A stretch of DNA of 64,000 bases from Janthinobacterium sp. 61 (GTDB lineage: Bacteria; Pseudomonadota; Gammaproteobacteria; Burkholderiales; Burkholderiaceae_D): positions 4,526,001 to 4,590,000 of the forward strand of contig NZ_PJMQ01000001.1 of assembly GCF_002846335.1 (NCBI RefSeq). Reading direction: 5' to 3'. Shown one piece after another: positions 1 through 64,000 of this stretch (position 1 is the stretch's first letter; every line of letters begins with the position of its first letter). The notes beneath the pieces were generated by a model. It was not told the DNA's origin. It made no database searches and worked only from the letters and a program-made list of their open reading frames with translations. A program made the translations under genes and the position numbers.

Positions 1-32
1 ACAGGCACAAGAGTCTTTGCTAGCGAGAGAAG

Positions 33-968
33 ATGAAAAATTCAACAATCAGGAAAACCATGCGACGCCAGATTATAGTGATGTTTTGCGGATTATTCTT
101 GCTGCCGTTGCAGGCTGCCTTGGCGGAAGCGCCGCCCGTGGCGCAAAACCGGGGCGCCCTGTTCAAGGTGCAGGATGCCAGCCACACCTTGTATTTGTTC
201 GGTACCATCCATGTGGGCGCGCCCGATTTTTATCCGCTGGAGCCGACCGTAACGCAGGCATTGGAAGGCGCCGGGGCGCTGGCGCTGGAGATCGATCCCG
301 GCGCCGATCCGCGCGCCGCACTGGGCGCCGTGCTGAAATACGGCATGGAGGCACCGGGTAGCAAAGTACCGATTGACTGCCGCCAGACCCTGGCGCCGCG
401 CTTGGCGCCGCTGTTGCAAAAATACGGCATTGCAGCCGAATCGGTGGCGCCGATGAAGCCGTGGATGCTGGCCAGCATGCTGGCCATCGGCGAATTTTCC
501 ACCCTCGGCTACCGCTCCGACCTGGCGGTGGACAATTATCTGTCGCAGCAGGCCAAGGCGCGCAAGATCCCCGTGGTGGAACTCGAATCGATGGAAGGCC
601 AGATGGCGCTGTTTGGCGCCATGTCGCCGGTCGACCAGTGCCGCTTCCTGGAAGACGGCGTGGCGTCGATCGAAGATCAGGAACAAAGCCAGGAAGCGCG
701 CGAGATCGCCAACGCCTGGCGCACGGCCGACGCGGCCGCCTTTGACAAGCTGGCTGCGAAAGCGGCAACAGACCCTTCGTTCGCCGCGCAATTCGTGCAA
801 AAAGTGCTGCTCGATGGCCGCAACCCGGCCCTGGCCGACGGCATCGCCAAGCTGCTGGCGCGCGAAAAGCACAGCCTGGCCGCCATCGGCGTGCTGCATC
901 TGGTCGGAACGAAAAGCGTGCCGGATTTGTTGCGTCAGAAGGGTTTGAAGGTCGAGCGGGTGTATTGA
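33..968 (+). CDS. TraB/GumN family exported protein
   Basis: A 311-residue protein with a signal-peptide-like N terminus (basic residues, hydrophobic core about 14-30, AEA-type cleavage site near 31-33). The mature part opens with the GTIHVG motif at residues 57-62, and a second GxxH motif (GVLH, about 286-289) lies near the C terminus. Paired GxxH motifs are the hallmark of the TraB/GumN/TIKI group, some members of which are metal-dependent peptidases. It is probably periplasmic or envelope-associated; the substrate is unknown. The start at 33 follows a purine-rich stretch (gagagaag); an ATG at 60 is possible. It stands alone ahead of a palindromic repeat and a tRNA gene. Confidence 0.85.
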   Translation: MKNSTIRKTMRRQIIVMFCGLFLLPLQAALAEAPPVAQNRGALFKVQDASHTLYLFGTIHVGAPDFYPLEPTVTQALEGAGALALEIDPGADPRAALGAVLKYGMEAPGSKVPIDCRQTLAPRLAPLLQKYGIAAESVAPMKPWMLASMLAIGEFSTLGYRSDLAVDNYLSQQAKARKIPVVELESMEGQMALFGAMSPVDQCRFLEDGVASIEDQEQSQEAREIANAWRTADAAAFDKLAAKAATDPSFAAQFVQKVLLDGRNPALADGIAKLLAREKHSLAAIGVLHLVGTKSVPDLLRQKGLKVERVY

Positions 969-1006
969 AACGCGCAGTAGATGCGGGCTACAGATAGCAG
1001 AGCAGA

Positions 1007-1092
1007 TGGAAAAGTGTTCAGGGCAAGGCGTCCTGACGAAGACAGTACGAATGTACGGCGAGGAAGGACAACGCCGCCATGGACAGTTTTTC
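1007..1092. repeat. Imperfect ~85-bp palindrome, interspersed repeat
   Basis: The two ends are imperfect inverted copies. The left arm begins gaaaagtgttcagggc and the right arm, read on the other strand, begins gaaaaactgtccatggc. The centre folds on gtac-gaat-gtac. The first 21 bases (1010-1030) recur exactly at 46511-46531, which marks this as a repeat family. It lies between the TraB/GumN gene and tRNA-Thr. I do not recognise the family. Confidence 0.6.
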
Positions 1093-1111
1093 AGCTGCGG
1101 GGAAAGGATAC

Positions 1112-1186
<75 letters not shown>

Positions 1187-1251
1187 AAATTAAAAGCGGC
1201 GCCAGGTGATCTGCGCCGCCAAACTACTCGCTGTGATGCATTGCGATTTTT

Positions 1252-2175
1252 TTAGTGCGAACGGATCATAGTACCAAAAGCCTGTTCGGTCAACACTTCC
1301 AGCAATAATGAGTGTTCGATGCGGCCATCGATGATGTGCACCGTGTTCACGCCGGACTTGGCGGCGTCGAGCGCGGACGAGATCTTTGGCAGCATGCCGC
1401 CCGAGATCGTGCCATCGGCGAACATCTCGTCGATTTCACGCGCCGACAGATCGGTCACTAGGTTGCCCTGCTTGTCCTGGACGCCGGCGATGTTGGTCAT
1501 CATGATCAGCTTTTCCGCTTTCAGGATTTCCGCGATTTTTCCCGCCACGACGTCGGCGTTGATGTTGTAGGCCTGGCCGTCCTGGCCGAAACCGATCGGC
1601 GAGATGATGGGGATGAAGGCGTCGTCCTGCAGCGCCTTGACGACCGCCGGGTTGATCGCGTCGATCTCGCCCACAAAGCCGATGTCGAGGAATTCGCCCG
1701 GATGTTCGCGGTCCGGCATCTGCATCTTGCGCGCGCGGATCAAGCCGCCATCCTTGCCCGTCAGGCCGACCGCCTGGCCACCGTAATGGTTGATCAGCAT
1801 GACGATATCCTGCTGTACTTCGCCGCCCAGCACCCACTCCACCACTTCCATGGTTTCTTCATCGGTGATGCGCATGCCTTGCACGAAGGTGCCCTGCTTG
1901 CCGATCTTTTTCAGCGCGTTGTCGATCTGCGGTCCGCCGCCGTGTACCACGACCGGGTTCATGCCGACGAGCTTGAGCAGAATGACGTCGCGCGCGAAGC
2001 CGTGCTTCAGGCGTTCGTCCGTCATGGCATTGCCACCGTATTTGATGACGATGGTCTTGCCATGGAAATTGCGAATGTAGGGAAGGGCCTCGGCCAGAAT
2101 CTGCGCCTTGATTTGCGGCGACACCGCCGTCAAGTCGTCATTCATGTCCAGGTTCAAGTTAGCTAGTTGATTCAT
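1252..2175 (-). CDS. argB: Acetylglutamate kinase
   Basis: A 307-residue amino-acid kinase catalysing ATP-dependent phosphorylation of N-acetyl-L-glutamate, the second step of arginine biosynthesis; cytoplasmic. The glycine-rich KYGGNAM segment (about residue 45) and VHGGGPQI (about 78) form the phosphate-binding loops. The C-terminal part has the [13 protein letters not shown] nucleotide-binding segment and the GGMLPKI motif typical of ArgB. Length and motif order match the family. The start MNQLANL gives an N-terminal arm of about 30 residues before the conserved domain; a downstream ATG at residue 11 is possible. No other arg gene is adjacent. Confidence 0.97.
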
Positions 2176-2376
2176 GGCGAGTCCGGAAAATAGATTTGTG
2201 AGATTTTACAGGGAAGAAGAAAATCTTGGAGGCATTATAGGGCGATCTTGTTGTATTTTCCCTGATGATCCTATAGTCTGGTCCGATATGTTCGCCAGCC
2301 AGCCCTTTTACTGCCAGTTACATCTGCGTCGCACCCCGGTGCAGCATGACACACACTTGCCAATTCAAACACAGCC

Positions 2377-2580
2377 ATGAGCCAGTGCACTCTCTGCGGC
2401 GCCACCTTCCAGTGTGGCCAGACTGCCCCGCAGACCAGCGAACCATGCTGGTGCACGGCCTTGCCGCCCGCCATGCCCGTGCCCGGTAGTCGCGCCATCG
2501 GCTGCTGGTGCCCGGCCTGCCTTCAAGCGCATATTGCCACCCTGACACCTCCTCTAAAAGCGGTCACGTCGACCAATTAA
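2377..2580 (+). CDS. Cysteine-rich CWC family protein
   Basis: A 67-residue protein with CxxC at the start (MSQCTLCG), then FQCG, a CWC triplet and a closing CWCPACL. This spacing matches the small Cys_rich_CWC family, presumed metal-binding (probably zinc); the cellular role is unknown. Nothing beyond the cysteine pattern supports a function. It sits alone between argB (divergent) and the histidine kinase downstream, with about 200 bases of upstream DNA. Confidence 0.8.
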   Translation: MSQCTLCGATFQCGQTAPQTSEPCWCTALPPAMPVPGSRAIGCWCPACLQAHIATLTPPLKAVTSTN

Positions 2581-2673
2581 GCGCTTCGGTACAAATTGCT
2601 TTGCAATAAACCTTGCTTTCCGTAGGGGAATACGGTCAGACTTCGATTCTAAAGAATTTCTGACAGGAAAGTC

Positions 2674-5600
2674 ATGCGCTTCAGGGATATCCGCATCGGC
2701 GTGCGCATCAATGCCGGTTATGCCATCTTGATCATGTTGATGCTGGTCGTCATTGTCCTGGCGGGCAGCCGCATCTATGCCATCCGCGCCGAGACCGACG
2801 ATATCCTGCAGCGCGACTGGGTCGCCGCCAAGGCCACCAGCAAGATCCATGGGCTGGCGCGCGAGGCGGCCACGCGCATCGGCAACCTGCCGAACCAGCA
2901 CGAGCTGGCACGGCGCCAGGAGAATCAGGCGCGCCTGGAAGCGATCAAGCAAGGCATCGATGAGCAGGTGCGCATCCTCGATGGTCTCGATGCGCGGCCC
3001 GAGGAACGGCGCCTGCTGGAGCAGATGCATCTTGCACGCGCCGACTACTATGTTTCGCTCAAGGCGATGTTCGAACTGATCGAGCGCGGCGAGGATGCCC
3101 GCGCCGAGCAGGCCATGCAGACGCAGACCTTGCCGGTGCTGGAAAAGGTGTTGCTGTATGTGGGGCAGCTCGATGAGTTGCATCAGCAATTGATACGCGA
3201 CAGCGCGGCCAGGATACGCAACGATATCGATACATCGCTGATCCTGATGGGCGGCATCGGGCTGGCAGCCCTGTTGATCGGCCTGGCCTTTGCCTGGTCG
3301 GCGCGCTCGATCACGCGTCCGCTGGGCGAGGCGGTTGCAATCGCTACGCGCGTGGCCAACGGCGACTTCAGTTCCGTCATCGAAGTGACGTCGCGCGATG
3401 AGACGGGCGAATTGCTGCAGGCGCTGAAAAACATGAGTACCAGCCTGGCCGTCGAGCAGGACCTGCGCCATGCCGTTGAAGTGGCCGAGGATGCGACCAA
3501 GATGAAGTCGGACTTCCTGGCCAATATGTCGCACGAGATCCGCACGCCGATGAACGGTATCATCGGCATGACCCACCTGGCGCTGCAGACGGAGCTCACA
3601 TCGACCCAGCGCAATTACCTGGAAAAGGTGGAGTCGGCTTCGAAGAACCTGCTGGCCATCATCGACGACATCCTCGATTTCTCGAAGATCGAGGCGGGCA
3701 AGATGGCCTTTGAAAAAGTCGATTTTTTCCTCGAGGACGTGCTGGCGCAGATCGCTGACCTTTCCGTGATGCGGGCCCAGGACAAGGGACTCGAACTGCT
3801 GTTCGACATCGGCCACGATGTGCCGAACGCATTGCAGGGCGATCCGCTGCGCCTGGGCCAGGTACTCATCAATCTGACCAACAATGCCATCAAATTTACA
3901 GACAAGGGCGAGATCGTCGTCAGCATCCGCTTGCAGCAGCTGGAAGAACATGCGGCGGTGCTGCGTGTCGATGTGCGCGACACGGGCATCGGCCTGACGC
4001 CGCCCCAGCGCAGCAAGTTGTTCCAGGCATTTACCCAGGCCGACACCTCCACAACGCGCCACCATGGCGGCACGGGCCTGGGACTGACGATCAGCAAGCG
4101 CCTGGTGGAAATGATGGAAGGCGAGATCGACCTGGTCAGCGAAGCGGGTGTGGGCAGCACCTTTTTCTTCACCGCCCGCTTCGGCCTGGCCGCCGTGCCG
4201 CGCGATAGCTTGCCAGTACCACAGCAGTTTGATGGCCTGCGCGTGCTGGTGGTCGACGACAACCCCAGTGCGCGCGAAATCTTCGTCAGCATGCTGACGG
4301 CGCTGGGCTTCGAGGCGCGTGCCGTGTTTGGCGGCGTGCTGGCCATCGGCGCCGTGGCGCAGGCGCGCGCAGAGGGGCGCCCCTACGGGCTAGTGCTGAT
4401 GGACTGGAAAATGCCGGGCATGAACGGCCTCGATACCCTGGCCGGCATCCGTGCCGATGCCGCCGGCACCGATGCTACGCCGGCCTGCATCATGGTCACG
4501 GCCTTCCATCGCGAAGCGCTGCTGGAGGCGGCGCGCCAGCGGGAGTTGCCGCTCGATGGCGTATTGAACAAGCCGGTCAGCGCCTCGACCCTGCTCGACC
4601 AGATATCGTTCGTGTTTGGCGGCGTGACAGGGCAGAGTCGCAAAACGCAGCGCCAGAGCAGCTACCGCGACGACGAACGCGCCCTGCGCGGTGCCTGGCT
4701 GCTGCTGGTGGAGGATAATGAGGTGAACCAGGAAGTGGCTCAGCATATTCTCAACGATGCGGGCATCCGTGTCGACATCGCCAGCAATGGTGCCATCGCG
4801 CTGGCGAAGATCGAGGAAAACGCTTATGACGGCGTATTGATGGATTGCCAGATGCCAGTGATGGATGGCTACCAGGCGACGCGAAAACTGCGCCAGGATC
4901 CCCGCTATTCGAATTTGCCCGTGATCGCCATGACGGCCAATGCCATGGTGGGCGACAAGGAAAAATGCCTGGACGCCGGCATGAACGATTTTATCGCCAA
5001 GCCGATCGACGTGGCGCAGCTGTTCGGTACCCTGGCGCGCTGGATCGCGCCGGCCACGCCGCAGGAAATGACGGCGGTGGTGGCACAGCCGGAAGCGGAG
5101 CTGCCCGTGATCGCCGGCTTGAAAATGGCTGAAGCCATGCGGCGCGTGGGAGGCAATGCCACTTTGATGCGAAAATTGCTGGATCGTTTTGTGGAAACCC
5201 AGTTCGATGCCATGCAGCGCATCGTCGCCGCTATCGAGAACAACCAGCTCGAGACGGCGATCCGCGAAGCGCATACCCTGAAGGGCCTGGCCGGCAATAT
5301 TGGCGCCGGCGGCCTGGCCGACAGCGCCGCGCGGGTCGAGCACCTGCTCAGCCTGGGTTCGCACGATGGCTTGCCGCAGGCCCTGGCTGCCTGCACCCTG
5401 GTGCTCGACGAACTGGTGCCGAAGATCGTGCTGGCCATGCAGTCGCGCGGCAATGCGGCCGAGGCGGGCAGCGCGGCGGGGGCGCAAGTGGCCCCGGTCG
5501 ACCGGGCGCACCTGGAAGCGGGTTTGCGCGAACTGTCGCAACTGCTGCTGCAGGACGATGCGCAGGCCGTCAAACACCTCGACGGCATCGGTCCCGTACT

Positions 5601-5721
5601 GGTTGCGGCGGGGCAGGCGGAACATGCGCGCCAATTGAAGCGCATGCTGGGACAATACGATTTCGAAGGTGCGCTGGCGCAGCTGGGCGAGGTGGCCGAA
5701 GCGCTGGAGCTGACACTGTGA
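2674..5721 (+). CDS. Hybrid sensor histidine kinase (HAMP, HisKA, HATPase, REC, REC, Hpt)
   Basis: A 1015-residue membrane sensor. Transmembrane segments lie at about 13-32 and 188-208 and flank a helical periplasmic domain of the four-helix-bundle type. HAMP follows at about 209-262, then a HisKA H-box ([11 protein letters not shown], phospho-acceptor His287), an ATPase domain (N-box [23 protein letters not shown]), REC1 with Asp577 (MDWKMPGM), REC2 with Asp724 ([10 protein letters not shown]) and a C-terminal Hpt domain with His867 ([13 protein letters not shown]). All phosphorelay residues for His-Asp-His-Asp transfer are present. The next gene, 31 bases downstream, is an HD-GYP response regulator and is the likely output partner. 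Confidence 0.95.
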
Positions 5722-5752
5722 CAAGGACAGATATGCAGAACGAAGGACGGGC

Positions 5753-6904
5753 ATGAGAGCGCCGGCAAGCAAGCCAACCATCCTGGTGGTCGACGACACG
5801 CCAGACAATATCGACCTGCTGCGCGCGGTGCTGGAAGACGATTATCGCACCAAGATCGCCGTCAATGGCGAGCGCGCCCTGAAGATCGCCGCCGGCGGCG
5901 ATCAGCCCGACCTGATCCTGCTCGACATCATGATGCCGGGCATGAGCGGCTACGATGTGTGCCGCGCGCTGAAGGCCGATCCCGCCACGGCCGGCATACC
6001 CGTGATTTTCGTGACCGCCATGAGCGAAGTGGCCGACGAGCAGCTGGGCCTGGCCCTGGGCGCCGTCGACTACATCACCAAGCCGATTTCGGCGCCCATC
6101 GTGCTGGCGCGCATCAGGACGCAGCTGGCGATGAAGCAGATGCAGGATTTTTTGCGCGACCAGAACCAGTACCTGGAAACGGAAGTGGAGCGCCGCGTGC
6201 AGGAGGTCAAGGCGCTGCAGGACGTCACCATCCACGCCATGGCCTCGCTGGCCGAGACGCGCGACAGCGAGACGGGCAACCATATCCGCCGCACCTCGCA
6301 CTACCTGAAGGCACTGGCCGAGAAAGTGCGCGGCTTGCCGCGTTTCCGCGATTTTTTGACGGACAAGAATATCGAACTGCTGTTCAAGACGGCGCCGCTG
6401 CACGATATCGGCAAGGTGGGCATCCCCGATCATATCCTGCTCAAGCCAGGGCGTTTCGAACCGCACGAAATGGCCATCATGAAGACGCACACCACGCTGG
6501 GACGCGACGCCATCCTGGCGGCCGAACACGAGCTGGGCATCGAAGTCGATTTCCTCAAGTATGCAAAGGAGATCGCCTACAGCCACCACGAGAAATGGGA
6601 TGGCAGCGGCTACCCGCAGGGGCTGGCTGGCGAAGCCATCCCGATTTCGGCGCGCCTGATGGCGCTGGCCGACGTGTATGACGCCCTGATCAGCCGTCGC
6701 ATCTACAAGCAGGGCATGGAGCATGCGCAGGCCGTGCAGATCATCGTCGATGGGCGCGGCTCGCATTTTGACGCCGAGATCGTCGACGCCTTCCTGGAAA
6801 TCCAGGAGCAGTTCATCGCCATCTCCGACCGCTATGCCGACGGCGTGTGCGAGATCGCCGACAAGCAGCGGCAGATCGCGCCCTTCGCCGAAAACATCAG
6901 CTGA
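5753..6904 (+). CDS. Two-component response regulator with HD-GYP phosphodiesterase domain
   Basis: A 383-residue protein. An N-terminal receiver domain carries phospho-acceptor Asp58 (LLDIMMPGMSG). A short coiled linker at about 130-155 leads to an HD-GYP domain with the metal-binding HD pair His217-Asp218 (LHDIGKVGIPDH) and the signature HHEKWDGSGYP starting at His278. HD-GYP proteins of the RpfG type hydrolyse cyclic di-GMP. Placement directly after a hybrid kinase with an Hpt domain suggests phosphotransfer onto Asp58. The last 8 bases overlap the 3' end of the convergent esterase gene. Confidence 0.94.
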   Translation: MRAPASKPTILVVDDTPDNIDLLRAVLEDDYRTKIAVNGERALKIAAGGDQPDLILLDIMMPGMSGYDVCRALKADPATAGIPVIFVTAMSEVADEQLGLALGAVDYITKPISAPIVLARIRTQLAMKQMQDFLRDQNQYLETEVERRVQEVKALQDVTIHAMASLAETRDSETGNHIRRTSHYLKALAEKVRGLPRFRDFLTDKNIELLFKTAPLHDIGKVGIPDHILLKPGRFEPHEMAIMKTHTTLGRDAILAAEHELGIEVDFLKYAKEIAYSHHEKWDGSGYPQGLAGEAIPISARLMALADVYDALISRRIYKQGMEHAQAVQIIVDGRGSHFDAEIVDAFLEIQEQFIAISDRYADGVCEIADKQRQIAPFAENIS

Positions 6905-8159
6905 CGGTTTTGAAAAAGCGCAGCATCTCTCGGCTGGCGTCCGGGCCTTTGCCGTCGGTATAACTTCCGCTGCCGCTGCCGCCGGACCAGGCATGGCCGG
7001 CGCCGTGGATGACCCAGTGTTCACCCAGCGGTGAGCCGTCCGCCTGGCTGTGCGTGGTGCGCGTGTAGCGGTGGCCATTCGGCACGCTGCCATCGATGGA
7101 GTCGGCCCTGGCAGCTTTGCCGCCCGCCTGGCTGCGCACGCCCTGGGCGATCAGTTCATCGCCGTTGCGCGGGTTGACGGTGGTGTCGCGGTCGCCATGG
7201 AAGACGATGATGGGCACGCCCCCCGCCGGCGCCTTGCGCTGGGCATTGGGCATGGCGCCGCCCTTCATGGCTGCCAGCGCCGACGGCAAGTCCTGAGCTG
7301 AGGCGAAGGGCAGGCCCGAATGCACGCCGACGGCGGCGAACAAGTCCGGGTACAGGGTGCCGACGATGACGGCCATGGCGCCCCCCGCCGACAAGCCGGC
7401 GACGAACACTTCGCGTTCATTCACCGGGTAGTCGTCGATGACTTGCTGGGCGATGCCGGCGATCAGCGATGGTTCGCCCTGGTCGCGCTGCTGGTCGATG
7501 GCATTGAACCAGTTCCAGCAGCGTGAACTGTTGGCGCCCTGCGTTTGCGCCGGGTAGACGACAAAACATTCCTTTTCTTCGGCCAGCGCGTTCATCTGTG
7601 TACCGGCGGCGAAATCGTCGGGATTTTGCGTACAGCCGTGCAGCATGACGATCAGCGGCATGGCCTGGCCGTGGTAGCTGCTCGGGATATACAGTTTGTA
7701 CGAACGCGTGCCCGCATGGTTGCGGTACACACCGTCGATGAACTGCGCGCCAGCGGGTATTTCCACCGGCGTGATGCCCGGCGCGTTGAATCCGGGCGTG
7801 TGGAAATTCGGCAGGTCGAAGCTGGGCATGTCGAAGCCGTGCTGGCCCAGGCCGGCGGGCACGCCCAGGCGCGCCATGAAATCCTGCGCGAAGTCCTGCG
7901 CCGCCTGCGCGGGCGTGGGTGGCGCGGCAGGCGTCTCTGGCGCGGCGGCAGCTTGCGACTGCTCGGCCCTGGCCTGCGCTGGTGTCGGCGGGGGATTGAT
8001 ATCACGCATGGGAGGCGCTGGCGTGGACGCTGCCGTCGGCGCCAGACCGGCGGCAGACAGCGCCTGCTGGATGGCTGCGGTGGCGGCGGCGGGACCTTGG
8101 CCCATCAGATTGCGGGTTGCGGCGCGCATGTGCGCCAACATGTTGAGTGGTAGTTTCAT
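6897..8159 (-). CDS. PHB depolymerase family esterase
   Basis: A 420-residue alpha/beta hydrolase of the polyhydroxybutyrate-depolymerase esterase family. The first ~135 residues have no clear signal peptide and are rich in Ala and Pro, ending in a run with an F-x-x-P rhythm (FDMPSFDLPNFHTPGF). The catalytic domain follows: oxyanion segment MLHGCTQN, nucleophile in GLSAGGAM (Ser at about 257), acid in HGDRDTTVNP and histidine in GAGHAWSGG. It acts on ester bonds of short-chain polyesters or related substrates. The ATG at 8159 is preferred because AAGG sits six bases upstream; another ATG at 8165 overlaps that site. It lies 54 bases after the ribbon-helix-helix gene, so probably the same operon. 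Confidence 0.88.
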   Translation of the reverse strand: MKLPLNMLAHMRAATRNLMGQGPAAATAAIQQALSAAGLAPTAASTPAPPMRDINPPPTPAQARAEQSQAAAAPETPAAPPTPAQAAQDFAQDFMARLGVPAGLGQHGFDMPSFDLPNFHTPGFNAPGITPVEIPAGAQFIDGVYRNHAGTRSYKLYIPSSYHGQAMPLIVMLHGCTQNPDDFAAGTQMNALAEEKECFVVYPAQTQGANSSRCWNWFNAIDQQRDQGEPSLIAGIAQQVIDDYPVNEREVFVAGLSAGGAMAVIVGTLYPDLFAAVGVHSGLPFASAQDLPSALAAMKGGAMPNAQRKAPAGGVPIIVFHGDRDTTVNPRNGDELIAQGVRSQAGGKAARADSIDGSVPNGHRYTRTTHSQADGSPLGEHWVIHGAGHAWSGGSGSGSYTDGKGPDASREMLRFFKTVS

Positions 8160-8213
8160 GACCATCCTTAACGGTGCCGCGCATCGGCCGGGTCATCGCC
8201 GCAAACCAATACG

Positions 8214-8627
8214 CTAGTGAATTCGCCCTGCGAGCGCCGTCTTGACGACGGTGCTGGCATGCAGGGCACCTAATACGAAGATCGACTCGATGGTGGCCAG
8301 TGCCAATTCCACGGAGACGTCGCTGGCGATGCTGGCCAGTCCCAGCACCTGTATCTGCAGGCGCTGGCCGGCTGCCTGGATCGCTTCCAGGTCGGCGCGC
8401 GAATAATGCTGCATGCCCAATACCAGGCTTTTACGGGCGACGGTTTGTCTCACCACGTCGGCGTGGATACCCAGCTGGTTGCGTATGGCCGTACGGATCA
8501 GATCCGTGCGGTTGGAATAAAATCCCTCCTGGACCAGCAGATCGATCTGCCCCAGGTCGATTAGACCGAGATTGATCGTGATTTTCTCGGATTCCCCAAT
8601 TTTGGGCTTGCTGTCTTGCTTGGCCAT
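8214..8627 (-). CDS. Ribbon-helix-helix (CopG-type) transcriptional regulator
   Basis: A 137-residue protein. The N-terminal third has the RHH pattern: the strand KITINLGLIDLGQIDLLV followed by helices around EGFYSNRTDLIRTAIRNQL, with the NRTD turn typical of CopG-like DNA-binding domains. The rest is a conserved-looking regulatory domain with a hydrophobic C terminus that I cannot assign. The start at 8627 has GGAGACTT directly upstream; an in-frame ATG 27 bases further up lacks this. It is probably co-transcribed with the esterase downstream and autoregulated through the palindrome at 8662-8677. Confidence 0.82.
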   Translation of the reverse strand: MAKQDSKPKIGESEKITINLGLIDLGQIDLLVQEGFYSNRTDLIRTAIRNQLGIHADVVRQTVARKSLVLGMQHYSRADLEAIQAAGQRLQIQVLGLASIASDVSVELALATIESIFVLGALHASTVVKTALAGRIH

Positions 8628-8661
8628 AAGTCTCCAAAAAACTCCATGTGGCATCCATTTG

Positions 8662-8677
8662 CCATCTATATGGATGG
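8662..8677. promoter_or_regulatory. Candidate operator of the RHH regulator
   Basis: The inverted repeat CCATC-tatatg-GATGG lies 35 bases upstream of the RHH gene start, where a promoter would be expected. An additional CCAT half-site lies just before it. RHH proteins bind short inverted repeats of this size, so autoregulation is plausible; this is inference from position and symmetry. Confidence 0.35.
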
Positions 8678-8906
8678 TAGTATAGTTGTGAAATATCTCA
8701 AGTCAAGCAGGATCTGGCCTGGTCGGGGTGTAGGACAAGGCCCGCTCAGAGTGAAAACGAGGCTTAAAATAAATGTGCGACAGTGATTTTTTAACTATGT
8801 TTTATTGTGAAAAATATGGTGATAAAGCCATTGCATGGCGATGCAGCGACTCGCCGGCATGGTTTCGCGGCATAATGAAAGCTTTAATGTTTACCGATGC
8901 CGCTCC

Positions 8907-9134
8907 ATGATGGTCGATACCCTGCCAGCCGTTCCGCCCCCCCTGCCGTCACCGGTACCGTCGCCCTGTGTCAGCCTGTGCAAGATGAATCGCAACAGCG
9001 GCTTGTGCGAAGGCTGCATGCGTACGCTCGACGAGATCATCGCCTGGAGCAAGGCTGACGACGACTTCAAGCGCGCCGTATGGGCCGAATTGCCGGGACG
9101 CGAATCTTTGCTCGACTTCGAGCCCGACTACTGA
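8907..9134 (+). CDS. DUF1289 domain-containing protein
   Basis: A small protein of about 75 residues. After a proline-rich start it has the DUF1289 cysteine signature SPCVSLCKMN followed by GLCEGCMRT and the helix DEIIAWSKADDD. The four cysteines suggest metal binding or an iron-sulfur cofactor, but the role of the family is not established. ATG at 8907 or 8910 is chosen because the conserved part begins shortly after; an ATG at 8835 would add a low-quality extension. It ends 8 bases before the MBL-fold gene, so the two are probably one transcript. Confidence 0.75.
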   Translation: MMVDTLPAVPPPLPSPVPSPCVSLCKMNRNSGLCEGCMRTLDEIIAWSKADDDFKRAVWAELPGRESLLDFEPDY

Positions 9135-9142
9135 GGAAGCCC

Positions 9143-10066
9143 ATGCCGCGATCGCCAGCGCTGTTCCCCGATTCCATTCAGGTGTTCGAACGCGGCTGGC
9201 TGTCGTCAAACAACATCCTGTTCAAGGGCCGGGATGACACGGCCCTGATCGACAGCGGCTATGTCACGCATGCGCCGCAAACACTGGCCTTGCTGCGCCA
9301 TAGCTTGCAAGGGCGACCGCTGGACCGCCTGTTCAACACCCATCTGCACTCCGACCATTGCGGCGGCAACGCACTGCTGCAAGCCGCATACGGCTGCCAG
9401 ACGGCGATTCCCGTCTCGGAAGCGGACAAGGTACGCAGCTGGGATGTCGATGCCCTCAGTTTCCAGGCCACGGGCCAGCAATGTCCGCGCTTCGGCTTTG
9501 ACGCTACTGTTTCGCCCGGCGACATCTTGACCCTGGCCGACCTGCGCTGGCAGGCACTGGGCGCGCCCGGCCATGATCCGCATTCATTGATCTTTTATTG
9601 TGCCGACGAGGGCATCCTCATTTCCGCCGACGCTCTGTGGGAAAACGGCTTCGGCGTGATCTTCCCTGAGCTAGACGGCCGCTCCGGTTTCAGCGAGGCG
9701 CGCGCCACCCTGGATCTGATCGCCAGCCTGGACGTGCGCGTCGTCATTCCCGGCCACGGACGACCGTTCCAGGACGCCGCCGGCGCCCTGCAGCGCGCCT
9801 ATTCGCGCCTCGACTACCTGTCCTCCGATCCCGTGCGCAATGCGCAGAATGCCGTCAAGGTGCTACTGAAATTTTTGCTGCTGGAGCGTCAGCGCATCGC
9901 CATCGCCGCAATACCAGCGCTGTTGCGCGGCATGCCCATCTTCGTAGAGGCCAACCGGCGCTTCCTGCGCCAGGAGGCGGTCGCGCTGGCCGAGTGGACC
10001 GTCGCGCAGCTATGTAGAGCCGCAGCGGCGCGTGTTGAGGGTGAGTACTTGCTTAACGAGGGCTGA
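9143..10066 (+). CDS. MBL-fold metallo-hydrolase
   Basis: A 307-residue metallo-beta-lactamase-fold hydrolase. The metal-binding HLHSDHCGG motif lies at about residues 73-81, with the later ligands in GAPGHDPHSL, SADALWENG and IPGHGRPF. A C-terminal helical extension of about 75 residues follows, as in MBL proteins of the glyoxalase II-like group. The substrate is unknown. The start at 9143 has GAGGAAG four bases upstream, overlapping the end of the DUF1289 gene, and is preferred over an upstream ATG that would run through that gene. Confidence 0.88.
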   Translation: MPRSPALFPDSIQVFERGWLSSNNILFKGRDDTALIDSGYVTHAPQTLALLRHSLQGRPLDRLFNTHLHSDHCGGNALLQAAYGCQTAIPVSEADKVRSWDVDALSFQATGQQCPRFGFDATVSPGDILTLADLRWQALGAPGHDPHSLIFYCADEGILISADALWENGFGVIFPELDGRSGFSEARATLDLIASLDVRVVIPGHGRPFQDAAGALQRAYSRLDYLSSDPVRNAQNAVKVLLKFLLLERQRIAIAAIPALLRGMPIFVEANRRFLRQEAVALAEWTVAQLCRAAAARVEGEYLLNEG

Positions 10067-10110
10067 AACGGATAGGCGATAAATTCAGCACGACCGTACT
10101 TTTTCTGCAC

Positions 10111-10116
10111 TATAAT
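10111..10116 (+). promoter_or_regulatory. Candidate -10 box for the nitronate monooxygenase-like gene
   Basis: A perfect TATAAT lies 50 bases upstream of the start codon in an AT-rich gap. No convincing -35 hexamer is visible at 16-18 bases upstream, so the promoter call rests on the -10 box and position alone. Confidence 0.3.
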
Positions 10117-10165
10117 CAACGTTCAGTGTGTTTCTCATCCCGATCAACTTTCCAGCGAGTCCGCC

Positions 10166-11119
10166 ATGGCATTGCCTGTTGCGTTGCAAAACCTCTCCTT
10201 ACCCGTTATCGCTTCGCCGATGTTCATCGCCAGCGGCCCGGCCCTCGTCGCGGCGCAGTGCAAGGCCGGCATCGTCGGTTCCTTTCCTGCGCTGAACGCG
10301 CGTCCCGCCGAATTGCTCGACACCTGGCTCACGGATTTGCAAGCCGAACTGGCCGCCTTCCAGGCCGCCAATCCGGATAAAAAAGTGGGACCGATCGCCG
10401 TCAACCAGATCGTGCACCAGTCGAACGACCGCCTGGCGCATGACGTGGAAGTGTGCGTGAAACACCGGATACCCATCATCATTTCCTCGCTGCGCGCGCC
10501 GCCCAAGGAAATGCTCGACGCCATCCACAGCTATGGCGGCATCGTGCTGCACGATGTGATCTCGATCCGCCATGCGAAAAAGGCGCTGGAGGCGGGTGTC
10601 GACGGCTTGATACTGGTGGCCAGCGGCGCTGGCGGCCATGCGGGCACCCTGTCGCCGTTCGCGCTGGTGGGCGAAGTGCGCAAATTCTTTGACGGTCCGC
10701 TGGCGCTGTCGGGCTCCATTGCCACGGGCGACGCCGTGCTGGCCGCACAAGCCATGGGTGCTGATTTTGCCTACATCGGCTCGCGCTGGCTGGCGACCAA
10801 GGAATCGAACGTGAGCGACGGTTACCGCGACGCCATCGTTGAATCCGCCGCATCGGATATCGTCTACACGAACCTGTTTACGGGCGTGCACGGGAATTAT
10901 CTGAAAAAATCGATTGTCGCGGCCGGACTCGATCCGGAAGCCTTGCCCGAAGCGGACAAGAGTTCGATGAATTTTGGCTCCGGCAGCGCCAAGGCCTGGC
11001 GCGACATCTGGGGCGCGGGCCAAGGCGTGGGCTTGATGGATGACGTGCCTAGCGTAGAAGAGATGGTGGCGCGCCTGAAGGCCGAATACGATGCGGCGCG
11101 CGCGCGGCTGAAGCTGTAA
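10166..11119 (+). CDS. Nitronate monooxygenase-like flavoprotein (FMN TIM barrel)
   Basis: A 317-residue protein of the nitronate monooxygenase / 2-nitropropane dioxygenase family. The N terminus LPVIASPMFIASGP, the central SGAGGHAG phosphate-binding segment (about 152-159) and the ADFAYIGSRWLAT segment match FMN-binding barrels of this group. Such enzymes oxidise alkyl nitronates or related nitro compounds, but many members are annotated only by similarity. Downstream lies a REP pair and the convergent hpt gene. Confidence 0.88.
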   Translation: MALPVALQNLSLPVIASPMFIASGPALVAAQCKAGIVGSFPALNARPAELLDTWLTDLQAELAAFQAANPDKKVGPIAVNQIVHQSNDRLAHDVEVCVKHRIPIIISSLRAPPKEMLDAIHSYGGIVLHDVISIRHAKKALEAGVDGLILVASGAGGHAGTLSPFALVGEVRKFFDGPLALSGSIATGDAVLAAQAMGADFAYIGSRWLATKESNVSDGYRDAIVESAASDIVYTNLFTGVHGNYLKKSIVAAGLDPEALPEADKSSMNFGSGSAKAWRDIWGAGQGVGLMDDVPSVEEMVARLKAEYDAARARLKL

Positions 11120-11122
11120 CGC

Positions 11123-11219
11123 TGGTGGTAGTTGTCGGATTACGGCCTTTGGCCTAATCCGACCTACGCCACCAGGCACTGGTAGGTCGGATTAGCGCAG
11201 CGTCATCCGACAACCACCA
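11123..11219. repeat. Paired GTAG-type REP palindromes (BIME-like), copy A
   Basis: Two REP units in opposite orientation with their GTAG ends facing inward. The left unit (minus strand) pairs GTCGGATTA with TAATCCGAC across a GC-rich loop (11134-11163). The right unit begins GTAGGTCGGATTA at about 11182. The outer flanks are also inverted copies of each other. It lies between two convergent genes. REP units with a 5' GTAG are the known substrates of RAYT (TnpA-REP) transposases; none is encoded in this window. Confidence 0.85.
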
Positions 11220-11223
11220 TTAA

Positions 11224-11817
11224 TCACTCCTGCTTCAAATCCTCGGGCTTGATGGCCCACAGGCCTGGCAGGTTGCGCCAGTAGCCGTATGCATCCATGC
11301 CGAAGCCGACGACGAAGCGGTTCGGGATCACCAGGCCGACGATGTCCGCCTGCACGGGCTTTTTCTTCCCGATGGCTTTGTCTGCAAACACGGCCAGGAT
11401 GACTTCCGAGGCGCCCATGTCCAGCAAACGCTGCTTGACGTGCGCCAGGGTTTCGCCTTCGTCGAGAATATCGTCGAGCACGATGACGGTGCGGCCCGCC
11501 ACGTTCGAACGGGGGATGACTTTCCACACCACTTCGCCACCCTTGTCGTCGTCGCCGTAGCGGCTCACATGGATGTAGTCGAATTCGAGCGGGAAGCTCA
11601 GTTGCGGCAGCAGGTTGCCCGTGAAGACGACGGCGCCGCCCATCACGCCCAGCACCAGAGGGAATTCCTTGGAATCCTCCGCGTTGAAGCGCGTGTTGAG
11701 TACATCGGCCATGCGCGTGATCGACGCCTGCACGGTATCTTGGTCGAACAGCAATTCCGCGTTCTTGATCAGGTCACGGGCACGGTTGTGATGAAATTCT
11801 TGCATGGACTCTTGCAT
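11224..11817 (-). CDS. hpt: Hypoxanthine-guanine phosphoribosyltransferase
   Basis: A 197-residue type I phosphoribosyltransferase of purine salvage that transfers ribose-5-phosphate from PRPP to hypoxanthine or guanine; cytoplasmic. The PRPP-binding motif VIVLDDILDEGETL is at about residues 111-124, the catalytic-loop segment HVSRYGDDD precedes it, and the C-terminal PNRFVVGFGMDAYGYWRNLP matches the purine-binding end of hypoxanthine phosphoribosyltransferases. A second ATG at residue 5 is an alternative start. It follows the CoA-ligase gene by 51 bases on the same strand. Confidence 0.9.
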   Translation of the reverse strand: MQESMQEFHHNRARDLIKNAELLFDQDTVQASITRMADVLNTRFNAEDSKEFPLVLGVMGGAVVFTGNLLPQLSFPLEFDYIHVSRYGDDDKGGEVVWKVIPRSNVAGRTVIVLDDILDEGETLAHVKQRLLDMGASEVILAVFADKAIGKKKPVQADIVGLVIPNRFVVGFGMDAYGYWRNLPGLWAIKPEDLKQE

Positions 11818-11868
11818 GGCGATGAATGGGGCTGATGGTCAATGCCGGTATTATCCCGCAAATTGGCC

Positions 11869-13125
11869 TTATTTGTAATCGCGCATGTCGTCAATGACCT
11901 TGCCATCCTGCGCCAGGCTGCCCACGGCCACCAGCACCACATCGCCGCGAAGCTTGGTCAGTTCGCGGATCGAGCCGATGATGGCTTCCACGCCGCTGGC
12001 GTCAAGCGGATCGTCGACTTCGCAATGCAAAGCCATCTCGTCGTTGGCCATGCGGCCAGACACCACCAGCCGCGCTTTTCTGATTTGCGGATGGCGGCGC
12101 GCGATTTCATGCACCTGCGACGGATGCACGAACATGGCGCGCACCTTGGTGGTCTGGTCGGCGCGTCCCATCCAGCCTTTGATGCGCGTATTCGTGCGCC
12201 CGCACGGCGAATCCGGCGCGTCCATCAGCACGGCCGACAGATCGCCCGTGGCGAAGCGGATCAGCGGATAGTCGGCATTGAAGACGGTGACGACGACTTC
12301 ACCCACTTCACCCGGCCCGACGGGAATGCCGCTGCCCGGATGGACGATTTCAAGCAGCACGTTTTCGTCAACGACCATGCCCGGATTGAGCTTGCCATTG
12401 CTGGCCGTTTCATAGGCGATGCTGCCGATATCGGCCGAGGCATAGGTCTGGAACACGTGCGGCACGCCGTTCTCGGCAAACCAGCTGCGCAAGGATTCGG
12501 GCAAGGCTTCCGCTCCCATCAGGGCCTTGGTGACACTGCTGATGTCGGCGCCCATCTCGCGCGCCTTTTCGATGATCAGTTTCAGGAATGACGGCGTGCC
12601 GATGTAGGTGTCTGGCTTCAAGTCGACCATCGCCTGCACCTGCATTTCCGTCTGGCCGATGCCGGCCGGGATGACGGTACAGCCGATGCGTGCGGCGCCC
12701 CCTTCGACCATAAAGGCGGCTGGTGTGAAATGATACGAAAAACAGTTCTGCAGCAGGCCGCCGGCGCGCACGCCGGCCGCATACATGGGCCGCGCGAAGC
12801 GCCACCAGTCCGGGCCTGAGCCTTCCGGATCAAAGATGGGACCGGGCGAGACAAACACGCGTGCCAGGGCGTTCTTCGGCGTCGTATTCAAGCCGCCGAA
12901 CGGCAAGGCATCTTGCTGCAACTGCTTGAGGTCGGACTTGCGCGTGACGGGCAGTTGCGCCAATGCGGTACGGCTGGTGATGTCGGCCGCGTTGACGCCA
13001 TCGAGGATGCGGGCCCAGCCCGGCGCCTTTTGCGCGCGCGCGATAAGCTGCGGCAGGCCGGCCATCAATTCGCGTTCGCGCGCTTCGGGGGCGCGTGCTT
13101 CCAGACTGTCGAGCGTATCGGTCAT
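11869..13125 (-). CDS. Phenylacetate-CoA ligase-like AMP-binding enzyme
   Basis: A 418-residue member of the ANL adenylating superfamily, closest by pattern to PaaK-type ligases. The adenylate-binding segments TYIGTPSFLKL and QTYASADIGSIAYE lie mid-protein, RFATGDLSAVL holds the hinge aspartate, and KGWMGRADQTTKVRAMFVHPSQV starts the C-terminal lid. It would activate an organic acid to its CoA thioester. Substrate is not readable from the sequence, and no paa oxygenase genes are nearby. The start overlaps the stop of the MmcQ/YjbR gene by 4 bases (ATGA), so translation is coupled. Confidence 0.87.
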   Translation of the reverse strand: MTDTLDSLEARAPEARERELMAGLPQLIARAQKAPGWARILDGVNAADITSRTALAQLPVTRKSDLKQLQQDALPFGGLNTTPKNALARVFVSPGPIFDPEGSGPDWWRFARPMYAAGVRAGGLLQNCFSYHFTPAAFMVEGGAARIGCTVIPAGIGQTEMQVQAMVDLKPDTYIGTPSFLKLIIEKAREMGADISSVTKALMGAEALPESLRSWFAENGVPHVFQTYASADIGSIAYETASNGKLNPGMVVDENVLLEIVHPGSGIPVGPGEVGEVVVTVFNADYPLIRFATGDLSAVLMDAPDSPCGRTNTRIKGWMGRADQTTKVRAMFVHPSQVHEIARRHPQIRKARLVVSGRMANDEMALHCEVDDPLDASGVEAIIGSIRELTKLRGDVVLVAVGSLAQDGKVIDDMRDYK

Positions 13126-13481
13126 GTTGCTGATTCTCCAATGTCACGTTGCATTTTTTTCGTCAGCCCCGTAAAAATCAGGCTGTATGAGCGCTGCAGC
13201 AGGGCCGCCATTTCCCCGTCGTCGAGTGCGTCGGGGCTGGCGATATGCACCCACTTGGCCCGCGCCAGGTACGGCGCCGGGCGGATGCCGGGGCGGTCCG
13301 TCAATTCCAGGAAGCGTTCCGCATCGACCTTGAAGCTCATGCCGCGCGTGCTGTGTGCTTCTGCGCCGCACAGCGCGAACAGTCGGCCACCGACGGAAAA
13401 CGCCAGCACGTTCGTCCATTTGATGTCTTCTGTCGCGCCGGGAAAGGCGCGGCACACCTGCTTCGCTCGTTCCAGGTCCAT
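13122..13481 (-). CDS. MmcQ/YjbR family protein
   Basis: A 119-residue protein with the YjbR/MmcQ fold pattern: CRAFPGATEDIKWTN near the start, then the strand-rich VGGRLFALCG, RPGIRPAPYLARAKWVHI and a C-terminal helix. Family members have a CyaY-like DNA-binding fold, but their function is poorly defined. It sits between livF (16 bases) and the CoA ligase (4-base overlap), so it belongs to this transporter operon, where its role is unclear. Confidence 0.82.
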   Translation of the reverse strand: MDLERAKQVCRAFPGATEDIKWTNVLAFSVGGRLFALCGAEAHSTRGMSFKVDAERFLELTDRPGIRPAPYLARAKWVHIASPDALDDGEMAALLQRSYSLIFTGLTKKMQRDIGESAT

Positions 13482-13497
13482 GACGGCCGCTCCCGTG

Positions 13498-14334
13498 TCA
13501 GGCCAGCCAGCGCTTGCGGCGGCGGTAGAACTTCATGTCGCGGAAGCTCTTGCGTCCGGCGCTGGAGACGCCCAGATAAAATTCCTTGACGTCTTCGTTG
13601 CTGGCCAGTTCCTGGGCTTGTCCCTCCATCACGACCCGTCCGTTTTCCAGGATGTAGCCGAAGTCGGCGTAGCGCAGCGCCACGTTGGTGTTCTGCTCGG
13701 CCAGCAGGAACGACACGTTTTCCTTGTGGTTCAGGTCCTTGACGATGCCGAATATCTCTTCGACGATCTGGGGCGCGATGCCCATCGAGGGTTCGTCCAA
13801 TAAAATCATCGACGGCTTGGCCATCAGGGCACGGCCAATGGCGCACATCTGCTGCTCGCCGCCCGAGGTATAACCGGCCTGGCTGCTGCGCCGTGTTTTC
13901 AGGCGCGGGAAATAGTGGTACACCTTCTCCAGCGCGTCTTTCAGCTCGCCGCGCGACAGGCTGCGCGTGTAGGCGCCCGTCAAGAGGTTTTCCTCGATGG
14001 TCAGGTGGCCGAAACAGTGGCGTCCTTCCATCACTTGCGACAGGCCCCGCTTGACCAGTTCATTCGGCGTCAATTGATCCACGCGTTCGCCCTTGAACTG
14101 GACCTCGCCCTTGGTGACGTCGCCGCGTTCGCCGCGCAGCAGGGTCGAGATGGTTTTCAGGGTGGTCGACTTGCCGGCGCCGTTGGCGCCCAGGAGCGCC
14201 ACGATCTTGCCTTGCGGCACTTGCAGTGACACGCCCTTCAGGACCAGGATCACGTGGTCGTAGATGACTTCGATATTGTTCACCGACAGGTAGGGCGGTG
14301 GGGTGTCTGGTGTTTGCGTGGCAGTGGGTGTCAT
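13498..14334 (-). CDS. livF: Branched-chain-type ABC transporter ATP-binding protein (LivF)
   Basis: A 278-residue ABC ATPase. Walker A is GANGAGKST, the signature is TSGGEQQM in place of LSGGQ, and Walker B is MILLDEPSMGIAP. The sequence order and the missing LivG-type insertion fit LivF, one of two ATPases driving import of branched-chain amino acids or, in related clusters, organic acids. A basic C-terminal tail (RRRKRWLA) extends beyond the usual end. A REP pair separates it from the substrate-binding protein gene upstream. Confidence 0.92.
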   Translation of the reverse strand: MTPTATQTPDTPPPYLSVNNIEVIYDHVILVLKGVSLQVPQGKIVALLGANGAGKSTTLKTISTLLRGERGDVTKGEVQFKGERVDQLTPNELVKRGLSQVMEGRHCFGHLTIEENLLTGAYTRSLSRGELKDALEKVYHYFPRLKTRRSSQAGYTSGGEQQMCAIGRALMAKPSMILLDEPSMGIAPQIVEEIFGIVKDLNHKENVSFLLAEQNTNVALRYADFGYILENGRVVMEGQAQELASNEDVKEFYLGVSSAGRKSFRDMKFYRRRKRWLA

Positions 14335-14366
14335 GGCTGCTTCGTTTTCATGTGATGTTGGTGCTT

Positions 14367-14441
14367 GTCGGATTACGCTACGCTAATCCGACCTACGTGG
14401 ATGCGGCGTAGGTCGGATCAGGCCGCAGGCCGTAATCCGAC
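14367..14441. repeat. Paired GTAG-type REP palindromes (BIME-like), copy B
   Basis: The left unit pairs GTCGGATTA with TAATCCGAC (14367-14392); the right unit begins GTAGGTCGGAT at 14408 and ends TAATCCGAC at 14441. Orientation matches copy A. It lies inside the transporter operon, between livK and livF, where REP structures commonly affect mRNA stability or dampen downstream expression. Confidence 0.85.
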
Positions 14442-14458
14442 ACCACCCCGAAAGCCGC

Positions 14459-15778
14459 TTACTTCATGCACGCCGGCGTGATCTTCTTCTCTTCGGCATA
14501 CTTGCCTGACGATTCATCGACCAGCTTGCGCACCAGGGCCTTGTCGCCGACGATCCACTTTGGCGTGATGGCAGTCCATTTCTTGCCATCCCACTGCTGC
14601 ACCTTCACGGCGCCCGAACCTTCATGATCGTCGCAGCTGGTCTTCACGGTGGGGAACATGCCCAGCGCGCCGACGGCCTTCTGGCGCGCGTCGTCAACAT
14701 TCAGGTTTTCCAGGCCCCAGCGCATTTGCTCGCCCGTGACCGGCTTGCCCTTGCCGAATTTTTCCTGCGCCACGCGGATCGCTTCCACCCACAGAATGCC
14801 GGCCGTCACGCCGCGCATGTGGTAGACGGAGCCGATGCGCGACTGGTCGGACAGGTTGCCCTTGCCGGACGCGTAGAGTTTTTTGCGGATGTCGTCGAGC
14901 ACGGGGTAGTTGCCTGGCGTATTGAATGTCATCGCCGTGTAGCCCTTGGCCGCGTCACCCGATGGAATCGTGTCTTCCTCGGAGCCGGCCCACCAGACGC
15001 CCAGCATCTTGTCGCGCGGGAAGCCGTTGCGCTGCGCCGTCTTGATGGCAACGGAGTTCATCACGCCCCAGCCCCACAGGATCACGTGGTCCGGCTTGGC
15101 CTGGCGGATTTGCAGCCATTGCGATTGCTGTTCGCTGCCTGGCGGCGCGACGGGAATTTTCACCAGCTCGAAGCCGTACTGTTTCGACAGGGCTTCGAGC
15201 ACAGGCAGCGGCTCCTTGCCAAAGGCCGAATCGTGGTACAGGTGGACGATTTTTTTCCCTTTCAGCTTGTCCATGCCGCCATCCTTGTCGCCCAGGTATT
15301 TGATCATGGCAGCGGCCTGGCTCCAGTAGCTGGAGATCAGCGGATAGACGTAGGGGAAGACCTTGCCGTTGGCGGCGTCCGAGCGGCCGTAGCCGATCAT
15401 CGTCATGGGGATCTTGTCTTGCGCCACGCGGTCCAGAATGCCGTAGGCGACGCCTGTGGAGAGGGTTTCGACCAAAGTGGCGCCGCCCTGCTTGGTTTTC
15501 AGGCGTTCATAGCATTCGACGCCGCGCGAAGGGTTGTATTCGGTTTCGCATTCTTCCCAGCTGATCTTGACGCCATTGACGCCGCCGGCCTGGTTGACCA
15601 GGTTGAAGTAATCGATGATGCCGCCGTAGAAACCGGAACCGCCGGCCGCGTAAGGACCTACGCGGTAGGACGGCAGGGCGATGTACTGTTCCTTGTCCTG
15701 CGCCTGCGCGCTGCCGGCCATGGTGAGTGCTGCACTGGCGATGGCGGCGGCCAGCATGAGCGATTTGATGTGTTTCAT
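14459..15778 (-). CDS. ABC transporter periplasmic substrate-binding protein (LivJ/K type)
   Basis: A 439-residue protein with a clear Sec signal peptide (MKHIKSLMLAAAIASAALTM, AQA cleavage near residue 27). The rest is a type I periplasmic binding fold with GGIIDYFNLVNQAGGVNG near the start, as in Peripla_BP_6 proteins. It is longer than classical LivJ (about 365), which is usual for binding proteins of aromatic or other organic acids in these clusters. The ligand cannot be read from sequence. It is the periplasmic partner of the livM, livH, livG and livF products. Confidence 0.9.
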   Translation of the reverse strand: MKHIKSLMLAAAIASAALTMAGSAQAQDKEQYIALPSYRVGPYAAGGSGFYGGIIDYFNLVNQAGGVNGVKISWEECETEYNPSRGVECYERLKTKQGGATLVETLSTGVAYGILDRVAQDKIPMTMIGYGRSDAANGKVFPYVYPLISSYWSQAAAMIKYLGDKDGGMDKLKGKKIVHLYHDSAFGKEPLPVLEALSKQYGFELVKIPVAPPGSEQQSQWLQIRQAKPDHVILWGWGVMNSVAIKTAQRNGFPRDKMLGVWWAGSEEDTIPSGDAAKGYTAMTFNTPGNYPVLDDIRKKLYASGKGNLSDQSRIGSVYHMRGVTAGILWVEAIRVAQEKFGKGKPVTGEQMRWGLENLNVDDARQKAVGALGMFPTVKTSCDDHEGSGAVKVQQWDGKKWTAITPKWIVGDKALVRKLVDESSGKYAEEKKITPACMK

Positions 15779-15843
15779 TGTGTGTCTCCTCTTGTTTTAT
15801 TTGATTTCAAGTCAACCGACATCAGACTGCAAGGTACAAATTC

Positions 15844-16902
15844 TTAGTGCGGGAAAGGCCAGAGGCGCAATTTCTCCTTCGCGATCTGCCACAGCCTGGC
15901 CAGGCCGTGCGGTTCGACGATCAGGAAGAAGATGATCAGCGCGCCGAACACCATCAGTTCCAGGTTCGAGGCCACGCTGGTCGGCAGTGCCAGACCATGC
16001 GCGATGGTGTTCAGGAAGACGGGCAGCAGTACGATGAAAGCCGCGCCCAGGAAGGAGCCGAGAATGGAGCCGACGCCGCCGATGATGATCATGAACAGGA
16101 TGCGGAAGGACAGATCCAGGTTGTACGCTTCCGGTTCCACCGTGCCCAGGTAGGCATACGCATACAGGGCGCCCGCCACGCCGCAGTAAAACGAGCTGAC
16201 GGCGAAAGCCAGCAGCTTGGTGCGCATCAGGCGAAAACCGATCACCTCGGCGGCCATGTCCATGTCGCGTACGGCCATCCACGAGCGGCCCACGTTCGAA
16301 CGGATCATGTTCTTGGCCAGCAACGCCATGCCGGCCACGATAGCCAGTACCAGCAGGTATTTGCTTTGCGGCGTATCGAACTGGTAGCCGAGGATGGTCA
16401 TTTTCTGTACCGTGATCACACCCGAGGAGCTGTAGTTGGTCAGGTACGGGATCTTGGTCAGGCACCAGACGACGAAAAACTGCGTCGCCAGCGTGGAGGC
16501 GGCCAGATAAAAGCCGCGGATGCGCAGGGAGGGCAGGCCGAAGGCGATGCCCACCATGGCCGCGCACAGGCCGCCCAGGATGAACGACACCAGAAGTGGT
16601 AATCCAGGCAGGCGGGCCATGAAGTTATACGAGGCAAATGCCCCCACGGCCATGAAGGCGGCCGTGCCCAGCGACAACTGGCCTGCGTAGCCGGTCAGGA
16701 TGTTCAGGCCCAGTGCCGCCAGCGCGAAGATCAGGAAGGGAATCAGGATCGCCGACAACATGTAGGGCGAGGCAAAATACGGCAGGAGGAAGACGGCGAC
16801 AAGCAGCGTGGCCGTCAGCGCCAGGCGGTCCTGGCGGATCGGGAAAATCTGGTTGTCAGCCTGGTAGCTGGTCTTGAATTGTCCTGCTTCACGGTAAATC
16901 AT
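15844..16902 (-). CDS. livM: Branched-chain-type ABC transporter permease (LivM)
   Basis: A 352-residue inner-membrane permease with about nine to ten hydrophobic segments. The LivM landmark GLNILTGYAGQLSLGTAAFM is at about residues 65-84 and the EAA-like loop includes DMDMAAEVIGFRL. It forms the translocation pore with LivH. A 65-base gap to the substrate-binding protein gene and 63 bases to livH indicate a single operon. Confidence 0.92.
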   Translation of the reverse strand: MIYREAGQFKTSYQADNQIFPIRQDRLALTATLLVAVFLLPYFASPYMLSAILIPFLIFALAALGLNILTGYAGQLSLGTAAFMAVGAFASYNFMARLPGLPLLVSFILGGLCAAMVGIAFGLPSLRIRGFYLAASTLATQFFVVWCLTKIPYLTNYSSSGVITVQKMTILGYQFDTPQSKYLLVLAIVAGMALLAKNMIRSNVGRSWMAVRDMDMAAEVIGFRLMRTKLLAFAVSSFYCGVAGALYAYAYLGTVEPEAYNLDLSFRILFMIIIGGVGSILGSFLGAAFIVLLPVFLNTIAHGLALPTSVASNLELMVFGALIIFFLIVEPHGLARLWQIAKEKLRLWPFPH

Positions 16903-16965
16903 GGCGAGTCCTTTGCGATGGAGCGGTAGCGTTGTGCGTCGTGTGCATGGTGCGGCGGTGCGGCG

Positions 16966-17868
16966 TCAGATGCGCCGGATGATCTTCTCGCCAAACAGGC
17001 CTTCCGGGCGCACCAGCAGGAACAGCAGGGCCAGCACATACGGGAACCAGCCTTCGATGCCGCCGCCCACCATGGGGCCCAGGTAGACTTCGGCCAGCTT
17101 TTCCGATGCGCCGATGATCAGGCCACCGACGATGGCGCCCGGCACCGAGGTAAAGCCGCCGAGGATCAGCACCGGCAGCGCTTTCAAGGCGATGAAGGTG
17201 AGGGCGAACTGCACGCCGTTGCGCGCGCCCCACAGCAAGCCTGCCACCATGGCCACCAGGCCCGCCACGCCCCACACCACGGCCCAGATGCGCTGCAGCG
17301 GGATGCCGACCGCCAGTGCCGCCTGGTGGTCGTCGGCGACGGCGCGCAGGGCGCGGCCCACCTTGGTTTTCGAAAACAGCAGGGCCAGGCAGATCACCAG
17401 CAGTGCGCAAATGCCGGCCGCCATCAGGTCGAACTGCGAAATGTTGATGTCGAAGCGGTCCATCAGGAACTGCATTGGCACGTCTTCGATGGGCAAGTCC
17501 AGCTTGTGCACTTGCGAACCCCACATCAGCTGCGCCAGGCCTTCGATGAAAAAGGTCAGGCCGATGGTGGCCATGAACAGCGTGATTTCCGGCTGGTTGA
17601 CGAGGGGCCGCAAGACCACCCTTTCAATCGCCATGCCCAACACGATCATGGTGAGCATCGTCAGCGGGATGGCCAGCCATAGCGACAGGCCGAACTTGTC
17701 CATGATGCCGACGCAGGTGAGGGCGGCGAAAAATACCATCGCTCCCTGCGCAAAATTGAACACGCCCGAGGCCTTGTAGATCAGGACAAACCCAATCGCC
17801 ACCAGCGCGTACATGACGCCCGACAGCAGGCCGCCGATCAGCACTTCAAAGAAAAAATTGATATTCAT
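16966..17868 (-). CDS. livH: Branched-chain-type ABC transporter permease (LivH)
   Basis: A 300-residue permease with eight or so hydrophobic segments. The N terminus ALVAIGFVLIYKASGVFNFA and the central RALRAVADDHQAALAVGIP loop are characteristic of LivH, and GGFTSVPGAIVGGLIIG forms a conserved late segment. It pairs with LivM. The gene lies 17 bases after livG. Confidence 0.93.
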   Translation of the reverse strand: MNINFFFEVLIGGLLSGVMYALVAIGFVLIYKASGVFNFAQGAMVFFAALTCVGIMDKFGLSLWLAIPLTMLTMIVLGMAIERVVLRPLVNQPEITLFMATIGLTFFIEGLAQLMWGSQVHKLDLPIEDVPMQFLMDRFDINISQFDLMAAGICALLVICLALLFSKTKVGRALRAVADDHQAALAVGIPLQRIWAVVWGVAGLVAMVAGLLWGARNGVQFALTFIALKALPVLILGGFTSVPGAIVGGLIIGASEKLAEVYLGPMVGGGIEGWFPYVLALLFLLVRPEGLFGEKIIRRI

Positions 17869-17885
17869 ACGGTGTCCAATGCGTC

Positions 17886-18719
17886 TTAGTGGGCCACGCC
17901 GAGATAGGCGTTGATGACATCCTGGTTGCTGCGCACCTCGTCGGGCGTGCCGTCGCCGATCTTCTTGCCGTAGTCGAGCACCACCACGCGGTCAGAGATA
18001 TCCATCACCACGCCCATGTCGTGCTCGATCAGTACGATGGTCGTGCCCAGCTGGTCGTTGACGTCGAGGATGAAGCGGCACATGTCCTGCTTTTCTTCCA
18101 CGTTCATGCCGGCCATCGGTTCATCCAGCAGCAGAATTTCCGGTTCGGCCACCAGCGCGCGGCCCAGTTCCACCCGCTTTTGCAAGCCATAGGGCAGGCG
18201 CCCCACGGGCGTCTTGCGGATGGCCTGGATTTCCAGGAAGTCGATGATCTCCTCGGCCTTTTTGCGGTGCTCGATTTCCTCGCGCCGCGCCGGACCCCAG
18301 TACAGGGCTTGCAAGAGGAAATTCGACTTCATCTTCAGGTTGCGCCCCGTCATGATGTTATCGAGCACCGTCATGCCCTTGAACAGGGCGATGTTCTGGA
18401 AGGTGCGCGCGATGCCGGACTTGGCGGCCGCGTAGCAATCCATGCCGCGCCGGTGCTCGCCCCGGTAAATGATCTCGCCCTGCTGCGGGCGGTACACGCC
18501 GTTGATCACGTTCAGCATCGAGCTCTTGCCGGCGCCGTTCGGGCCGATGATGGCGCGGATTTCATGCTGTTTCACGTCAAACGAGATGTCGGTCAGCGCT
18601 TTCACGCCGCCAAACGACAGCGAGATGTTCTTCAGGTCGAGGATCACGGGCCCCGTCTTGCGGGCCGTGCCGAAATGGGCGTCGGGTTCGTTCATTTGCA
18701 TCGTGCTGTGCTCCATCAT
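17886..18719 (-). CDS. livG: Branched-chain-type ABC transporter ATP-binding protein (LivG)
   Basis: A 277-residue ABC ATPase. Walker A is GPNGAGKSS, the signature region is LPYGLQKRVELGRAL, Walker B is ILLLDEPMAGM and the H-loop is LIEHDMGVVM. The longer sequence between Walker A and signature, with the FQNIALFKGMTVLDNI segment, assigns it to LivG rather than LivF. Its start codon overlaps the stop of the acyl-CoA synthetase gene by 4 bases, which couples the transporter to that ligase. Confidence 0.93.
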   Translation of the reverse strand: MMEHSTMQMNEPDAHFGTARKTGPVILDLKNISLSFGGVKALTDISFDVKQHEIRAIIGPNGAGKSSMLNVINGVYRPQQGEIIYRGEHRRGMDCYAAAKSGIARTFQNIALFKGMTVLDNIMTGRNLKMKSNFLLQALYWGPARREEIEHRKKAEEIIDFLEIQAIRKTPVGRLPYGLQKRVELGRALVAEPEILLLDEPMAGMNVEEKQDMCRFILDVNDQLGTTIVLIEHDMGVVMDISDRVVVLDYGKKIGDGTPDEVRSNQDVINAYLGVAH

Positions 18720-20704
18720 GCGGCCAGGCCCTGGGGCCGATACGTTTTGCTGTCCCAGATCTGCAGGTCGGCGCTGGTCGAACCGGTGCGGCCGTCCTCG
18801 AATTTCACCTGGGTCTCGATGTATTGCGTTGCCTTGCCTTCATACAGGGCGGAAATGAGCACCGCGTACTTTTCGGCGATGAATTTGCGGCGCACCTTGC
18901 GCGTGCGCGTCAGTTCGTCGTCGTCCGGGTCGAGTTCCTTGTGCAGCACCAGGAAGCGGTGCACCTGCGTGCGGTCCATCAAGGGGTCGGCCGCCAGTTC
19001 CGCGTTGACTTGCTCGATGCAGTCGCGGATCAAGCCGTAGGTTTCGGCGCGCGCCGCCAGATCGGTGTAGCCGGCATACGCGATGCCGCGCCGCTCGGAC
19101 CAGTTGCCCACCGCTTCGATGTCGATGTTGATGAAGGCGCACACCTGGTCGCGCGCATGGCCGAAGGCCACCACTTCTTTGATGAAGGGGAAAAACTTGA
19201 GCTTGTTTTCGATATAGTTGGGCGCGAAGATGGCGCCGCACGTCAGCTTGCCGACGTCGGCCGCGCGGTCGATGATTTTCAGGTGGCCTTCGCTATCAAA
19301 CACGCCAGCGTCTCCCGTATGGAAGTAGCCGTCGGCATCGATCACTTCGGCAGTGGCGTCGGGACGCTTGAAGTAGCCGCTCATGGTGGCCGGCGACTTC
19401 ACCAGCACTTCGCCATTGGCCGCCAGTTTGACTTCCACGCCCGGTGCTGGCAAGCCCACGCTGTCGAACTTGATATTGCCATCCGGCTGCAGACACACAT
19501 AGGCGCAGGTTTCGGTGGAACCGTACAACTGCTTGAGATTGACGCCGATGGAACGGTAGAAGCGGAACAGGTCGGGGCCGATGGCGGCGCCGGCCGTATA
19601 GGCGACGCGCACGCGCGACAGTCCCAGCACGTTTTTCAGGGGGCCGTAGACCAGCAGTTCGCCCAGCTTGTAGTTGAGGCGGTCCGCCAGCGACACGGGC
19701 TTGCCATCCAAAATCTGCGCGCCGCAGCGCTTGGCCACGTCCATGAAATGGCTGAACATGTGTCGCTTGATGCTGCTGGCGTCTTCCATGCGTATCATCA
19801 CGCTGGTGAGCATGTTCTCAAACACGCGCGGCGGGGCAAAGTAGCAGGTGGGGCCGATTTCGCGCATGTCGATCATCACCGTGTCGCCCGATTCGGGGCA
19901 GTTGACGGTGAAGCCGGCAACCATGGCTTGCGCCAGCGAAAACAGGCAGTCGCCCACCCACGCCATGGGCAGGTAGGACAGGATGTCTTCGTCATCTGTG
20001 AGCTTGTCGAAGGCCACGCCGCCTTCGCCGGCGGCCAGCAGCGCTGTATGGCTCTGGCATACGCCCTTCGGCTTGCCCGTCGTGCCCGAGGTGTACAGGA
20101 TGACGGCCGAATCGTGGCCAGCGCCGGCTTCCACCTGGGCCTCATAGAAGCCGGGATGTTCGCGGTCGTAGGCCCTGCCGAGCACCTGCAGGGCGGCAAA
20201 GGAGGTCAGCTCCGGCTGGCGGTAATGGCGCATGCCCCGTTCATCGTCGTAGGCGATGTGGGCAATGTGCGGGTACAGCGCTTTCAGTTCGAGCAGCTTG
20301 TCGACCTGCTCCTGGTCTTCGACGATGGCGTAGCGGATTTCCGCGTCCTGCAGTACGTAGGCCATGTCGGCGGCCGGCGCGTCCTGGTACAGGGGCACGG
20401 GCACTCCGCCCAGGCTTTGCGCGGCCAGCATGGCCCAGTACAGGCGGGGACGGTTGTCGCCGATGATGGCCAGGTTCATGCCGCGCCGGAAGCCGATGGC
20501 AGCCAGGCCGCAGGCCAGGGCGCGCACCTCGTCGTTAACCTCCAGCCAGGTCCAGGTTTGCCAGATACCCAGATGTTTTTCGCGAAATGCGGGCTTGTCG
20601 GATCGTACTGTCCCGTGTTGCAATAAGCGCCGCGGAAAAGTCGGCATCGTTGCTGTGGTAGTCGTTTGCACCAGTGTCTCCCTGTTGCTTGTCTCAGGCT
20701 CCAT
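18716..20704 (-). CDS. Long-chain-type acyl-CoA synthetase (AMP-binding)
   Basis: A 662-residue ANL-family ligase that adenylates a carboxylic acid and transfers it to CoA. The P-loop-like motif ILYTSGTTGKPKGV is at about residues 202-215, LYGSTETCAY in the middle and GYFHTGDAGVF towards the C terminus; ARTRKVRRKFI near the end is typical of the long-chain/FadD15-like branch. It is the first gene of the operon that continues with livG-livH-livM-livK-livF, divergent from the Crp/Fnr gene. The partnership suggests that the imported acid is activated on entry; the actual substrate is unknown. Confidence 0.9.
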   Translation of the reverse strand: MEPETSNRETLVQTTTTATMPTFPRRLLQHGTVRSDKPAFREKHLGIWQTWTWLEVNDEVRALACGLAAIGFRRGMNLAIIGDNRPRLYWAMLAAQSLGGVPVPLYQDAPAADMAYVLQDAEIRYAIVEDQEQVDKLLELKALYPHIAHIAYDDERGMRHYRQPELTSFAALQVLGRAYDREHPGFYEAQVEAGAGHDSAVILYTSGTTGKPKGVCQSHTALLAAGEGGVAFDKLTDDEDILSYLPMAWVGDCLFSLAQAMVAGFTVNCPESGDTVMIDMREIGPTCYFAPPRVFENMLTSVMIRMEDASSIKRHMFSHFMDVAKRCGAQILDGKPVSLADRLNYKLGELLVYGPLKNVLGLSRVRVAYTAGAAIGPDLFRFYRSIGVNLKQLYGSTETCAYVCLQPDGNIKFDSVGLPAPGVEVKLAANGEVLVKSPATMSGYFKRPDATAEVIDADGYFHTGDAGVFDSEGHLKIIDRAADVGKLTCGAIFAPNYIENKLKFFPFIKEVVAFGHARDQVCAFINIDIEAVGNWSERRGIAYAGYTDLAARAETYGLIRDCIEQVNAELAADPLMDRTQVHRFLVLHKELDPDDDELTRTRKVRRKFIAEKYAVLISALYEGKATQYIETQVKFEDGRTGSTSADLQIWDSKTYRPQGLAA

Positions 20705-20811
20705 CTCGTTGGATGGCGCTCTGTGTTTTTATGTGTAAGGCGTTTGTGCAATGATAGTAGCTTGCGTTAGTTTGCCAAGTTGTCTTTTCGGGGACATTTA
20801 CCCACTTTTCG

Positions 20812-21525
20812 ATGGTGCATCGCACAATGACCTACCCTGATATCAGTTTGAAGGATGCCGTGCGCGCGGCCAACTGGGCGCAGCTGCTCGATCGCGTGCA
20901 AATGGCCCGGGTCGAGGCGGATGTGTTTGAAACCTTCGTGCCGAAAGGCGGTTTTGTCTGCCGCAAGGGCGAGCCGGTGGATAACTGGATCGGCGTCATC
21001 AGCGGCATGGTCAAGATGAATAATTTTTCCGCCTCCGGCAAGGCCATGACCTTCATCGGCGTGCCGCCCGGCAGCTGGTTTGGCGAAGGTTCATTGCTGA
21101 AGAATGAAATCCGCAAATACGACACCATGGCCCTGCGCGACACGCGCGTGGCGCGCCTGCCCAGCGCCACTTTCCACTGGCTACTGGAAACGAGTCTGCC
21201 ATTCACGCGTTTCCTGTTGATGCAGCTGAACGAGCGCCTGGGCCAGTTCATCGGCATGGTGGAAAACGAGCGCTTGCTTGACCTGAACACGCGCGTGGCG
21301 CGCTGCCTGGCCTCGATGTTCAACTCGCACCTGTACCCTGGCGTCGATACGCTGGTGCAGTTGTCGCAGGAAGAGATTGGCCTGTTGTCGGGGTCCTCGC
21401 GCCAGCGCGCCAACCAGGCCTTGCAGGTGCTGGAAAAGAAAGGCTTGCTGCGCCTCGATTATGGCGGCATCCGCGTGCTGGACCTGGAAGGCTTGCGCCG
21501 CTACGAGGCCGATGATGGCGAATGA
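20812..21525 (+). CDS. Crp/Fnr family transcriptional regulator
   Basis: A 237-residue regulator. The N-terminal cyclic-nucleotide-binding-like beta barrel spans about 30-140 (segment PPGSWFGEGSLL). It lacks the N-terminal cysteine cluster of Fnr, so an iron-sulfur sensor is unlikely. The C-terminal helix-turn-helix reads QEEIGLLSGSSRQRANQALQVLEKKGLL. It is transcribed away from the acyl-CoA synthetase/Liv operon and is a natural candidate for its regulator. A second ATG at 20827 is an equally good start; neither has a clear ribosome site. Confidence 0.9.
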   Translation: MVHRTMTYPDISLKDAVRAANWAQLLDRVQMARVEADVFETFVPKGGFVCRKGEPVDNWIGVISGMVKMNNFSASGKAMTFIGVPPGSWFGEGSLLKNEIRKYDTMALRDTRVARLPSATFHWLLETSLPFTRFLLMQLNERLGQFIGMVENERLLDLNTRVARCLASMFNSHLYPGVDTLVQLSQEEIGLLSGSSRQRANQALQVLEKKGLLRLDYGGIRVLDLEGLRRYEADDGE

Positions 21526-22231
21526 GGTCTCGCTCGACGACGTGCGGCACCTGACGGAACAGCACTATCAATCGTTCCTGCAGGCGCGCCTGGCCGGCGC
21601 AAAGGCGCTGGCGCGGCTGGATGCGGCGATGCAGGCACGCCATGCCCTGCTGCCCATGCCGATTACCCTGAGCGAACTGGCCTTGCTGCCGCAGTTGCGC
21701 GACGCCTCCTTGCTGGCGCTTGCCAGCTCACCGCACAGTGTTCACTGGAGCCGCGACGACATCGGCGCCACGGATCCCGCGCAGGTACTGGCCGACGACG
21801 CGGCGTATGCGGATTTTTCGCGCGCCATCCTGGAAGAAGCGGTTGCGCACATCGCGGCCATCCATGCCGGCCAGCTGCCGTATGTGGCCGATGCGGCCTT
21901 CGCTACGGCCGATTCCGGCGTGCTGGCGCGCGCCGCGCGGGTGGCTGCCTACCGCGACGAAGGCTGGTTCGCACCCGTCATCGCCACCTTGCTGCCGCAG
22001 GTGTGCGTGGCGCCCGGCACGGCCAAAAGCGCGCCGTCGCAGTCGCTGGCCATGGCCCTGGGTCATGGCGTGGAAACCATCCCGACGCAGGCCAGTTTGC
22101 AAGCCCTGCGCACAGCGCTGGAGCAGGTGCGCCACGCGGGCATCAGGAAAAAACTCGAACGCAACCTGAAACCGGCTGAAAAGGCGTTGCGGGTGCGCAG
22201 TGCCTTACCCGGGCTAATCGGGGTATCATAG
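21515..22231 (+). CDS. Unknown protein, alpha-helical
   Basis: A 238-residue protein I do not recognise. It is rich in Ala and Leu, predicted mostly helical, with no signal peptide or membrane segment. The start at 21515 lies inside the 3' end of the Crp/Fnr gene (11-base overlap) and has GAGG six bases upstream, implying translational coupling to the regulator. It ends 30 bases before the aminopeptidase. Conserved-looking stretches include AHIAAIHAGQLPYVADAAFA and the basic C terminus (IRKKLERNLKPAEK). Confidence 0.65.
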   Translation: MANEVSLDDVRHLTEQHYQSFLQARLAGAKALARLDAAMQARHALLPMPITLSELALLPQLRDASLLALASSPHSVHWSRDDIGATDPAQVLADDAAYADFSRAILEEAVAHIAAIHAGQLPYVADAAFATADSGVLARAARVAAYRDEGWFAPVIATLLPQVCVAPGTAKSAPSQSLAMALGHGVETIPTQASLQALRTALEQVRHAGIRKKLERNLKPAEKALRVRSALPGLIGVS

Positions 22232-22261
22232 GCGCTTCCCAGCACCGCTCTTTTCGTCCCC

Positions 22262-24073
22262 ATGCAGACACCTGACCAAGCCACTCCCGCCTCCCGTTTG
22301 TCGCAACTGCGCAGCGCCATGCACGCGCAGCGCATCGACGCCTGCATCGTGCCATCGGCTGACCCGCATCTGTCCGAGTACCTGCCGGCCCGCTGGCAGG
22401 GCCGCGAGTGGCTGTCCGGCTTCACGGGTTCCGTCGGCACCCTGGTCGTGACGCAGGATTTTGCCGGCGTGTGGACCGATGGCCGCTACTGGGAACAGGC
22501 GGAAGACGAACTGGCCGGCAGCGGCATCGTCCTGAAAAAAATCCCTTCGGGCGCCAGCGTGCTGTATATCGACTGGCTGGGCGAGACCATGCAGCCGGGG
22601 CAGACGGTGGCCGTCGACGGCGCCGTGCTGGGCCTGGCCAATGCGCGCCTGCTGCAGCAGGCGCTGGGCGCGCAAGTGACCCTGCGCACGGACACCGATG
22701 TGCTGCAAGCCGTGTGGCCAGAGCGCCCGGCCATGCCCGCCGCGCCTGTGGTCGAGCATGCGGCCGGGTATCCATCGCTGTCGCGCACGGAAAAACTGGC
22801 GGCCCTGCGCGCCGGCATGGCGGCACATGGCGCCAGCCACCATGTGATTTCCACCCTCGACGATATCGCCTGGCTGTTCAATCTGCGCGGCGCGGACGTG
22901 AACTACAACCCCGTCTTCCTCGCGCATGCGCTGGTGGGTCCCGAGCGCGCCACCCTGTTCGTCGCCGACGGCAAGCTGCCCGCCGCGCTGCGCGCCACGC
23001 TGGAGAACCAAGGTGTGGACGTGGCCGCGTATGACCGCACAGCGGCCGCGCTGGCCGCCCTGCCTGATAGCGCTACCTTGCTGCTCGATCCGCGCCGCAT
23101 CACGTTCGGCACGCGCCAGGCCGTGCCCGAGGGCGTGCGGGTGGTCGAAGCCATCAACCCGACCACCCTGGCCAAGTCGCGCAAGACGGATGCCGAAGCG
23201 GCGCACGTGCGCGCCACCATGGAACAGGACGGCGCAGCCCTGTGCGAGTTTTTCAGCTGGCTCGATGCCACTCTGGCCGACCCGCAGCGTGCACCGTTGA
23301 CGGAGATCGGCATCGACGAACACCTGACGGCCGCCCGCGCCCGCCGCACCGGTTTTGTCAGCCCCAGCTTCGGCACCATCGCCGGCTTCAATGCGCATGG
23401 CGCCATCATGCATTACCACGCGCATGCGGGCACGGAAGCAACAATCGAAGGCGACGGCTTGCTGCTGATCGACTCGGGCGGCCAGTATTGGGGCGGCACC
23501 ACGGATATCACACGGGTGGTCCCCGTCGGCACGATCACGGCCGAGCACAGGCGCGATTTCACCCTGGTCTTGCGCAGCATGATCGCCCTGTCGCGTGCGC
23601 AGTTTCCGCGCGGCGTGAAGTCGCCCATGCTCGATGCGATTGCGCGCGCACCGCTATGGGCCGAGGGCATCGACTTTGGCCATGGCACAGGGCACGGCGT
23701 GGGCTTTTTCCTGAATGTCCATGAAGGCCCGCAATCGATTTCCCAGTCTGCCATGCCGGAGCCGCAGACAGCCATGGAGACAGGCATGATCACCTCCATC
23801 GAACCGGGCATCTACCGTCCCGGCCAGTGGGGCATCCGCATCGAAAACCTGGTGCTCAACGTCCCCGCTGCGTCTTCGCAGTTCGGCGACTTCCTGCGTT
23901 TTGAAACGTTGACCCTGTGCCCGATCGACACGCGCTGCGTGGAACGGTCGCTGCTGCGCGACGACGAGGCGGCCTGGCTTAACGACTACCACGCCACCGT
24001 GCGCGCGCGCCTGTCGCCGCACCTGGCGGGCGACGCGCTGGCATGGCTGGAACAGCGCACGGGAGCCATCTGA
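22262..24073 (+). CDS. Xaa-Pro aminopeptidase (M24B family)
   Basis: A 603-residue M24 metallopeptidase with two N-terminal creatinase-like domains and the C-terminal pita-bread catalytic domain. It removes N-terminal residues preceding proline. Visible catalytic-domain pieces include the first metal-ligand region LLIDSGGQYWGGTTDITRV, the His ligand region DFGHGTGHGVGFFLNVHEGP, and the glutamate regions ITSIEPGIYRPGQWGIRIEN. Length fits the long, three-domain aminopeptidase P type. Its stop overlaps the next small gene by one base. Confidence 0.93.
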   Translation: MQTPDQATPASRLSQLRSAMHAQRIDACIVPSADPHLSEYLPARWQGREWLSGFTGSVGTLVVTQDFAGVWTDGRYWEQAEDELAGSGIVLKKIPSGASVLYIDWLGETMQPGQTVAVDGAVLGLANARLLQQALGAQVTLRTDTDVLQAVWPERPAMPAAPVVEHAAGYPSLSRTEKLAALRAGMAAHGASHHVISTLDDIAWLFNLRGADVNYNPVFLAHALVGPERATLFVADGKLPAALRATLENQGVDVAAYDRTAAALAALPDSATLLLDPRRITFGTRQAVPEGVRVVEAINPTTLAKSRKTDAEAAHVRATMEQDGAALCEFFSWLDATLADPQRAPLTEIGIDEHLTAARARRTGFVSPSFGTIAGFNAHGAIMHYHAHAGTEATIEGDGLLLIDSGGQYWGGTTDITRVVPVGTITAEHRRDFTLVLRSMIALSRAQFPRGVKSPMLDAIARAPLWAEGIDFGHGTGHGVGFFLNVHEGPQSISQSAMPEPQTAMETGMITSIEPGIYRPGQWGIRIENLVLNVPAASSQFGDFLRFETLTLCPIDTRCVERSLLRDDEAAWLNDYHATVRARLSPHLAGDALAWLEQRTGAI

Positions 24074-24321
24074 TGCGCTCGACCCGCGCCACTTCCGCCA
24101 TCGAGCGGCTCAAGGAACGCACCGGCCACCGCCTCTACACGATGGCGCGCACGGGCGATGAACTGTTCTTCCTCACCGAAGGCCCGGGCTTGCCGCCCCT
24201 GTGCCCGCCGCTGGAGCTGGATGCCTTTGTCGCCTTCGTGAATGGGCTGGGACCGCAAAAGGCGCGCCGCGTCAGCAAGCTCGACGTGGCGTTTGAAAAG
24301 CAGCTGACCAAAAAGCCCTAG
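24073..24321 (+). CDS. Unknown small protein (82 aa)
   Basis: An 82-residue basic protein that starts on the TGATG overlap with the aminopeptidase stop and ends immediately before the MgtC/SapB start codon, so it is embedded in a tight operon. It has no signal or membrane segment. The central part has a beta-strand look (HRLYTMARTGDELFFLTEGP). I do not recognise the family. Confidence 0.6.
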   Translation: MRSTRATSAIERLKERTGHRLYTMARTGDELFFLTEGPGLPPLCPPLELDAFVAFVNGLGPQKARRVSKLDVAFEKQLTKKP

Positions 24322-25062
24322 ATGCCGACCATCGACTTCCTGCGCGCCTACTGGTCGCCGGCCGAGCTGGCGACGAATGGCGTGATCCTGCTGAACCTGC
24401 TTGGCGCGCTGCTGCTGGGCTTGCTTGTGGGTTACGAGCGTTCATATCACGGGCGCGCGGCGGGCATGCGTACCTACAGCCTGGTCTGCATGGCCTCGGC
24501 GGCGCTGACGGTGCTGGGCGGCTATCCCGAGTTCTGGTACGGAGGCCATGGCGCCATCGTCGGCAGCGACCCCACACGTGTCATCCAGGGTATCGTCACG
24601 GGGGTGGGCTTTCTGGGCGCCGGCGTCATCATGCGCGAGGGCTTCAATATCAGCGGCCTGACGACGGCTGCCTCGATCTGGGCCTCGTCCGTGATCGGCA
24701 TCATGGTCGGCATCGGCTTTTATCTGTCGGCCATGGGTCTGGCCTTCCTGTGCGCGATGGCGATGATTTTTCTGTCAAAATTGGAGAACTGGCTGCCGTC
24801 GCGCCACGCAGTGGCCATCACCATGCGCTTCAAGCAAGGCTTTGTTCCGCGCGAAGATGCGTTGCGGCGCATGGCCGCCAAGCGCGGTTATGACATTGCC
24901 GGCGGCTCGCTGACGATCGGCAGCACCGACGGCATGCAGGAATGGCGCTTTGTCGCCATCGCGCATGGCAAGAATACCGGCGCCAGCCTGTCGGCCATGT
25001 CGGCCGAACTGGCCGCCTTCGAAGGCATCGCCGGCTTCCAGCTGTCGCACGCACGCAACTGA
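24322..25062 (+). CDS. MgtC/SapB family membrane protein
   Basis: A 246-residue protein. The N-terminal half holds four to five membrane helices with the MgtC landmark LLLGLLVGYERSYHGRAAGMRT (residues about 32-52) and a second conserved segment GVGFLGAGVIMREGFNISGLTTAAS. A soluble C-terminal domain follows from about 155. Family members are linked to magnesium limitation or virulence-related ion homeostasis; here the role is open. The ATG directly abuts the preceding TAG. Confidence 0.9.
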   Translation: MPTIDFLRAYWSPAELATNGVILLNLLGALLLGLLVGYERSYHGRAAGMRTYSLVCMASAALTVLGGYPEFWYGGHGAIVGSDPTRVIQGIVTGVGFLGAGVIMREGFNISGLTTAASIWASSVIGIMVGIGFYLSAMGLAFLCAMAMIFLSKLENWLPSRHAVAITMRFKQGFVPREDALRRMAAKRGYDIAGGSLTIGSTDGMQEWRFVAIAHGKNTGASLSAMSAELAAFEGIAGFQLSHARN

Positions 25063-25073
25063 AAAGGATGGAC

Positions 25074-25655
25074 ATGGACGCACAGGCCCAAGACGTACTC
25101 GATTTCTGGTTCCTGCCGCCGGATAACCCTGGCTACGGCCAGTCGCGCATGGAATGGTTTCGCAAGGATGACGCCTTCGACGCGCGGATAGGTGCGCGTT
25201 TCGGCGCGCTGATCGATGCGGCCGTCGAGGGCGGCTTGCACGCGTGGAACGCGACGCCGCACGGCGCGCTGGCGCACCTCATCGTGCTCGATCAGTTCAC
25301 GCGCAATGTGTACCGTGGCACGCCGCGCGCCTTTGCCGGCGATAGCCAGGCGCTGGCGCTGGCCGTCACCTTGACGCAAGCAGGGCAGGACCAGCAGCTG
25401 CCGCCGATGCTGCGCGCCTTTGCCTACCTGCCGTTCGAACACGCGGAAGACCTGGCCATGCAGGCGCGCGCCGTCGAGCTGTTCCAGCTGCTGTCGCAGG
25501 CGCAGCCCGGTTTTGAAAGCATGCTCGATTATGCGCAGCGTCACCAGGAAGTGATCGCCCGCTTTGGCCGCTTCCCCCACCGTAACGCCATTCTCGGCCG
25601 GCCCTCCACGCCGGAAGAAGTGGAGTTCCTGCGCCAGCCCGGTTCCAGCTTTTAG
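25074..25655 (+). CDS. DUF924 family protein
   Basis: A 193-residue soluble helical protein with the family features VLDFWFLPPDN near the N terminus, ALAHLIVLDQFTRNVYRGTPRAF in the middle and FAYLPFEHAEDLAMQARAV towards the end. The fold is TPR-like; function is unknown. The ATG at 25074 is chosen because AAGG lies six bases upstream; another ATG at 25068 is too close to that site. Confidence 0.87.
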   Translation: MDAQAQDVLDFWFLPPDNPGYGQSRMEWFRKDDAFDARIGARFGALIDAAVEGGLHAWNATPHGALAHLIVLDQFTRNVYRGTPRAFAGDSQALALAVTLTQAGQDQQLPPMLRAFAYLPFEHAEDLAMQARAVELFQLLSQAQPGFESMLDYAQRHQEVIARFGRFPHRNAILGRPSTPEEVEFLRQPGSSF

Positions 25656-25661
25656 GTAGTC

Positions 25662-26504
25662 ATGAACGTCACACTGAATATCATCGGCGCCGGCCATGTG
25701 GGCCGCGTGCTGGGCCGCCTGTTCGCCGGCGTGGAAAGTACGAACGGCGGAAAAATCCTGGTGCAGGACGTGCTGACGCGCTCGTTGGCGTCGGCGCAGG
25801 CGGCCGTGGATTTCATGGGCGCCGGCACCGCCGTCGCCAGCTATGCGGCCTTGCGGCGCGCCGACGTCACCATGCTGGCTGTGGCGGACGACCAGATCGG
25901 CCCGGCCTGCGCGGCGCTGGTGGCCGAGGGACGCCAGGCGGGCGCCATCGTGTTCCACTGCAGCGGTGCGCTGGCCTCCAGCGTGCTGCTGGCGGCCACG
26001 CAGGCCGGTGCATCGGTGGCCAGCGCGCACCCGATCCGCAGCTTTGCCGACCCGCAGCAGGTGGCCGCCACCTTTGACGGCACGTTTTGCGGCGTTGAAG
26101 GCGATCCGCTGGCGCTGGCCTTCCTCACGCCAGCCTTGATCGCCATCGGAGCGCGTCCCGTGCCCATCGATCCGGCCGCCAAGACCCTGTATCACGCCGC
26201 TGCCGTCTTCGCCAGCAATTACCTGGTGACCGTGCTCGATGCCGCGCTGCGCGCCTACCAGGCAGCCGGTATCCCGGAACCGGTGGCGCGCGAACTGGCG
26301 CAGCCCCTGGTGACGGAAGCGGTGGCCAATGTATTTCGCCTGGGCGCCGCGCCCGCGCTGTCCGGCCCCATCGCACGGGGGGACTCGGCCACCGTGCAAC
26401 GCCAGCAGATGGCGGTGCAAAGCTGGGATGCCGCCACGGGTGAGTTGTACCGCGCGCTGGTGGCGCCCACGCAAGATCTGGCAAGGCGCAAGCGCGAGGG
26501 ATGA
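25662..26504 (+). CDS. Rossmann-fold and DUF2520 domain protein
   Basis: A 280-residue protein with an N-terminal NAD(P)-binding Rossmann motif (LNIIGAGHVGRVLGRLF) and a C-terminal helical DUF2520 domain. The SAHPIRSFADPQQVAATFDG segment and the later AAAVFASNYLVTVLDAA segment match the family, which resembles F420-dependent or NADP oxidoreductases but lacks an assigned reaction. It closes the plus-strand run and converges on the diguanylate cyclase with one base between the stops. Confidence 0.87.
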   Translation: MNVTLNIIGAGHVGRVLGRLFAGVESTNGGKILVQDVLTRSLASAQAAVDFMGAGTAVASYAALRRADVTMLAVADDQIGPACAALVAEGRQAGAIVFHCSGALASSVLLAATQAGASVASAHPIRSFADPQQVAATFDGTFCGVEGDPLALAFLTPALIAIGARPVPIDPAAKTLYHAAAVFASNYLVTVLDAALRAYQAAGIPEPVARELAQPLVTEAVANVFRLGAAPALSGPIARGDSATVQRQQMAVQSWDAATGELYRALVAPTQDLARRKREG

Positions 26505-26505
26505 A

Positions 26506-27960
26506 TCAGGCGGCGTGCACGCCGTTGCGTCCCTGCTGTTTTGCCTGATACAGCGCGCTGTCGGCGCGTGAAAAGAAAGCTGACTCGCTTTCGTCGGGCC
26601 GGTATTCGGCCACGCCCAGGCTGATCGTCACGGGTAGCTGCGGCTCGGGCAGGCCGAAATCGTGCTCCTCGACGGCGGCGCGCAGGCTTTCCGCCACTTC
26701 CACCGCTTTGGCCAGGCTGCAGTTATTCAGCAGCACCAGGTATTCCTCGCCGCCCCAGCGCGTGATGACATCGCTTTCGCGTACGGTGGCGCGCGCCACG
26801 TCGGCCACGCCACGGATGACCTTGTCGCCCCACAGGTGGCCGTGGGTATCGTTGACGCGCTTGAAAAAATCGATGTCGAACAGGATGGCCGACATCGGTT
26901 GCGCCGTGCGCTTGGACAAGAGCATGGCGCGCTGGAACAGCAATTCCAGCGATTGGCGGTTCAGCAAGCCCGTCAGCGCATCCGTCGAGGCGATGCGTTC
27001 GATGCGGCGCTGGTAGCGGTTCACCGTCAGCAAGGTCAGCACCAGTACCAGCAGGGTCACGCCAAAGCTGATGGCCAGATTCAGGATGAACACGCCCTGC
27101 AGCGACTTGACTTCGTCGCTGACATTCTGCTCGACCACCAGGTACCAGCCCAGTTCGGGAATGAAACGCGAGTTGACGAGGATTTGCGCGTGGCCCAGCT
27201 GGTACGACAGATGCGTCGGTGCGCTCTGGTGGTTGATGATCTGGTCGGCAATGGCGTTTACGCCTGGCAATTTGCGGATGTTGCCGTGACCTTCGCGCAT
27301 GGTCTTGCCCGATAGCACCAGGCTGCCTGCGCCGTCGACAAAATAGATGTTGCGGTGGAAGCGTACCTGGTAGCGGTCGATGATGTGGCTCATGGTGTCC
27401 AGGGTCAGGCCAATGCCGGTGGCGCCGATGAACTGGCCGTTGTAATCGACCACGCGATGGTTGATGAAGATGGTCATGCTGTCACGGTTGGCCATGTCCA
27501 CATCGACATTGGTTTCATAATCGGTGCTGTCCATGGCGCGCACGCGGTAGTACCAGATGTCGCGCGTCGCTTCCGGGCTGACGGATTTCAGGGTGCCTTC
27601 CGCATAATAGTATTTGCTGCTCTTGTCCGAGACGAGAAAGCTGGTGATGGCGCCGTACTTCTTCTTGACTTCGGCCAGGTAGCGCACGATCTGCGCCGGC
27701 TTGCTTTCGCCGGCGAGTATCCAGTCGCGCACGAAGGTGTCGTGCGCCATCAGCGACGAGATGAAGACGGGGCGCAGCATGTCCTTCTGGATTTCGGAAT
27801 AAATATTGTCGCCCGTCAGAGGCAAGGTCTGGTCGGCGATGCCATGCTCGATGGCCTGGCGCGAGGCCAGATAGCTGGCCAGGCTGGTGGCCATGAAGCC
27901 CGCGCCCAGGATCAGGGTCAGGAGGATGAGCAAGCGGTACTTGATCGACAGAAGGCGCAT
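26506..27960 (-). CDS. Membrane diguanylate cyclase with Cache sensor domain
   Basis: A 484-residue sensor enzyme. Transmembrane segments lie at about 8-30 and 282-305; between them is a periplasmic Cache-like domain. The C-terminal GGDEF domain carries the active-site variant GGEEY (RWGGEEYLVLL) and an RxxD inhibitory site (RESD) five residues before it, so it should make cyclic di-GMP from GTP and be product-inhibited. The conserved DIDFFKRVNDTHGH segment is intact. It would oppose the HD-GYP phosphodiesterase at 5753-6904, though the two are not linked. Confidence 0.92.
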   Translation of the reverse strand: MRLLSIKYRLLILLTLILGAGFMATSLASYLASRQAIEHGIADQTLPLTGDNIYSEIQKDMLRPVFISSLMAHDTFVRDWILAGESKPAQIVRYLAEVKKKYGAITSFLVSDKSSKYYYAEGTLKSVSPEATRDIWYYRVRAMDSTDYETNVDVDMANRDSMTIFINHRVVDYNGQFIGATGIGLTLDTMSHIIDRYQVRFHRNIYFVDGAGSLVLSGKTMREGHGNIRKLPGVNAIADQIINHQSAPTHLSYQLGHAQILVNSRFIPELGWYLVVEQNVSDEVKSLQGVFILNLAISFGVTLLVLVLTLLTVNRYQRRIERIASTDALTGLLNRQSLELLFQRAMLLSKRTAQPMSAILFDIDFFKRVNDTHGHLWGDKVIRGVADVARATVRESDVITRWGGEEYLVLLNNCSLAKAVEVAESLRAAVEEHDFGLPEPQLPVTISLGVAEYRPDESESAFFSRADSALYQAKQQGRNGVHAA

Positions 27961-28226
27961 GGAGACGAGGAAGTGGCAGGCGGGAAGGCAATCTTTACGC
28001 TAGCCAAAAGTATGCAGCAGGCCGGGTATTGGCGCAATGATAACTGGCTTTATTGATAATTTACGCTTGTGTATGCAACAAGATAACCACGACTTACCAA
28101 ATAAAAGTGCCGATTTGTCGACAAAGATGCAAATTAGCAATAAGATTTGACGAGGGGAATCATTGCGCACCGCCCCTGTCTTGCCGCCCGTTTTCGGCGC
28201 AGGACATCACGCGCAGGGAGTGTTGT

Positions 28227-28589
28227 ATGTTATTTTTAAAGAGTACGTCTGTCAGCAAGGCCCCCGGCATTTATGAAGTCGACATCGCCGCCAAACCACC
28301 TGGCAAGACCTTTGGCGTTTTTCTCGCCACCGATCCCGATCATCCACCGCATGCCTTGCTGGGACAATTGAAGGCGCTCGGCTACGAGAACACCTATAGT
28401 TCGCCCTACCTGCACAAGGATGCGGGCAAGGTGCTGGACCTGCATTTCCAGAAGGATGGCACGGATATCTTCAAGGGCTGGAAAACCGAAGAATGCACGC
28501 ATAACCTGGCAGCCATCACTGCCCTGTTCGAGGAGCACGGCATCACTATCGCGCCGCGTGTCATGTCGATGGCCGAAGCCTACGCCTGA
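28227..28589 (+). CDS. Unknown protein (120 aa)
   Basis: A 120-residue soluble protein I do not recognise. It has no signal peptide despite the hydrophobic first residues (MLFLKS). The chosen ATG has GGAG seven bases upstream; longer in-frame ATGs upstream run through AT-rich promoter-like DNA. Convergent with the molybdopterin-fold gene, 18 bases apart. Confidence 0.65.
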   Translation: MLFLKSTSVSKAPGIYEVDIAAKPPGKTFGVFLATDPDHPPHALLGQLKALGYENTYSSPYLHKDAGKVLDLHFQKDGTDIFKGWKTEECTHNLAAITALFEEHGITIAPRVMSMAEAYA

Positions 28590-28607
28590 TTGGCGTTGTC
28601 GATAGTT

Positions 28608-29189
28608 TCAACCCACCTCCACGCCGATGTGATACAGCGCCCACGGGCAACTGGCGAAACGCTGGGCCAGGGGCAGCGCCGCCACGGCTGCGATGCGGTC
28701 GGCATCATGGATGGCCCATAGCGGCCCCAGGCCGCCCAGCGCCATCGCCTGCCCGTCCAGGTGGGTGGCGACAATAAAGCGCTGGGCGCGCGCCTGTACC
28801 ACGGTCAGCGCCGCCGCATAGCCATCCACGGCGCGCAGCAGCAGGCGTACATTATCTCCCTCCGGGGCGCCCGCCTCCTTCAGGACATCGACCAGCAGCG
28901 GCCCGCGCAGGGCATGCGCCTTGCCGTCGTATTCCAGGGTGGGGTGGATGGTGCGCGCCGGCAAGTTCGCCAGCGCCGCGAAGTCGAAGGCCCGCGCCCG
29001 TTCAAAACTGATCTTTTGCTTGTGCATCATCTGGTCGCGCACGGCGTCGAAGGGGCCACGGTTGGGCTTGTCTATGCTGCCTGTGATGGTCAGCAGGGCA
29101 GGACCGCGCGGGCCGGCGGGCGCCGACCGGGCGATGGCGGGCAGGGCCGCAGCGGCCATGCCGGCGGCGAGAAACTGGCGTTTGTGCAT
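28608..29189 (-). CDS. Molybdopterin-oxidoreductase-fold exported protein, cofactor cysteine missing
   Basis: A 193-residue exported protein. The N terminus (HKRQFLAAG, then an Ala-rich core) resembles a KR-variant twin-arginine signal. The mature part resembles the sulfite-oxidase-type molybdopterin domain in the RGPLLVDVLKEAGAP and VDGYAAALT segments. The cysteine that ligates molybdenum in active members is not present at the expected place; the only mature cysteine is near the C terminus (FASCPW). It may be a structural or binding protein rather than an enzyme. AGGAGAGG lies just upstream of the start. Confidence 0.72.
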   Translation of the reverse strand: MHKRQFLAAGMAAAALPAIARSAPAGPRGPALLTITGSIDKPNRGPFDAVRDQMMHKQKISFERARAFDFAALANLPARTIHPTLEYDGKAHALRGPLLVDVLKEAGAPEGDNVRLLLRAVDGYAAALTVVQARAQRFIVATHLDGQAMALGGLGPLWAIHDADRIAAVAALPLAQRFASCPWALYHIGVEVG

Positions 29190-29413
29190 GCACCTCTCCT
29201 CTTGACTGAAAAACGCTAATGCTCTTAAGTCTATCTTAAGTTCGCTCAACGGTGCGTATTTTATGGTTATTGTCAGTTTGGAATGTTCACTTACATCTTG
29301 TCACAGTTCTTACGGGATCGAGAAAGACGTAGCTTTTTCCGGCTGTTAATGTGTAGTCATCGCACTTCGCTGAACTGCGAATCCAGGCATGTCAACTAAT
29401 TGAGAGAGAGAAC

Positions 29414-29995
29414 ATGATGAAGAAGAAAATCCTGTTTGCAATGATCGCTTCCGTTACCGCACTGACCGGCATGAGCGCCGCGCACGCCGAAGGCGCCTAT
29501 GTGGGTGCTGGCGTCACGGGCAACCGTTATAACTTCGATATTCCTGGCGCCACCAGCGCTGATAACCACAGCGGCTACAAGGCAGGCGCCAAGATCTTCG
29601 CCGGTTACGATTTCGATAAGACCTGGGCGGTCGAGGGCGGCTATGCCGATTTCGGCAGCAAGGATTACAGCTATGTCACCGGTGCCGGCAACGGTTCCGT
29701 GAAAAGCGACTCGCACGGCTACTACCTGGCCGGCAAGGCCACCATGCCGGTGACCGACAAGGTCGGCGTGTTCGGCAAGCTCGGGGTGGCCAAGGTCAAG
29801 AATAGCTTGAGCGGCACGGGCCTGTCGACCGGCATCAGCGGCAACGACAAGACGGGCGTGTACGCTTCCGTCGGTGCCCAGTACGCGATCAACGAGAAAG
29901 TCTCGCTGACGGCGGAAGTGGAACACTTCGGCAAGAGCGCCGACCAGGGCCGCAAGGCTACGGGCCTCGCTTTAGGCGCACGCTACAACTTCTAA
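29414..29995 (+). CDS. Outer-membrane beta-barrel protein
   Basis: A 193-residue outer-membrane protein of the OmpA/OmpW-like small-barrel type. The signal peptide ends AHA (about residue 25). The mature part alternates polar and aromatic residues in about eight strands (for example YVGAGVTGNRYNF, DYSYVTGAG, YYLAGKAT) and ends in YNF with a terminal Phe, the signal for barrel assembly. ATGATG gives two starts (29414, 29417). A strong intrinsic terminator follows at 30014-30050. Confidence 0.88.
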   Translation: MMKKKILFAMIASVTALTGMSAAHAEGAYVGAGVTGNRYNFDIPGATSADNHSGYKAGAKIFAGYDFDKTWAVEGGYADFGSKDYSYVTGAGNGSVKSDSHGYYLAGKATMPVTDKVGVFGKLGVAKVKNSLSGTGLSTGISGNDKTGVYASVGAQYAINEKVSLTAEVEHFGKSADQGRKATGLALGARYNF

Positions 29996-30013
29996 TGGTT
30001 TAGAAGTTTGCTG

Positions 30014-30050
30014 AAAAAAAAGGCAGTTACCGCGAGGTAACTGCCTTTTT
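30014..30050 (+). terminator. Rho-independent terminator after the barrel gene
   Basis: A 10-bp perfect stem AGGCAGTTAC / GTAACTGCCT (30021-30030 and 30037-30046) with a 6-base loop, preceded by eight A and followed by TTTTT. The flanking A and T runs make it work for both strands, so it may also serve the convergent ettA. Confidence 0.92.
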
Positions 30051-30069
30051 GCATGATCCGACGTGAAAC

Positions 30070-31737
<1,668 letters not shown>

Positions 31738-31834
31738 TAGAAATCTCGGGTGATATACAAAGACGGACAGGATACGGTAAACGCCCGCTTCCGGCCAGCG
31801 CTGCGCGCTGCGAAAACGGACGCCTGGGGCAAGT

Positions 31835-32719
31835 CTAGGCGCTGGCGCGTGCCTTGCGGGTTGTCCACAGCCCTTCGGCCGCGTACAGGGCGAGCGCCGT
31901 CCAGATGACGAGGAAGCCCAGCATGCGCTCGGGCGTGAACGACTCGTGGAAGATCCACACGCCGATCAGCAGCTGGCCCGTGGGGGCGATGTATTGCAGT
32001 AAGCCCAGCACGGCCAGCGGCAGGCGGCGCGCGCCGGCGGCAAACAGCAGCAGGGGAATGGCCGTGATGGGGCCGGACGCCAGCAGCAGGGCGCGCGTGG
32101 CGGACGAGTCAGTATTGACGAAGCCGCTCTGGCCATGCCAGGCCAGCCACAGCATGTAGGCCAGCGCCAGGGGAAACAAAATCAATGTTTCGAATGACAG
32201 GCCTTCCAGCGCGCCGAGCGCGGCCGTCTTGCGCAGCAAGCCATAGCCGCCGAAGCTGGCCGCCAGCAGCAGGGCGATCCACGGCACTTGCCCCGCCTGC
32301 CAAGTCAGCCAGGCCACGCCGCAGGCGGCCAGGCCGATGGCCAGCCACTGCAGGCGGCGCAAGCGCTCGTGCAGCAGCAAAAAGCCCAGCATGACATTGA
32401 TCAGGGGCGTTATAAAGTAGCCGAGGCTGGCGTCGACCACGTGGCCGTTGTTGACGGCCCAGATATAGATGAACCAGTTAGCGGACAGCAAAAACGCACT
32501 GGCGACGAAGCTGGCCACGACCTTCGGCTGCGCTCTCAGGCTGCCTAGCCAGCGCCACTGGCGGCGCACGGTCAGCACGATGCCCAGGAACAACAGTGAC
32601 CAGACCATGCGGTGCGCCAGGATTTCCTGCGGCGCGATTTCATCGATGGCATGGAAATACAGGGGGAACAGGCCCCAGCACAGGAAGGCGAGGGAGGCGT
32701 ACAACATGCCTGGATTCAT
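31835..32719 (-). CDS. rarD: EamA family transporter RarD
   Basis: A 294-residue inner-membrane protein with ten predicted helices. The N terminus (MLYASLAFLCWGLFPLYFHA) and the HRMVWSLLFL segment are typical of RarD. Related EamA proteins export metabolites; the substrate of RarD is not settled. It is divergent from kup across a 238-base gap. Confidence 0.9.
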   Translation of the reverse strand: MNPGMLYASLAFLCWGLFPLYFHAIDEIAPQEILAHRMVWSLLFLGIVLTVRRQWRWLGSLRAQPKVVASFVASAFLLSANWFIYIWAVNNGHVVDASLGYFITPLINVMLGFLLLHERLRRLQWLAIGLAACGVAWLTWQAGQVPWIALLLAASFGGYGLLRKTAALGALEGLSFETLILFPLALAYMLWLAWHGQSGFVNTDSSATRALLLASGPITAIPLLLFAAGARRLPLAVLGLLQYIAPTGQLLIGVWIFHESFTPERMLGFLVIWTALALYAAEGLWTTRKARASA

Positions 32720-32957
32720 GATGGTCTTCGCTGGAGAGTAGACAGTCTGTCATTATGGCTGAAAACATCTGGGGCTGCCCGGCGCCGCTGACGAGGCGTA
32801 GAATGGCAACAAATTAATGGCCGCAAGCCCGCGCAGCAAGGCGGAGCGGCACAAAACCACGACTTTGGGGCAGCTGCAGAACCATGCAAAAATACTCTTG
32901 CTATTTGCTAATACCTATCATATTGTGCGATGCAACAAAACAAAAACGGGTGCAATC

Positions 32958-34835
32958 TTGACGTCGGAACACAAAAAAAGCAGCCTGGTCGGCTTGACAC
33001 TGGCTGCCGTCGGCATCGTTTACGGCGATATTGGCACCAGTCCGCTGTATACCCTGAAGACGGTCTTCGACCCTGCCCACGGCCTGGCGGTCACGCATAA
33101 CAACCTGCTTGGCATCGTCTCGCTGATCTTCTGGGGCCTGACCCTGATCGTCTCGCTCAAGTACGTGACCCTGGTGCTGCGTGCCGACAACCGCGGCGAG
33201 GGCGGCATCATGGCCCTGATGGCACTGGTGCTGTCATCCGTCAGCAAGTCGTCGCGCTGGCATGTGCCGCTGATGGTGATCGGTGTCTTTGGCGCCACCC
33301 TGTTCTATGGCGACAGCGTGATCACGCCCGCCATTTCCGTGCTGTCGGCCATCGAAGGCCTGGAAGTGGCCACGCCCGCCTTCAGCCCGTATGTGGTGTG
33401 GCTGACGATCGCCGTCCTGGTGGCGCTGTATTCGGTGCAGTCGCATGGTACGGCTGGCATCGGCCGCTTCTTCGCGCCCATCATGCTGATATGGTTTGTC
33501 GCGCTCGCCTGCATGGGCGTGGTCAATATCATCAAGTCGCCAGCCATCCTGGCCGCCGTCAATCCCCTGCACGCGGTGGCTTTCCTGCTGGACAATGGCC
33601 GCATCGCCTTCCTGTCGCTGGGCGCCGTAGTGCTGGCACTGACGGGCGCCGAGGCGCTGTACGCCGACATGGGCCACTTCGGCAAGAAGCCGATCCGCAT
33701 GGCCTGGTTCCTGATCGCCTTTCCTGCGCTGGCGCTGAACTACCTGGGCCAGGGCGGGCTGCTGCTGGCGCACCCGGAAGCCATTTCCAATCCGTTCTAC
33801 CAGCAGCTGGGCGCCTGGAGCGTGTACCCGCTGGTGATTTTGTCGACCATGGCCACCGTGATCGCCTCGCAGGCAACCATTTCCGGCACCTTCTCGATGA
33901 CCAAGCAAGCCATCGCGCTGGGCTTTTTGCCGCGCATGCGCGTGCGCCACACGTCGGAAAGCGAAATCGGCCAGATCTACATCCCCGCCGTCAACTGGCT
34001 GCAGCTGGCCGTCGTGCTGATGGCCGTGGTCGGTTTCGGTTCGTCTGAAAAGCTGGCCGCTGCCTACGGCATCGCCGTCACGGCCACCATGCTGGCGACC
34101 ACGATCCTGACCTTCTTCGTCATCCGCTACCGCTGGAAGATGAATTTGCTGCTGTGCTGGGCTGCCACGGGCTTCTTCCTGATCATCGATGTGAACTTGT
34201 TCGCAGCCAGCTCCCTGAAGCTGTTCCACGGCGGCTGGTTCCCGCTGCTGCTGGGCGCCATCCTGTTCACCATCATGCTGACCTGGAAACGGGGCCGCCA
34301 GCTGGTGTTCCAGAACCTGGAAAAACACGCGATCCCGCTCAACGAATTCCTTTCGTCGCTATTCATTGCGCCGCCGCTGCGCGTGCCCGGCACGGCCATC
34401 TTCCTGCGCGGCGAGACGGATGGCGTGCCGCATGCGCTGTTGCATAACTTGCTGCACAACAAGGTGCTGCATGAGCGTGTCATTTTCCTCACCGTCTTCA
34501 TGCATGAAGAGCCGTGGGTGGCGCCGTCCGAGCAGGTGCGCGTGGTGGACCTGGGCCACCAGTGTTTCCAGGTGAACGTGCATTACGGCTTCAAGGATGA
34601 ACCGGACATTCCGGAGGCCCTGGCCCGCTGCGCGGATCAGGGGCTCGATTTCGAAATGATGGAAACGTCGTTCTTCATCGCGCGCCAGACCATCATCTCG
34701 ACGCCGGGTGCCGGCATGATGCCGTGGCGCGAGCACCTGTTCGTCACCATGTCGCGCAATGCACGCACGGCGGCCGATTACTATCAGATCCCGAGCAACC
34801 GGGTGATCGAACTGGGCACGCAAGTGGAAATCTGA
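32958..34835 (+). CDS. kup: Low-affinity potassium transporter Kup
   Basis: A 625-residue H+/K+ symporter with twelve membrane helices and a C-terminal cytoplasmic domain from about 430. The conserved opening GLTLAAVGIVYGDIGTSPLY starts about residue 11 of this model. The DNA has no ATG close to the conserved region; TTG at 32958 (TSEHKKSSL) gives the usual Kup length, whereas the ATG at 32817 adds 47 poorly conserved residues. The start is therefore inferred. An imperfect hairpin lies downstream of the stop. Confidence 0.9.
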   Translation: MTSEHKKSSLVGLTLAAVGIVYGDIGTSPLYTLKTVFDPAHGLAVTHNNLLGIVSLIFWGLTLIVSLKYVTLVLRADNRGEGGIMALMALVLSSVSKSSRWHVPLMVIGVFGATLFYGDSVITPAISVLSAIEGLEVATPAFSPYVVWLTIAVLVALYSVQSHGTAGIGRFFAPIMLIWFVALACMGVVNIIKSPAILAAVNPLHAVAFLLDNGRIAFLSLGAVVLALTGAEALYADMGHFGKKPIRMAWFLIAFPALALNYLGQGGLLLAHPEAISNPFYQQLGAWSVYPLVILSTMATVIASQATISGTFSMTKQAIALGFLPRMRVRHTSESEIGQIYIPAVNWLQLAVVLMAVVGFGSSEKLAAAYGIAVTATMLATTILTFFVIRYRWKMNLLLCWAATGFFLIIDVNLFAASSLKLFHGGWFPLLLGAILFTIMLTWKRGRQLVFQNLEKHAIPLNEFLSSLFIAPPLRVPGTAIFLRGETDGVPHALLHNLLHNKVLHERVIFLTVFMHEEPWVAPSEQVRVVDLGHQCFQVNVHYGFKDEPDIPEALARCADQGLDFEMMETSFFIARQTIISTPGAGMMPWREHLFVTMSRNARTAADYYQIPSNRVIELGTQVEI

Positions 34836-34933
34836 ACAATGTGATAATTGTGTCAATGTTGCATTGGCGCATAAATTTAAGGGCTTGCTTACGTCTGCTT
34901 ACAAATAGGGCGGGCGACTCCTGTTAAACTGCA

Positions 34934-34960
34934 GCCCGTACCGGTCCACACCGTACGGGC
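34934..34960. terminator. GC-rich hairpin after kup
   Basis: A perfect 8-bp stem GCCCGTAC / GTACGGGC around an 11-base loop, 98 bases after kup. It lacks a T run, so termination is only possible; it could equally lie in the 5' leader of the FKBP gene. Confidence 0.35.
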
Positions 34961-34992
34961 CTCAGTCACACACCAATTTTTAAAGGGAAACG

Positions 34993-35454
34993 ATGAAATC
35001 GGTATTTCAATTGATCGCCACGCTCGCTTGCGCCGTGGCCCTGACCGCCTGCGGTGCTGCTGCCAACACCGAGAAGCCAGTCGTGCTCGACCCGAATACG
35101 CAAGTGAAAGAACTGGTCATTACCAATCCGGTGGTCGGCACCGGCACGGCAGCGGCAGCTGGCGATACCCTGACCGTGCTTTACACGGGCTGGCTGTATG
35201 ACGCAAGCAAGCCGGACAACAAGGGCGCGCAGTTCGATGCGACCCAGGCGGGCACCGGATTTACCTTCCCTCTGGGTATCGGCCGGGTCATCCTGGGCTG
35301 GGACCGCGGCCTTGTCGGCATGCAGGTCGGTGGCACGCGCGTGCTGGCTATTCCGTATGACCTGGGCTATGGCAAGGTGGGTAGCCTGCCGAAGATTCCT
35401 GGCTACGCCGGCTTGCTGTTTGAAATTAAGCTTGTCGCCGTGACAAAAAAATAA
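34993..35454 (+). CDS. FKBP-type peptidyl-prolyl isomerase, lipoprotein
   Basis: A 153-residue protein with a lipoprotein signal peptide (lipobox LTAC, Cys20) and a single FKBP domain. The catalytic-site pattern is intact: VLYTGWLYD, FTFPLGIGRVILGWDRGLVGMQVGG and YGKVGSLPKIP. It should act in the periplasm, anchored to a membrane, as a proline isomerase helping protein folding. AAAGGGAAA is seven bases upstream of the start, and a strong terminator follows. Confidence 0.93.
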   Translation: MKSVFQLIATLACAVALTACGAAANTEKPVVLDPNTQVKELVITNPVVGTGTAAAAGDTLTVLYTGWLYDASKPDNKGAQFDATQAGTGFTFPLGIGRVILGWDRGLVGMQVGGTRVLAIPYDLGYGKVGSLPKIPGYAGLLFEIKLVAVTKK

Positions 35455-35478
35455 GCACGTGCAGGGCGCATGGACAAA

Positions 35479-35506
35479 GGGCGATTCCACGGAATCGCCC
35501 TTTTTT
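35479..35506 (+). terminator. Rho-independent terminator after the FKBP gene
   Basis: A perfect stem GGGCGATTC / GAATCGCCC with a CACG loop, followed by six T. It lies 25 bases after the FKBP stop. Confidence 0.92.
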
Positions 35507-35521
35507 GCTTAGGCGGCCCGT

Positions 35522-36199
35522 TTACGCCTCAGGCGGGGCTAGTTCCTGGAAGTAATACGTAGCGCCGCCCAGATCGGCTGGTGCATCATATTGCAGCACC
35601 TGCGTGCGGCGCAGCGCCACGGGGACGCTGAAGGCGGGACCGTCGTAGACGAAGGTGTGAAATTCGCCGTTCTCGCCGCAGGCGTCGACGCCAGGCGGCA
35701 GGTCGGCGAGGAAAGACGCGTCGAACTCGCGCCCACAAAATTCGCGTGGCAGATGCCGGCCATTGATGCAGACGACGATGGCCTTGAAGCCGGCGGCGAG
35801 AAATTCGTCGACCAGCGCGCGCCGTGCTTCGCCCCACAAGGGCAGGTGTGCCTTCAGGCCGGCCGCGGCACAGACTTTTTCTTCCCATTCGCGGTGCGGC
35901 TGCAGGTCGATGTCGCCAAACAGGGCGTGGTCTATGCCCTCGTCCTTCGCCGCGCGCAGCATGGCGATGAATTTCTCCTCGTAGCTGGCCCAGCTGGCGT
36001 GATAGCGCTGCAGGCGCGCCCCCAGGCTGGCCGCCTGCGCTTCGAGCAGCTCCGGCGGCACGCCGTGCGAGCGCGATTTGCGGCCATCTTCATCCATGGC
36101 CGTGATCAGCAGCGGCACGCGCATGCCGGCGTTGCGGGCGCGCCACAGGGCCAGGCAGGAATCCTTGCCGCCGCTCCAGGAAATGAGGGCCGTCGTCAT
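35522..36199 (-). CDS. PP-loop ATPase of the diphthine-ammonia ligase family
   Basis: A 225-residue adenine-nucleotide alpha-hydrolase with the PP-loop SWSGGKDSCLALW at residues 8-20. Conserved later segments are LFGDIDLQPHREWEEKVC and GVDACGENGEFHTFVYDGP, the latter diagnostic of the Dph6/MJ0570 family. Bacteria lack diphthamide, so the substrate in this lineage is unknown. Its start overlaps the upstream GNAT gene by 4 bases. Confidence 0.88.
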   Translation of the reverse strand: MTTALISWSGGKDSCLALWRARNAGMRVPLLITAMDEDGRKSRSHGVPPELLEAQAASLGARLQRYHASWASYEEKFIAMLRAAKDEGIDHALFGDIDLQPHREWEEKVCAAAGLKAHLPLWGEARRALVDEFLAAGFKAIVVCINGRHLPREFCGREFDASFLADLPPGVDACGENGEFHTFVYDGPAFSVPVALRRTQVLQYDAPADLGGATYYFQELAPPEA

Positions 36200-36672
36200 G
36201 CTGCCGCTCCCGGCTGTGCCGCGCGCAGCATGTCGATGTGCTGTATGCCATCTTCGTCGTAGGGGGCGCTGACGATAACAAAACCGAACGACTGGTAGAA
36301 GCGCTCCAGGTACTGCTGCGCACCGATGCGAATGGCGTGGCCAGGGTGCTGGCGTTCGGCGCGCGAGATGCCCTCAAGCAGCAGCTGCTTGCCGGCGCCC
36401 GTGGTGCGCGCTTCGGGCGCCGTCAGCACGCGGCCCAGCGACATTTCCACGTATTTGGCGCCAGGCGCCAGTACGCGCAGATACGCGGCCAGCCGGCGCT
36501 GGCCATTGACCGTTTGCCAGCCCAGCAAGTGCATGGCTTGCTGGTCATGGCCATCGAGGTCCGGGTAAATACATTGTTGTTCGATGACGAACACGCGCTG
36601 GCGCAAGGCCAGCACCTGGTACAAATCGTGGGGGCCGAGTTCGTCGAACGTGTTCCATTGCCAGCTGATCAT
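36196..36672 (-). CDS. GNAT N-acetyltransferase (ElaA-like)
   Basis: A 158-residue GNAT enzyme with the ElaA opening LYQVLALRQRVFVIEQQCIYPDLDGHDQ. The acetyl-CoA-binding region is the GRVLTAPEARTTGAGKQLL segment at about 75-95. The acceptor is unknown. It forms a two-gene unit with the PP-loop ATPase (ATGA overlap). Confidence 0.88.
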   Translation of the reverse strand: MISWQWNTFDELGPHDLYQVLALRQRVFVIEQQCIYPDLDGHDQQAMHLLGWQTVNGQRRLAAYLRVLAPGAKYVEMSLGRVLTAPEARTTGAGKQLLLEGISRAERQHPGHAIRIGAQQYLERFYQSFGFVIVSAPYDEDGIQHIDMLRAAQPGAAA

Positions 36673-36712
36673 GGGTCATCCTTGATTGAGAGTGGCCATG
36701 ATTTTACCGGCT

Positions 36713-37621
36713 TCACGCGGCCGGCGCGGGATAGCGCTGCGCATACCACTGCTTCAGGTGCTCGATGCAGCGCGTCACGCGGGGCGCCACCAGCTGGCGC
36801 GACGGGTAGATGGCAAACAGTGCCAGGCTGGGGCGCTCGACGTCGGGGAACAGCTCGACCAGGGCGCCGCTGGCCAGCTCCTCGCGGCAGATAAAGGTGG
36901 GCAGGATGCCGATGCCCAGGCCGCGCAGGATCAGGCTGCGCATGAACAGCGTGTTGTTGGTGCGTACCCAGTTCGGCACTTCGATATCGCTGTGCGGCCC
37001 CGCATGGCGCAGCGGCCAGCGGCTGCCGAACAGGGCGTGGCTGTAGATGAAGCAGCGCTGGCGCGTCAGGTCCGTGGGTTCCAGCAGGGGGCCGTGGCGT
37101 GCCAGGTAGGCGGGCGCGCAGCAGATGTGCAGGCGGTAATCGTGGATATGGCGCGCCACATAGCTCGAATCGGTGAGCGCCGTGGTCACGCGAAAGCCCA
37201 GGTCGTAGTTGGCGGCCGCCAGGTCCACGTATTCGTCCTTCAGGTCCACGTCCAGGCGCAAGGCAGGCCACTCGGCCATGAAATCGGCCAGCCCCTCGGC
37301 CAGTTCGCCCACGCCCAGAGATAATGGCGCATTGATGCGCAAGCGGCCCGTCACGTGCGCCGTGGAGTGGGCCACCATGTCCTCGGCCTGCGCCAGTTCG
37401 TCGAGCAGCTTGCGGCAGTGCTCAAGGAAGGCGGCGCCCGTTTCCGTCAGGGCCAGCTGGCGCGTGGTGCGCGTCATCAGGCGCCCGCCCAGTTCCTGCT
37501 CCAGCTGGCCGATGCGCCGGCTCACATACGAGGCCGACAGATCCAGTTCGTCGGCCGCGCGGCGAAAGCTGCCCAGCTCGGCCACGCGGCGAAACAGTTG
37601 CATCGCCTGTAATTTATCCAT
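36713..37621 (-). CDS. LysR family transcriptional regulator
   Basis: A 302-residue LysR regulator. The N-terminal winged helix-turn-helix includes FRRAADELDLSASYVSRRIG and is followed by the effector-binding domain. It is divergent from the DJ-1-type gene (120 bases apart), so that gene is the most likely target. The spacing and orientation are the classical LysR arrangement; the inducer is unknown. Confidence 0.92.
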   Translation of the reverse strand: MDKLQAMQLFRRVAELGSFRRAADELDLSASYVSRRIGQLEQELGGRLMTRTTRQLALTETGAAFLEHCRKLLDELAQAEDMVAHSTAHVTGRLRINAPLSLGVGELAEGLADFMAEWPALRLDVDLKDEYVDLAAANYDLGFRVTTALTDSSYVARHIHDYRLHICCAPAYLARHGPLLEPTDLTRQRCFIYSHALFGSRWPLRHAGPHSDIEVPNWVRTNNTLFMRSLILRGLGIGILPTFICREELASGALVELFPDVERPSLALFAIYPSRQLVAPRVTRCIEHLKQWYAQRYPAPAA

Positions 37622-37741
37622 GTTATTCCTATTCGGCGTTTCTATTCAGTCGTATTGCGCATCAGTGCTATGCATTATTCATCATTTTTTTGTATTTTGA
37701 TTCGGAATATGCTGGTGACCTCTCTACAGAAAGGCCACACC

Positions 37742-38575
37742 ATGAAAAAATTACTGATCAGCAGTCTGTTGCTGGCGACCTTTTCCACTGCCCAGGCGGC
37801 CGAGGTGCTCGTCGTGCTGTCGGACGCGAATCACCTTGAGCTGCGCGATGGCAAGGTCTTTTCGACGGGCTTTTACCTGAATGAACTGATGCAGCCCGTG
37901 AAAAAGCTGCTCGATGCGGGCCACACGGTGACGTTCGCCACGCCGCAGGGCCAGGCGCCGACCCTGGACGCCAGCTCGGATACGGCCGCCTACTTTGGCG
38001 GCGACACGGCCGCCCACGCGGCGCACAAGACCTTGCTGGACCAGCTGGCGCTGACCGTGCCGGGCCGCTCGCCCGTGATCAGCCTGAAACGGGTGGCGCA
38101 GATCGGCTATGGCCACTACGCAGCCGTGCTGGTGCCGGGCGGCCACGCGCCCATGCAGGATCTGTTGAAGGATGCCAGTCTGGGCGCCTTGCTGCGCCAG
38201 TTCCACGCGGACGGCAAGCCGACGGCGCTGCTGTGCCACGGTCCCATCGCCTTGCTGTCGGCCTTGCCGCAGGCGGCGGTATTTGCGGCCGCGCTGGAAG
38301 CGGGCCGGACGCCGCCCACGCCGGCGGACTGGATTTACAGCGGCTACCGCATGACGGTGATCAGCAACCAGGAAGAGGCGGCGGCGCAGGGCGCGCTCGG
38401 CGGCGGGACGATGAAGTTCTATCCGCAGTCGGGCTTGCAAGCGGCGGGCGCGCGGTATGTGCAGAACCAGGCGCCGTGGACCAGCAACGTGGTGGCCGAC
38501 CGCGAATTGATCACGGGACAGAATCCGGCCTCGGCGCCAGCGCTGGCAGACAAGCTGCTGCAGGCGCTGCGCTAA
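37742..38575 (+). CDS. DJ-1/PfpI type class I glutamine amidotransferase-like protein, exported
   Basis: A 277-residue protein with an N-terminal signal peptide (KKLLISSLLLATFSTAQA, cleavage near residue 20). The DJ-1/PfpI fold has the nucleophile elbow LLCHGPIALL (Cys in CHG) and the AVLVPGGHAPMQDL segment. The family includes Hsp31-like chaperones and glyoxalase III. The periplasmic destination is unusual but seen in some members. The start at 37742 sits right before the signal; upstream in-frame ATGs lack conservation. The divergent LysR gene is its likely regulator. Confidence 0.87.
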   Translation: MKKLLISSLLLATFSTAQAAEVLVVLSDANHLELRDGKVFSTGFYLNELMQPVKKLLDAGHTVTFATPQGQAPTLDASSDTAAYFGGDTAAHAAHKTLLDQLALTVPGRSPVISLKRVAQIGYGHYAAVLVPGGHAPMQDLLKDASLGALLRQFHADGKPTALLCHGPIALLSALPQAAVFAAALEAGRTPPTPADWIYSGYRMTVISNQEEAAAQGALGGGTMKFYPQSGLQAAGARYVQNQAPWTSNVVADRELITGQNPASAPALADKLLQALR

Positions 38576-38582
38576 GGCGAAA

Positions 38583-38616
38583 ATCCCCGGCGGCGCCTGG
38601 GGGCGCGGCCGGGGAT
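38583..38616. terminator. Hairpin between the DJ-1-type gene and ohr
   Basis: A perfect 9-bp stem ATCCCCGGC / GCCGGGGAT with a 16-base GC-rich loop, between two convergent genes. No T run on either strand, so rho-independent termination is uncertain. Confidence 0.45.
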
Positions 38617-38637
38617 GTGCAGGGCGTGTTGCCTCTA

Positions 38638-39063
38638 TTACACGATCGTCAGGGTGACGTCGATGTTGCCGCGCGTGGCGTTCGAGTAAGGGCACACGAT
38701 GTGGGCGGCGGCGACCAGCGCTTCGGCGGCGGCGCGTTCCATGCCTGGCAGTGAAATTTTCAGTTCCACTTCGATGCCGAAGCCCGTGTCGATGGCGCCG
38801 ATGCCGACGTTGCCTTCGATGGACAGGTCTGCCGGCAGGGCGATCTTGTCACGGCCGCCGACGAATTTCATTGCGCCGATGAAGCAGGCCGAGTAGCCAG
38901 CGGCGAACAGTTGTTCCGGATTGGTGCCCACGGCGCCATTGCCGCCCAGTTCTTTTGGCGTGGTCAGCTTGACGTCCAGCACATTGTCGGACGACACGGC
39001 ACGGCCTTCGCGGCCTCCGGTGGCGGTAGCTTGTGCGCGGTACAGGACTTGTTTGATCGACAT
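38638..39063 (-). CDS. ohr: Organic hydroperoxide resistance protein Ohr
   Basis: A 141-residue OsmC/Ohr thiol peroxidase reducing organic hydroperoxides. The two redox cysteines are visible: the peroxidatic one in [10 protein letters not shown] and the resolving one in [13 protein letters not shown]. Length and motif order fit Ohr rather than OsmC. No OhrR repressor gene is adjacent, but inverted taaatagt sequences lie just upstream of the start (39099-39110, 39189-39200). Confidence 0.93.
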
Positions 39064-39098
39064 GATGGTTTCCTTTAGATAGATAAATAGGTGACTAC

Positions 39099-39200
39099 TA
39101 AATAGTGTACTACTTGTTTCGTGGGCTGCTGCCCCAGGATGCCCGTCTGAAGAAGCGATTTACGGCGTCCATGCATGCAATATATATCGTGCACTATTTA
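39099..39200. promoter_or_regulatory. Inverted taaatagtg sequences upstream of ohr
   Basis: TAAATAGTGTAC at 39099-39110 has an almost exact inverted copy GTGCACTATTTA at 39189-39200 (11 of 12 matches). The first contains the small palindrome TAGT-GT-ACTA. The region is the AT-rich promoter of ohr and of the plus-strand kinase gene. A MarR-family operator is possible; this is inference. Confidence 0.3.
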
Positions 39201-39346
39201 ATTGCAAGCGATTTTATTTTCGGGCGACGCCCATTTGTGCTTTATTTTCTTGCCTTTGTCGCCAGTATTGCCCTTCCATCGCATAATGGCCACCGTCCCC
39301 GGGGGCTATGGTTATGCTTGGCCCACTTCTATACCAAGGAAAAATC

Positions 39347-40606
39347 ATGACCAGCCTCTTTTTTATTTTCCGCCTCACCCTGGCCACGATGCTCACCTAC
39401 ATCATCGCCACCTCCCTCCTGGTCGAGACCTTTCTGCGCCACATTTTCGGACACACGGAAAGCTTCTTTGTCATCGTCGGCGCGTTGCTGGCCAGCGCCG
39501 TCATCACGAATGCGTTTTCGCACGTGCGCCGCGTGCGCCTGATCGCCGACGCCGTCAACCCCGGCACCCTGTCGAGCCGCCAGCGGCGCCAGATCGAGAT
39601 CCCGTTTGAGGCGGGCGAGGTGTTCGACATGATCGACGCGGCCATCCGCGAACTGCCGGGCAGCGAAGTGGTCGAAAGCGCGCGGGACAGCCTGCAGGTG
39701 CAGGCTCGCGTGCGCCGGGCGGCGCCTTACATGCACACGGGTTTGCCCCGCATGCGCCTGCTGGGATTCCTGGAGCCGCGGCCGAACCAGATCCTCGCCA
39801 CCGTCACGCCGAATGGCGAGGCGGGCAGCGTGACCCTGATCTGCGAGCCGGCGCGCAATGCCTGGACCGACTGGTTCCTCGTCGACCATGGCAGCAACCT
39901 GGAAAACGCGGAAGCGGTGACGCGGGCGATGACGCGCCGGGTGGCGCAGCGTCGGCGCGGCGAGCAGGCCGAGGCGCGCCAGACGGTGACGGAAAAGGAG
40001 CTCACGGTGGCCAAACTGAGCCTGCTGCATGCGCAGGTCGAGCCGCACTTCCTGTACAACACCCTGGCCAGCGCGCAGCTGCTCACGCGCAGCGATCCCG
40101 TGCGCGCCGACGAGATGCTGGGTAACCTGATTTTGTATTTGCGCCACTCGCTGCCGCGCACGGAGCAAGCCATGTCGACCCTGGGCACGGAACTGGAACG
40201 GGCGCGCGCCTACCTCGATATTTTGAAAATCCGCATGGGCGCGCGCCTGAACCTGCAGATCGAGGTACCGCAATACCTGCGCCAGACGGAGCTGCCGCCG
40301 ATGATGCTGCAAACCCTGGTGGAAAACGCCATCAAGCATGGCCTGGAGCCGAAAAGCGGCGGCGGCACCATCTGGATCATGGCACGCAGCGGCAACGGCA
40401 CGGTGATCGTCACGGTGGCCGACGATGGCAAGGGTTTCAGCGACGACGGCGCCGGCACGGGCATCGGTTTGCGCAATGTGCGCGAACGCCTGCGCCTGAC
40501 TTATGGTGCGGCCGCGTCGTTTTCCATCCTCGCCAATTTCCCCGATGGCGTGACGGCCACTATCACGGTGCCCGACAGCACGGCGCAAGGAGTCTCCTAT
40601 GCATAA
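39347..40606 (+). CDS. LytS-like sensor histidine kinase
   Basis: A 419-residue kinase of the LytS/YehU class. Two hydrophobic segments at the N terminus (about 3-24 and 34-56) anchor it; the His-kinase region has the motif HAQVEPHFLYNTLASAQLL (phospho-acceptor His in EPHFLYN) and the ATPase part has LVENAIKHGLEP, DDGKGFSDDG and GIGLRNVRERL. The start at 39347 has AAGGA nine bases upstream. It overlaps the LytTR regulator gene by 8 bases, so they form one two-component unit. Confidence 0.92.
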   Translation: MTSLFFIFRLTLATMLTYIIATSLLVETFLRHIFGHTESFFVIVGALLASAVITNAFSHVRRVRLIADAVNPGTLSSRQRRQIEIPFEAGEVFDMIDAAIRELPGSEVVESARDSLQVQARVRRAAPYMHTGLPRMRLLGFLEPRPNQILATVTPNGEAGSVTLICEPARNAWTDWFLVDHGSNLENAEAVTRAMTRRVAQRRRGEQAEARQTVTEKELTVAKLSLLHAQVEPHFLYNTLASAQLLTRSDPVRADEMLGNLILYLRHSLPRTEQAMSTLGTELERARAYLDILKIRMGARLNLQIEVPQYLRQTELPPMMLQTLVENAIKHGLEPKSGGGTIWIMARSGNGTVIVTVADDGKGFSDDGAGTGIGLRNVRERLRLTYGAAASFSILANFPDGVTATITVPDSTAQGVSYA

Positions 40607-41381
40607 GCCTGAGATGACTTGCGTCATCGCCGAAGACGAAACCCTGTTGCGCGAGGCGCTCGTGGCCCTGCTGGCCGAAGAGTGGCCGGCACTGCGTATC
40701 GTCGCCGCCTGCGACGACGGCGGCACGGCGCTCGACGCCATCGCCACCCTGCGACCCGACGTCGCCTTCCTCGATATCCGCATGCCTGGCCTGACGGGGC
40801 TGGAAGTGGCAGCCGGCGCGCTCGATGCGAGTCCCACCACGCAGGTGGTGTTCGTCACCGCCTACGACCAGTACGCGATCGATGCCTTCGATAACGGCGC
40901 CGTCGATTATCTATTAAAACCCATAGCCCGCGAGCGCCTGCAAGCGACCTTGCAGCGCGTGCAGGCACGGGCCGGCAAGACCCAGGTGGATGACGGTGCG
41001 CTGGCCGGCTTGCTGCAGCAATTGAGCAGCGCCTTGCCGGCGGCCGCCAAGTCGCCGCCGCTGGTGTGGCTGACGGCTAGCAGCGGCAAGGATACGCGGC
41101 TGATCATGGTGGAAGACATCGTTTATTTTCAGTCCGACACCAAGTACACGGCCGTCATGACGGCGGACGGCGAGGCGCTGCTGCGCAAGCCGATCCGTGA
41201 ACTGCTCGACGTGCTTGACCCGGCCATTTTCAAGCAGATCCACCGCTCCACCATCGTCAACATGAAGATGGTGGCATCCGTCACGCGCGACGAGGTGGGA
41301 CGCGGCGCCTTGCGTCTGAAAACGCGGCCGGAAACCCTGGCCGTGAGCCAGCCGTTCATGGCATTGTTCCGCAATATGTAG
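40599..41381 (+). CDS. LytTR response regulator
   Basis: A 260-residue response regulator. The receiver domain has the acidic pair in VIAEDE and phospho-acceptor Asp59 (AFLDIRMPGLTG). A C-terminal LytTR DNA-binding domain begins at about 150, with the KYTAVMTADGEALLRKPIREL and IHRSTIVNMK segments. It is the cognate regulator of the upstream LytS-like kinase. Targets are not apparent here; a weak terminator follows. Confidence 0.93.
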   Translation: MHKPEMTCVIAEDETLLREALVALLAEEWPALRIVAACDDGGTALDAIATLRPDVAFLDIRMPGLTGLEVAAGALDASPTTQVVFVTAYDQYAIDAFDNGAVDYLLKPIARERLQATLQRVQARAGKTQVDDGALAGLLQQLSSALPAAAKSPPLVWLTASSGKDTRLIMVEDIVYFQSDTKYTAVMTADGEALLRKPIRELLDVLDPAIFKQIHRSTIVNMKMVASVTRDEVGRGALRLKTRPETLAVSQPFMALFRNM

Positions 41382-41400
41382 CCGCTATTGCGCCGTTTTC

Positions 41401-41421
41401 AAAACCGTAGCGCACGGTTTT
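41401..41421 (+). terminator. Probable rho-independent terminator after the LytTR gene
   Basis: A perfect 8-bp stem AAAACCGT / ACGGTTTT with a 5-base loop, running into a five-T stretch, 20 bases after the stop. The stem is short and AT-rich at its base. Confidence 0.65.
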
Positions 41422-41560
41422 TCATACTTTCTTCGCCCATCGTTTATTATCATATTTATATTTAATTATGATAATATTAACGTGGCGGCATGCCGTCAGA
41501 TGTGATTGGCACATCTACCTGATGCGCCTTTATGGCGCTTTGCAAAAATATGAGGAAACC

Positions 41561-42205
41561 ATGAAAAAGAAGCTGTTGTGCGCCATGCTACTTGTCGCTG
41601 GAATATCTGCTGCCCATGCGCAGCCGACGACGTGGGAGTTTACCTATCAAGGCTTTGTCGACGCGGCCACTGGCGTATTCGATTCCGATGCGACTTTCCA
41701 CGGTAGCTTTAGCGGGGAGGACAGAAATGCGGACAGCGTGATTACAGTTGATGAGCTGAGCTATTTCCTCACCCAGGGTCACCTGTTTTGGCCTATCCGG
41801 AGAGGCGATTATGGATGCAATACTTCCTCCCACTACCGGTGTGAAGTCAGCAATTTCAGTTATACGCTGGATGGTAAACTGAACTATGCAACCAAGACTG
41901 GTAGCTATGATGGTCCGCACTCCTCGTATAGCCAGGCCGTTATCGGCAGTTACTTCCTCAGCGGTGGGAGTAGGCCGGGAACACGATGGGAAAATCGTTA
42001 TGACTGGTCCGACCAGACGACCTTTACGATTTCCCCGGCACCCGTTCCTGAGCCAACGGTCGCGTTGATGCTGCCCGCCGGCCTAGCACTCATGTGCCTT
42101 GCACGGGTACGCCGCCGTAAGACTTCTGCTGAAGCAGGGCTTGCCGGTTTGAGCGTCGCCTCTATTCAGCCGTCTCGAAACCTTCGAGGACGTTCACCAC
42201 ATTGA
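41561..42205 (+). CDS. PEP-CTERM sorting-signal protein with EF-hand loop
   Basis: A 214-residue exported protein. The signal peptide (KKKLLCAMLLVAGISAAHA) ends near residue 20. An EF-hand calcium loop DRNADSVITVDE is visible at about residues 47-58. The C terminus has the PEP-CTERM pattern: PVPEP, a hydrophobic segment (ALMLPAGLALMCLA) and an RVRRRK cluster. It should be exported and sorted by an exosortase (not encoded here). The reading frame continues about 27 residues past the basic cluster and overlaps the convergent deacetylase by 44 bases, longer than usual. GAGGAAACC precedes the start; composition is less GC-rich than the neighbours. Confidence 0.82.
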   Translation: MKKKLLCAMLLVAGISAAHAQPTTWEFTYQGFVDAATGVFDSDATFHGSFSGEDRNADSVITVDELSYFLTQGHLFWPIRRGDYGCNTSSHYRCEVSNFSYTLDGKLNYATKTGSYDGPHSSYSQAVIGSYFLSGGSRPGTRWENRYDWSDQTTFTISPAPVPEPTVALMLPAGLALMCLARVRRRKTSAEAGLAGLSVASIQPSRNLRGRSPH

Positions 42206-43205
42206 TGCCGATTTCCTTGACCGCATAGCCGCCTTCGAGGATGAAGGCGGTGGGCAAATTCAAATGCGCGAGGCGCTCGCCCACGCGCAGGTAGTCGCCG
42301 CTTTGCAGGGAGAAGTGCGACAGCGGGTCGCCGGCGAAAGTATCCACACCGAGCGAGACCACCAGCGCGTCGGGCGCGTACATATTGATGCGCAGGCAGG
42401 CCGTTTCCAGCGCGGCGAACCAGCTGGCTGTGGACGTGCCGGCCGGCAGCGGCAGGTTGACGTTGTAGCCGAGCCCCGCACCGCTGCCCGTTTCATCGGC
42501 GTGGCCGAGGTAAAACGGATATTCGCTGCGCGGGTCGGCGTGCAGGGAGGCGAACAGCACGTCGTCGCGCGCATAGAAAATGCTTTGCGTGCCGTTGCCG
42601 TGGTGGTAATCGATATCGAGGATGGCGACCTTGCGGGCGCCGTCGTCGAGCAAATGCTGCGCGGCCAGGGCAGCGTTGTTCAGAAAACAGTAGCCGCCAA
42701 AGAAATCGCTGCCCGCGTGGTGGCCGGGCGGGCGCGTCAGGGCAAACGTGGCCCGCTCTCCCAGGCGCAGCGCGTGGGCCGCGTTGACGGCGCAGTCGGC
42801 GCCCGTCTTGGCCGCCGTCCACGTGCCGGCCGTCAGCGGCGTGCCATTGTCCATCGAATACAGGCCCAGCTTGGCCGTGAAGTCGTCCGGTTCGATGTCG
42901 CTGCGCAAGGTGCGCACGGGCCACACGGATGGCAGTGCGTCCTTGCCCGCATTGGCGGGGTCGAGCGCCAGCCAGTCTTGCCAGGCGTGGCGCAAAAAAT
43001 GCAGGTAGCGCGGCGTGTGGATGCGTTCGAGCGACGTCAGCGGCACGCCGTGCGGCGTGACGATGCGGCCCAGGTTGCGCCGTCCCAGTTCGGCCACCAC
43101 CATGTCGGCCCGCTCGGGTGTCTCGAAGCAGGGCACCATGGTGCCGCGAAACATCTCGAAGCGGCCCCGGTGCTGGCTGTGCAATTCATTGTAGAAGGTC
43201 AGCAT
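42162..43205 (-). CDS. Histone deacetylase family amidohydrolase
   Basis: A 347-residue zinc-dependent deacetylase of the class II HDAC/acetoin-utilisation/polyamine-deacetylase superfamily. The metal-binding segment DIDYHHGNGTQ and the RPPGHHAGSDFFGGYCFLNN catalytic segment are intact, as is the later GVDTFAGDPLSHF with the second aspartate ligand. It deacetylates small substrates such as acetylpolyamines in related bacteria; the substrate is not determined. It lies 28 bases after gshA on the same strand. Confidence 0.92.
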   Translation of the reverse strand: MLTFYNELHSQHRGRFEMFRGTMVPCFETPERADMVVAELGRRNLGRIVTPHGVPLTSLERIHTPRYLHFLRHAWQDWLALDPANAGKDALPSVWPVRTLRSDIEPDDFTAKLGLYSMDNGTPLTAGTWTAAKTGADCAVNAAHALRLGERATFALTRPPGHHAGSDFFGGYCFLNNAALAAQHLLDDGARKVAILDIDYHHGNGTQSIFYARDDVLFASLHADPRSEYPFYLGHADETGSGAGLGYNVNLPLPAGTSTASWFAALETACLRINMYAPDALVVSLGVDTFAGDPLSHFSLQSGDYLRVGERLAHLNLPTAFILEGGYAVKEIGINVVNVLEGFETAE

Positions 43206-43233
43206 GGGGCGCCAGGCAGAAAGTCAGGCAGGA

Positions 43234-44847
43234 TCAGGTGTGCGAACACAGGGTACTGGCGCGGTAGGCGGCGACGAAATCGTCGAAGCTGCCGGCGGGC
43301 GCCGCTTCCATGGCGCGCTGCTCGGCCAGCGAGCTGGCGGCCATTTCATCGAAATACGCGCTTTGTTCCTTTGTTGCCGGATGCGCGCGGAAGTAGGCGG
43401 CGTGGCGTTCGCTCTGGCGCAGGCCAAAGGCGGCAAAAGAGCCGCCGTTGGCGCGCAGCTCGGCCAATACCTTTGCCGATGGCGTCATGTCCGGGTCGGC
43501 CAGCTTGGCCGCCTGTACCGCCAGGCTGTCCGCATGCGACGTGCCGCCTTGGCGCGCCGCGTTGCGAGAGTCGAGCAAGGCCGCCACGGGGGCGATACGG
43601 GCCAGCAATTGCTCGCCCCACGCCTGCAGGGTGATTTCCTCGCCGTCGCGGCGCAGGGTCAAGCCCGGCTTGCGCCCTTCCTTGACGGTGCGGGCAAAAT
43701 TGTTCGTGTAGCAGGCGCTTTGCTCGGCCGAGATGGGGCCGCTGTCGTCGAGCGCGCAGAACAGCAAAAACGCATCGAGGAAACGGCCCGTTTCCAGGCT
43801 GATGCCGACCGGTTCGAACGGGTCGACATCCATGCAGCGCACTTCGATGTACTGCACGCCGCGCAGGCACAGGGCCTGGATCGGGCGTTCGCCCGTGCGG
43901 ATCACGCGCTTGGGGCGGATGGTCGAATAGTATTCATTTTCGATCTGCAGCACGTTGGTGGACAGCTGGATCCATTCGCCATCCTTTTTGGTGCCCAGCG
44001 CCGCATACGGCGGATACGGGTCGTTGACGGCGTGCGTGAGCGCGTTGACGTAGTCTTCCAGGCTGTTTTCGTGCGGGCGCAGGCCGGACTGGGCATCGTT
44101 CTGGTAACCGAGGTCGCTCATGCGCAAGCTGGTAGCGTACGGCAGGAACAGCGTGTCGTCGGACAAGGTATCGAGCTTGTGCGCGCGGCCGCGCAGGAAA
44201 CCGGCGGACAGGGCCGGCGAAGCGCCGAACAGGTACATCAGCAGCCAGCTGTAACGGCGGAAATTGCGGATCGTCGCCAGGTAGCTTTCCGACTGCACGT
44301 CCTTCGGTGTCGCGGCCGCGTGGTGCGGGCTGGCGCTGGTGTCCGGATGGCTGGCCAGCACTTGCCACAACTGCTCGTCGAGCGAGTAGTTGTAGTGGAT
44401 GCCGGCGATGCATTGCATGGCTTTGCCGTAACGCAAGGCCAGGCCGCGCCGGTAGACGTGCTTGAGCATGCCCATGTTCGACGTCCCGTAGTTGGCGATC
44501 GCGATGTCCGCTTCGGGCGGCAGCTGGCAGGGCATTGACTGGCTCCACAGCAATTCGTCGCCGAGGCGGCTGTAGGCGTGGCGGTGCACGGTATCGAGCT
44601 TGTCCAGCGTGACGGCGATGTCGCTTTCAGCCGGCGTGATGAATTCGAGCAGCGCTTCGGCGTAGTCGGTGGTGATTTCAGGGTGCGTCAGCGCCGAGCC
44701 CAGGGCGATGGGGTGGGGCGTGGAAGCCAGATGGCCGGCATGGTCGACGCGCAGGGTTTCACGCTCGATGCCGCGCAAGCCGCCCAGCAGCGCGCGGTTG
44801 GCATCTTCGGTCAGCAATGCCAGGCGGCGAGTCAACAGGTTGGGCAA
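43234..44847 (-). CDS. gshA: Glutamate-cysteine ligase
   Basis: A 537-residue gamma-glutamylcysteine synthetase of the proteobacterial type 1 family, the first step of glutathione synthesis. Conserved parts are [13 protein letters not shown] near the N terminus, [34 protein letters not shown] and [14 protein letters not shown]. No ATG lies near the conserved start. TTG at 44847 ([12 protein letters not shown]) has AAGGAAG nine bases upstream, whereas the nearest upstream ATG adds 28 non-conserved residues, so TTG is chosen. The deacetylase-family gene follows on the same strand. Confidence 0.93.
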
Positions 44848-45062
44848 TTTGAGCTTCCTTTCTTGTGCAGCATATAAATAATTTGTGCTGAGATTAACCG
44901 AATTTTGGCAAATGCGTCGGCGCCGGCCCAAAAAACGCCGCGTCGCCAGCGTCCGCCCCGGGGAACGGGGACGGCGCTTCGGTCAGGAATTCGCTTGATA
45001 TTTTAACAAACTGCGGGGGGATCTGGCGCGCGCCGGGTCAAGCTTTGCGCAGCTTGTCGTGC

Positions 45063-45893
45063 TTAGCCGAGGCGGGCGCCGCTGACTCTTTCGATGCCGG
45101 CCAGGTCGCGCCAGCTTTGCACTTTGTTGTAGCCGGCGGCGGCCAGCAGCTCGCGCACCTGGGCCGCCTGGTCATAGCCGTGCTCCATCAGCAGCCAGGC
45201 GCCTGACGCCAGGTGGCGCGCGGCGCCGGAGACGATGATGCGCAGGGCCGACAGGCCGTCCGCATGGTCGGTCAGCGCGCCCGTCGGTTCAAAGCGCAAA
45301 TCGCCTTCGGCCAGGTGGCGGTCGCCGCTGGCGATGTAGGGGGGATTGGAGACGATCAGGTCAAACTTTTCCGTGCCCAGCGCTTCGAACCAGTCGCTGG
45401 CCATGAAGGTGATGTTGACGCCGTTGGCGCTGGCGTTGCGGCGCGCCACGGCCAGCGCCGTGCTGCTGACATCCAGAGCCGTGACCACGGCGTCGGGCCG
45501 CGTGTATGCCAGCGCGACGGCGATGGCGCCGCTGCCCGTGCCCATGTCGAGCACGCGCCCGCCCGGTGGCAGGCGCTCGAGCGCCAGTTCCACCAGTACT
45601 TCCGTGTCGGGGCGGGGAATCAGCACGGCGTCGTTGACTTCGAACGGCAAGCCGAAAAATTCGCGCTGGCCGACGATGTAGGCGATCGGTTCGCCGCGCA
45701 GGCGGCGCGCCAGCAAGCCAGACAGACGTTCGGCTTCATCGGGCGTGAGCACACGCTCTGATTGTGTGATCAGACTCACGCGCGACAGACCCAGCGCGTG
45801 GCCCAGCAGGATGCGGTTGTCGAGCGGGTCGAGCAGCGGGCGGATTTGCAGGGCGCCGACAGTGCTGCCGGCGGGGATCAGTGTTTCTGGCAT
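45063..45893 (-). CDS. prmC: Peptide chain release factor glutamine methyltransferase
   Basis: A 276-residue SAM-dependent methyltransferase that methylates the GGQ glutamine of release factors. The HemK/PrmC features are IPRPDTEVLVELAL, the SAM loop VLDMGTGSGAIAVALA and the NPPY motif in LIVSNPPYIASGD. The start at 45893 (MPETLIP) begins with the conserved domain; the reading frame upstream is not conserved. It lies 10 bases after dsbB, downstream of its substrate gene prfA. Confidence 0.95.
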   Translation of the reverse strand: MPETLIPAGSTVGALQIRPLLDPLDNRILLGHALGLSRVSLITQSERVLTPDEAERLSGLLARRLRGEPIAYIVGQREFFGLPFEVNDAVLIPRPDTEVLVELALERLPPGGRVLDMGTGSGAIAVALAYTRPDAVVTALDVSSTALAVARRNASANGVNITFMASDWFEALGTEKFDLIVSNPPYIASGDRHLAEGDLRFEPTGALTDHADGLSALRIIVSGAARHLASGAWLLMEHGYDQAAQVRELLAAAGYNKVQSWRDLAGIERVSGARLG

Positions 45894-45903
45894 AAATAGA
45901 TGG

Positions 45904-46374
45904 TTATTGTTTGCGGCGTAGCAGAGTCCACAGCAAGGTGAGGGCGAAAATGGCGAACCAGGCGAACGCCCATTGCGGGATCGACAGGCCGAAGAACGGC
46001 TCGCCAGCGTTTTCGCAGGCGCCATACGATTCAAACATGAAGGGCATGACTTGCGCCGTGAAAATCTTGTTCAGCGCCGTTTCCACAGGGTCGATGCCGC
46101 ACGAGAAGCCGGGATGGGCCAGCACGTACAAATGCTTGGCGCCCACGCCCAGGCCGCCCAGGGCCGCCAGAACGCCGATGCCGGCGCCGATTTTCTGCCG
46201 GTTGGCCGCGGCGCCTGCCAGGCAGGCGATGCCGATGGCAAGGAACAGGTAGCGCTGGATGACGCACAGCGGGCACGGTGCCATGTTCATGGCATGCTGC
46301 AAATACATGGCCACGCCCAGCATCAGGAAACACAGGGCAGAGATCAACAGGAGGACGGTGCGTGAATTTTTCAT
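45904..46374 (-). CDS. dsbB: Disulfide bond formation protein B
   Basis: A 156-residue inner-membrane quinone-dependent oxidase that reoxidises DsbA. Four hydrophobic segments are visible. The first periplasmic loop has the redox pair in MAPCPLCVIQRY (CPLC), and the second loop has two cysteines (FSCGIDP and GACENAG) matching the Cys104/Cys130 pair of E. coli DsbB. A GTG three codons upstream is an alternative start. It is unusual that it sits between prfA and prmC. Confidence 0.93.
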   Translation of the reverse strand: MKNSRTVLLLISALCFLMLGVAMYLQHAMNMAPCPLCVIQRYLFLAIGIACLAGAAANRQKIGAGIGVLAALGGLGVGAKHLYVLAHPGFSCGIDPVETALNKIFTAQVMPFMFESYGACENAGEPFFGLSIPQWAFAWFAIFALTLLWTLLRRKQ

Positions 46375-46458
46375 GGGCGACACGGTGAGGTGGATGGAAG
46401 CGAGCTAGGCATTCTCGCACAAGGGCCGATTTTTATTGCTTAGCCGCTACTTAAAGCT

Positions 46459-46576
46459 GTCGGCTTACGCGCTGCGCGCTAAGCCGACCTACAACTGGCT
46501 GGGCGCTTTGAAAAGTGTTCAGGGCAAGGCGCATCGCCGCAGCTTCGTAGGTCGGCTTAGCGCAGCGTAAGCCGAC
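46459..46576. repeat. Paired GTAG-type REP palindromes (BIME-like), copy C, variant core
   Basis: The left unit pairs GTCGGCTTA with TAAGCCGAC (46459-46488), the right unit GTCGGCTTA with TAAGCCGAC (46551-46576), with GTAG ends facing inward as in copies A and B. The core is GGCTTA/TAAGCC instead of GGATTA/TAATCC; both sides of the stem changed together, so pairing is kept. Between the two units lies the 21-base piece shared with the palindrome at 1007-1092. It lies between dsbB and prfA. Confidence 0.87.
46511..46531. repeat. 21-base copy of the 1007-1092 palindrome end
   Basis: Identical to 1010-1030 (aaaagtgttcagggcaaggc plus one g), nested between the two REP units of copy C. The match stops abruptly; the rest of the palindrome is absent here, so this is a fragment or a shared end of a larger family. 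Confidence 0.7.
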
Positions 46577-46592
46577 ACAACGGCGCCAGCGT

Positions 46593-47669
46593 TTAATCGC
46601 CCAGCGCTGCCAACAGCTCGGCCTGGTGCTCAGCCGCCAAAGCATTCGTCAGTTCCGTCAAATCCCCATCCATGATGAAATCGAGCTTGTACAAGGTCAA
46701 ATTGATGCGGTGGTCCGTCAGGCGGCCTTGCGGGAAATTATAAGTGCGGATGCGCTCGCTGCGGTCGCCCGAACCGATCAGGCTCTTGCGGGTGGCCGCT
46801 TCCTTCGACTGCTGTTCGCGCAATTGCACGTCCTTGATGCGCGCGGCCAGTACTTTCATCGCTTGCGCCTTGTTCTTGTGCTGGCTGCGGTCATCCTGGC
46901 ATTCGACCACGATGCCGGTGGGCAAGTGGGTGATGCGCACGGCGGAATCCGTCTTGTTGATGTGCTGTCCGCCCGCGCCCGAGGCGCGGTAGGTATCGAT
47001 GCGCAGGTCGGCCGGGTTGATGTTGACGTCTTCCACTTCGTCCGCTTCCGGCATCACGGCCACCGTGCAGGCGGACGTGTGGATGCGGCCCTGGGTTTCC
47101 GTGGCCGGCACGCGCTGCACGCGGTGGCCGCCCGACTCGAATTTCAGCTTTGAATACGCGCCGTTGCCGACCACGCGCACGATCACTTCGCGGTAGCCGC
47201 CCAGGTCGGAGTCGGACGACGATACCAGTTCCACCTGCCAGCGGTTGCGTTCGGCAAAGCGCGAGTACATGCGTAACAAATCGCCCGCGAACAGGGCCGA
47301 TTCGTCGCCGCCCGTGCCGGCGCGAATTTCCAGGAAGATATTGCGCTCGTCATTGACGTCCTTCGGCAGCAGCATGGTTTGCAATTCGCGTTCCAGGCGC
47401 GCCATGGTGGCCTTCGCCGCCTCGATCTCTTCCTGCGCGAATTCCTTCATGTCCGGGTCGCCCAGCATCTCTTGCGCTGCCGCAATATCGTTGCCCGCTT
47501 CCTGGTAGGAGCGGTACAAGGCCACCAGAGGGCCCAGTTCGGCGTGCTCGCGCGTCATCTTGCGGTAGCTGTCCATGTTCGACGTGGCGTCCGGGTGCAT
47601 CAGCAGTTCGTCGAGTTCGACCAGGCGGTTCGCCAGTTGATCGAGTTTGGCCAGCATGGATGGTTTCAT
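46593..47669 (-). CDS. prfA: Peptide chain release factor 1
   Basis: A 358-residue class I release factor reading UAA/UAG. The GGQ motif is in [18 protein letters not shown], and the anticodon-like PxT element region is [16 protein letters not shown], which separates RF1 from RF2. The start at 47669 ([12 protein letters not shown]) aligns with the E. coli RF1 N terminus. It is the substrate of the PrmC encoded in the same cluster and lies 94 bases after hemA. Confidence 0.96.
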
Positions 47670-47763
47670 AGCGATTCGCGGTAAAAGAGTGTAGGGGGGG
47701 GCGGGTCCGGCACGCCCGGCAGGCGGGCAGGGGGCGACCGCGCGGGCGGCCAGCGGGGCTGCG

Positions 47764-49038
47764 CTAACGGCGGGGGCGGAACAATTTCGGCAGCAGGGTG
47801 ACCAGCTGCTTGCGCTCGTCGCCCTGCGCATGGTGCAGCGCCTGCTGCGGACCGTGCAGGAACTTGGCCGTCAAGCCTTTCGACAGCGCTTCCAGCACGG
47901 CATCGATGTCGGCGCCCTTGGCCAGCATCTTGCGCGCCCGTTCCACTTCGATCAGGCGCAGCGCTTCGCTGTTTTCATGCAAATGCTGGATGACGGGCAC
48001 CATGGCGCGGTCGTCGACCCAGCTCATGAACGATTGCACGCGCGTCTCGATGATGGCCTCGGCTTGCGCCACGGCCGCTTGCCGGCTTTCCAGGCCCGTC
48101 TGCACGACCTTGCCCAGGTCGTCGACCGTGTACAGGAAGACGTCGTTCAGGCGGCCCACTTCCGATTCGATGTCGCGCGGCACGGCCAGGTCGACCATGA
48201 ACATGGGTTTGTGGCGGCGCGCCTTGATGGCGCGCTCGACCAGGCCCAGACCCAGCAGCGGCAAGGACGACGCCGTGCACGAGATGACGATGTCGAACTG
48301 GTGCAGTTGCTCCGGCAGGTCGGCCAGGCGGATGGCCTTGCCATTGAAGCGGTGCGCCAGTTCCTCGCCCCGTTCCATGGTGCGGTTGGCAATGGTGATG
48401 CTTTTCGGGTTCTGCGCGGCAAAGTGCGTGGCGCACAATTCGATCATTTCGCCGGCGCCGATGAACAGCACGTTCTGCTCGGCAATTTTATCGAAGATGC
48501 GTTGCGACAGGCGCACGGCGGCGGCCGCCATGGAAACGCTGTGGGCGCCGATTTCCGTGCTGCTGCGCACTTCCTTGGCGACGGAAAAGCTGCGCTGGAA
48601 CAACTGGTGCAGATACGTGCCCAGGCCGCCCGCCTCGTCGGCCGTGCGGATGGCATCCTTGATCTGCCCCAGGATCTGCGTTTCACCCAGCACCATCGAG
48701 TCCAGCCCGGAGGCGACGCGGAAGGTGTGGCGCACGGCATCGTGCTGCGGCAGCATATATAAATGGGGGCGCAGCTCGCTGTAGTTGAGCTTGTGATAAT
48801 CGGCCAGGAAATGCGCGCCCGCGTCGAGCGGGTTCGGCACATGGCTGGCCGAATATAGCTCGGTGCGGTTGCACGTCGAGAGTATGGCCGCTTCGTCGTT
48901 GTCGCGCAGGTCGATGCGCTGGAACCAGGTCCGCGCCGCCATCACCGCCTGACCCAGATGCTCAGGCGCAAACGCCAGCTGTTCGCGGAGCGACACTGGG
49001 GCGGTGGTATGGTTGAGGCCGACGGCGAGCAGTTGCAT
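47764..49038 (-). CDS. hemA: Glutamyl-tRNA reductase
   Basis: A 424-residue enzyme that reduces glutamyl-tRNA to glutamate-1-semialdehyde, the first step of C5 tetrapyrrole synthesis. The N-terminal [18 protein letters not shown], the catalytic cysteine in STCNRTELY and the NADPH-binding [10 protein letters not shown] are visible. The start at 49038 begins the conserved domain directly. It heads the hemA-prfA gene pair; the OmpR-type regulator gene lies upstream on the same strand. Confidence 0.95.
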
Positions 49039-49130
49039 TTCAGGGCTGTTGGGAATTCTTATGCCGACATTATAACGCCTTGTGCCCGCGCTTTGAGCAG
49101 TTCGCCTGTTTTGGTCCGGATGCGTGGGCG

Positions 49131-49820
49131 TCACCCGCCCAGTTTTTCAAGGCGATAACCATAACTGTAGACGGGCACCAGGCGGTAGCCGTGTTCCGGT
49201 TTCAGCTGCAGCTTGTTGCGCACGCGCGAGACGTGAGTATCCATGGTGCGCGAGGGCAGGGCCGTGTCGCGCTGCCACACGGCTTCGTGGATATAGGCGC
49301 GCGACAGGGGGCGGCCCAGGTTGCGGAAAAAAAGCAGCGCCAGGGCGAATTCCTTGTGCGTCACGTCCAGCACTTCGCCATCCTTCAGCAGGCGGCCGGG
49401 GCGGGTTTCAAACGTGTAATGACCAAATTGCAAATATTCGGCGCCATTCTGGGCCGGGTAAGCCACGCGCAACAGCGCCTGGGTGCGCAAAGTCAGTTCG
49501 CTGCGCCGCAAGGGCTTGATCATGTAGTCATCGGCACCCGCCGTCATGCCGGCCACCACATCGTCCTCGCCCGAGCTGTTGGTCATAAACAACACGGGTG
49601 CCTTTGGCGCCAGTTTTTCCCGGGCGCGGCGCAAGACTTCCGCACCATCCAGGTCGCTCACATGCCAGTCGAGGATGAGCATGTCGCAACTGTCCTTGCG
49701 CAATTGCCCCAGCATTTCCTTGCCACTCTGAAACTCGTGGCAAGCGTGGCCGGCGGCGGTGAGCACCTGGCAGATCAGTTCTGCCTGGCTATGGTCGCTA
49801 TCGAGTACGGCAATTCGCAT
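49131..49820 (-). CDS. OmpR family response regulator (orphan)
   Basis: A 229-residue protein. The receiver domain has phospho-acceptor Asp51 ([10 protein letters not shown]) and the lysine in DYMIKPLRR. The C-terminal winged helix has [21 protein letters not shown] and [13 protein letters not shown]. No histidine kinase is adjacent on either side, so its partner is elsewhere. The output genes are unknown. Confidence 0.9.
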
Positions 49821-49988
49821 AATGGGCTGGAATGTGTAACAACAAACAGACGGTCCGCTCTGCTTATCGTAATGTTAAGGAATGCTCAAGTGAAATATAA
49901 CAGAGATTGCAACTGTGTCCAGTGAAATCGGCAGCTTGGACCTTTACGTTACACTTGTTCATCTACCCCTTACTGCGGAGGAACGGCA

Positions 49989-50498
49989 ATGACAGACAAT
50001 AGCAGCACGGATTGGACCCTGATACCGGCCAGTCGTGCCGAAATCGAGCAAGTGCGCGAGCGTTGCCGGCGCCTGGTGCAGCGGCGTGCCGTGATGTCGG
50101 CGGGTGCCTCGGCCATTCCCATTCCTGGCATCGACCTGATGTCGGATGTCGGACTGTTTTCCATGCTGATTAACGATATCAACCACGAATTCGGCCTGAC
50201 GCCCGAACAGATCGAGCGCCTCAACCCGCAGTTCAAGATGATGGCCTACCGCGCGGCGGTGGGCATGGGCGGCATGCTGGTAGGGAAGCTGGTGTCGCGC
50301 GAATTGATCCTCCAGCTGCTCAAGCGCAGTGGCGTCAAGATAGCCACCAAGCAGGTGGCGCGCTTCGTGCCGTTCGCCGGGCAGGCGGTGGCGGCAGCCA
50401 TCGGTTACGCGGTGTTCCGCCAGATCGGCAACCATCACGTGAACGCCTGCGCCGCGGTGGCGCAGGAATTGCTCACGGTCAGGCCGGATCAGACCTAG
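49989..50498 (+). CDS. Unknown protein with DUF697-like hydrophobic region
   Basis: A 169-residue protein. After a polar start it has the hydrophobic, glycine-rich stretch SAGASAIPIPGIDLMSDVGL, then a helical region, and another hydrophobic segment RFVPFAGQAVAAAIGYAVF near the C terminus. This resembles the membrane-associated region of DUF697-type proteins, without the usual GTPase domain. TGCGGAGG precedes the start. Function unknown. It converges on minE. Confidence 0.7.
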   Translation: MTDNSSTDWTLIPASRAEIEQVRERCRRLVQRRAVMSAGASAIPIPGIDLMSDVGLFSMLINDINHEFGLTPEQIERLNPQFKMMAYRAAVGMGGMLVGKLVSRELILQLLKRSGVKIATKQVARFVPFAGQAVAAAIGYAVFRQIGNHHVNACAAVAQELLTVRPDQT

Positions 50499-50540
50499 AG
50501 CCTATCCCAGTGGGGAGCGGCATCTATTGGGACAGGCTCT
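50497..50540. terminator. Hairpin between convergent genes (unknown protein and minE)
   Basis: AGAGCCTATCCCA at 50497-50509 pairs with TGGGACAGGCTCT at 50528-50540 (12 of 13), with an 18-base loop. It starts at the stop of the unknown gene and ends at the minE stop. It lacks a T run, so bidirectional termination is possible but not certain. Confidence 0.5.
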
Positions 50541-50790
50541 ATGCGTCCGGCAGTACCACGTTGACGTCGAGTACTTCCAGGTTGCCCTGGCGGTCCAGCG
50601 AAATCTTGATGTCGTCGGCATTGACCTTGGTGTACTTGGAAATGACGGCGATCAATTCCTTGTGCAGGGCGGGCAGGAAGTCCGGACCGTCGCGTCCGCT
50701 ACGTTCGCGGGCGATGATGATCTGCAGGCGTTCCTTTGCCGCGGTGGCCGTCTTCGGCTTGGGGGGGAACAGGAAAGAAAGCAAGGCCAT
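50539..50790 (-). CDS. minE: Cell division topological specificity factor MinE
   Basis: An 83-residue protein. The N-terminal membrane-binding and MinD-contact helix is [15 protein letters not shown], followed by [14 protein letters not shown] and the anti-MinCD topology domain. It stimulates MinD ATPase and drives pole-to-pole oscillation. Its start lies one base after the minD stop, so translation is coupled. Confidence 0.95.
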
Positions 50791-50791
50791 A

Positions 50792-51607
50792 TCACTTCGC
50801 CCCAAAAATGCGCTGGAGTAATCCAGGCTTTTCATAGTTGGTAAAGCGCAACTCGACATCTTCGCCGAGGAAACGCGAGACCACGTCTTCATAGGCTTGC
50901 GCCACATCCGTCCCCTTGAAATGGATGGCAGGATTGCCCTGGTTCGAGGCGGCCAGCACTTGTTCCGATTCCGGAATGATGCCCACCAGCGGGATGCGCA
51001 GGATTTCCTGCACGTCCTGGTAGGACAGCATTTCATCCGATTCCACGCGTTTCGGCGAGTAGCGGGTAATCAGCAAATGTTCCTTGACCGGCTCGCCGCC
51101 CGTCTGCGCGCGGCGCGACTTGGCTTGCAAGATGCCGAGGATGCGGTCCGAATCGCGCACCGACGACACTTCCGGGTTGGTGACGATGATGGCTTCGTCG
51201 GCGAACGTCAGCGCCATCAGCGCGCCATGCTCGATGCCGGCTGGCGAATCGCAGATGATGAATTCGAAACCCATGTTGATCAGGTCGTTCAACACGCGTT
51301 CCACGCCTTCTTCCGACAAGGCATCTTTGTCGCGCGTCTGCGAGGCAGGCAGAATGAACAGGTTGTCGCAGTGCTTGTCCTTGATCAAGGCCTGGTTCAG
51401 GGTCGCCTCTTTGTTGATCACATTGATCAAGTCATACACGACGCGGCGCTCGCAACCCATGATCAGGTCGAGGTTGCGCAGGCCCACGTCGAAGTCGAGC
51501 ACGGCTGTCTTGTGGCCGCGCATGGCCAGACCAGTGGAAAAACTGGCGCTAGAGGTCGTCTTGCCGACACCGCCCTTGCCGGACGTCACAACAATAATTC
51601 TTGCCAC
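50792..51607 (-). CDS. minD: Septum-site-determining ATPase MinD
   Basis: A 271-residue ParA/MinD-type ATPase with the deviant Walker [13 protein letters not shown] at residues 6-17 and the amphipathic membrane-targeting helix at the C terminus ([12 protein letters not shown]). It recruits MinC to the membrane and places the division site. Middle gene of minC-minD-minE. Confidence 0.97.
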
Positions 51608-51644
51608 AAATAATCCTTTTCAGATATCTCTTGAATTGTGCAGC

Positions 51645-52400
51645 TTAAGAGCGGTTCACGGGAGTGACCGGATTGACAGAGTGTATATCGATTCTGTCTC
51701 CAGCCAAACGAATTTGCGCGGGTCCACGCGCCATTTCCGCAGGGAAACCATCCTCGAACGTGCGGTACACGCCGGCGATCGAGACCAGTTCCGGTTCCAT
51801 GGACAGTGCGAAGATGCGCGCCTGGGCATTGCCCGAGGCGCCGGCCAGCGCGCGGCCGTACAGCGACGAATACACGTGGATGCTGCCGTCGGCGATGATT
51901 TCGGCGCCATTGTTGACGACAGCGGTGATGATCAGGTCGCAGCCGCGCGCGTAAATGCGCTGGCCGGCACGCACGGGCGTGTCGATCACCATCACTTGCG
52001 CTTCGGCGCCCGACTGGGCGGCCGCCGTGGCGGTATCCTTGGGGCCATCCTTGGGCGGGGCATCGTCGCGCGTCTTGCCGCTGTCGAGGCTCAAGCCTTG
52101 CGCCAGGATGGCGTCATGCATCTCGGCCGGCGCATTGCGCACAGCCACGGCATTCAAACGGTATTTTTTCAGCAGTGCCACGAGGGCGGCCCAGTCGATG
52201 GGTACGCTGCCGGGCGGCAAGGCGGCCACGTCCAGTACGGCCAGGTCGTCTTCGAAAAAGTCCGCCACGCCTCCCGTCATGTCACGCAAGGCGGCATCGA
52301 GTGCCTGCGTATCGGCGCTATGCATAATGGCGGAGACGGCAACGACGGTGGAAATCTTGATTTCGATAGGCTTCTGCGACGGGCTTTTGGACATAAACAT
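51645..52400 (-). CDS. minC: Septum-site-determining inhibitor MinC
   Basis: A 251-residue FtsZ inhibitor. The N-terminal domain spans about 1-105; a charged linker (KTRDDAPPKDGPKDTATAA) leads to the C-terminal right-handed beta-helix with RAGQRIYARGCDLIITAVVNNGAEIIADGSIHVY, which binds MinD. A second ATG at residue 3 is an equally good start. It heads the min operon, 37 bases before minD. Confidence 0.95.
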   Translation of the reverse strand: MFMSKSPSQKPIEIKISTVVAVSAIMHSADTQALDAALRDMTGGVADFFEDDLAVLDVAALPPGSVPIDWAALVALLKKYRLNAVAVRNAPAEMHDAILAQGLSLDSGKTRDDAPPKDGPKDTATAAAQSGAEAQVMVIDTPVRAGQRIYARGCDLIITAVVNNGAEIIADGSIHVYSSLYGRALAGASGNAQARIFALSMEPELVSIAGVYRTFEDGFPAEMARGPAQIRLAGDRIDIHSVNPVTPVNRS

Positions 52401-52622
52401 TTATCAAAGTGAAACTGCGGCAGGCCAGATGTTCCGTATGGCAACAATGGGAGCAGTAAATTTCTTGCATTCTACTGCAAAAAAATCAGCATCAGGGGCC
52501 TGGCGCGTGCTATTCCGCAGGGCAACACCTACTTCATGTCAAAAAAAATGGGCGGTGCCCCGGAAAACCGGTGCGCCGCCCCGCAAGCCGCCGAGAATGC
52601 GCCCTGAAGGCGCTGTCCTGGA

Positions 52623-54530
52623 TCAAGCCGCGCGCATCTGCCGTGCCGCCGCAACCATATTTTTTACAGCCGCTTCCGTTTCCAGCCAGCCACGCGTCTT
52701 CAAGCCGCAGTCCGGGTTGACCCGTAAATGGGCTGGTGGAATCACGGCGATGCGGTAGGCGCGCGTGGCCCAGTCCAGGTAGGCGTCCCACTGGCCGCGG
52801 CGCAGCGGCAAGCCGTCGCGGATGGCCGGCTCGTCGATCTGGATGCTGCCGATGCCGGCCGTTTCCAGGTCTGCCACCTCGTCGCGGATGGCCAGGGCCA
52901 GTTGCAGCGCCGTGGTGGCGCGCGACTGGTCGTCGCGCACGAACGAGCATTGCAAGATCGTCACCGGCCCCGTCAGCATGCCCTTCACCGGTTTATGCGT
53001 CAGGCTTTGCGCGTGCACCGTCCATTCGACGGTCATGGCGGCCGGGCGCTGCACGTCGCCGTAGATGATGGGAGGCTTGACGCAGCGCGAGCCGTACGAT
53101 TGCACCCAGCCCAGGCGCGTGAAGGCGAAACCGTCCAATTGCCCGCCGAAGTATTCGATCATGTCGTTGCGTTCCGCTTCGCCATGCACGAGTACGTCCA
53201 GGCCCAGCGCTTCCTGGCGGATGGCCGTCGTTGGCGGGAAGGAGCCGATGGTCGTTGTCGGGAAGTCGGGCAGTTGCAGGCGCTGCGTCACTTGCGGACG
53301 GTGCACGCGGGGGCTGGTACGGCGGCTGGCAATGGCCAGGCGAGACATGGCCAATGCGGCCAGCGCGGCGTCATCGGGATGGCCTTCGAGCGCGCCCTTG
53401 AGGACGGCGATCTCCGACAGCTTTTCCGTGGCAAACGCCAGCCAGGTCCGGATTTCACCGTCGAGCTCCGTCTCGGCTTCCAGGCTGAACGGTACGTGCA
53501 GCAGGGAGCATGACGGCGCCAGCCACAGGTTGCCGTTGCGTTTGGCTGCCAGTGGCTGCAGCACGGCGAGGGCCGCGTCGAGGTCGGTGCGCCAGATGTT
53601 GCGCCCGTCGACGATGCCGATCGACAAGACTTTATGCGCGGGCAGCCAGTCCGTCACGCTGATCAATTCATGCGGCGCGCGGATGCCGTCGACATGCAGG
53701 CCGGCCACGGGCAGGCGGCACGTCAGGCTGAGGTTTTCTTCCAGCGGCGAGAAATACGTGGCCAGCAAGATATTCACGCCCACCTGGTTCAACTGCCAAT
53801 ACGTGCTTTCGAAGGCGCTGCGCCAGGCGTTGGGCAAATCCAGGCCCAGGATCGGTTCGTCGACCTGCACCCACGTCACGCCTTGCTGCTTCAGGCGGTC
53901 GAGCAGGGCGCTGTAGACGGGCAGCAACTGTTCCAGCAGGGCCAGGCGCTCGAAACCCGGTGTCTTTTCCTTGCCCAGCCAGAGGAAGGTGAGGGGGCCG
54001 ATCAGGGCCGCCTTGACCTGGTGGCCGAGCGCTTGCGCCTCGGCCACTTCCGCCAGCAGGCGCTCGCAAGCCAGCGAGAAGCGGGTCTGCGGCGACAATT
54101 CGGGCACCAGGTAATGGTAATTGCTGTCAAACCACTTGGTCATTTCCAGCGCGGGATTGCCAGCGCTGTGTTCGTGGGGGGCATGGCCATGGTTGCAAGC
54201 GGCGGGTTCGGCATGATTGTCGTTGCCGCGCGCCATTGTGAAATAGCGCGACAGCGATGACTGCTCTGGCGCGAAATTGAAACGGGCCGGTTCGCAGCCC
54301 AGCAGCTGGATATGGTTGGCCATGTAGTCGTAAAAGGCGAAGTCGCCTACGGTGACGTAGTCGAGTCCGGCGCCCCTTTGTTGCGCCCAGTGGGCCGCGC
54401 GCAGTTGCTGGCCCGTGGCTTCCAGGGCGGCCTCGGATACCTCGCCACGCCAGTGGCTTTCCAGCGCCAGTTTCAGTTCACGCGCGGCACCGATATGGGG
54501 AAAGCCAAGGATGTGGGTACAAATGGTCAT
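52623..54530 (-). CDS. metE: Cobalamin-independent methionine synthase homologue with three internal deletions
   Basis: An open frame of 635 residues clearly homologous to MetE (E. coli 753). The N-terminal domain is complete, with a His-rich insert ([13 protein letters not shown]). In the C-terminal domain [23 protein letters not shown] and [15 protein letters not shown] are present. Three blocks appear missing: about 25 residues before [13 protein letters not shown] (near 53275-53280), about 30 between TTAIRQ and EALGLDVL (near 53214-53219), and about 85 between YRIA and LRVNPDCG (near 52721-52750). The last takes away the H-x-C and Glu zinc ligands; only the NPDCG cysteine remains. The deletions keep the frame. 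The protein is unlikely to be catalytically active as read. The start at 54530 ([14 protein letters not shown]) is the conserved one. Confidence 0.85.
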
Positions 54531-54614
54531 GATGTCATCGAGATTTAATGTGAATGCGCTAGAGTGTGCGGCAACTTGATCTATAATCAAAACGAAACAT
54601 TTTGCCGAATAACA

Positions 54615-54627
54615 TGAAAATAATTCA
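54615..54627. promoter_or_regulatory. MetR-binding box between metE and metR
   Basis: TGAAAATAATTCA matches the MetR consensus TGAA-N5-TTCA exactly. It lies 22 bases before the metR start and 85 bases before the metE start, where MetR would activate metE and control its own gene with homocysteine as co-effector, as known in enteric bacteria. Confidence 0.75.
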
Positions 54628-54648
54628 CGTACATCCCCCAATTTCCCG

Positions 54649-55557
54649 ATGCTAGAAATCCGCCACCTGCGCACCCTGAGTGCCTTGCGTTCGTCCGGCA
54701 GCCTGGTGCGCGCCGCGCAACTGCTCAATCTGACCCAGTCGGCCCTGTCGCACCAGATCCGTTTGCTGGAAGAGCGCTACAAGGCGCCCTTGTTCGAGCG
54801 CAAGTCGATGCCGATCGCGTTTACGGCCACGGGCAGCCGGTTGCTGGAGCTGGCCGACAAGCTGCTGCCCGAGATCGAGCTGGCCGAGCGCGAGGTGGCG
54901 CGCCTGTCGCAGGGCGACCAGGGGCAGTTGCGCGTGGCGCTCGAATGCCATACCTGCTTCGACTGGCTCATGCCGGTGATGGATGCGTTCCGCCAGCGCT
55001 GGCCGGAAGTGGAGATCGACCTGGTGTCGGGCTTTCACAGCGAACCGGCGGATTTGCTGCGCTCGGGCGAGGCGGACCTCGTGATCGGCTCGCCGTATGG
55101 CCCCGATTTCACCGTGTTTCCCCTGTTCCGCTTTGAAATGCTGGTGGTGATGGCGCAGAAGCACCGCCTGCAGGCGCAGCGCCGGCTCGTGGCGGCCGAC
55201 TTTACGGGCGAGACCCTGATCACCTATCCGGTGCCGGAAGAGCGCATCGATCTGATCCGCGAAGTGCTGCGGCCGGCCGGCATCCAGTTTGAACGCCGCA
55301 CGGCGGAACTGACGGTGGCCGTGCTGCAACTGGTGGCGAGCCGGCGCGGCATCGCCGCTTTGCCGAACTGGGCCATCAAGAATTACGTCGATTACGATTA
55401 TGTGGTGGCGCGCCCGGTGGGCGAACAGGGCTTGTGGAGCGACCTGTATGTCTCGGTGCCGGAGCAGTTGCAAGACAAGGCGTATGTGCGCGATTTCGTC
55501 AGTGTGATACGCGAGCAGTGCGCGGCCTCGCTCGACGGTATCAAATTGTTGTCCTGA
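54649..55557 (+). CDS. metR: LysR-type regulator MetR
   Basis: A 302-residue LysR regulator that opens with [20 protein letters not shown] and has the helix-turn-helix [17 protein letters not shown], strongly like MetR. Family MetR activates metE (and often metH) in response to homocysteine. It is divergent from metE with a consensus MetR box between the genes. Unlike metE, it appears intact. Confidence 0.93.
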
Positions 55558-55686
55558 TTAGCGTTGTATTGGAAACAAACCAACAGGGAACATTGATAAA
55601 TATCAAGGTTTAGTAATGAACGACCGCTTACAGTTGAGCACTGTGCGGCGCAACATGGCGCCGTCTACTCTTTGGAGAGGAACGAC

Positions 55687-56172
55687 ATGTTTTCATTTTC
55701 CGAACAATGGGCACGCGCCGGCAAGGCCGTGATGGAAGCACAATTGATCAGTGCGCAAGCGTATGTCCAGGCTGCCGTCGACAGCGGTGCCAGCGTGCTG
55801 GACTTGCAGCTCGATGCGGCCCGCGCGGCGTTGGCCGCCGCTACGGTGGCGGGCAATCAGCTGCTGTCCGCGAAGGATCCGCAAGCGCTGCTGGAACTGT
55901 CGCGTACACAGTCGCAACTGGCCATCGAACGCATCGGTGCATATAACCGCCAGGCAAAGGATGTTGCTCAAGAAACCCAGGAGAAATTCGATACTGTGAC
56001 AAAGGGTGAGTTTGCTGCATCGCGTCAAAAATTTGGCGAGCTGTTGCAGGTGGTAAAGCAAACGCCCGTGCCCCTGACTATTCCCTTCAATAATTTTCTA
56101 AAAACCACTTTCGGCGGCGCCGATGAAGGGTATGATAAAAATAAAAACACGCGCCCTGCTCGTCAAACGTAG
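55687..56172 (+). CDS. phaP: Phasin family protein
   Basis: A 161-residue amphipathic, Ala-rich helical protein with the phasin_2 pattern ([30 protein letters not shown] at the start, then a heptad-like helix and [17 protein letters not shown]). Phasins coat polyhydroxyalkanoate granules. GGAGAGG lies six bases upstream of the chosen start. It is followed by phaA and phaB, which make the PHA monomer. Confidence 0.9.
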
Positions 56173-56297
56173 GCGCGTTGCGGCCCGGCAGCGGCTATCC
56201 GCCGCGCCCGGCCTGTGGCCGCCACCGCAAGCAGGCTGTGATCGCCGCCGCCTGCGGTGCGGCGCTGGAACTGCGGCGCATGCCGCGCTAGAATGAA

Positions 56298-56313
56298 ACA
56301 CAGCTTGCTGTGT
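56298..56313. promoter_or_regulatory. Palindrome upstream of phaA
   Basis: ACACAGC-tt-GCTGTGT is a perfect 7+7 inverted repeat with a 2-base centre, 70 bases before the phaA start in the 211-base phaP-phaA gap. It could be an operator or a hairpin; I cannot tie it to a known regulator. Confidence 0.3.
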
Positions 56314-56383
56314 CTTCCCGGATTCATTGGATTGTATTAGCACCTTGACCTTGGCCCTCGTGGCCTGCATATCGGAGAAATAA

Positions 56384-57562
56384 ATGGATGATGTCGTAAT
56401 CGTGGCCGCCGGCCGTACCGCAGTCGGCAAATTCGGTGGCAGTCTGGCCAAGATTCCCGCGTCCGAACTGGGCGCACATGTAATCAAGGGCTTGCTGGCA
56501 CAAACCGGCATCGACCCGAACCTGATCGGCGAAGCGATCCTGGGCCAGGTACTGACGGCCGCCGTCGGCCAGAACGCCGCGCGACAGGCCGTCATCAAGG
56601 CTGGCCTGCCCAGCTCCATCCCGGCATTCACCATCAACAAGGTATGCGGCAGCGGCCTGAAGGCCACGCACCTGGCGGCGCAAGCGATCAAATGTGGTGA
56701 CGCCAACATCATCATCGCCGGCGGCCAGGAAAACATGAGTGCGTCGCCGCACGCCATGAACGGCTCGCGCGACGGTTTCCGCATGGGCGACTTCAAGATG
56801 GTCGACACCATGATCGTCGACGGCCTGTGGGACGTGTACAACCAGTACCACATGGGCATCACGGCGGAAAACGTCGCCAAGAAATACGAAGTGACGCGCG
56901 CCGAGCAGGATGAATTCGCGCTGCAGTCGCAACTGAAGGCGGAAGCGGCGCAAAAAGCGGGCAAGTTCAAGGATGAAATCCTGCCGCTGGAAATCGCCAA
57001 CAAAAAAGGCACTGTCGTCTTCGATAGCGATGAATACATCAAGCCCGGCTCGACCCTGGAATCGCTGACCGGCCTGCGCCCCGCGTTCGCCAAGGACGGC
57101 ACTGTCACCGCCGGCAATGCTTCCGGCCTGAACGATGGCGCCGCCGCCGTCATCATGATGTCGGCCTCGCAAGCGAAAGAACTGGGCTTGAAGCCGCTGG
57201 CACGCATCAAGGCCTACGCTTCGTCGGGCCTGGACCCGGCCGTCATGGGCATGGGCCCCGTCTCCGCTTCGCGCTTGTGCCTGAAAAAAGCCGGCTGGAC
57301 GCATGAAGAGCTGGACTTGATGGAAATCAATGAAGCGTTTGCCGCGCAAGCGATTGCCGTCAACAAGGAAATGGGCTGGGATACCAGCAAGATCAATGTG
57401 AACGGCGGCGCGATTGCCATCGGCCACCCGATCGGCGCCTCCGGCGCGCGCATCCTGGTCACCCTGATCCACGAAATGATACGCCGCGACGCCAAGAAAG
57501 GCCTGGCCGCGTTGTGCATCGGCGGCGGCATGGGCGTTGCTCTGGCGATCGAGCGCGACTAA
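56384..57562 (+). CDS. phaA: Acetyl-CoA C-acetyltransferase (beta-ketothiolase)
   Basis: A 392-residue thiolase that condenses two acetyl-CoA into acetoacetyl-CoA, the first PHB step. The acyl-accepting Cys88 is in [12 protein letters not shown], the histidine is in GHPIGASG and the second cysteine is in LCIGGGMG. All catalytic residues are intact and length matches PhaA. CGGAGAAATAA precedes the start. The reductase gene phaB follows after a structured gap. Confidence 0.96.
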
Positions 57563-57568
57563 TGGTGG

Positions 57569-57686
57569 ACATCGAACCTAAGCTACTGCGCGTCGCGATT
57601 TGTGGCCTGCGATGCTCACCGTGCTAGAGCACGGTTGCGCTTCTTAGCCACAACTCGCTGCCGCTCGCTACGGTTAGATTCGATGT
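57569..57686. repeat. 118-bp imperfect inverted repeat between phaA and phaB
   Basis: ACATCGAACCTAA at the left end has the inverted copy TTAGATTCGATGT at the right end (12 of 13). Further inside, cgcgatttgtggc and gccacaactcg are inverted copies, and the centre is a perfect palindrome CCGTGCT-ag-AGCACGG (57619-57634). It starts right after the phaA stop and could form a long RNA hairpin. It differs from the REP elements. Confidence 0.7.
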
Positions 57687-57775
57687 AATCCGCCGTTGGA
57701 TTGGATCGGCGGGACAGGATAGCTTTAATTAAATAATTAACTTTTTAGCAACAGAACGACACTGAGGGGATGAAA

Positions 57776-58516
57776 ATGGCAAGAGTTGCATTGGTAACTG
57801 GTGGCATGGGTGGTCTGGGAGAAGCGGTCTGTTTCAAGCTGGCGGCGCTCGGCTATCGCGTGGTCACAACCTATTCTCCAGGCAATCCGAAGGTCGCGGA
57901 ATGGCTGGCAACAACCAAGGACATGGGCTATGACTTCAAGGCGTATCCGTGCGATGTGGCCGACTACGACTCGGCGGCCGCCTGCGTGGCTGCCGTGGAA
58001 AAGGACATCGGTCCTGTCGACGTGCTGGTGAATAACGCCGGCATCACGCGCGACATGACGTTCAAGAAGATGGACAAGCCGAACTGGGATGCCGTGATGG
58101 GCACCAACCTCGATTCCGTCTTCAACATGACCAAGCCCGTTTGCGACGGCATGGTGGAACGCGGCTGGGGCCGCATCATCAACATCTCGTCCGTGAATGG
58201 CCAGAAGGGCGCCTTCGGCCAGACCAACTATTCGGCCGCGAAAGCCGGCATGCATGGTTTCACCAAGTCGCTGGCGCTGGAAGTGGCGCGCAAGAACGTT
58301 ACCGTCAACACCATTTCGCCAGGCTACATCGGCACCAAGATGGTCATGGCGATTCCACAGGAAGTGCTCGACAGCAAAATCATCCCGCAAATTCCGATGG
58401 CGCGCCTGGGCAAGCCGGAAGAAGTGGCCGGTCTGGTCGCTTATCTGGCCTCCGATGAGGCAGCGTTCGTCACGGGCGCGAATATCTCGATCAACGGCGG
58501 CCAGCACATGTCGTAA
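57776..58516 (+). CDS. phaB: Acetoacetyl-CoA reductase
   Basis: A 246-residue short-chain dehydrogenase that reduces acetoacetyl-CoA with NADPH to (R)-3-hydroxybutyryl-CoA. The Rossmann motif is VTGGMGGLGEA, the catalytic residues are in IINISSVNGQKG and YSAAKAGMHGF. The start at 57776 is chosen because GAGGGG lies six bases upstream and gives the standard PhaB length; an ATG at 57770 overlaps the ribosome site. A strong terminator follows. PHA synthase is not in this window. Confidence 0.95.
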   Translation: MARVALVTGGMGGLGEAVCFKLAALGYRVVTTYSPGNPKVAEWLATTKDMGYDFKAYPCDVADYDSAAACVAAVEKDIGPVDVLVNNAGITRDMTFKKMDKPNWDAVMGTNLDSVFNMTKPVCDGMVERGWGRIINISSVNGQKGAFGQTNYSAAKAGMHGFTKSLALEVARKNVTVNTISPGYIGTKMVMAIPQEVLDSKIIPQIPMARLGKPEEVAGLVAYLASDEAAFVTGANISINGGQHMS

Positions 58517-58538
58517 TCGTTGTTGAGGTAAAAAAGAG

Positions 58539-58563
58539 AGACAGCTGCGGCTGTCTTTTTTTT
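58539..58563 (+). terminator. Rho-independent terminator after phaB
   Basis: A 7-bp perfect stem AGACAGC / GCTGTCT with a TGCG loop, preceded by five A and followed by eight T, 22 bases after the phaB stop. Confidence 0.93.
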
Positions 58564-58634
58564 ATGCTGGCGAGCAAAACGGGACAAGCGCGTGCTTTGC
58601 CTTAGAATCAGTATTTCTCCACTGCATCATCTCC

Positions 58635-60086
58635 ATGACCCTCTTTCCAGCCTTGCGCCGTGCCAGCGTGCTTGCCTTCCTTCTCCTGGGCACTACCGCT
58701 GTCCAGGCCAGCGTCGCGTTTCACGTCAGCGTCACCACGCAGCGTACCGACCAGCCCGGCGCGAAAAAGTCGCTGCCACGGCAGGAGAAGCAGGATAGTG
58801 ATGTCGTGCTGGGCCCGCATTACCTGAGCGTACGTGATGGCAAGAGCCTGTCCGTGCTCGATTTTGCCTCGCGCCGCCGCTACGTCATCGATTTGGCGGC
58901 ATCTACCTACGACGCGTATTCGCTGTTCGACGTGGCGGCTTATCGGCGTATCGAGATCGGACACCGCAAGGGCATGGCCGGCGCGCTCCAGGCTGGCGGC
59001 TTGCAGGCCCACGTCACGCCGCCCCACGTCACGCCGCCCGTATATGAGGAGCAAGCGCTGTCCGTGCCGGCGGCAAGGCGGCGCAATGCACTGCAGCCCC
59101 AGGTGCAGGACGGCGCCGTGCTGTGGTCGCTCGACGAGCAGCCTCTGCTGCGTTTGGGGATAGCCGGCAGCCCCGTCAGCGGCGACGACGCCACGGCGTT
59201 CGCCCAGTACCTGCGCTATACCTGGGGCGGTCACCCGTTGTTGCTGAAGATGCTGGCCGATGGCAAGCGCATTCCCGCCGACTTCACCTTGCACTACCAG
59301 GAAGTGGGCGGCACGGTCACGCGCCATTTCCGCATCAGCGCCATGACGGCGGGTGCGCCCGCCACGTATACGCTGGCAGCTTACCGGCCACGTCCGCTGG
59401 CAGCCGACGCGCCGACGCTCGAAAGAGTGCTGACGCAGGCGGCGCGGTTGCCGCCGCTGGGATCCCAGGCCCATCCCCCGCTGCGGGCTGAAGCGGAGCG
59501 TCTGTTTGCGGAAGAGAAACCCTTTGAGGCCTTCCTGAGCATGCTGGAAGACCATTTTTCCACGGGCGCGCTGGTCGAAAAACTCACGCCCCGGCAGCAA
59601 CTGGCCATGCAGGAGTGCGAGCCCATTCACGACTTGACGCGGGGGCTGCTGGCCAAGGACCCGGCGGGCATCGCGGCCGGGCTGGCCACCGTGCAGGAAT
59701 TAAGAGAAAAAACGGGACTGGAGCAGCCCGTACTGGCCTTGTTCGAAGGGAACTTGCGCGCCAAGCTGGGGCAATGGCCGGAAGCGACCGCGCTGTATCT
59801 GCAAGTGCTGCAGGCAAAACCGCGGATGGCGGTCGTGTACCAGGACCTGGGCGACGCCTTGCTGGCGCAGTTCGATGCGCCGAATGCCTGGCGCAGCTGG
59901 GATGCGGGGCGGGTCATGGCGCCGTCGCTGCGGCAATTTCGTAAGGCTAACGAGCTTGAACGTAGCCTGCTGAAGGAGTACCCCGCCTTCTTTGCAGGCG
60001 GGGCGCCGGTGCAGCCGACAGTTCAGCCCAGCACCAGCCGTCCGGCCAGCAGCACGAAGACGGTGGGCAGCACGAACTTGCCGTAA
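58635..60086 (+). CDS. Exported protein with TPR-like C terminus
   Basis: A 483-residue protein I do not recognise. The signal peptide ends near VQA (about residue 24). The C-terminal third looks like TPR helices (GLEQPVLALFEGNLRAKLGQWPEATALYLQVLQAKP and GDALLAQFDAPNAWRSWDAG). A 15-base tandem duplication gives HVTPPHVTPP at about residues 126-135. The last 64 bases overlap the convergent lysE gene. The periplasm is the likely location. Confidence 0.78.
   Translation: MTLFPALRRASVLAFLLLGTTAVQASVAFHVSVTTQRTDQPGAKKSLPRQEKQDSDVVLGPHYLSVRDGKSLSVLDFASRRRYVIDLAASTYDAYSLFDVAAYRRIEIGHRKGMAGALQAGGLQAHVTPPHVTPPVYEEQALSVPAARRRNALQPQVQDGAVLWSLDEQPLLRLGIAGSPVSGDDATAFAQYLRYTWGGHPLLLKMLADGKRIPADFTLHYQEVGGTVTRHFRISAMTAGAPATYTLAAYRPRPLAADAPTLERVLTQAARLPPLGSQAHPPLRAEAERLFAEEKPFEAFLSMLEDHFSTGALVEKLTPRQQLAMQECEPIHDLTRGLLAKDPAGIAAGLATVQELREKTGLEQPVLALFEGNLRAKLGQWPEATALYLQVLQAKPRMAVVYQDLGDALLAQFDAPNAWRSWDAGRVMAPSLRQFRKANELERSLLKEYPAFFAGGAPVQPTVQPSTSRPASSTKTVGSTNLP
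59010..59039 (+). repeat. Perfect 15-bp tandem duplication in coding sequence
   Basis: CACGTCACGCCGCCC occurs twice in direct succession, encoding HVTPP twice in the exported TPR-like protein. A recent in-frame slippage event would explain it. Confidence 0.95.
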
Positions 60087-60643
60087 GGCGAAGGTTTGCC
60101 GCGCAGGCGGTGCGCCAGGCGCGCGGCCAGCACGGCGTACATGGCATCAAACAATAGGCCCATCAGCACCAGGACAGCGCCCAGGCGCAGGTATTGCATG
60201 CCGACATGCTCGCTGCCGACGACGAATTGCGGCAGGAACATGCTGCAAAACAGCAGTGCCTTCGGATTGAGCAGATTGGTCAGGAAGCCGCGCACCAGGC
60301 TGGCGCGGGCGCCGTGCGCCGTGGCGGGGGCGCCTTCTTCCTGCGCCGTTTTTTTCGACAGGGCCGACTGTAACAGGCGCAGCGCCAGGTACAGCAGATA
60401 GGCGGCACCTGCCCATTTGACCCACTGCAAGGCTTGCGGATGTGTCACCATCAGCGCCGCCAGGCCCGCGCCGGACAGCGCCACGTGCACGGCCCGTGCA
60501 CCGGCGATGCCCACTGCCGTCACCAGCGCCGTGGCCACGCCGCGCGCCGCGCCCGTCGCCAGCACCAGCGCCATGTCGGGACCTGGTAATAAAAAGGCGC
60601 CGGCCAGTGCCAGCAGGTACATCAGGAAGGTAGAATCGGACAT
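60023..60643 (-). CDS. LysE family translocator
   Basis: A 206-residue inner-membrane exporter with about six hydrophobic segments. The LysE/RhtB landmark is FLLPGPDMALVLATGAARG at about residues 17-35. Family members export amino acids; the substrate is not known. The Lrp-type regulator gene is divergent upstream, the usual arrangement for amino-acid exporter control. The 3' end overlaps the TPR-like gene by 64 bases. Confidence 0.92.
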   Translation of the reverse strand: MSDSTFLMYLLALAGAFLLPGPDMALVLATGAARGVATALVTAVGIAGARAVHVALSGAGLAALMVTHPQALQWVKWAGAAYLLYLALRLLQSALSKKTAQEEGAPATAHGARASLVRGFLTNLLNPKALLFCSMFLPQFVVGSEHVGMQYLRLGAVLVLMGLLFDAMYAVLAARLAHRLRGKPSPYGKFVLPTVFVLLAGRLVLG

Positions 60644-60808
60644 GGCGCAGCTCGGTCACAGGCAAAAAGTAAGGGCGGGAGCAACGGCCGCTTGCCGCAT
60701 GCTCGCCGGGCCCCATTATGTTCTTGTCGTGATGAAATGTGCTTGCTTTTCCTGCCCTGCATACCCTAGTATTCGGGTAGATTCCACTCCTATAAAAACA
60801 AAAAATAG

Positions 60809-61291
60809 ATGAAAATTTCAGAAGTTAGCCTCGACGCCACCGATTTGCAGATACTCAGGCTGTTGCAGGATGAAGGACGGCTGTCGAATGCGCGCCTGGC
60901 CGAGCGCTTGAAGCTCAGTGAAACCCCCGTCTGGCGCCGCTTGCGCCGCCTGGAAGAGGAAGGCTTTATCACCGGCTACCAGGCTTTGCTCAACCGCAAG
61001 AAGTTGGGGATCGGCCTGGTCGCGTTCGTGCGCGTCGTGTTTGCCAACCATGGCGGCGAGCAACCCTCGCAGTTTGAGCAAGCCATCGCGACGATACCCG
61101 AGATATTGTCGTGCCACAATGTGGCGGGCGAAGCCGATTATTTCCTGCAAGTGGTGGCGCGCGACCTGGAAGCGTATGGCGAATTCGTCTCGACCGTGCT
61201 GCGCCGCCTGCCCGGCGTGGCGGAAATCCAGTCCAGCCTGTCGATGCGCGAAATCAAGTCGTCGAACCGCCTTCCCTTGCCGCTGGCCTGA
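60809..61291 (+). CDS. Lrp/AsnC family transcriptional regulator
   Basis: A 160-residue Lrp-type regulator. The N-terminal helix-turn-helix is LSNARLAERLKLSETPVWRRLRRLEEEG; the C-terminal amino-acid-binding RAM domain spans about 70-150. It is divergent from lysE, suggesting that it senses an amino acid and controls export. Confidence 0.94.
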   Translation: MKISEVSLDATDLQILRLLQDEGRLSNARLAERLKLSETPVWRRLRRLEEEGFITGYQALLNRKKLGIGLVAFVRVVFANHGGEQPSQFEQAIATIPEILSCHNVAGEADYFLQVVARDLEAYGEFVSTVLRRLPGVAEIQSSLSMREIKSSNRLPLPLA

Positions 61292-61330
61292 GGCGCCGGG
61301 GGCGCACTATGGCACTATAATTGGGTCTTT

Positions 61331-61351
61331 GCCAGGCATCCGCTGCCTGGC
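61331..61351. promoter_or_regulatory. Hairpin upstream of pip
   Basis: GCCAGGCA-tccgc-TGCCTGGC is a perfect 8-bp inverted repeat in the 85-base gap between the Lrp gene and pip. It may be a weak terminator for the Lrp gene or an operator; there is no T run. Confidence 0.35.
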
Positions 61352-61376
61352 TTCCAGACCTTCTGCGAGGACCGCC

Positions 61377-62333
61377 ATGCCTGATTCCCTGTCGCCCCTG
61401 TTTCCCGTCCTGACGCCGAACCGGCACGGCATGCTGGCGGTCGATGACCTGCACACCATTTATTGGGAAGAGTGCGGCAATCCCGACGGCATTCCCGTGC
61501 TGTTCCTGCATGGCGGTCCCGGCGCGGGCCTGTCGCCGCAGCACCGCCGTTTCTTCGATCCGCAGCGCTACCGCGTAATCCTGTTCGACCAGCGCGGCGC
61601 GGGCAAGTCCACGCCGCTGGGCGAATGGCACAACAACACGACGCAACTGCTGATCGAGGATATCGAAGTGCTGCGCGCCCAGTTCGGCATCACCCAATGG
61701 CTGGTGTTTGGCGGTTCCTGGGGTTCGACCCTGGCGCTGGCGTATGGCCAGGCGCATCCCGAAGCTTGTCTCGGTTTCGTGCTGCGCGGCATTTTTCTGT
61801 GCACGCAGGCGGAGATCGACTGGTTCATCGAAGGCGTGCGCTGGTTTTATCCGGAACTGTACGCGGAATTTGCCGCGCCTATCCCGCTGGAAGAACGGGG
61901 CGACTTGCTGGCGGCCTACGTGAAACGCATCCTCAGCAGCGATCCCGCCGTGTACTGGCCGGCCGCACGCGCCTGGAGCCGCTTCGAGGGCCGCCGCGTG
62001 TACCTGATGCCGCAGCCGGAAGATGCGCCGAACGATGCGCTGGACCTGGGCGTGGGCCGGCTTGAATCGCATTACATGGCCAATCTTGGTTTCTTCGAGG
62101 AGGACCAGCTGATTCGCAACATGGGGCGCATCGCGCATTTGCCGGCCGTCATCGTTCAGGGACGCTACGACGCCATCTGCCCGCCCCTGTCAGCCTACCG
62201 CCTGCAGCAGGCATGGCCTGGCGCCCAGCTGGAGATGATACCGGACGCGGGCCATGGCGCGCTGGAGCACGGCATCGCTTCGGCGCTGGTGCGCGCCACC
62301 GAACGCTTCGTCCCGGGGCGCGGCTTCGCATGA
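61377..62333 (+). CDS. pip: Prolyl aminopeptidase (S33)
   Basis: A 318-residue alpha/beta hydrolase that removes N-terminal proline. The oxyanion motif is FLHGGPGAGLSP, the nucleophile is in GGSWGSTLALAYG, the acid in VQGRYDAICPP and the histidine in PDAGHGALEHG. Length and motifs match the proline iminopeptidase family. The start at 61377 begins the conserved N terminus; the longer upstream frame runs through the Lrp gene. Confidence 0.95.
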   Translation: MPDSLSPLFPVLTPNRHGMLAVDDLHTIYWEECGNPDGIPVLFLHGGPGAGLSPQHRRFFDPQRYRVILFDQRGAGKSTPLGEWHNNTTQLLIEDIEVLRAQFGITQWLVFGGSWGSTLALAYGQAHPEACLGFVLRGIFLCTQAEIDWFIEGVRWFYPELYAEFAAPIPLEERGDLLAAYVKRILSSDPAVYWPAARAWSRFEGRRVYLMPQPEDAPNDALDLGVGRLESHYMANLGFFEEDQLIRNMGRIAHLPAVIVQGRYDAICPPLSAYRLQQAWPGAQLEMIPDAGHGALEHGIASALVRATERFVPGRGFA

Positions 62334-62445
62334 CATTTAAACATGCCGGTTGGCAAAGCTGCCAGCCGGCGTGCGCCACCTGCTACACTACGGCCTGTGC
62401 TGGCGCCAGGGTCGGGCGCCGGTGTGAACCCACGACTTTTTATCC

Positions 62446-62886
62446 ATGAACATACAGATCGGCGACATCGGCCATATCATCCAGCTGGCGATTGCGCCGG
62501 TTTTCCTGCTGACCGGTATCGGCACCATGCTGGTGGTGCTGACCAACCGCCTGGGCCGCATCATCGACCGCACGCGCGTGCTGGAAGACCGGCTCGACAT
62601 TGGTTACAACGATTTCTATATGGATGAGCTAGATACCTTGTATCAGCGTACCCATCTGATCAATTACTCGATTTCGCTCAGCACGGCGTGCGGTTTTTTC
62701 GTCTGCGTCATCATCGCCATGCTGTTTTTGGGCGACATTTTGAACCTGACCCTGGACAAATACATCGCGGCCTTCTTTGTGCTGGCCGTGATTTGCCTGA
62801 TCGGCTGTTTTATCTATTTACTGCGCGAAATTTACCTGGCCGCCAGGGCCCAGCGCATCCGGCGCCATATCCGTCCGCCCCGTTAA
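62446..62886 (+). CDS. DUF2721 domain-containing membrane protein
   Basis: A 146-residue inner-membrane protein with three hydrophobic segments. The N terminus contains IQLAIAPVFLLTGIGTMLVVL and the loop NRLGRIIDRTRVLEDRL, which are the DUF2721 marks. Function unknown. Confidence 0.9.
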   Translation: MNIQIGDIGHIIQLAIAPVFLLTGIGTMLVVLTNRLGRIIDRTRVLEDRLDIGYNDFYMDELDTLYQRTHLINYSISLSTACGFFVCVIIAMLFLGDILNLTLDKYIAAFFVLAVICLIGCFIYLLREIYLAARAQRIRRHIRPPR

Positions 62887-62930
62887 GCGGCCGCGCCGGT
62901 TTTACCCTACTATTGAAGAACGAGTCCAGC

Positions 62931-63386
62931 ATGCACGATTACAAACGTCCCCCCACCCTGCACCGCTACGGCCAGCGCAGCGAACTTGAGCTGGCACTGA
63001 GCCTGGGCCAGTTCCGCCTGATGCCAGCGGGCAATTGTTTGACCCTCAGCTTTTCGCAAGTATGGGACAAGCAACTGTTCGACCTGTTCGCCCCGGCCGA
63101 TGCCTGTTTGATCATCCACAATACGGAAGAATTCGGCGAACGCCTGCACCGCGCCGTGCAGCGTACTTTGCCCAGCTGGGCCGGCATCGACGGCCTCGTC
63201 GAGTATGGCCAGCGCGCAGCCCTGGGCGCCGCCTTCACCAAGACGCGCGCCGAAGCGCCCGAGCAGGAATGGCTGTTCGCCTGGCGCTCGATGCAGCCGC
63301 AGGCCAGCCTGAATCCCGTCACGGTGAAACTGGGCAGCCTGGAAAATTTTGCGGAAATCCGCGACCGCGATACCTATTTAGCCTGA
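62931..63386 (+). CDS. Unknown protein (151 aa)
   Basis: A 151-residue soluble protein I do not recognise; no signal or membrane segment. Its hydrophobic core is strand-like (FRLMPAGNCLTLSFSQVW). It lies 44 bases after the DUF2721 gene and one base from the stop of the convergent SRPBCC gene. Confidence 0.65.
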   Translation: MHDYKRPPTLHRYGQRSELELALSLGQFRLMPAGNCLTLSFSQVWDKQLFDLFAPADACLIIHNTEEFGERLHRAVQRTLPSWAGIDGLVEYGQRAALGAAFTKTRAEAPEQEWLFAWRSMQPQASLNPVTVKLGSLENFAEIRDRDTYLA

Positions 63387-63387
63387 T

Positions 63388-63981
63388 TTATCCGGATTTA
63401 TCGGCGTACTGGCTGTCGATGCGGGTGAGCACGGCCGCCATCATGCGCTCGATATCGCCGCGTATCATGGTCGTGCCCAGCATGCCGGGCACATAGAAGC
63501 CCGGCATCAGCCTGCTGGAAAAGACGATGCGCGTGCCGCCCGTCTCGGGGATGGGATACAAATTCCAGCGCGATTCGTAATGCCGCATGTCGCCCGAAAT
63601 GAGGGCGATATCGATGGCCGTGAACGGCGTTTCCGTGGCCCGCACCACCAGGTGGATGGCGTGGTTCATGAACAGAAAGCGCGCCATGCCCTGCTGCTCG
63701 ATGATGACTTCATTGCCGTTGCGCGACAGAACGCGGCAGGAACTGAGGTCGGGCACGAATTCATTCATGCGCTCGTAGGTGGTCAGGGTCTTCCAGACGG
63801 ACGCCAGCGGCGCCTGCACGCTGCCGCTGGCATCGACTTCATACATGCGCTGCCCGTCGACCTCGATGCGCTTGACGTCGACCTTCAGCTTGTCCAGACG
63901 TGGCGCCTGCATCTGCGCTTGTGCTGCAGCCGGGATGGCAACGGTACACAGCATCAGCAGGCAGAGGAAGAGTCGTGTCAT
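63388..63981 (-). CDS. Exported SRPBCC (START-like) family protein
   Basis: A 197-residue protein with a signal peptide (RLFLCLLMLCTVAIPAAAQA). The mature part fits the polyketide cyclase/START-like fold of the SRPBCC superfamily (VKRIEVDGQRMYEVDASGSV then LTTYERMNEFVPDLSSC), which binds hydrophobic ligands. The pocket and ligand are unknown. Confidence 0.85.
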   Translation of the reverse strand: MTRLFLCLLMLCTVAIPAAAQAQMQAPRLDKLKVDVKRIEVDGQRMYEVDASGSVQAPLASVWKTLTTYERMNEFVPDLSSCRVLSRNGNEVIIEQQGMARFLFMNHAIHLVVRATETPFTAIDIALISGDMRHYESRWNLYPIPETGGTRIVFSSRLMPGFYVPGMLGTTMIRGDIERMMAAVLTRIDSQYADKSG

Positions 63982-64000
63982 GCTACCTAGCCTACGGGAA

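What the first reader, a model, noticed from the sequence alone, without database searches (positions are those of the whole stretch)
52623..54530. metE with an open frame but three internal deletions, including most of the zinc site
By recall of E. coli MetE (753 residues), the frame has lost about 25 residues before [13 protein letters not shown], about 30 between TTAIRQ and EALGLDVL, and about 85 between YRIA and LRVNPDCG. The third gap takes away HMCYCEFND (His641, Cys643) and the region of Glu665; only the Cys726 equivalent remains. All three gaps keep the frame, which is unlikely by chance in simple decay (about 1 in 27). The gap edges fit short direct repeats (CGCCTG, CGCCAG), pointing to slippage. 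Either methionine synthesis has moved to MetH, or the shortened protein has another role, or the assembly is wrong.
Basis: partly seen in the sequence, partly recalled or inferred. Interest (0 to 1): 0.78.

Follow-up and report, generated by a model that had tools for sequence, protein, structure and literature searches.

The report
Half-dismantled second methionine synthase gene
A spare methionine-making enzyme gene in Janthinobacterium has lost its catalytic half through in-frame deletions shared between species, yet the other half still looks protected by selection, so the remnant may have a second job or may be a gene dying in an unusually orderly way.

Summary
The 635-aa ORF is the metR-linked second MetE (metE2) of a Janthinobacterium, with in-frame losses of 25, 30 and 85 residues; the last removes zinc ligands His, Cys and Glu. 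It is no assembly error: 20 of the 120 best database relatives, and 4 of 40 genus genomes, share the 85-residue deletion. A linked Trp-to-Arg change is in 18 of those 20 and 0 of 79 full-length relatives, so this null allele probably arose once and moved between species by recombination. The genome keeps MetH, an intact MetE1 and MesD/MesX. Of 36 resolved genus loci, 19 are intact, 8 open but catalytically dead, 6 broken, 3 without a remnant. In the 8, private changes look neutral in the catalytic half (88 N/29 S) but constrained in the N-terminal half (56/58, like intact genes); there, substrate-contact motifs decay as fast as the catalytic half while the rest of the barrel does not. This suggests a kept, non-catalytic N-barrel. 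Caveats: the window's own copy (12 N/7 S) cannot prove it, the motif borders were set after seeing the hits, and ordinary decay with recombination is not excluded.

The parts
52623..54530 (-). metE2 ORF, 635 aa, MetE paralogue next to metR that lacks the zinc site
53325..54530 (-). N-terminal barrel (residues 1 to about 402), complete; AlphaFold2 pLDDT blocks 88-98 outside residues 101-140
54153..54227 (-). His/Cys-rich loop of the N-barrel (about residues 102-126), also His-rich in congeneric and several other Burkholderiales metE2 relatives
53275..53280 (-). junction of the 25-residue deletion (interdomain linker), position approximate within the repeat
53214..53219 (-). junction of the 30-residue deletion (start of the C-barrel), position approximate within the repeat
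52744..52750 (-). junction of the 85-residue (255-bp) deletion that removes three of four zinc ligands and the active-site His; found in 20 of 120 homologous clusters
52722..52724 (-). codon of the Trp-to-Arg change (W741R in full-length numbering, residue 603 here) found in 18 of 20 alleles with the 85-residue deletion and 0 of 79 full-length clusters
52541..52582 (-). hairpin plus U-run, probable metE2 terminator; a strict pattern finds it in 18 of 36 loci, among them all 8 open-but-dead ones
   Evidence: the consensus scan did not list it (imperfect stem)
54615..54627 (.). MetR-box-like palindrome TGAA-N5-TTCA between metE2 and metR (consensus recalled)
   Evidence: present in 35 of 36 loci (G035 has Ns), so also where metE2 is dead or gone
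54649..55557 (+). MetR-like LysR regulator, divergent neighbour
   Evidence: (best model MetR, 245 bits, below its cut-off of 382)
51645..52400 (-). minC, downstream neighbour, followed by minD and probably minE (names recalled)

Best explanation
The ORF is a redundant, metR-linked second MetE whose catalytic (C-terminal) barrel has been destroyed. Shown by comparison: an in-frame 255-bp deletion, probably of single origin, took three of the four zinc ligands; it sits on several different gene backgrounds in Janthinobacterium, which points to homologous recombination between species, and other in-frame deletions in the linker and the start of the C-barrel are combined with it. Inferred: the product cannot make methionine, which MetH, MetE1 and MesD/MesX supply instead. 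Also inferred: the N-terminal barrel is still made and held by selection as a folded, non-catalytic protein. It is losing its folate contacts (Lys20 above all) but not its conserved core, so whatever it still does is not methyl transfer from folate. A plausible but untested candidate is a contact or metal-binding role through its His/Cys-rich loop.
For: Gap map and lost residues. Same deletion in 4 of 40 genus genomes and 20 of 120 clusters; linked W741R in 18 of 20 and 0 of 79 full-length. Mosaic alleles: P0021 has an N-half 99.7% identical to full-length P0053 but carries the deletion; P0003 and P0016 are 99.2% identical in the N-half and differ in the zinc site, while P0003 is 96.0% identical to P0001 in the C-half and 86.2% in the N-half. 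The carriers are not a clade in the flanking-gene tree. Redundancy: MetH 40/40, MesX 33/40, MetE1 27/40 and in 8 of 8 open-but-dead genomes. Private substitutions in the 8 open-but-dead lineages: C-half 88 N/29 S (fraction N 0.75, neutral 0.78), N-half 56/58 versus 108/114 in 16 intact genes. At positions at least 90% conserved across 46 diverse MetE, residues unseen in intact genes: N-barrel motifs 11/192, C-half 62/914, N-barrel outside the motifs 3/568; intact genes 1/384, 3/1840, 3/1136; with the K20T shared by G036 and G063 counted once, motif versus rest P = 1e-4. Folate contacts named in the T. maritima paper (mapping by motif is mine): 6 of 24 changed in dead, 0 of 48 in intact genes. 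Control: four heavily broken remnants give 57 N/10 S. Hairpin between metE2 and minC.
Against: G000 itself gives 12 N/7 S in the N-half, not distinguishable from neutral (P = 0.18), and G017 8/3 likewise. The motif borders (residues up to 20 and 126-143) were drawn after seeing the hits. In the 62-residue-deletion group the N-half is not slower than the C-half (51/371 versus 23/195, P = 0.63), and in the P0004-P0010 group the slowdown is not significant (12/371 versus 10/195, P = 0.27). Recombination gives the halves different histories (N-half dS 0.267, C-half 0.080 between G036 and G063). Pairwise dN/dS between carriers is 0.19 for the gene and 0.27 for the C-half, not 1, so most differences between carriers are not post-deletion neutral changes. 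No expression data; the MetR box is kept in dead loci too. The model with a good N-barrel was built on an alignment of full-length relatives.
Confidence: 0.55

Rival explanations
1. Plain pseudogene decay of a redundant gene. The frame is open because open frames are what was noticed, and the N-half looks constrained only because recombination keeps refreshing it or because the loss is recent.
For: 6 of 36 resolved loci are broken remnants, some with out-of-frame deletions, and 3 gave no remnant by blastn; mosaic N-halves; G000 and G017 N-halves compatible with neutrality; no N-half slowdown in the 62-residue group; pairwise dN/dS between carriers below 1 in both halves.
Against: Lag or refresh should treat N-barrel motif and core positions alike, but 11/192 and 3/568 differ. 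Synonymous ages of the halves match in the four dead lineages without the 85-residue deletion (37 S in 1572 codons, 23 S in 1118) while N/S differs (38/37 and 71/23). In the 12 clusters with one shared 30-residue deletion the N-half evolves at about half the C-half rate (46/371 versus 64/280, P = 0.0014).
Confidence: 0.3
2. The frame is kept open only to avoid harm: polarity on minCDE downstream, or aggregation of a frameshifted product.
Against: A hairpin with U-run follows metE2 before minC, and minC aligns at 88-98% identity in 5 of the 6 genomes with broken metE2 (it was not in the stretch for G032). Neither idea explains low N/S in the N-half with neutral N/S in the C-half.
Confidence: 0.08
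3. The shortened protein is still an active methionine synthase.
For: Open frame; scores above NCBI's PRK05222 cut-off (816.7 against 541).
Against: Three of four zinc ligands, the active-site His and the folate Trp are missing; about four strands left in the C-half model; below the TIGR01371 cut-off (745 against 930); private changes of the C-half look neutral.
Confidence: 0.02
4. Assembly or sequencing artefact.
For: None found.
Against: Same junctions in other genomes and clusters.
Confidence: 0.01

Closest known systems
Cobalamin-independent methionine synthase MetE (PF08267 + PF01717)
   Same: Whole N-barrel, C-barrel segments, metR linkage; orthologue of the full-length metE2 of 19 congeneric genomes
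   Different: Lacks three zinc ligands, the active-site His, most of the linker and part of the C-barrel
Core methionine synthases (core-MetE; MesA-MesD; PMC7857596, passages read)
   Same: Shortened MetE relatives; this genome has MesD with MesX elsewhere
   Different: Core enzymes keep the zinc-bearing barrel and lack the N-terminal domain; here it is the reverse
N-barrel of MetE itself (duplicate of the C-barrel with its binding sites obliterated; PMC539065, abstract and passages read)
   Same: A MetE barrel kept after its own metal and homocysteine sites were lost
   Different: Here the second barrel is also losing its sites, in living species
Pseudoenzymes and mosaic pseudogenes in general (recalled)
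   Same: Catalytic residues lost, fold apparently conserved
   Different: Half-by-half release, and a null allele on several backgrounds, visible across one genus

Membership tests
MetE (functional enzyme) | Four zinc ligands His-Cys-Glu-Cys in the C-barrel | tested here: not met
   Only the Cys726 equivalent remains
MetE (functional enzyme) | Two complete (beta-alpha)8 barrels | tested here: not met
   AlphaFold2 model: N-barrel complete, pLDDT blocks mostly 88-98; C-half with about four strands, blocks 34-89
MetE (functional enzyme) | Homology over both domains | tested here: met
   PF08267 and PF01717; best Foldseek matches are MetE structures, TM by query 0.83-0.86 for ranks 1-14
MetE (functional enzyme) | Converts homocysteine to methionine | not testable with these tools
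   Needs complementation or assay
Core methionine synthase (MesD type) | Zinc-bearing C-barrel without N-barrel | tested here: not met
   N-barrel kept, zinc site lost
Pseudogene (fully neutral) | N/S near the neutral expectation along the whole gene | tested here: inconclusive
   C-half yes, N-half no when pooled over 8 lineages; G000 alone 12/7, P = 0.18
Pseudogene (fully neutral) | Broken frame | tested here: not met
   Open here and in the 7 other open-but-dead loci; broken in 6 further loci

The most novel reading that the evidence does not exclude
The metR-linked MetE of Janthinobacterium has a second, folate-independent job in its N-terminal barrel, possibly metal handling through its His/Cys-rich loop. 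Once MetE1, MetH and MesD/MesX cover methionine synthesis, the catalytic barrel is repeatedly dismantled in frame while the N-barrel is kept, giving a pseudoenzyme in the making whose null alleles spread by recombination.
Probability: 0.3. Interest if true: 0.7.

Novelty: new variant of a known kind. Interest (0 to 1): 0.45.

Why it matters
It catches a textbook two-barrel enzyme losing one barrel in several related living species, with intact, half-dead, broken and absent states side by side. What the MetE N-barrel does beyond helping to shape the active site is not clear, and these natural half-enzymes could be used to test it. It also warns annotators: relatives with the same deletion are named methionine synthase in databases although they lack the zinc site.

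Tried and rejected
Assembly error: rejected. Polarity on minCDE: weakened by a hairpin and U-run after metE2. MetR box as evidence of expression: dropped, since it is kept where metE2 is dead or gone. Cobalamin riboswitch near metE1 or metE2: none at gathering threshold in L001 and L002. First AlphaFold2 run with 29 close relatives failed (pLDDT 39; its input also lacked the first Met by a coordinate slip); repeated with 46 diverse homologues. First metE1 baseline script picked wrong frames and is not used, redone; an ORF script stopped with an error and was redone. Association of metE2 loss with metE1 presence: 15 of 27 lost with metE1, 2 of 9 without, P = 0.13, not significant. Vertical inheritance of the 85-residue deletion: the carriers are not a clade in the flanking-gene tree, which has one anomalous long branch (G013/G023). 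Pairwise dN/dS was tried first and set aside because recombination mixes histories; its values are given under evidence against.

Literature: searches returned 0 papers; some searches listed 12, 8 and 4, none of whose titles names this gene. PMC539065 was read in passages and its section 9, PMC7857596 in passages, the rest only as listings.

Rows dropped or limits: BJB426 left out of counts as identical to G063. Outgroups G023, G028, G035 left out of the private-substitution counts. Unresolved, not counted: G001 (split contigs), G014 (contig end), G022 and G027 (no clear hit). The protein sample is the best 120 of 8000 scored, which favours long, open proteins; P0001 has no source shown and may include the window's own genome, and P0035, P0045 and P0063 have the lengths and about the contig sizes of G061, G036 and G063. 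Of the 39 'dead' clusters, 5 fail only at the Ser433 column. In 7 of the 20 alleles (P0004-P0010) the aligner sets the 85-residue gap one column earlier because they read Ser for Ile beside it, as zinc-bearing P0016 does. The metE1 baseline used 20 of 27 genomes. Of the 80 loci, 47 were checked and 46 aligned. The hits are residues unseen in intact genes, so shared ones count once per genome. The figures tested were typed in.

Full report
What is there. The ORF at 52623-54530 (-) encodes 635 aa with both MetE domains, the catalytic one in two stretches. It starts 118 bp from a divergent metR-like gene and ends about 225 bp before minC, with a hairpin and U-run in between. Aligned with orthologues from the same genus, which names Janthinobacterium, it lacks 25 residues of the linker, 30 residues at the start of the catalytic barrel and 85 residues holding three zinc ligands and the active-site His.

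How common it is. Of 40 genus genomes, 36 loci could be resolved. In 19 metE2 is full length with all tested residues kept. In 8 the frame is open but catalytic residues are lost: G000, G036, G061 and G063 by the 85-residue deletion, G007, G008, G017 and G031 by other deletions or substitutions. In 6 only broken pieces remain (G005, G011, G013, G018, G032, G062) and in 3 blastn found no remnant (G003, G012, G016). Among the best 120 of 8000 scored database proteins, 39 lost at least one of ten catalytic columns (5 of them only Ser433); 21 lack the zinc region, 20 by the same 85-residue deletion and P0111 by another.

One null allele that travels. The 85-residue deletion comes with a Trp-to-Arg change nine codons away in 18 of 20 alleles and in none of 79 full-length clusters. 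It occurs with five middle regions: no gap, or 18, 25+30, 61-62 or 76 residues lost. P0021 has an N-half 99.7% identical to a full-length cluster; P0003 and P0016 share N-halves (99.2%) but differ in the zinc site, and P0003's C-half is 96.0% identical to P0001, the window's type. The four carriers among the genomes are not a clade in the flanking-gene tree. One origin followed by homologous recombination fits best; repeated deletion at the same short repeat is less likely because of the linked substitution.

Why it is tolerated. A MetH domain is in 40 of 40 genomes, MesX in 33 of 40, MetE1 in 27 of 40, and MetE1 keeps its zinc motifs in all 20 checked. The window's genome has all three, with MesD beside MesX. 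All 8 open-but-dead genomes have MetE1, but the overall association of loss with MetE1 is not significant (P = 0.13).

Is it just decay? I counted substitutions private to one genome. In 16 intact ingroup genes: N-half 108 N/114 S, C-half 41/60. In four heavily broken remnants: 57/10; two others, G011 and G032, gave 38/30 and 24/17. In the 8 open-but-dead genes: C-half 88/29, N-half 56/58. The neutral expectation from the fourfold-site spectrum is N/S 3.3-3.5. The private changes of the catalytic half therefore look neutral (P = 0.5) and those of the N-half do not (P = 2e-10). Taken singly, the N-halves of G008, G007 and G031 depart from neutrality (P = 0.0002, 0.007, 0.025); those of G000 (12/7) and G017 (8/3) do not; G036, G061 and G063 were not tested singly.

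Against a simple reading, pairwise dN/dS among the four carriers is 0.19 for the gene (intact pairs 0.20) and 0.27 for the C-half (intact 0.17), not 1. Most differences between carriers are thus probably older variation that recombination has shuffled, and dS differs between the halves of one pair (G036-G063: 0.267 and 0.080).

Recombination could create the N/C contrast, so I looked inside the N-half. At positions at least 90% conserved over 46 diverse MetE proteins, the 8 dead genes carry residues unseen in intact genes at 11 of 192 site-lineages in two motifs (residues up to 20 and 126-143), 62 of 914 in the C-half, but only 3 of 568 in the rest of the N-barrel; intact genes 1/384, 3/1840 and 3/1136. 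The motif borders were drawn after seeing the changes. With only the N-barrel folate contacts named in the T. maritima paper (Arg15, Lys18, Lys104; mapped by motif to R17, K20, K132), 6 of 24 are changed in dead genes and 0 of 48 in intact ones. Lys20 is changed in 19 of 39 dead clusters and 0 of 81 intact ones. So the N-half too has lost its part in catalysis while its core is kept. Protein groups that share one deletion give mixed results: the 30-residue group shows a slower N-half (46/371 versus 64/280, P = 0.0014), the 62-residue group (51/371 versus 23/195) and the P0004-P0010 group (12/371 versus 10/195) do not differ significantly.

Structure. With 46 diverse homologues AlphaFold2 gives a complete N-barrel (pLDDT blocks mostly 88-98) and an incomplete C-half with about four strands at lower confidence. 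The alignment consists of full-length relatives, so this shows what could fold, not what does. Foldseek's best matches are MetE structures. A loop of about 23 residues in the N-barrel is His/Cys-rich (median 5 His in 79 intact, 4 in 39 dead proteins); among the diverse set, where it could be read in 29 of 46, the median is 1 His, with His-rich loops mainly in Burkholderiales. It is a candidate for a second role, no more.

Verdict. A redundant MetE paralogue made catalytically dead by in-frame deletions that circulate in the genus, with moderate evidence that its N-barrel is still selected as a protein. Ordinary decay with recombination is the main rival.

Noticed in passing
L004:1021-2196 and 2072-3163 (-), own genome C1 about 4443794-4445936: MesD-like core methionine synthase beside MesX (PF08908): a third complete methionine route in this genome. 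MesX is in 33 of 40 genus genomes and matches in two pieces in G008.
   Followed up: partly
L002:264-324 and 2907-2968 (-): Two Rfam hits to Betaproteobacteria_toxic_sRNA (RF02278) flank the intact metE1 of the own genome.
   Followed up: no
window 54153-54227 and homologues: His/Cys-rich loop in the N-barrel of metE2 and several Burkholderiales relatives; one paper search for it returned nothing.
   Followed up: partly
L175 and L177 (G010, G006), between metE2 and minC: About 650 bp of extra sequence between metE2 and minC in two genomes.
   Followed up: no
L192 (G016), between minC and metR: No metE2 remnant was found and the space holds a 430-aa ORF on the strand of metR, epoxide-hydrolase-like by recall only; the MetR box and leader are kept.
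   Followed up: no
P0115: A metE2 protein whose end, from the zinc region on, is unlike its relatives, as after a frameshift, with the N-half intact.
   Followed up: no
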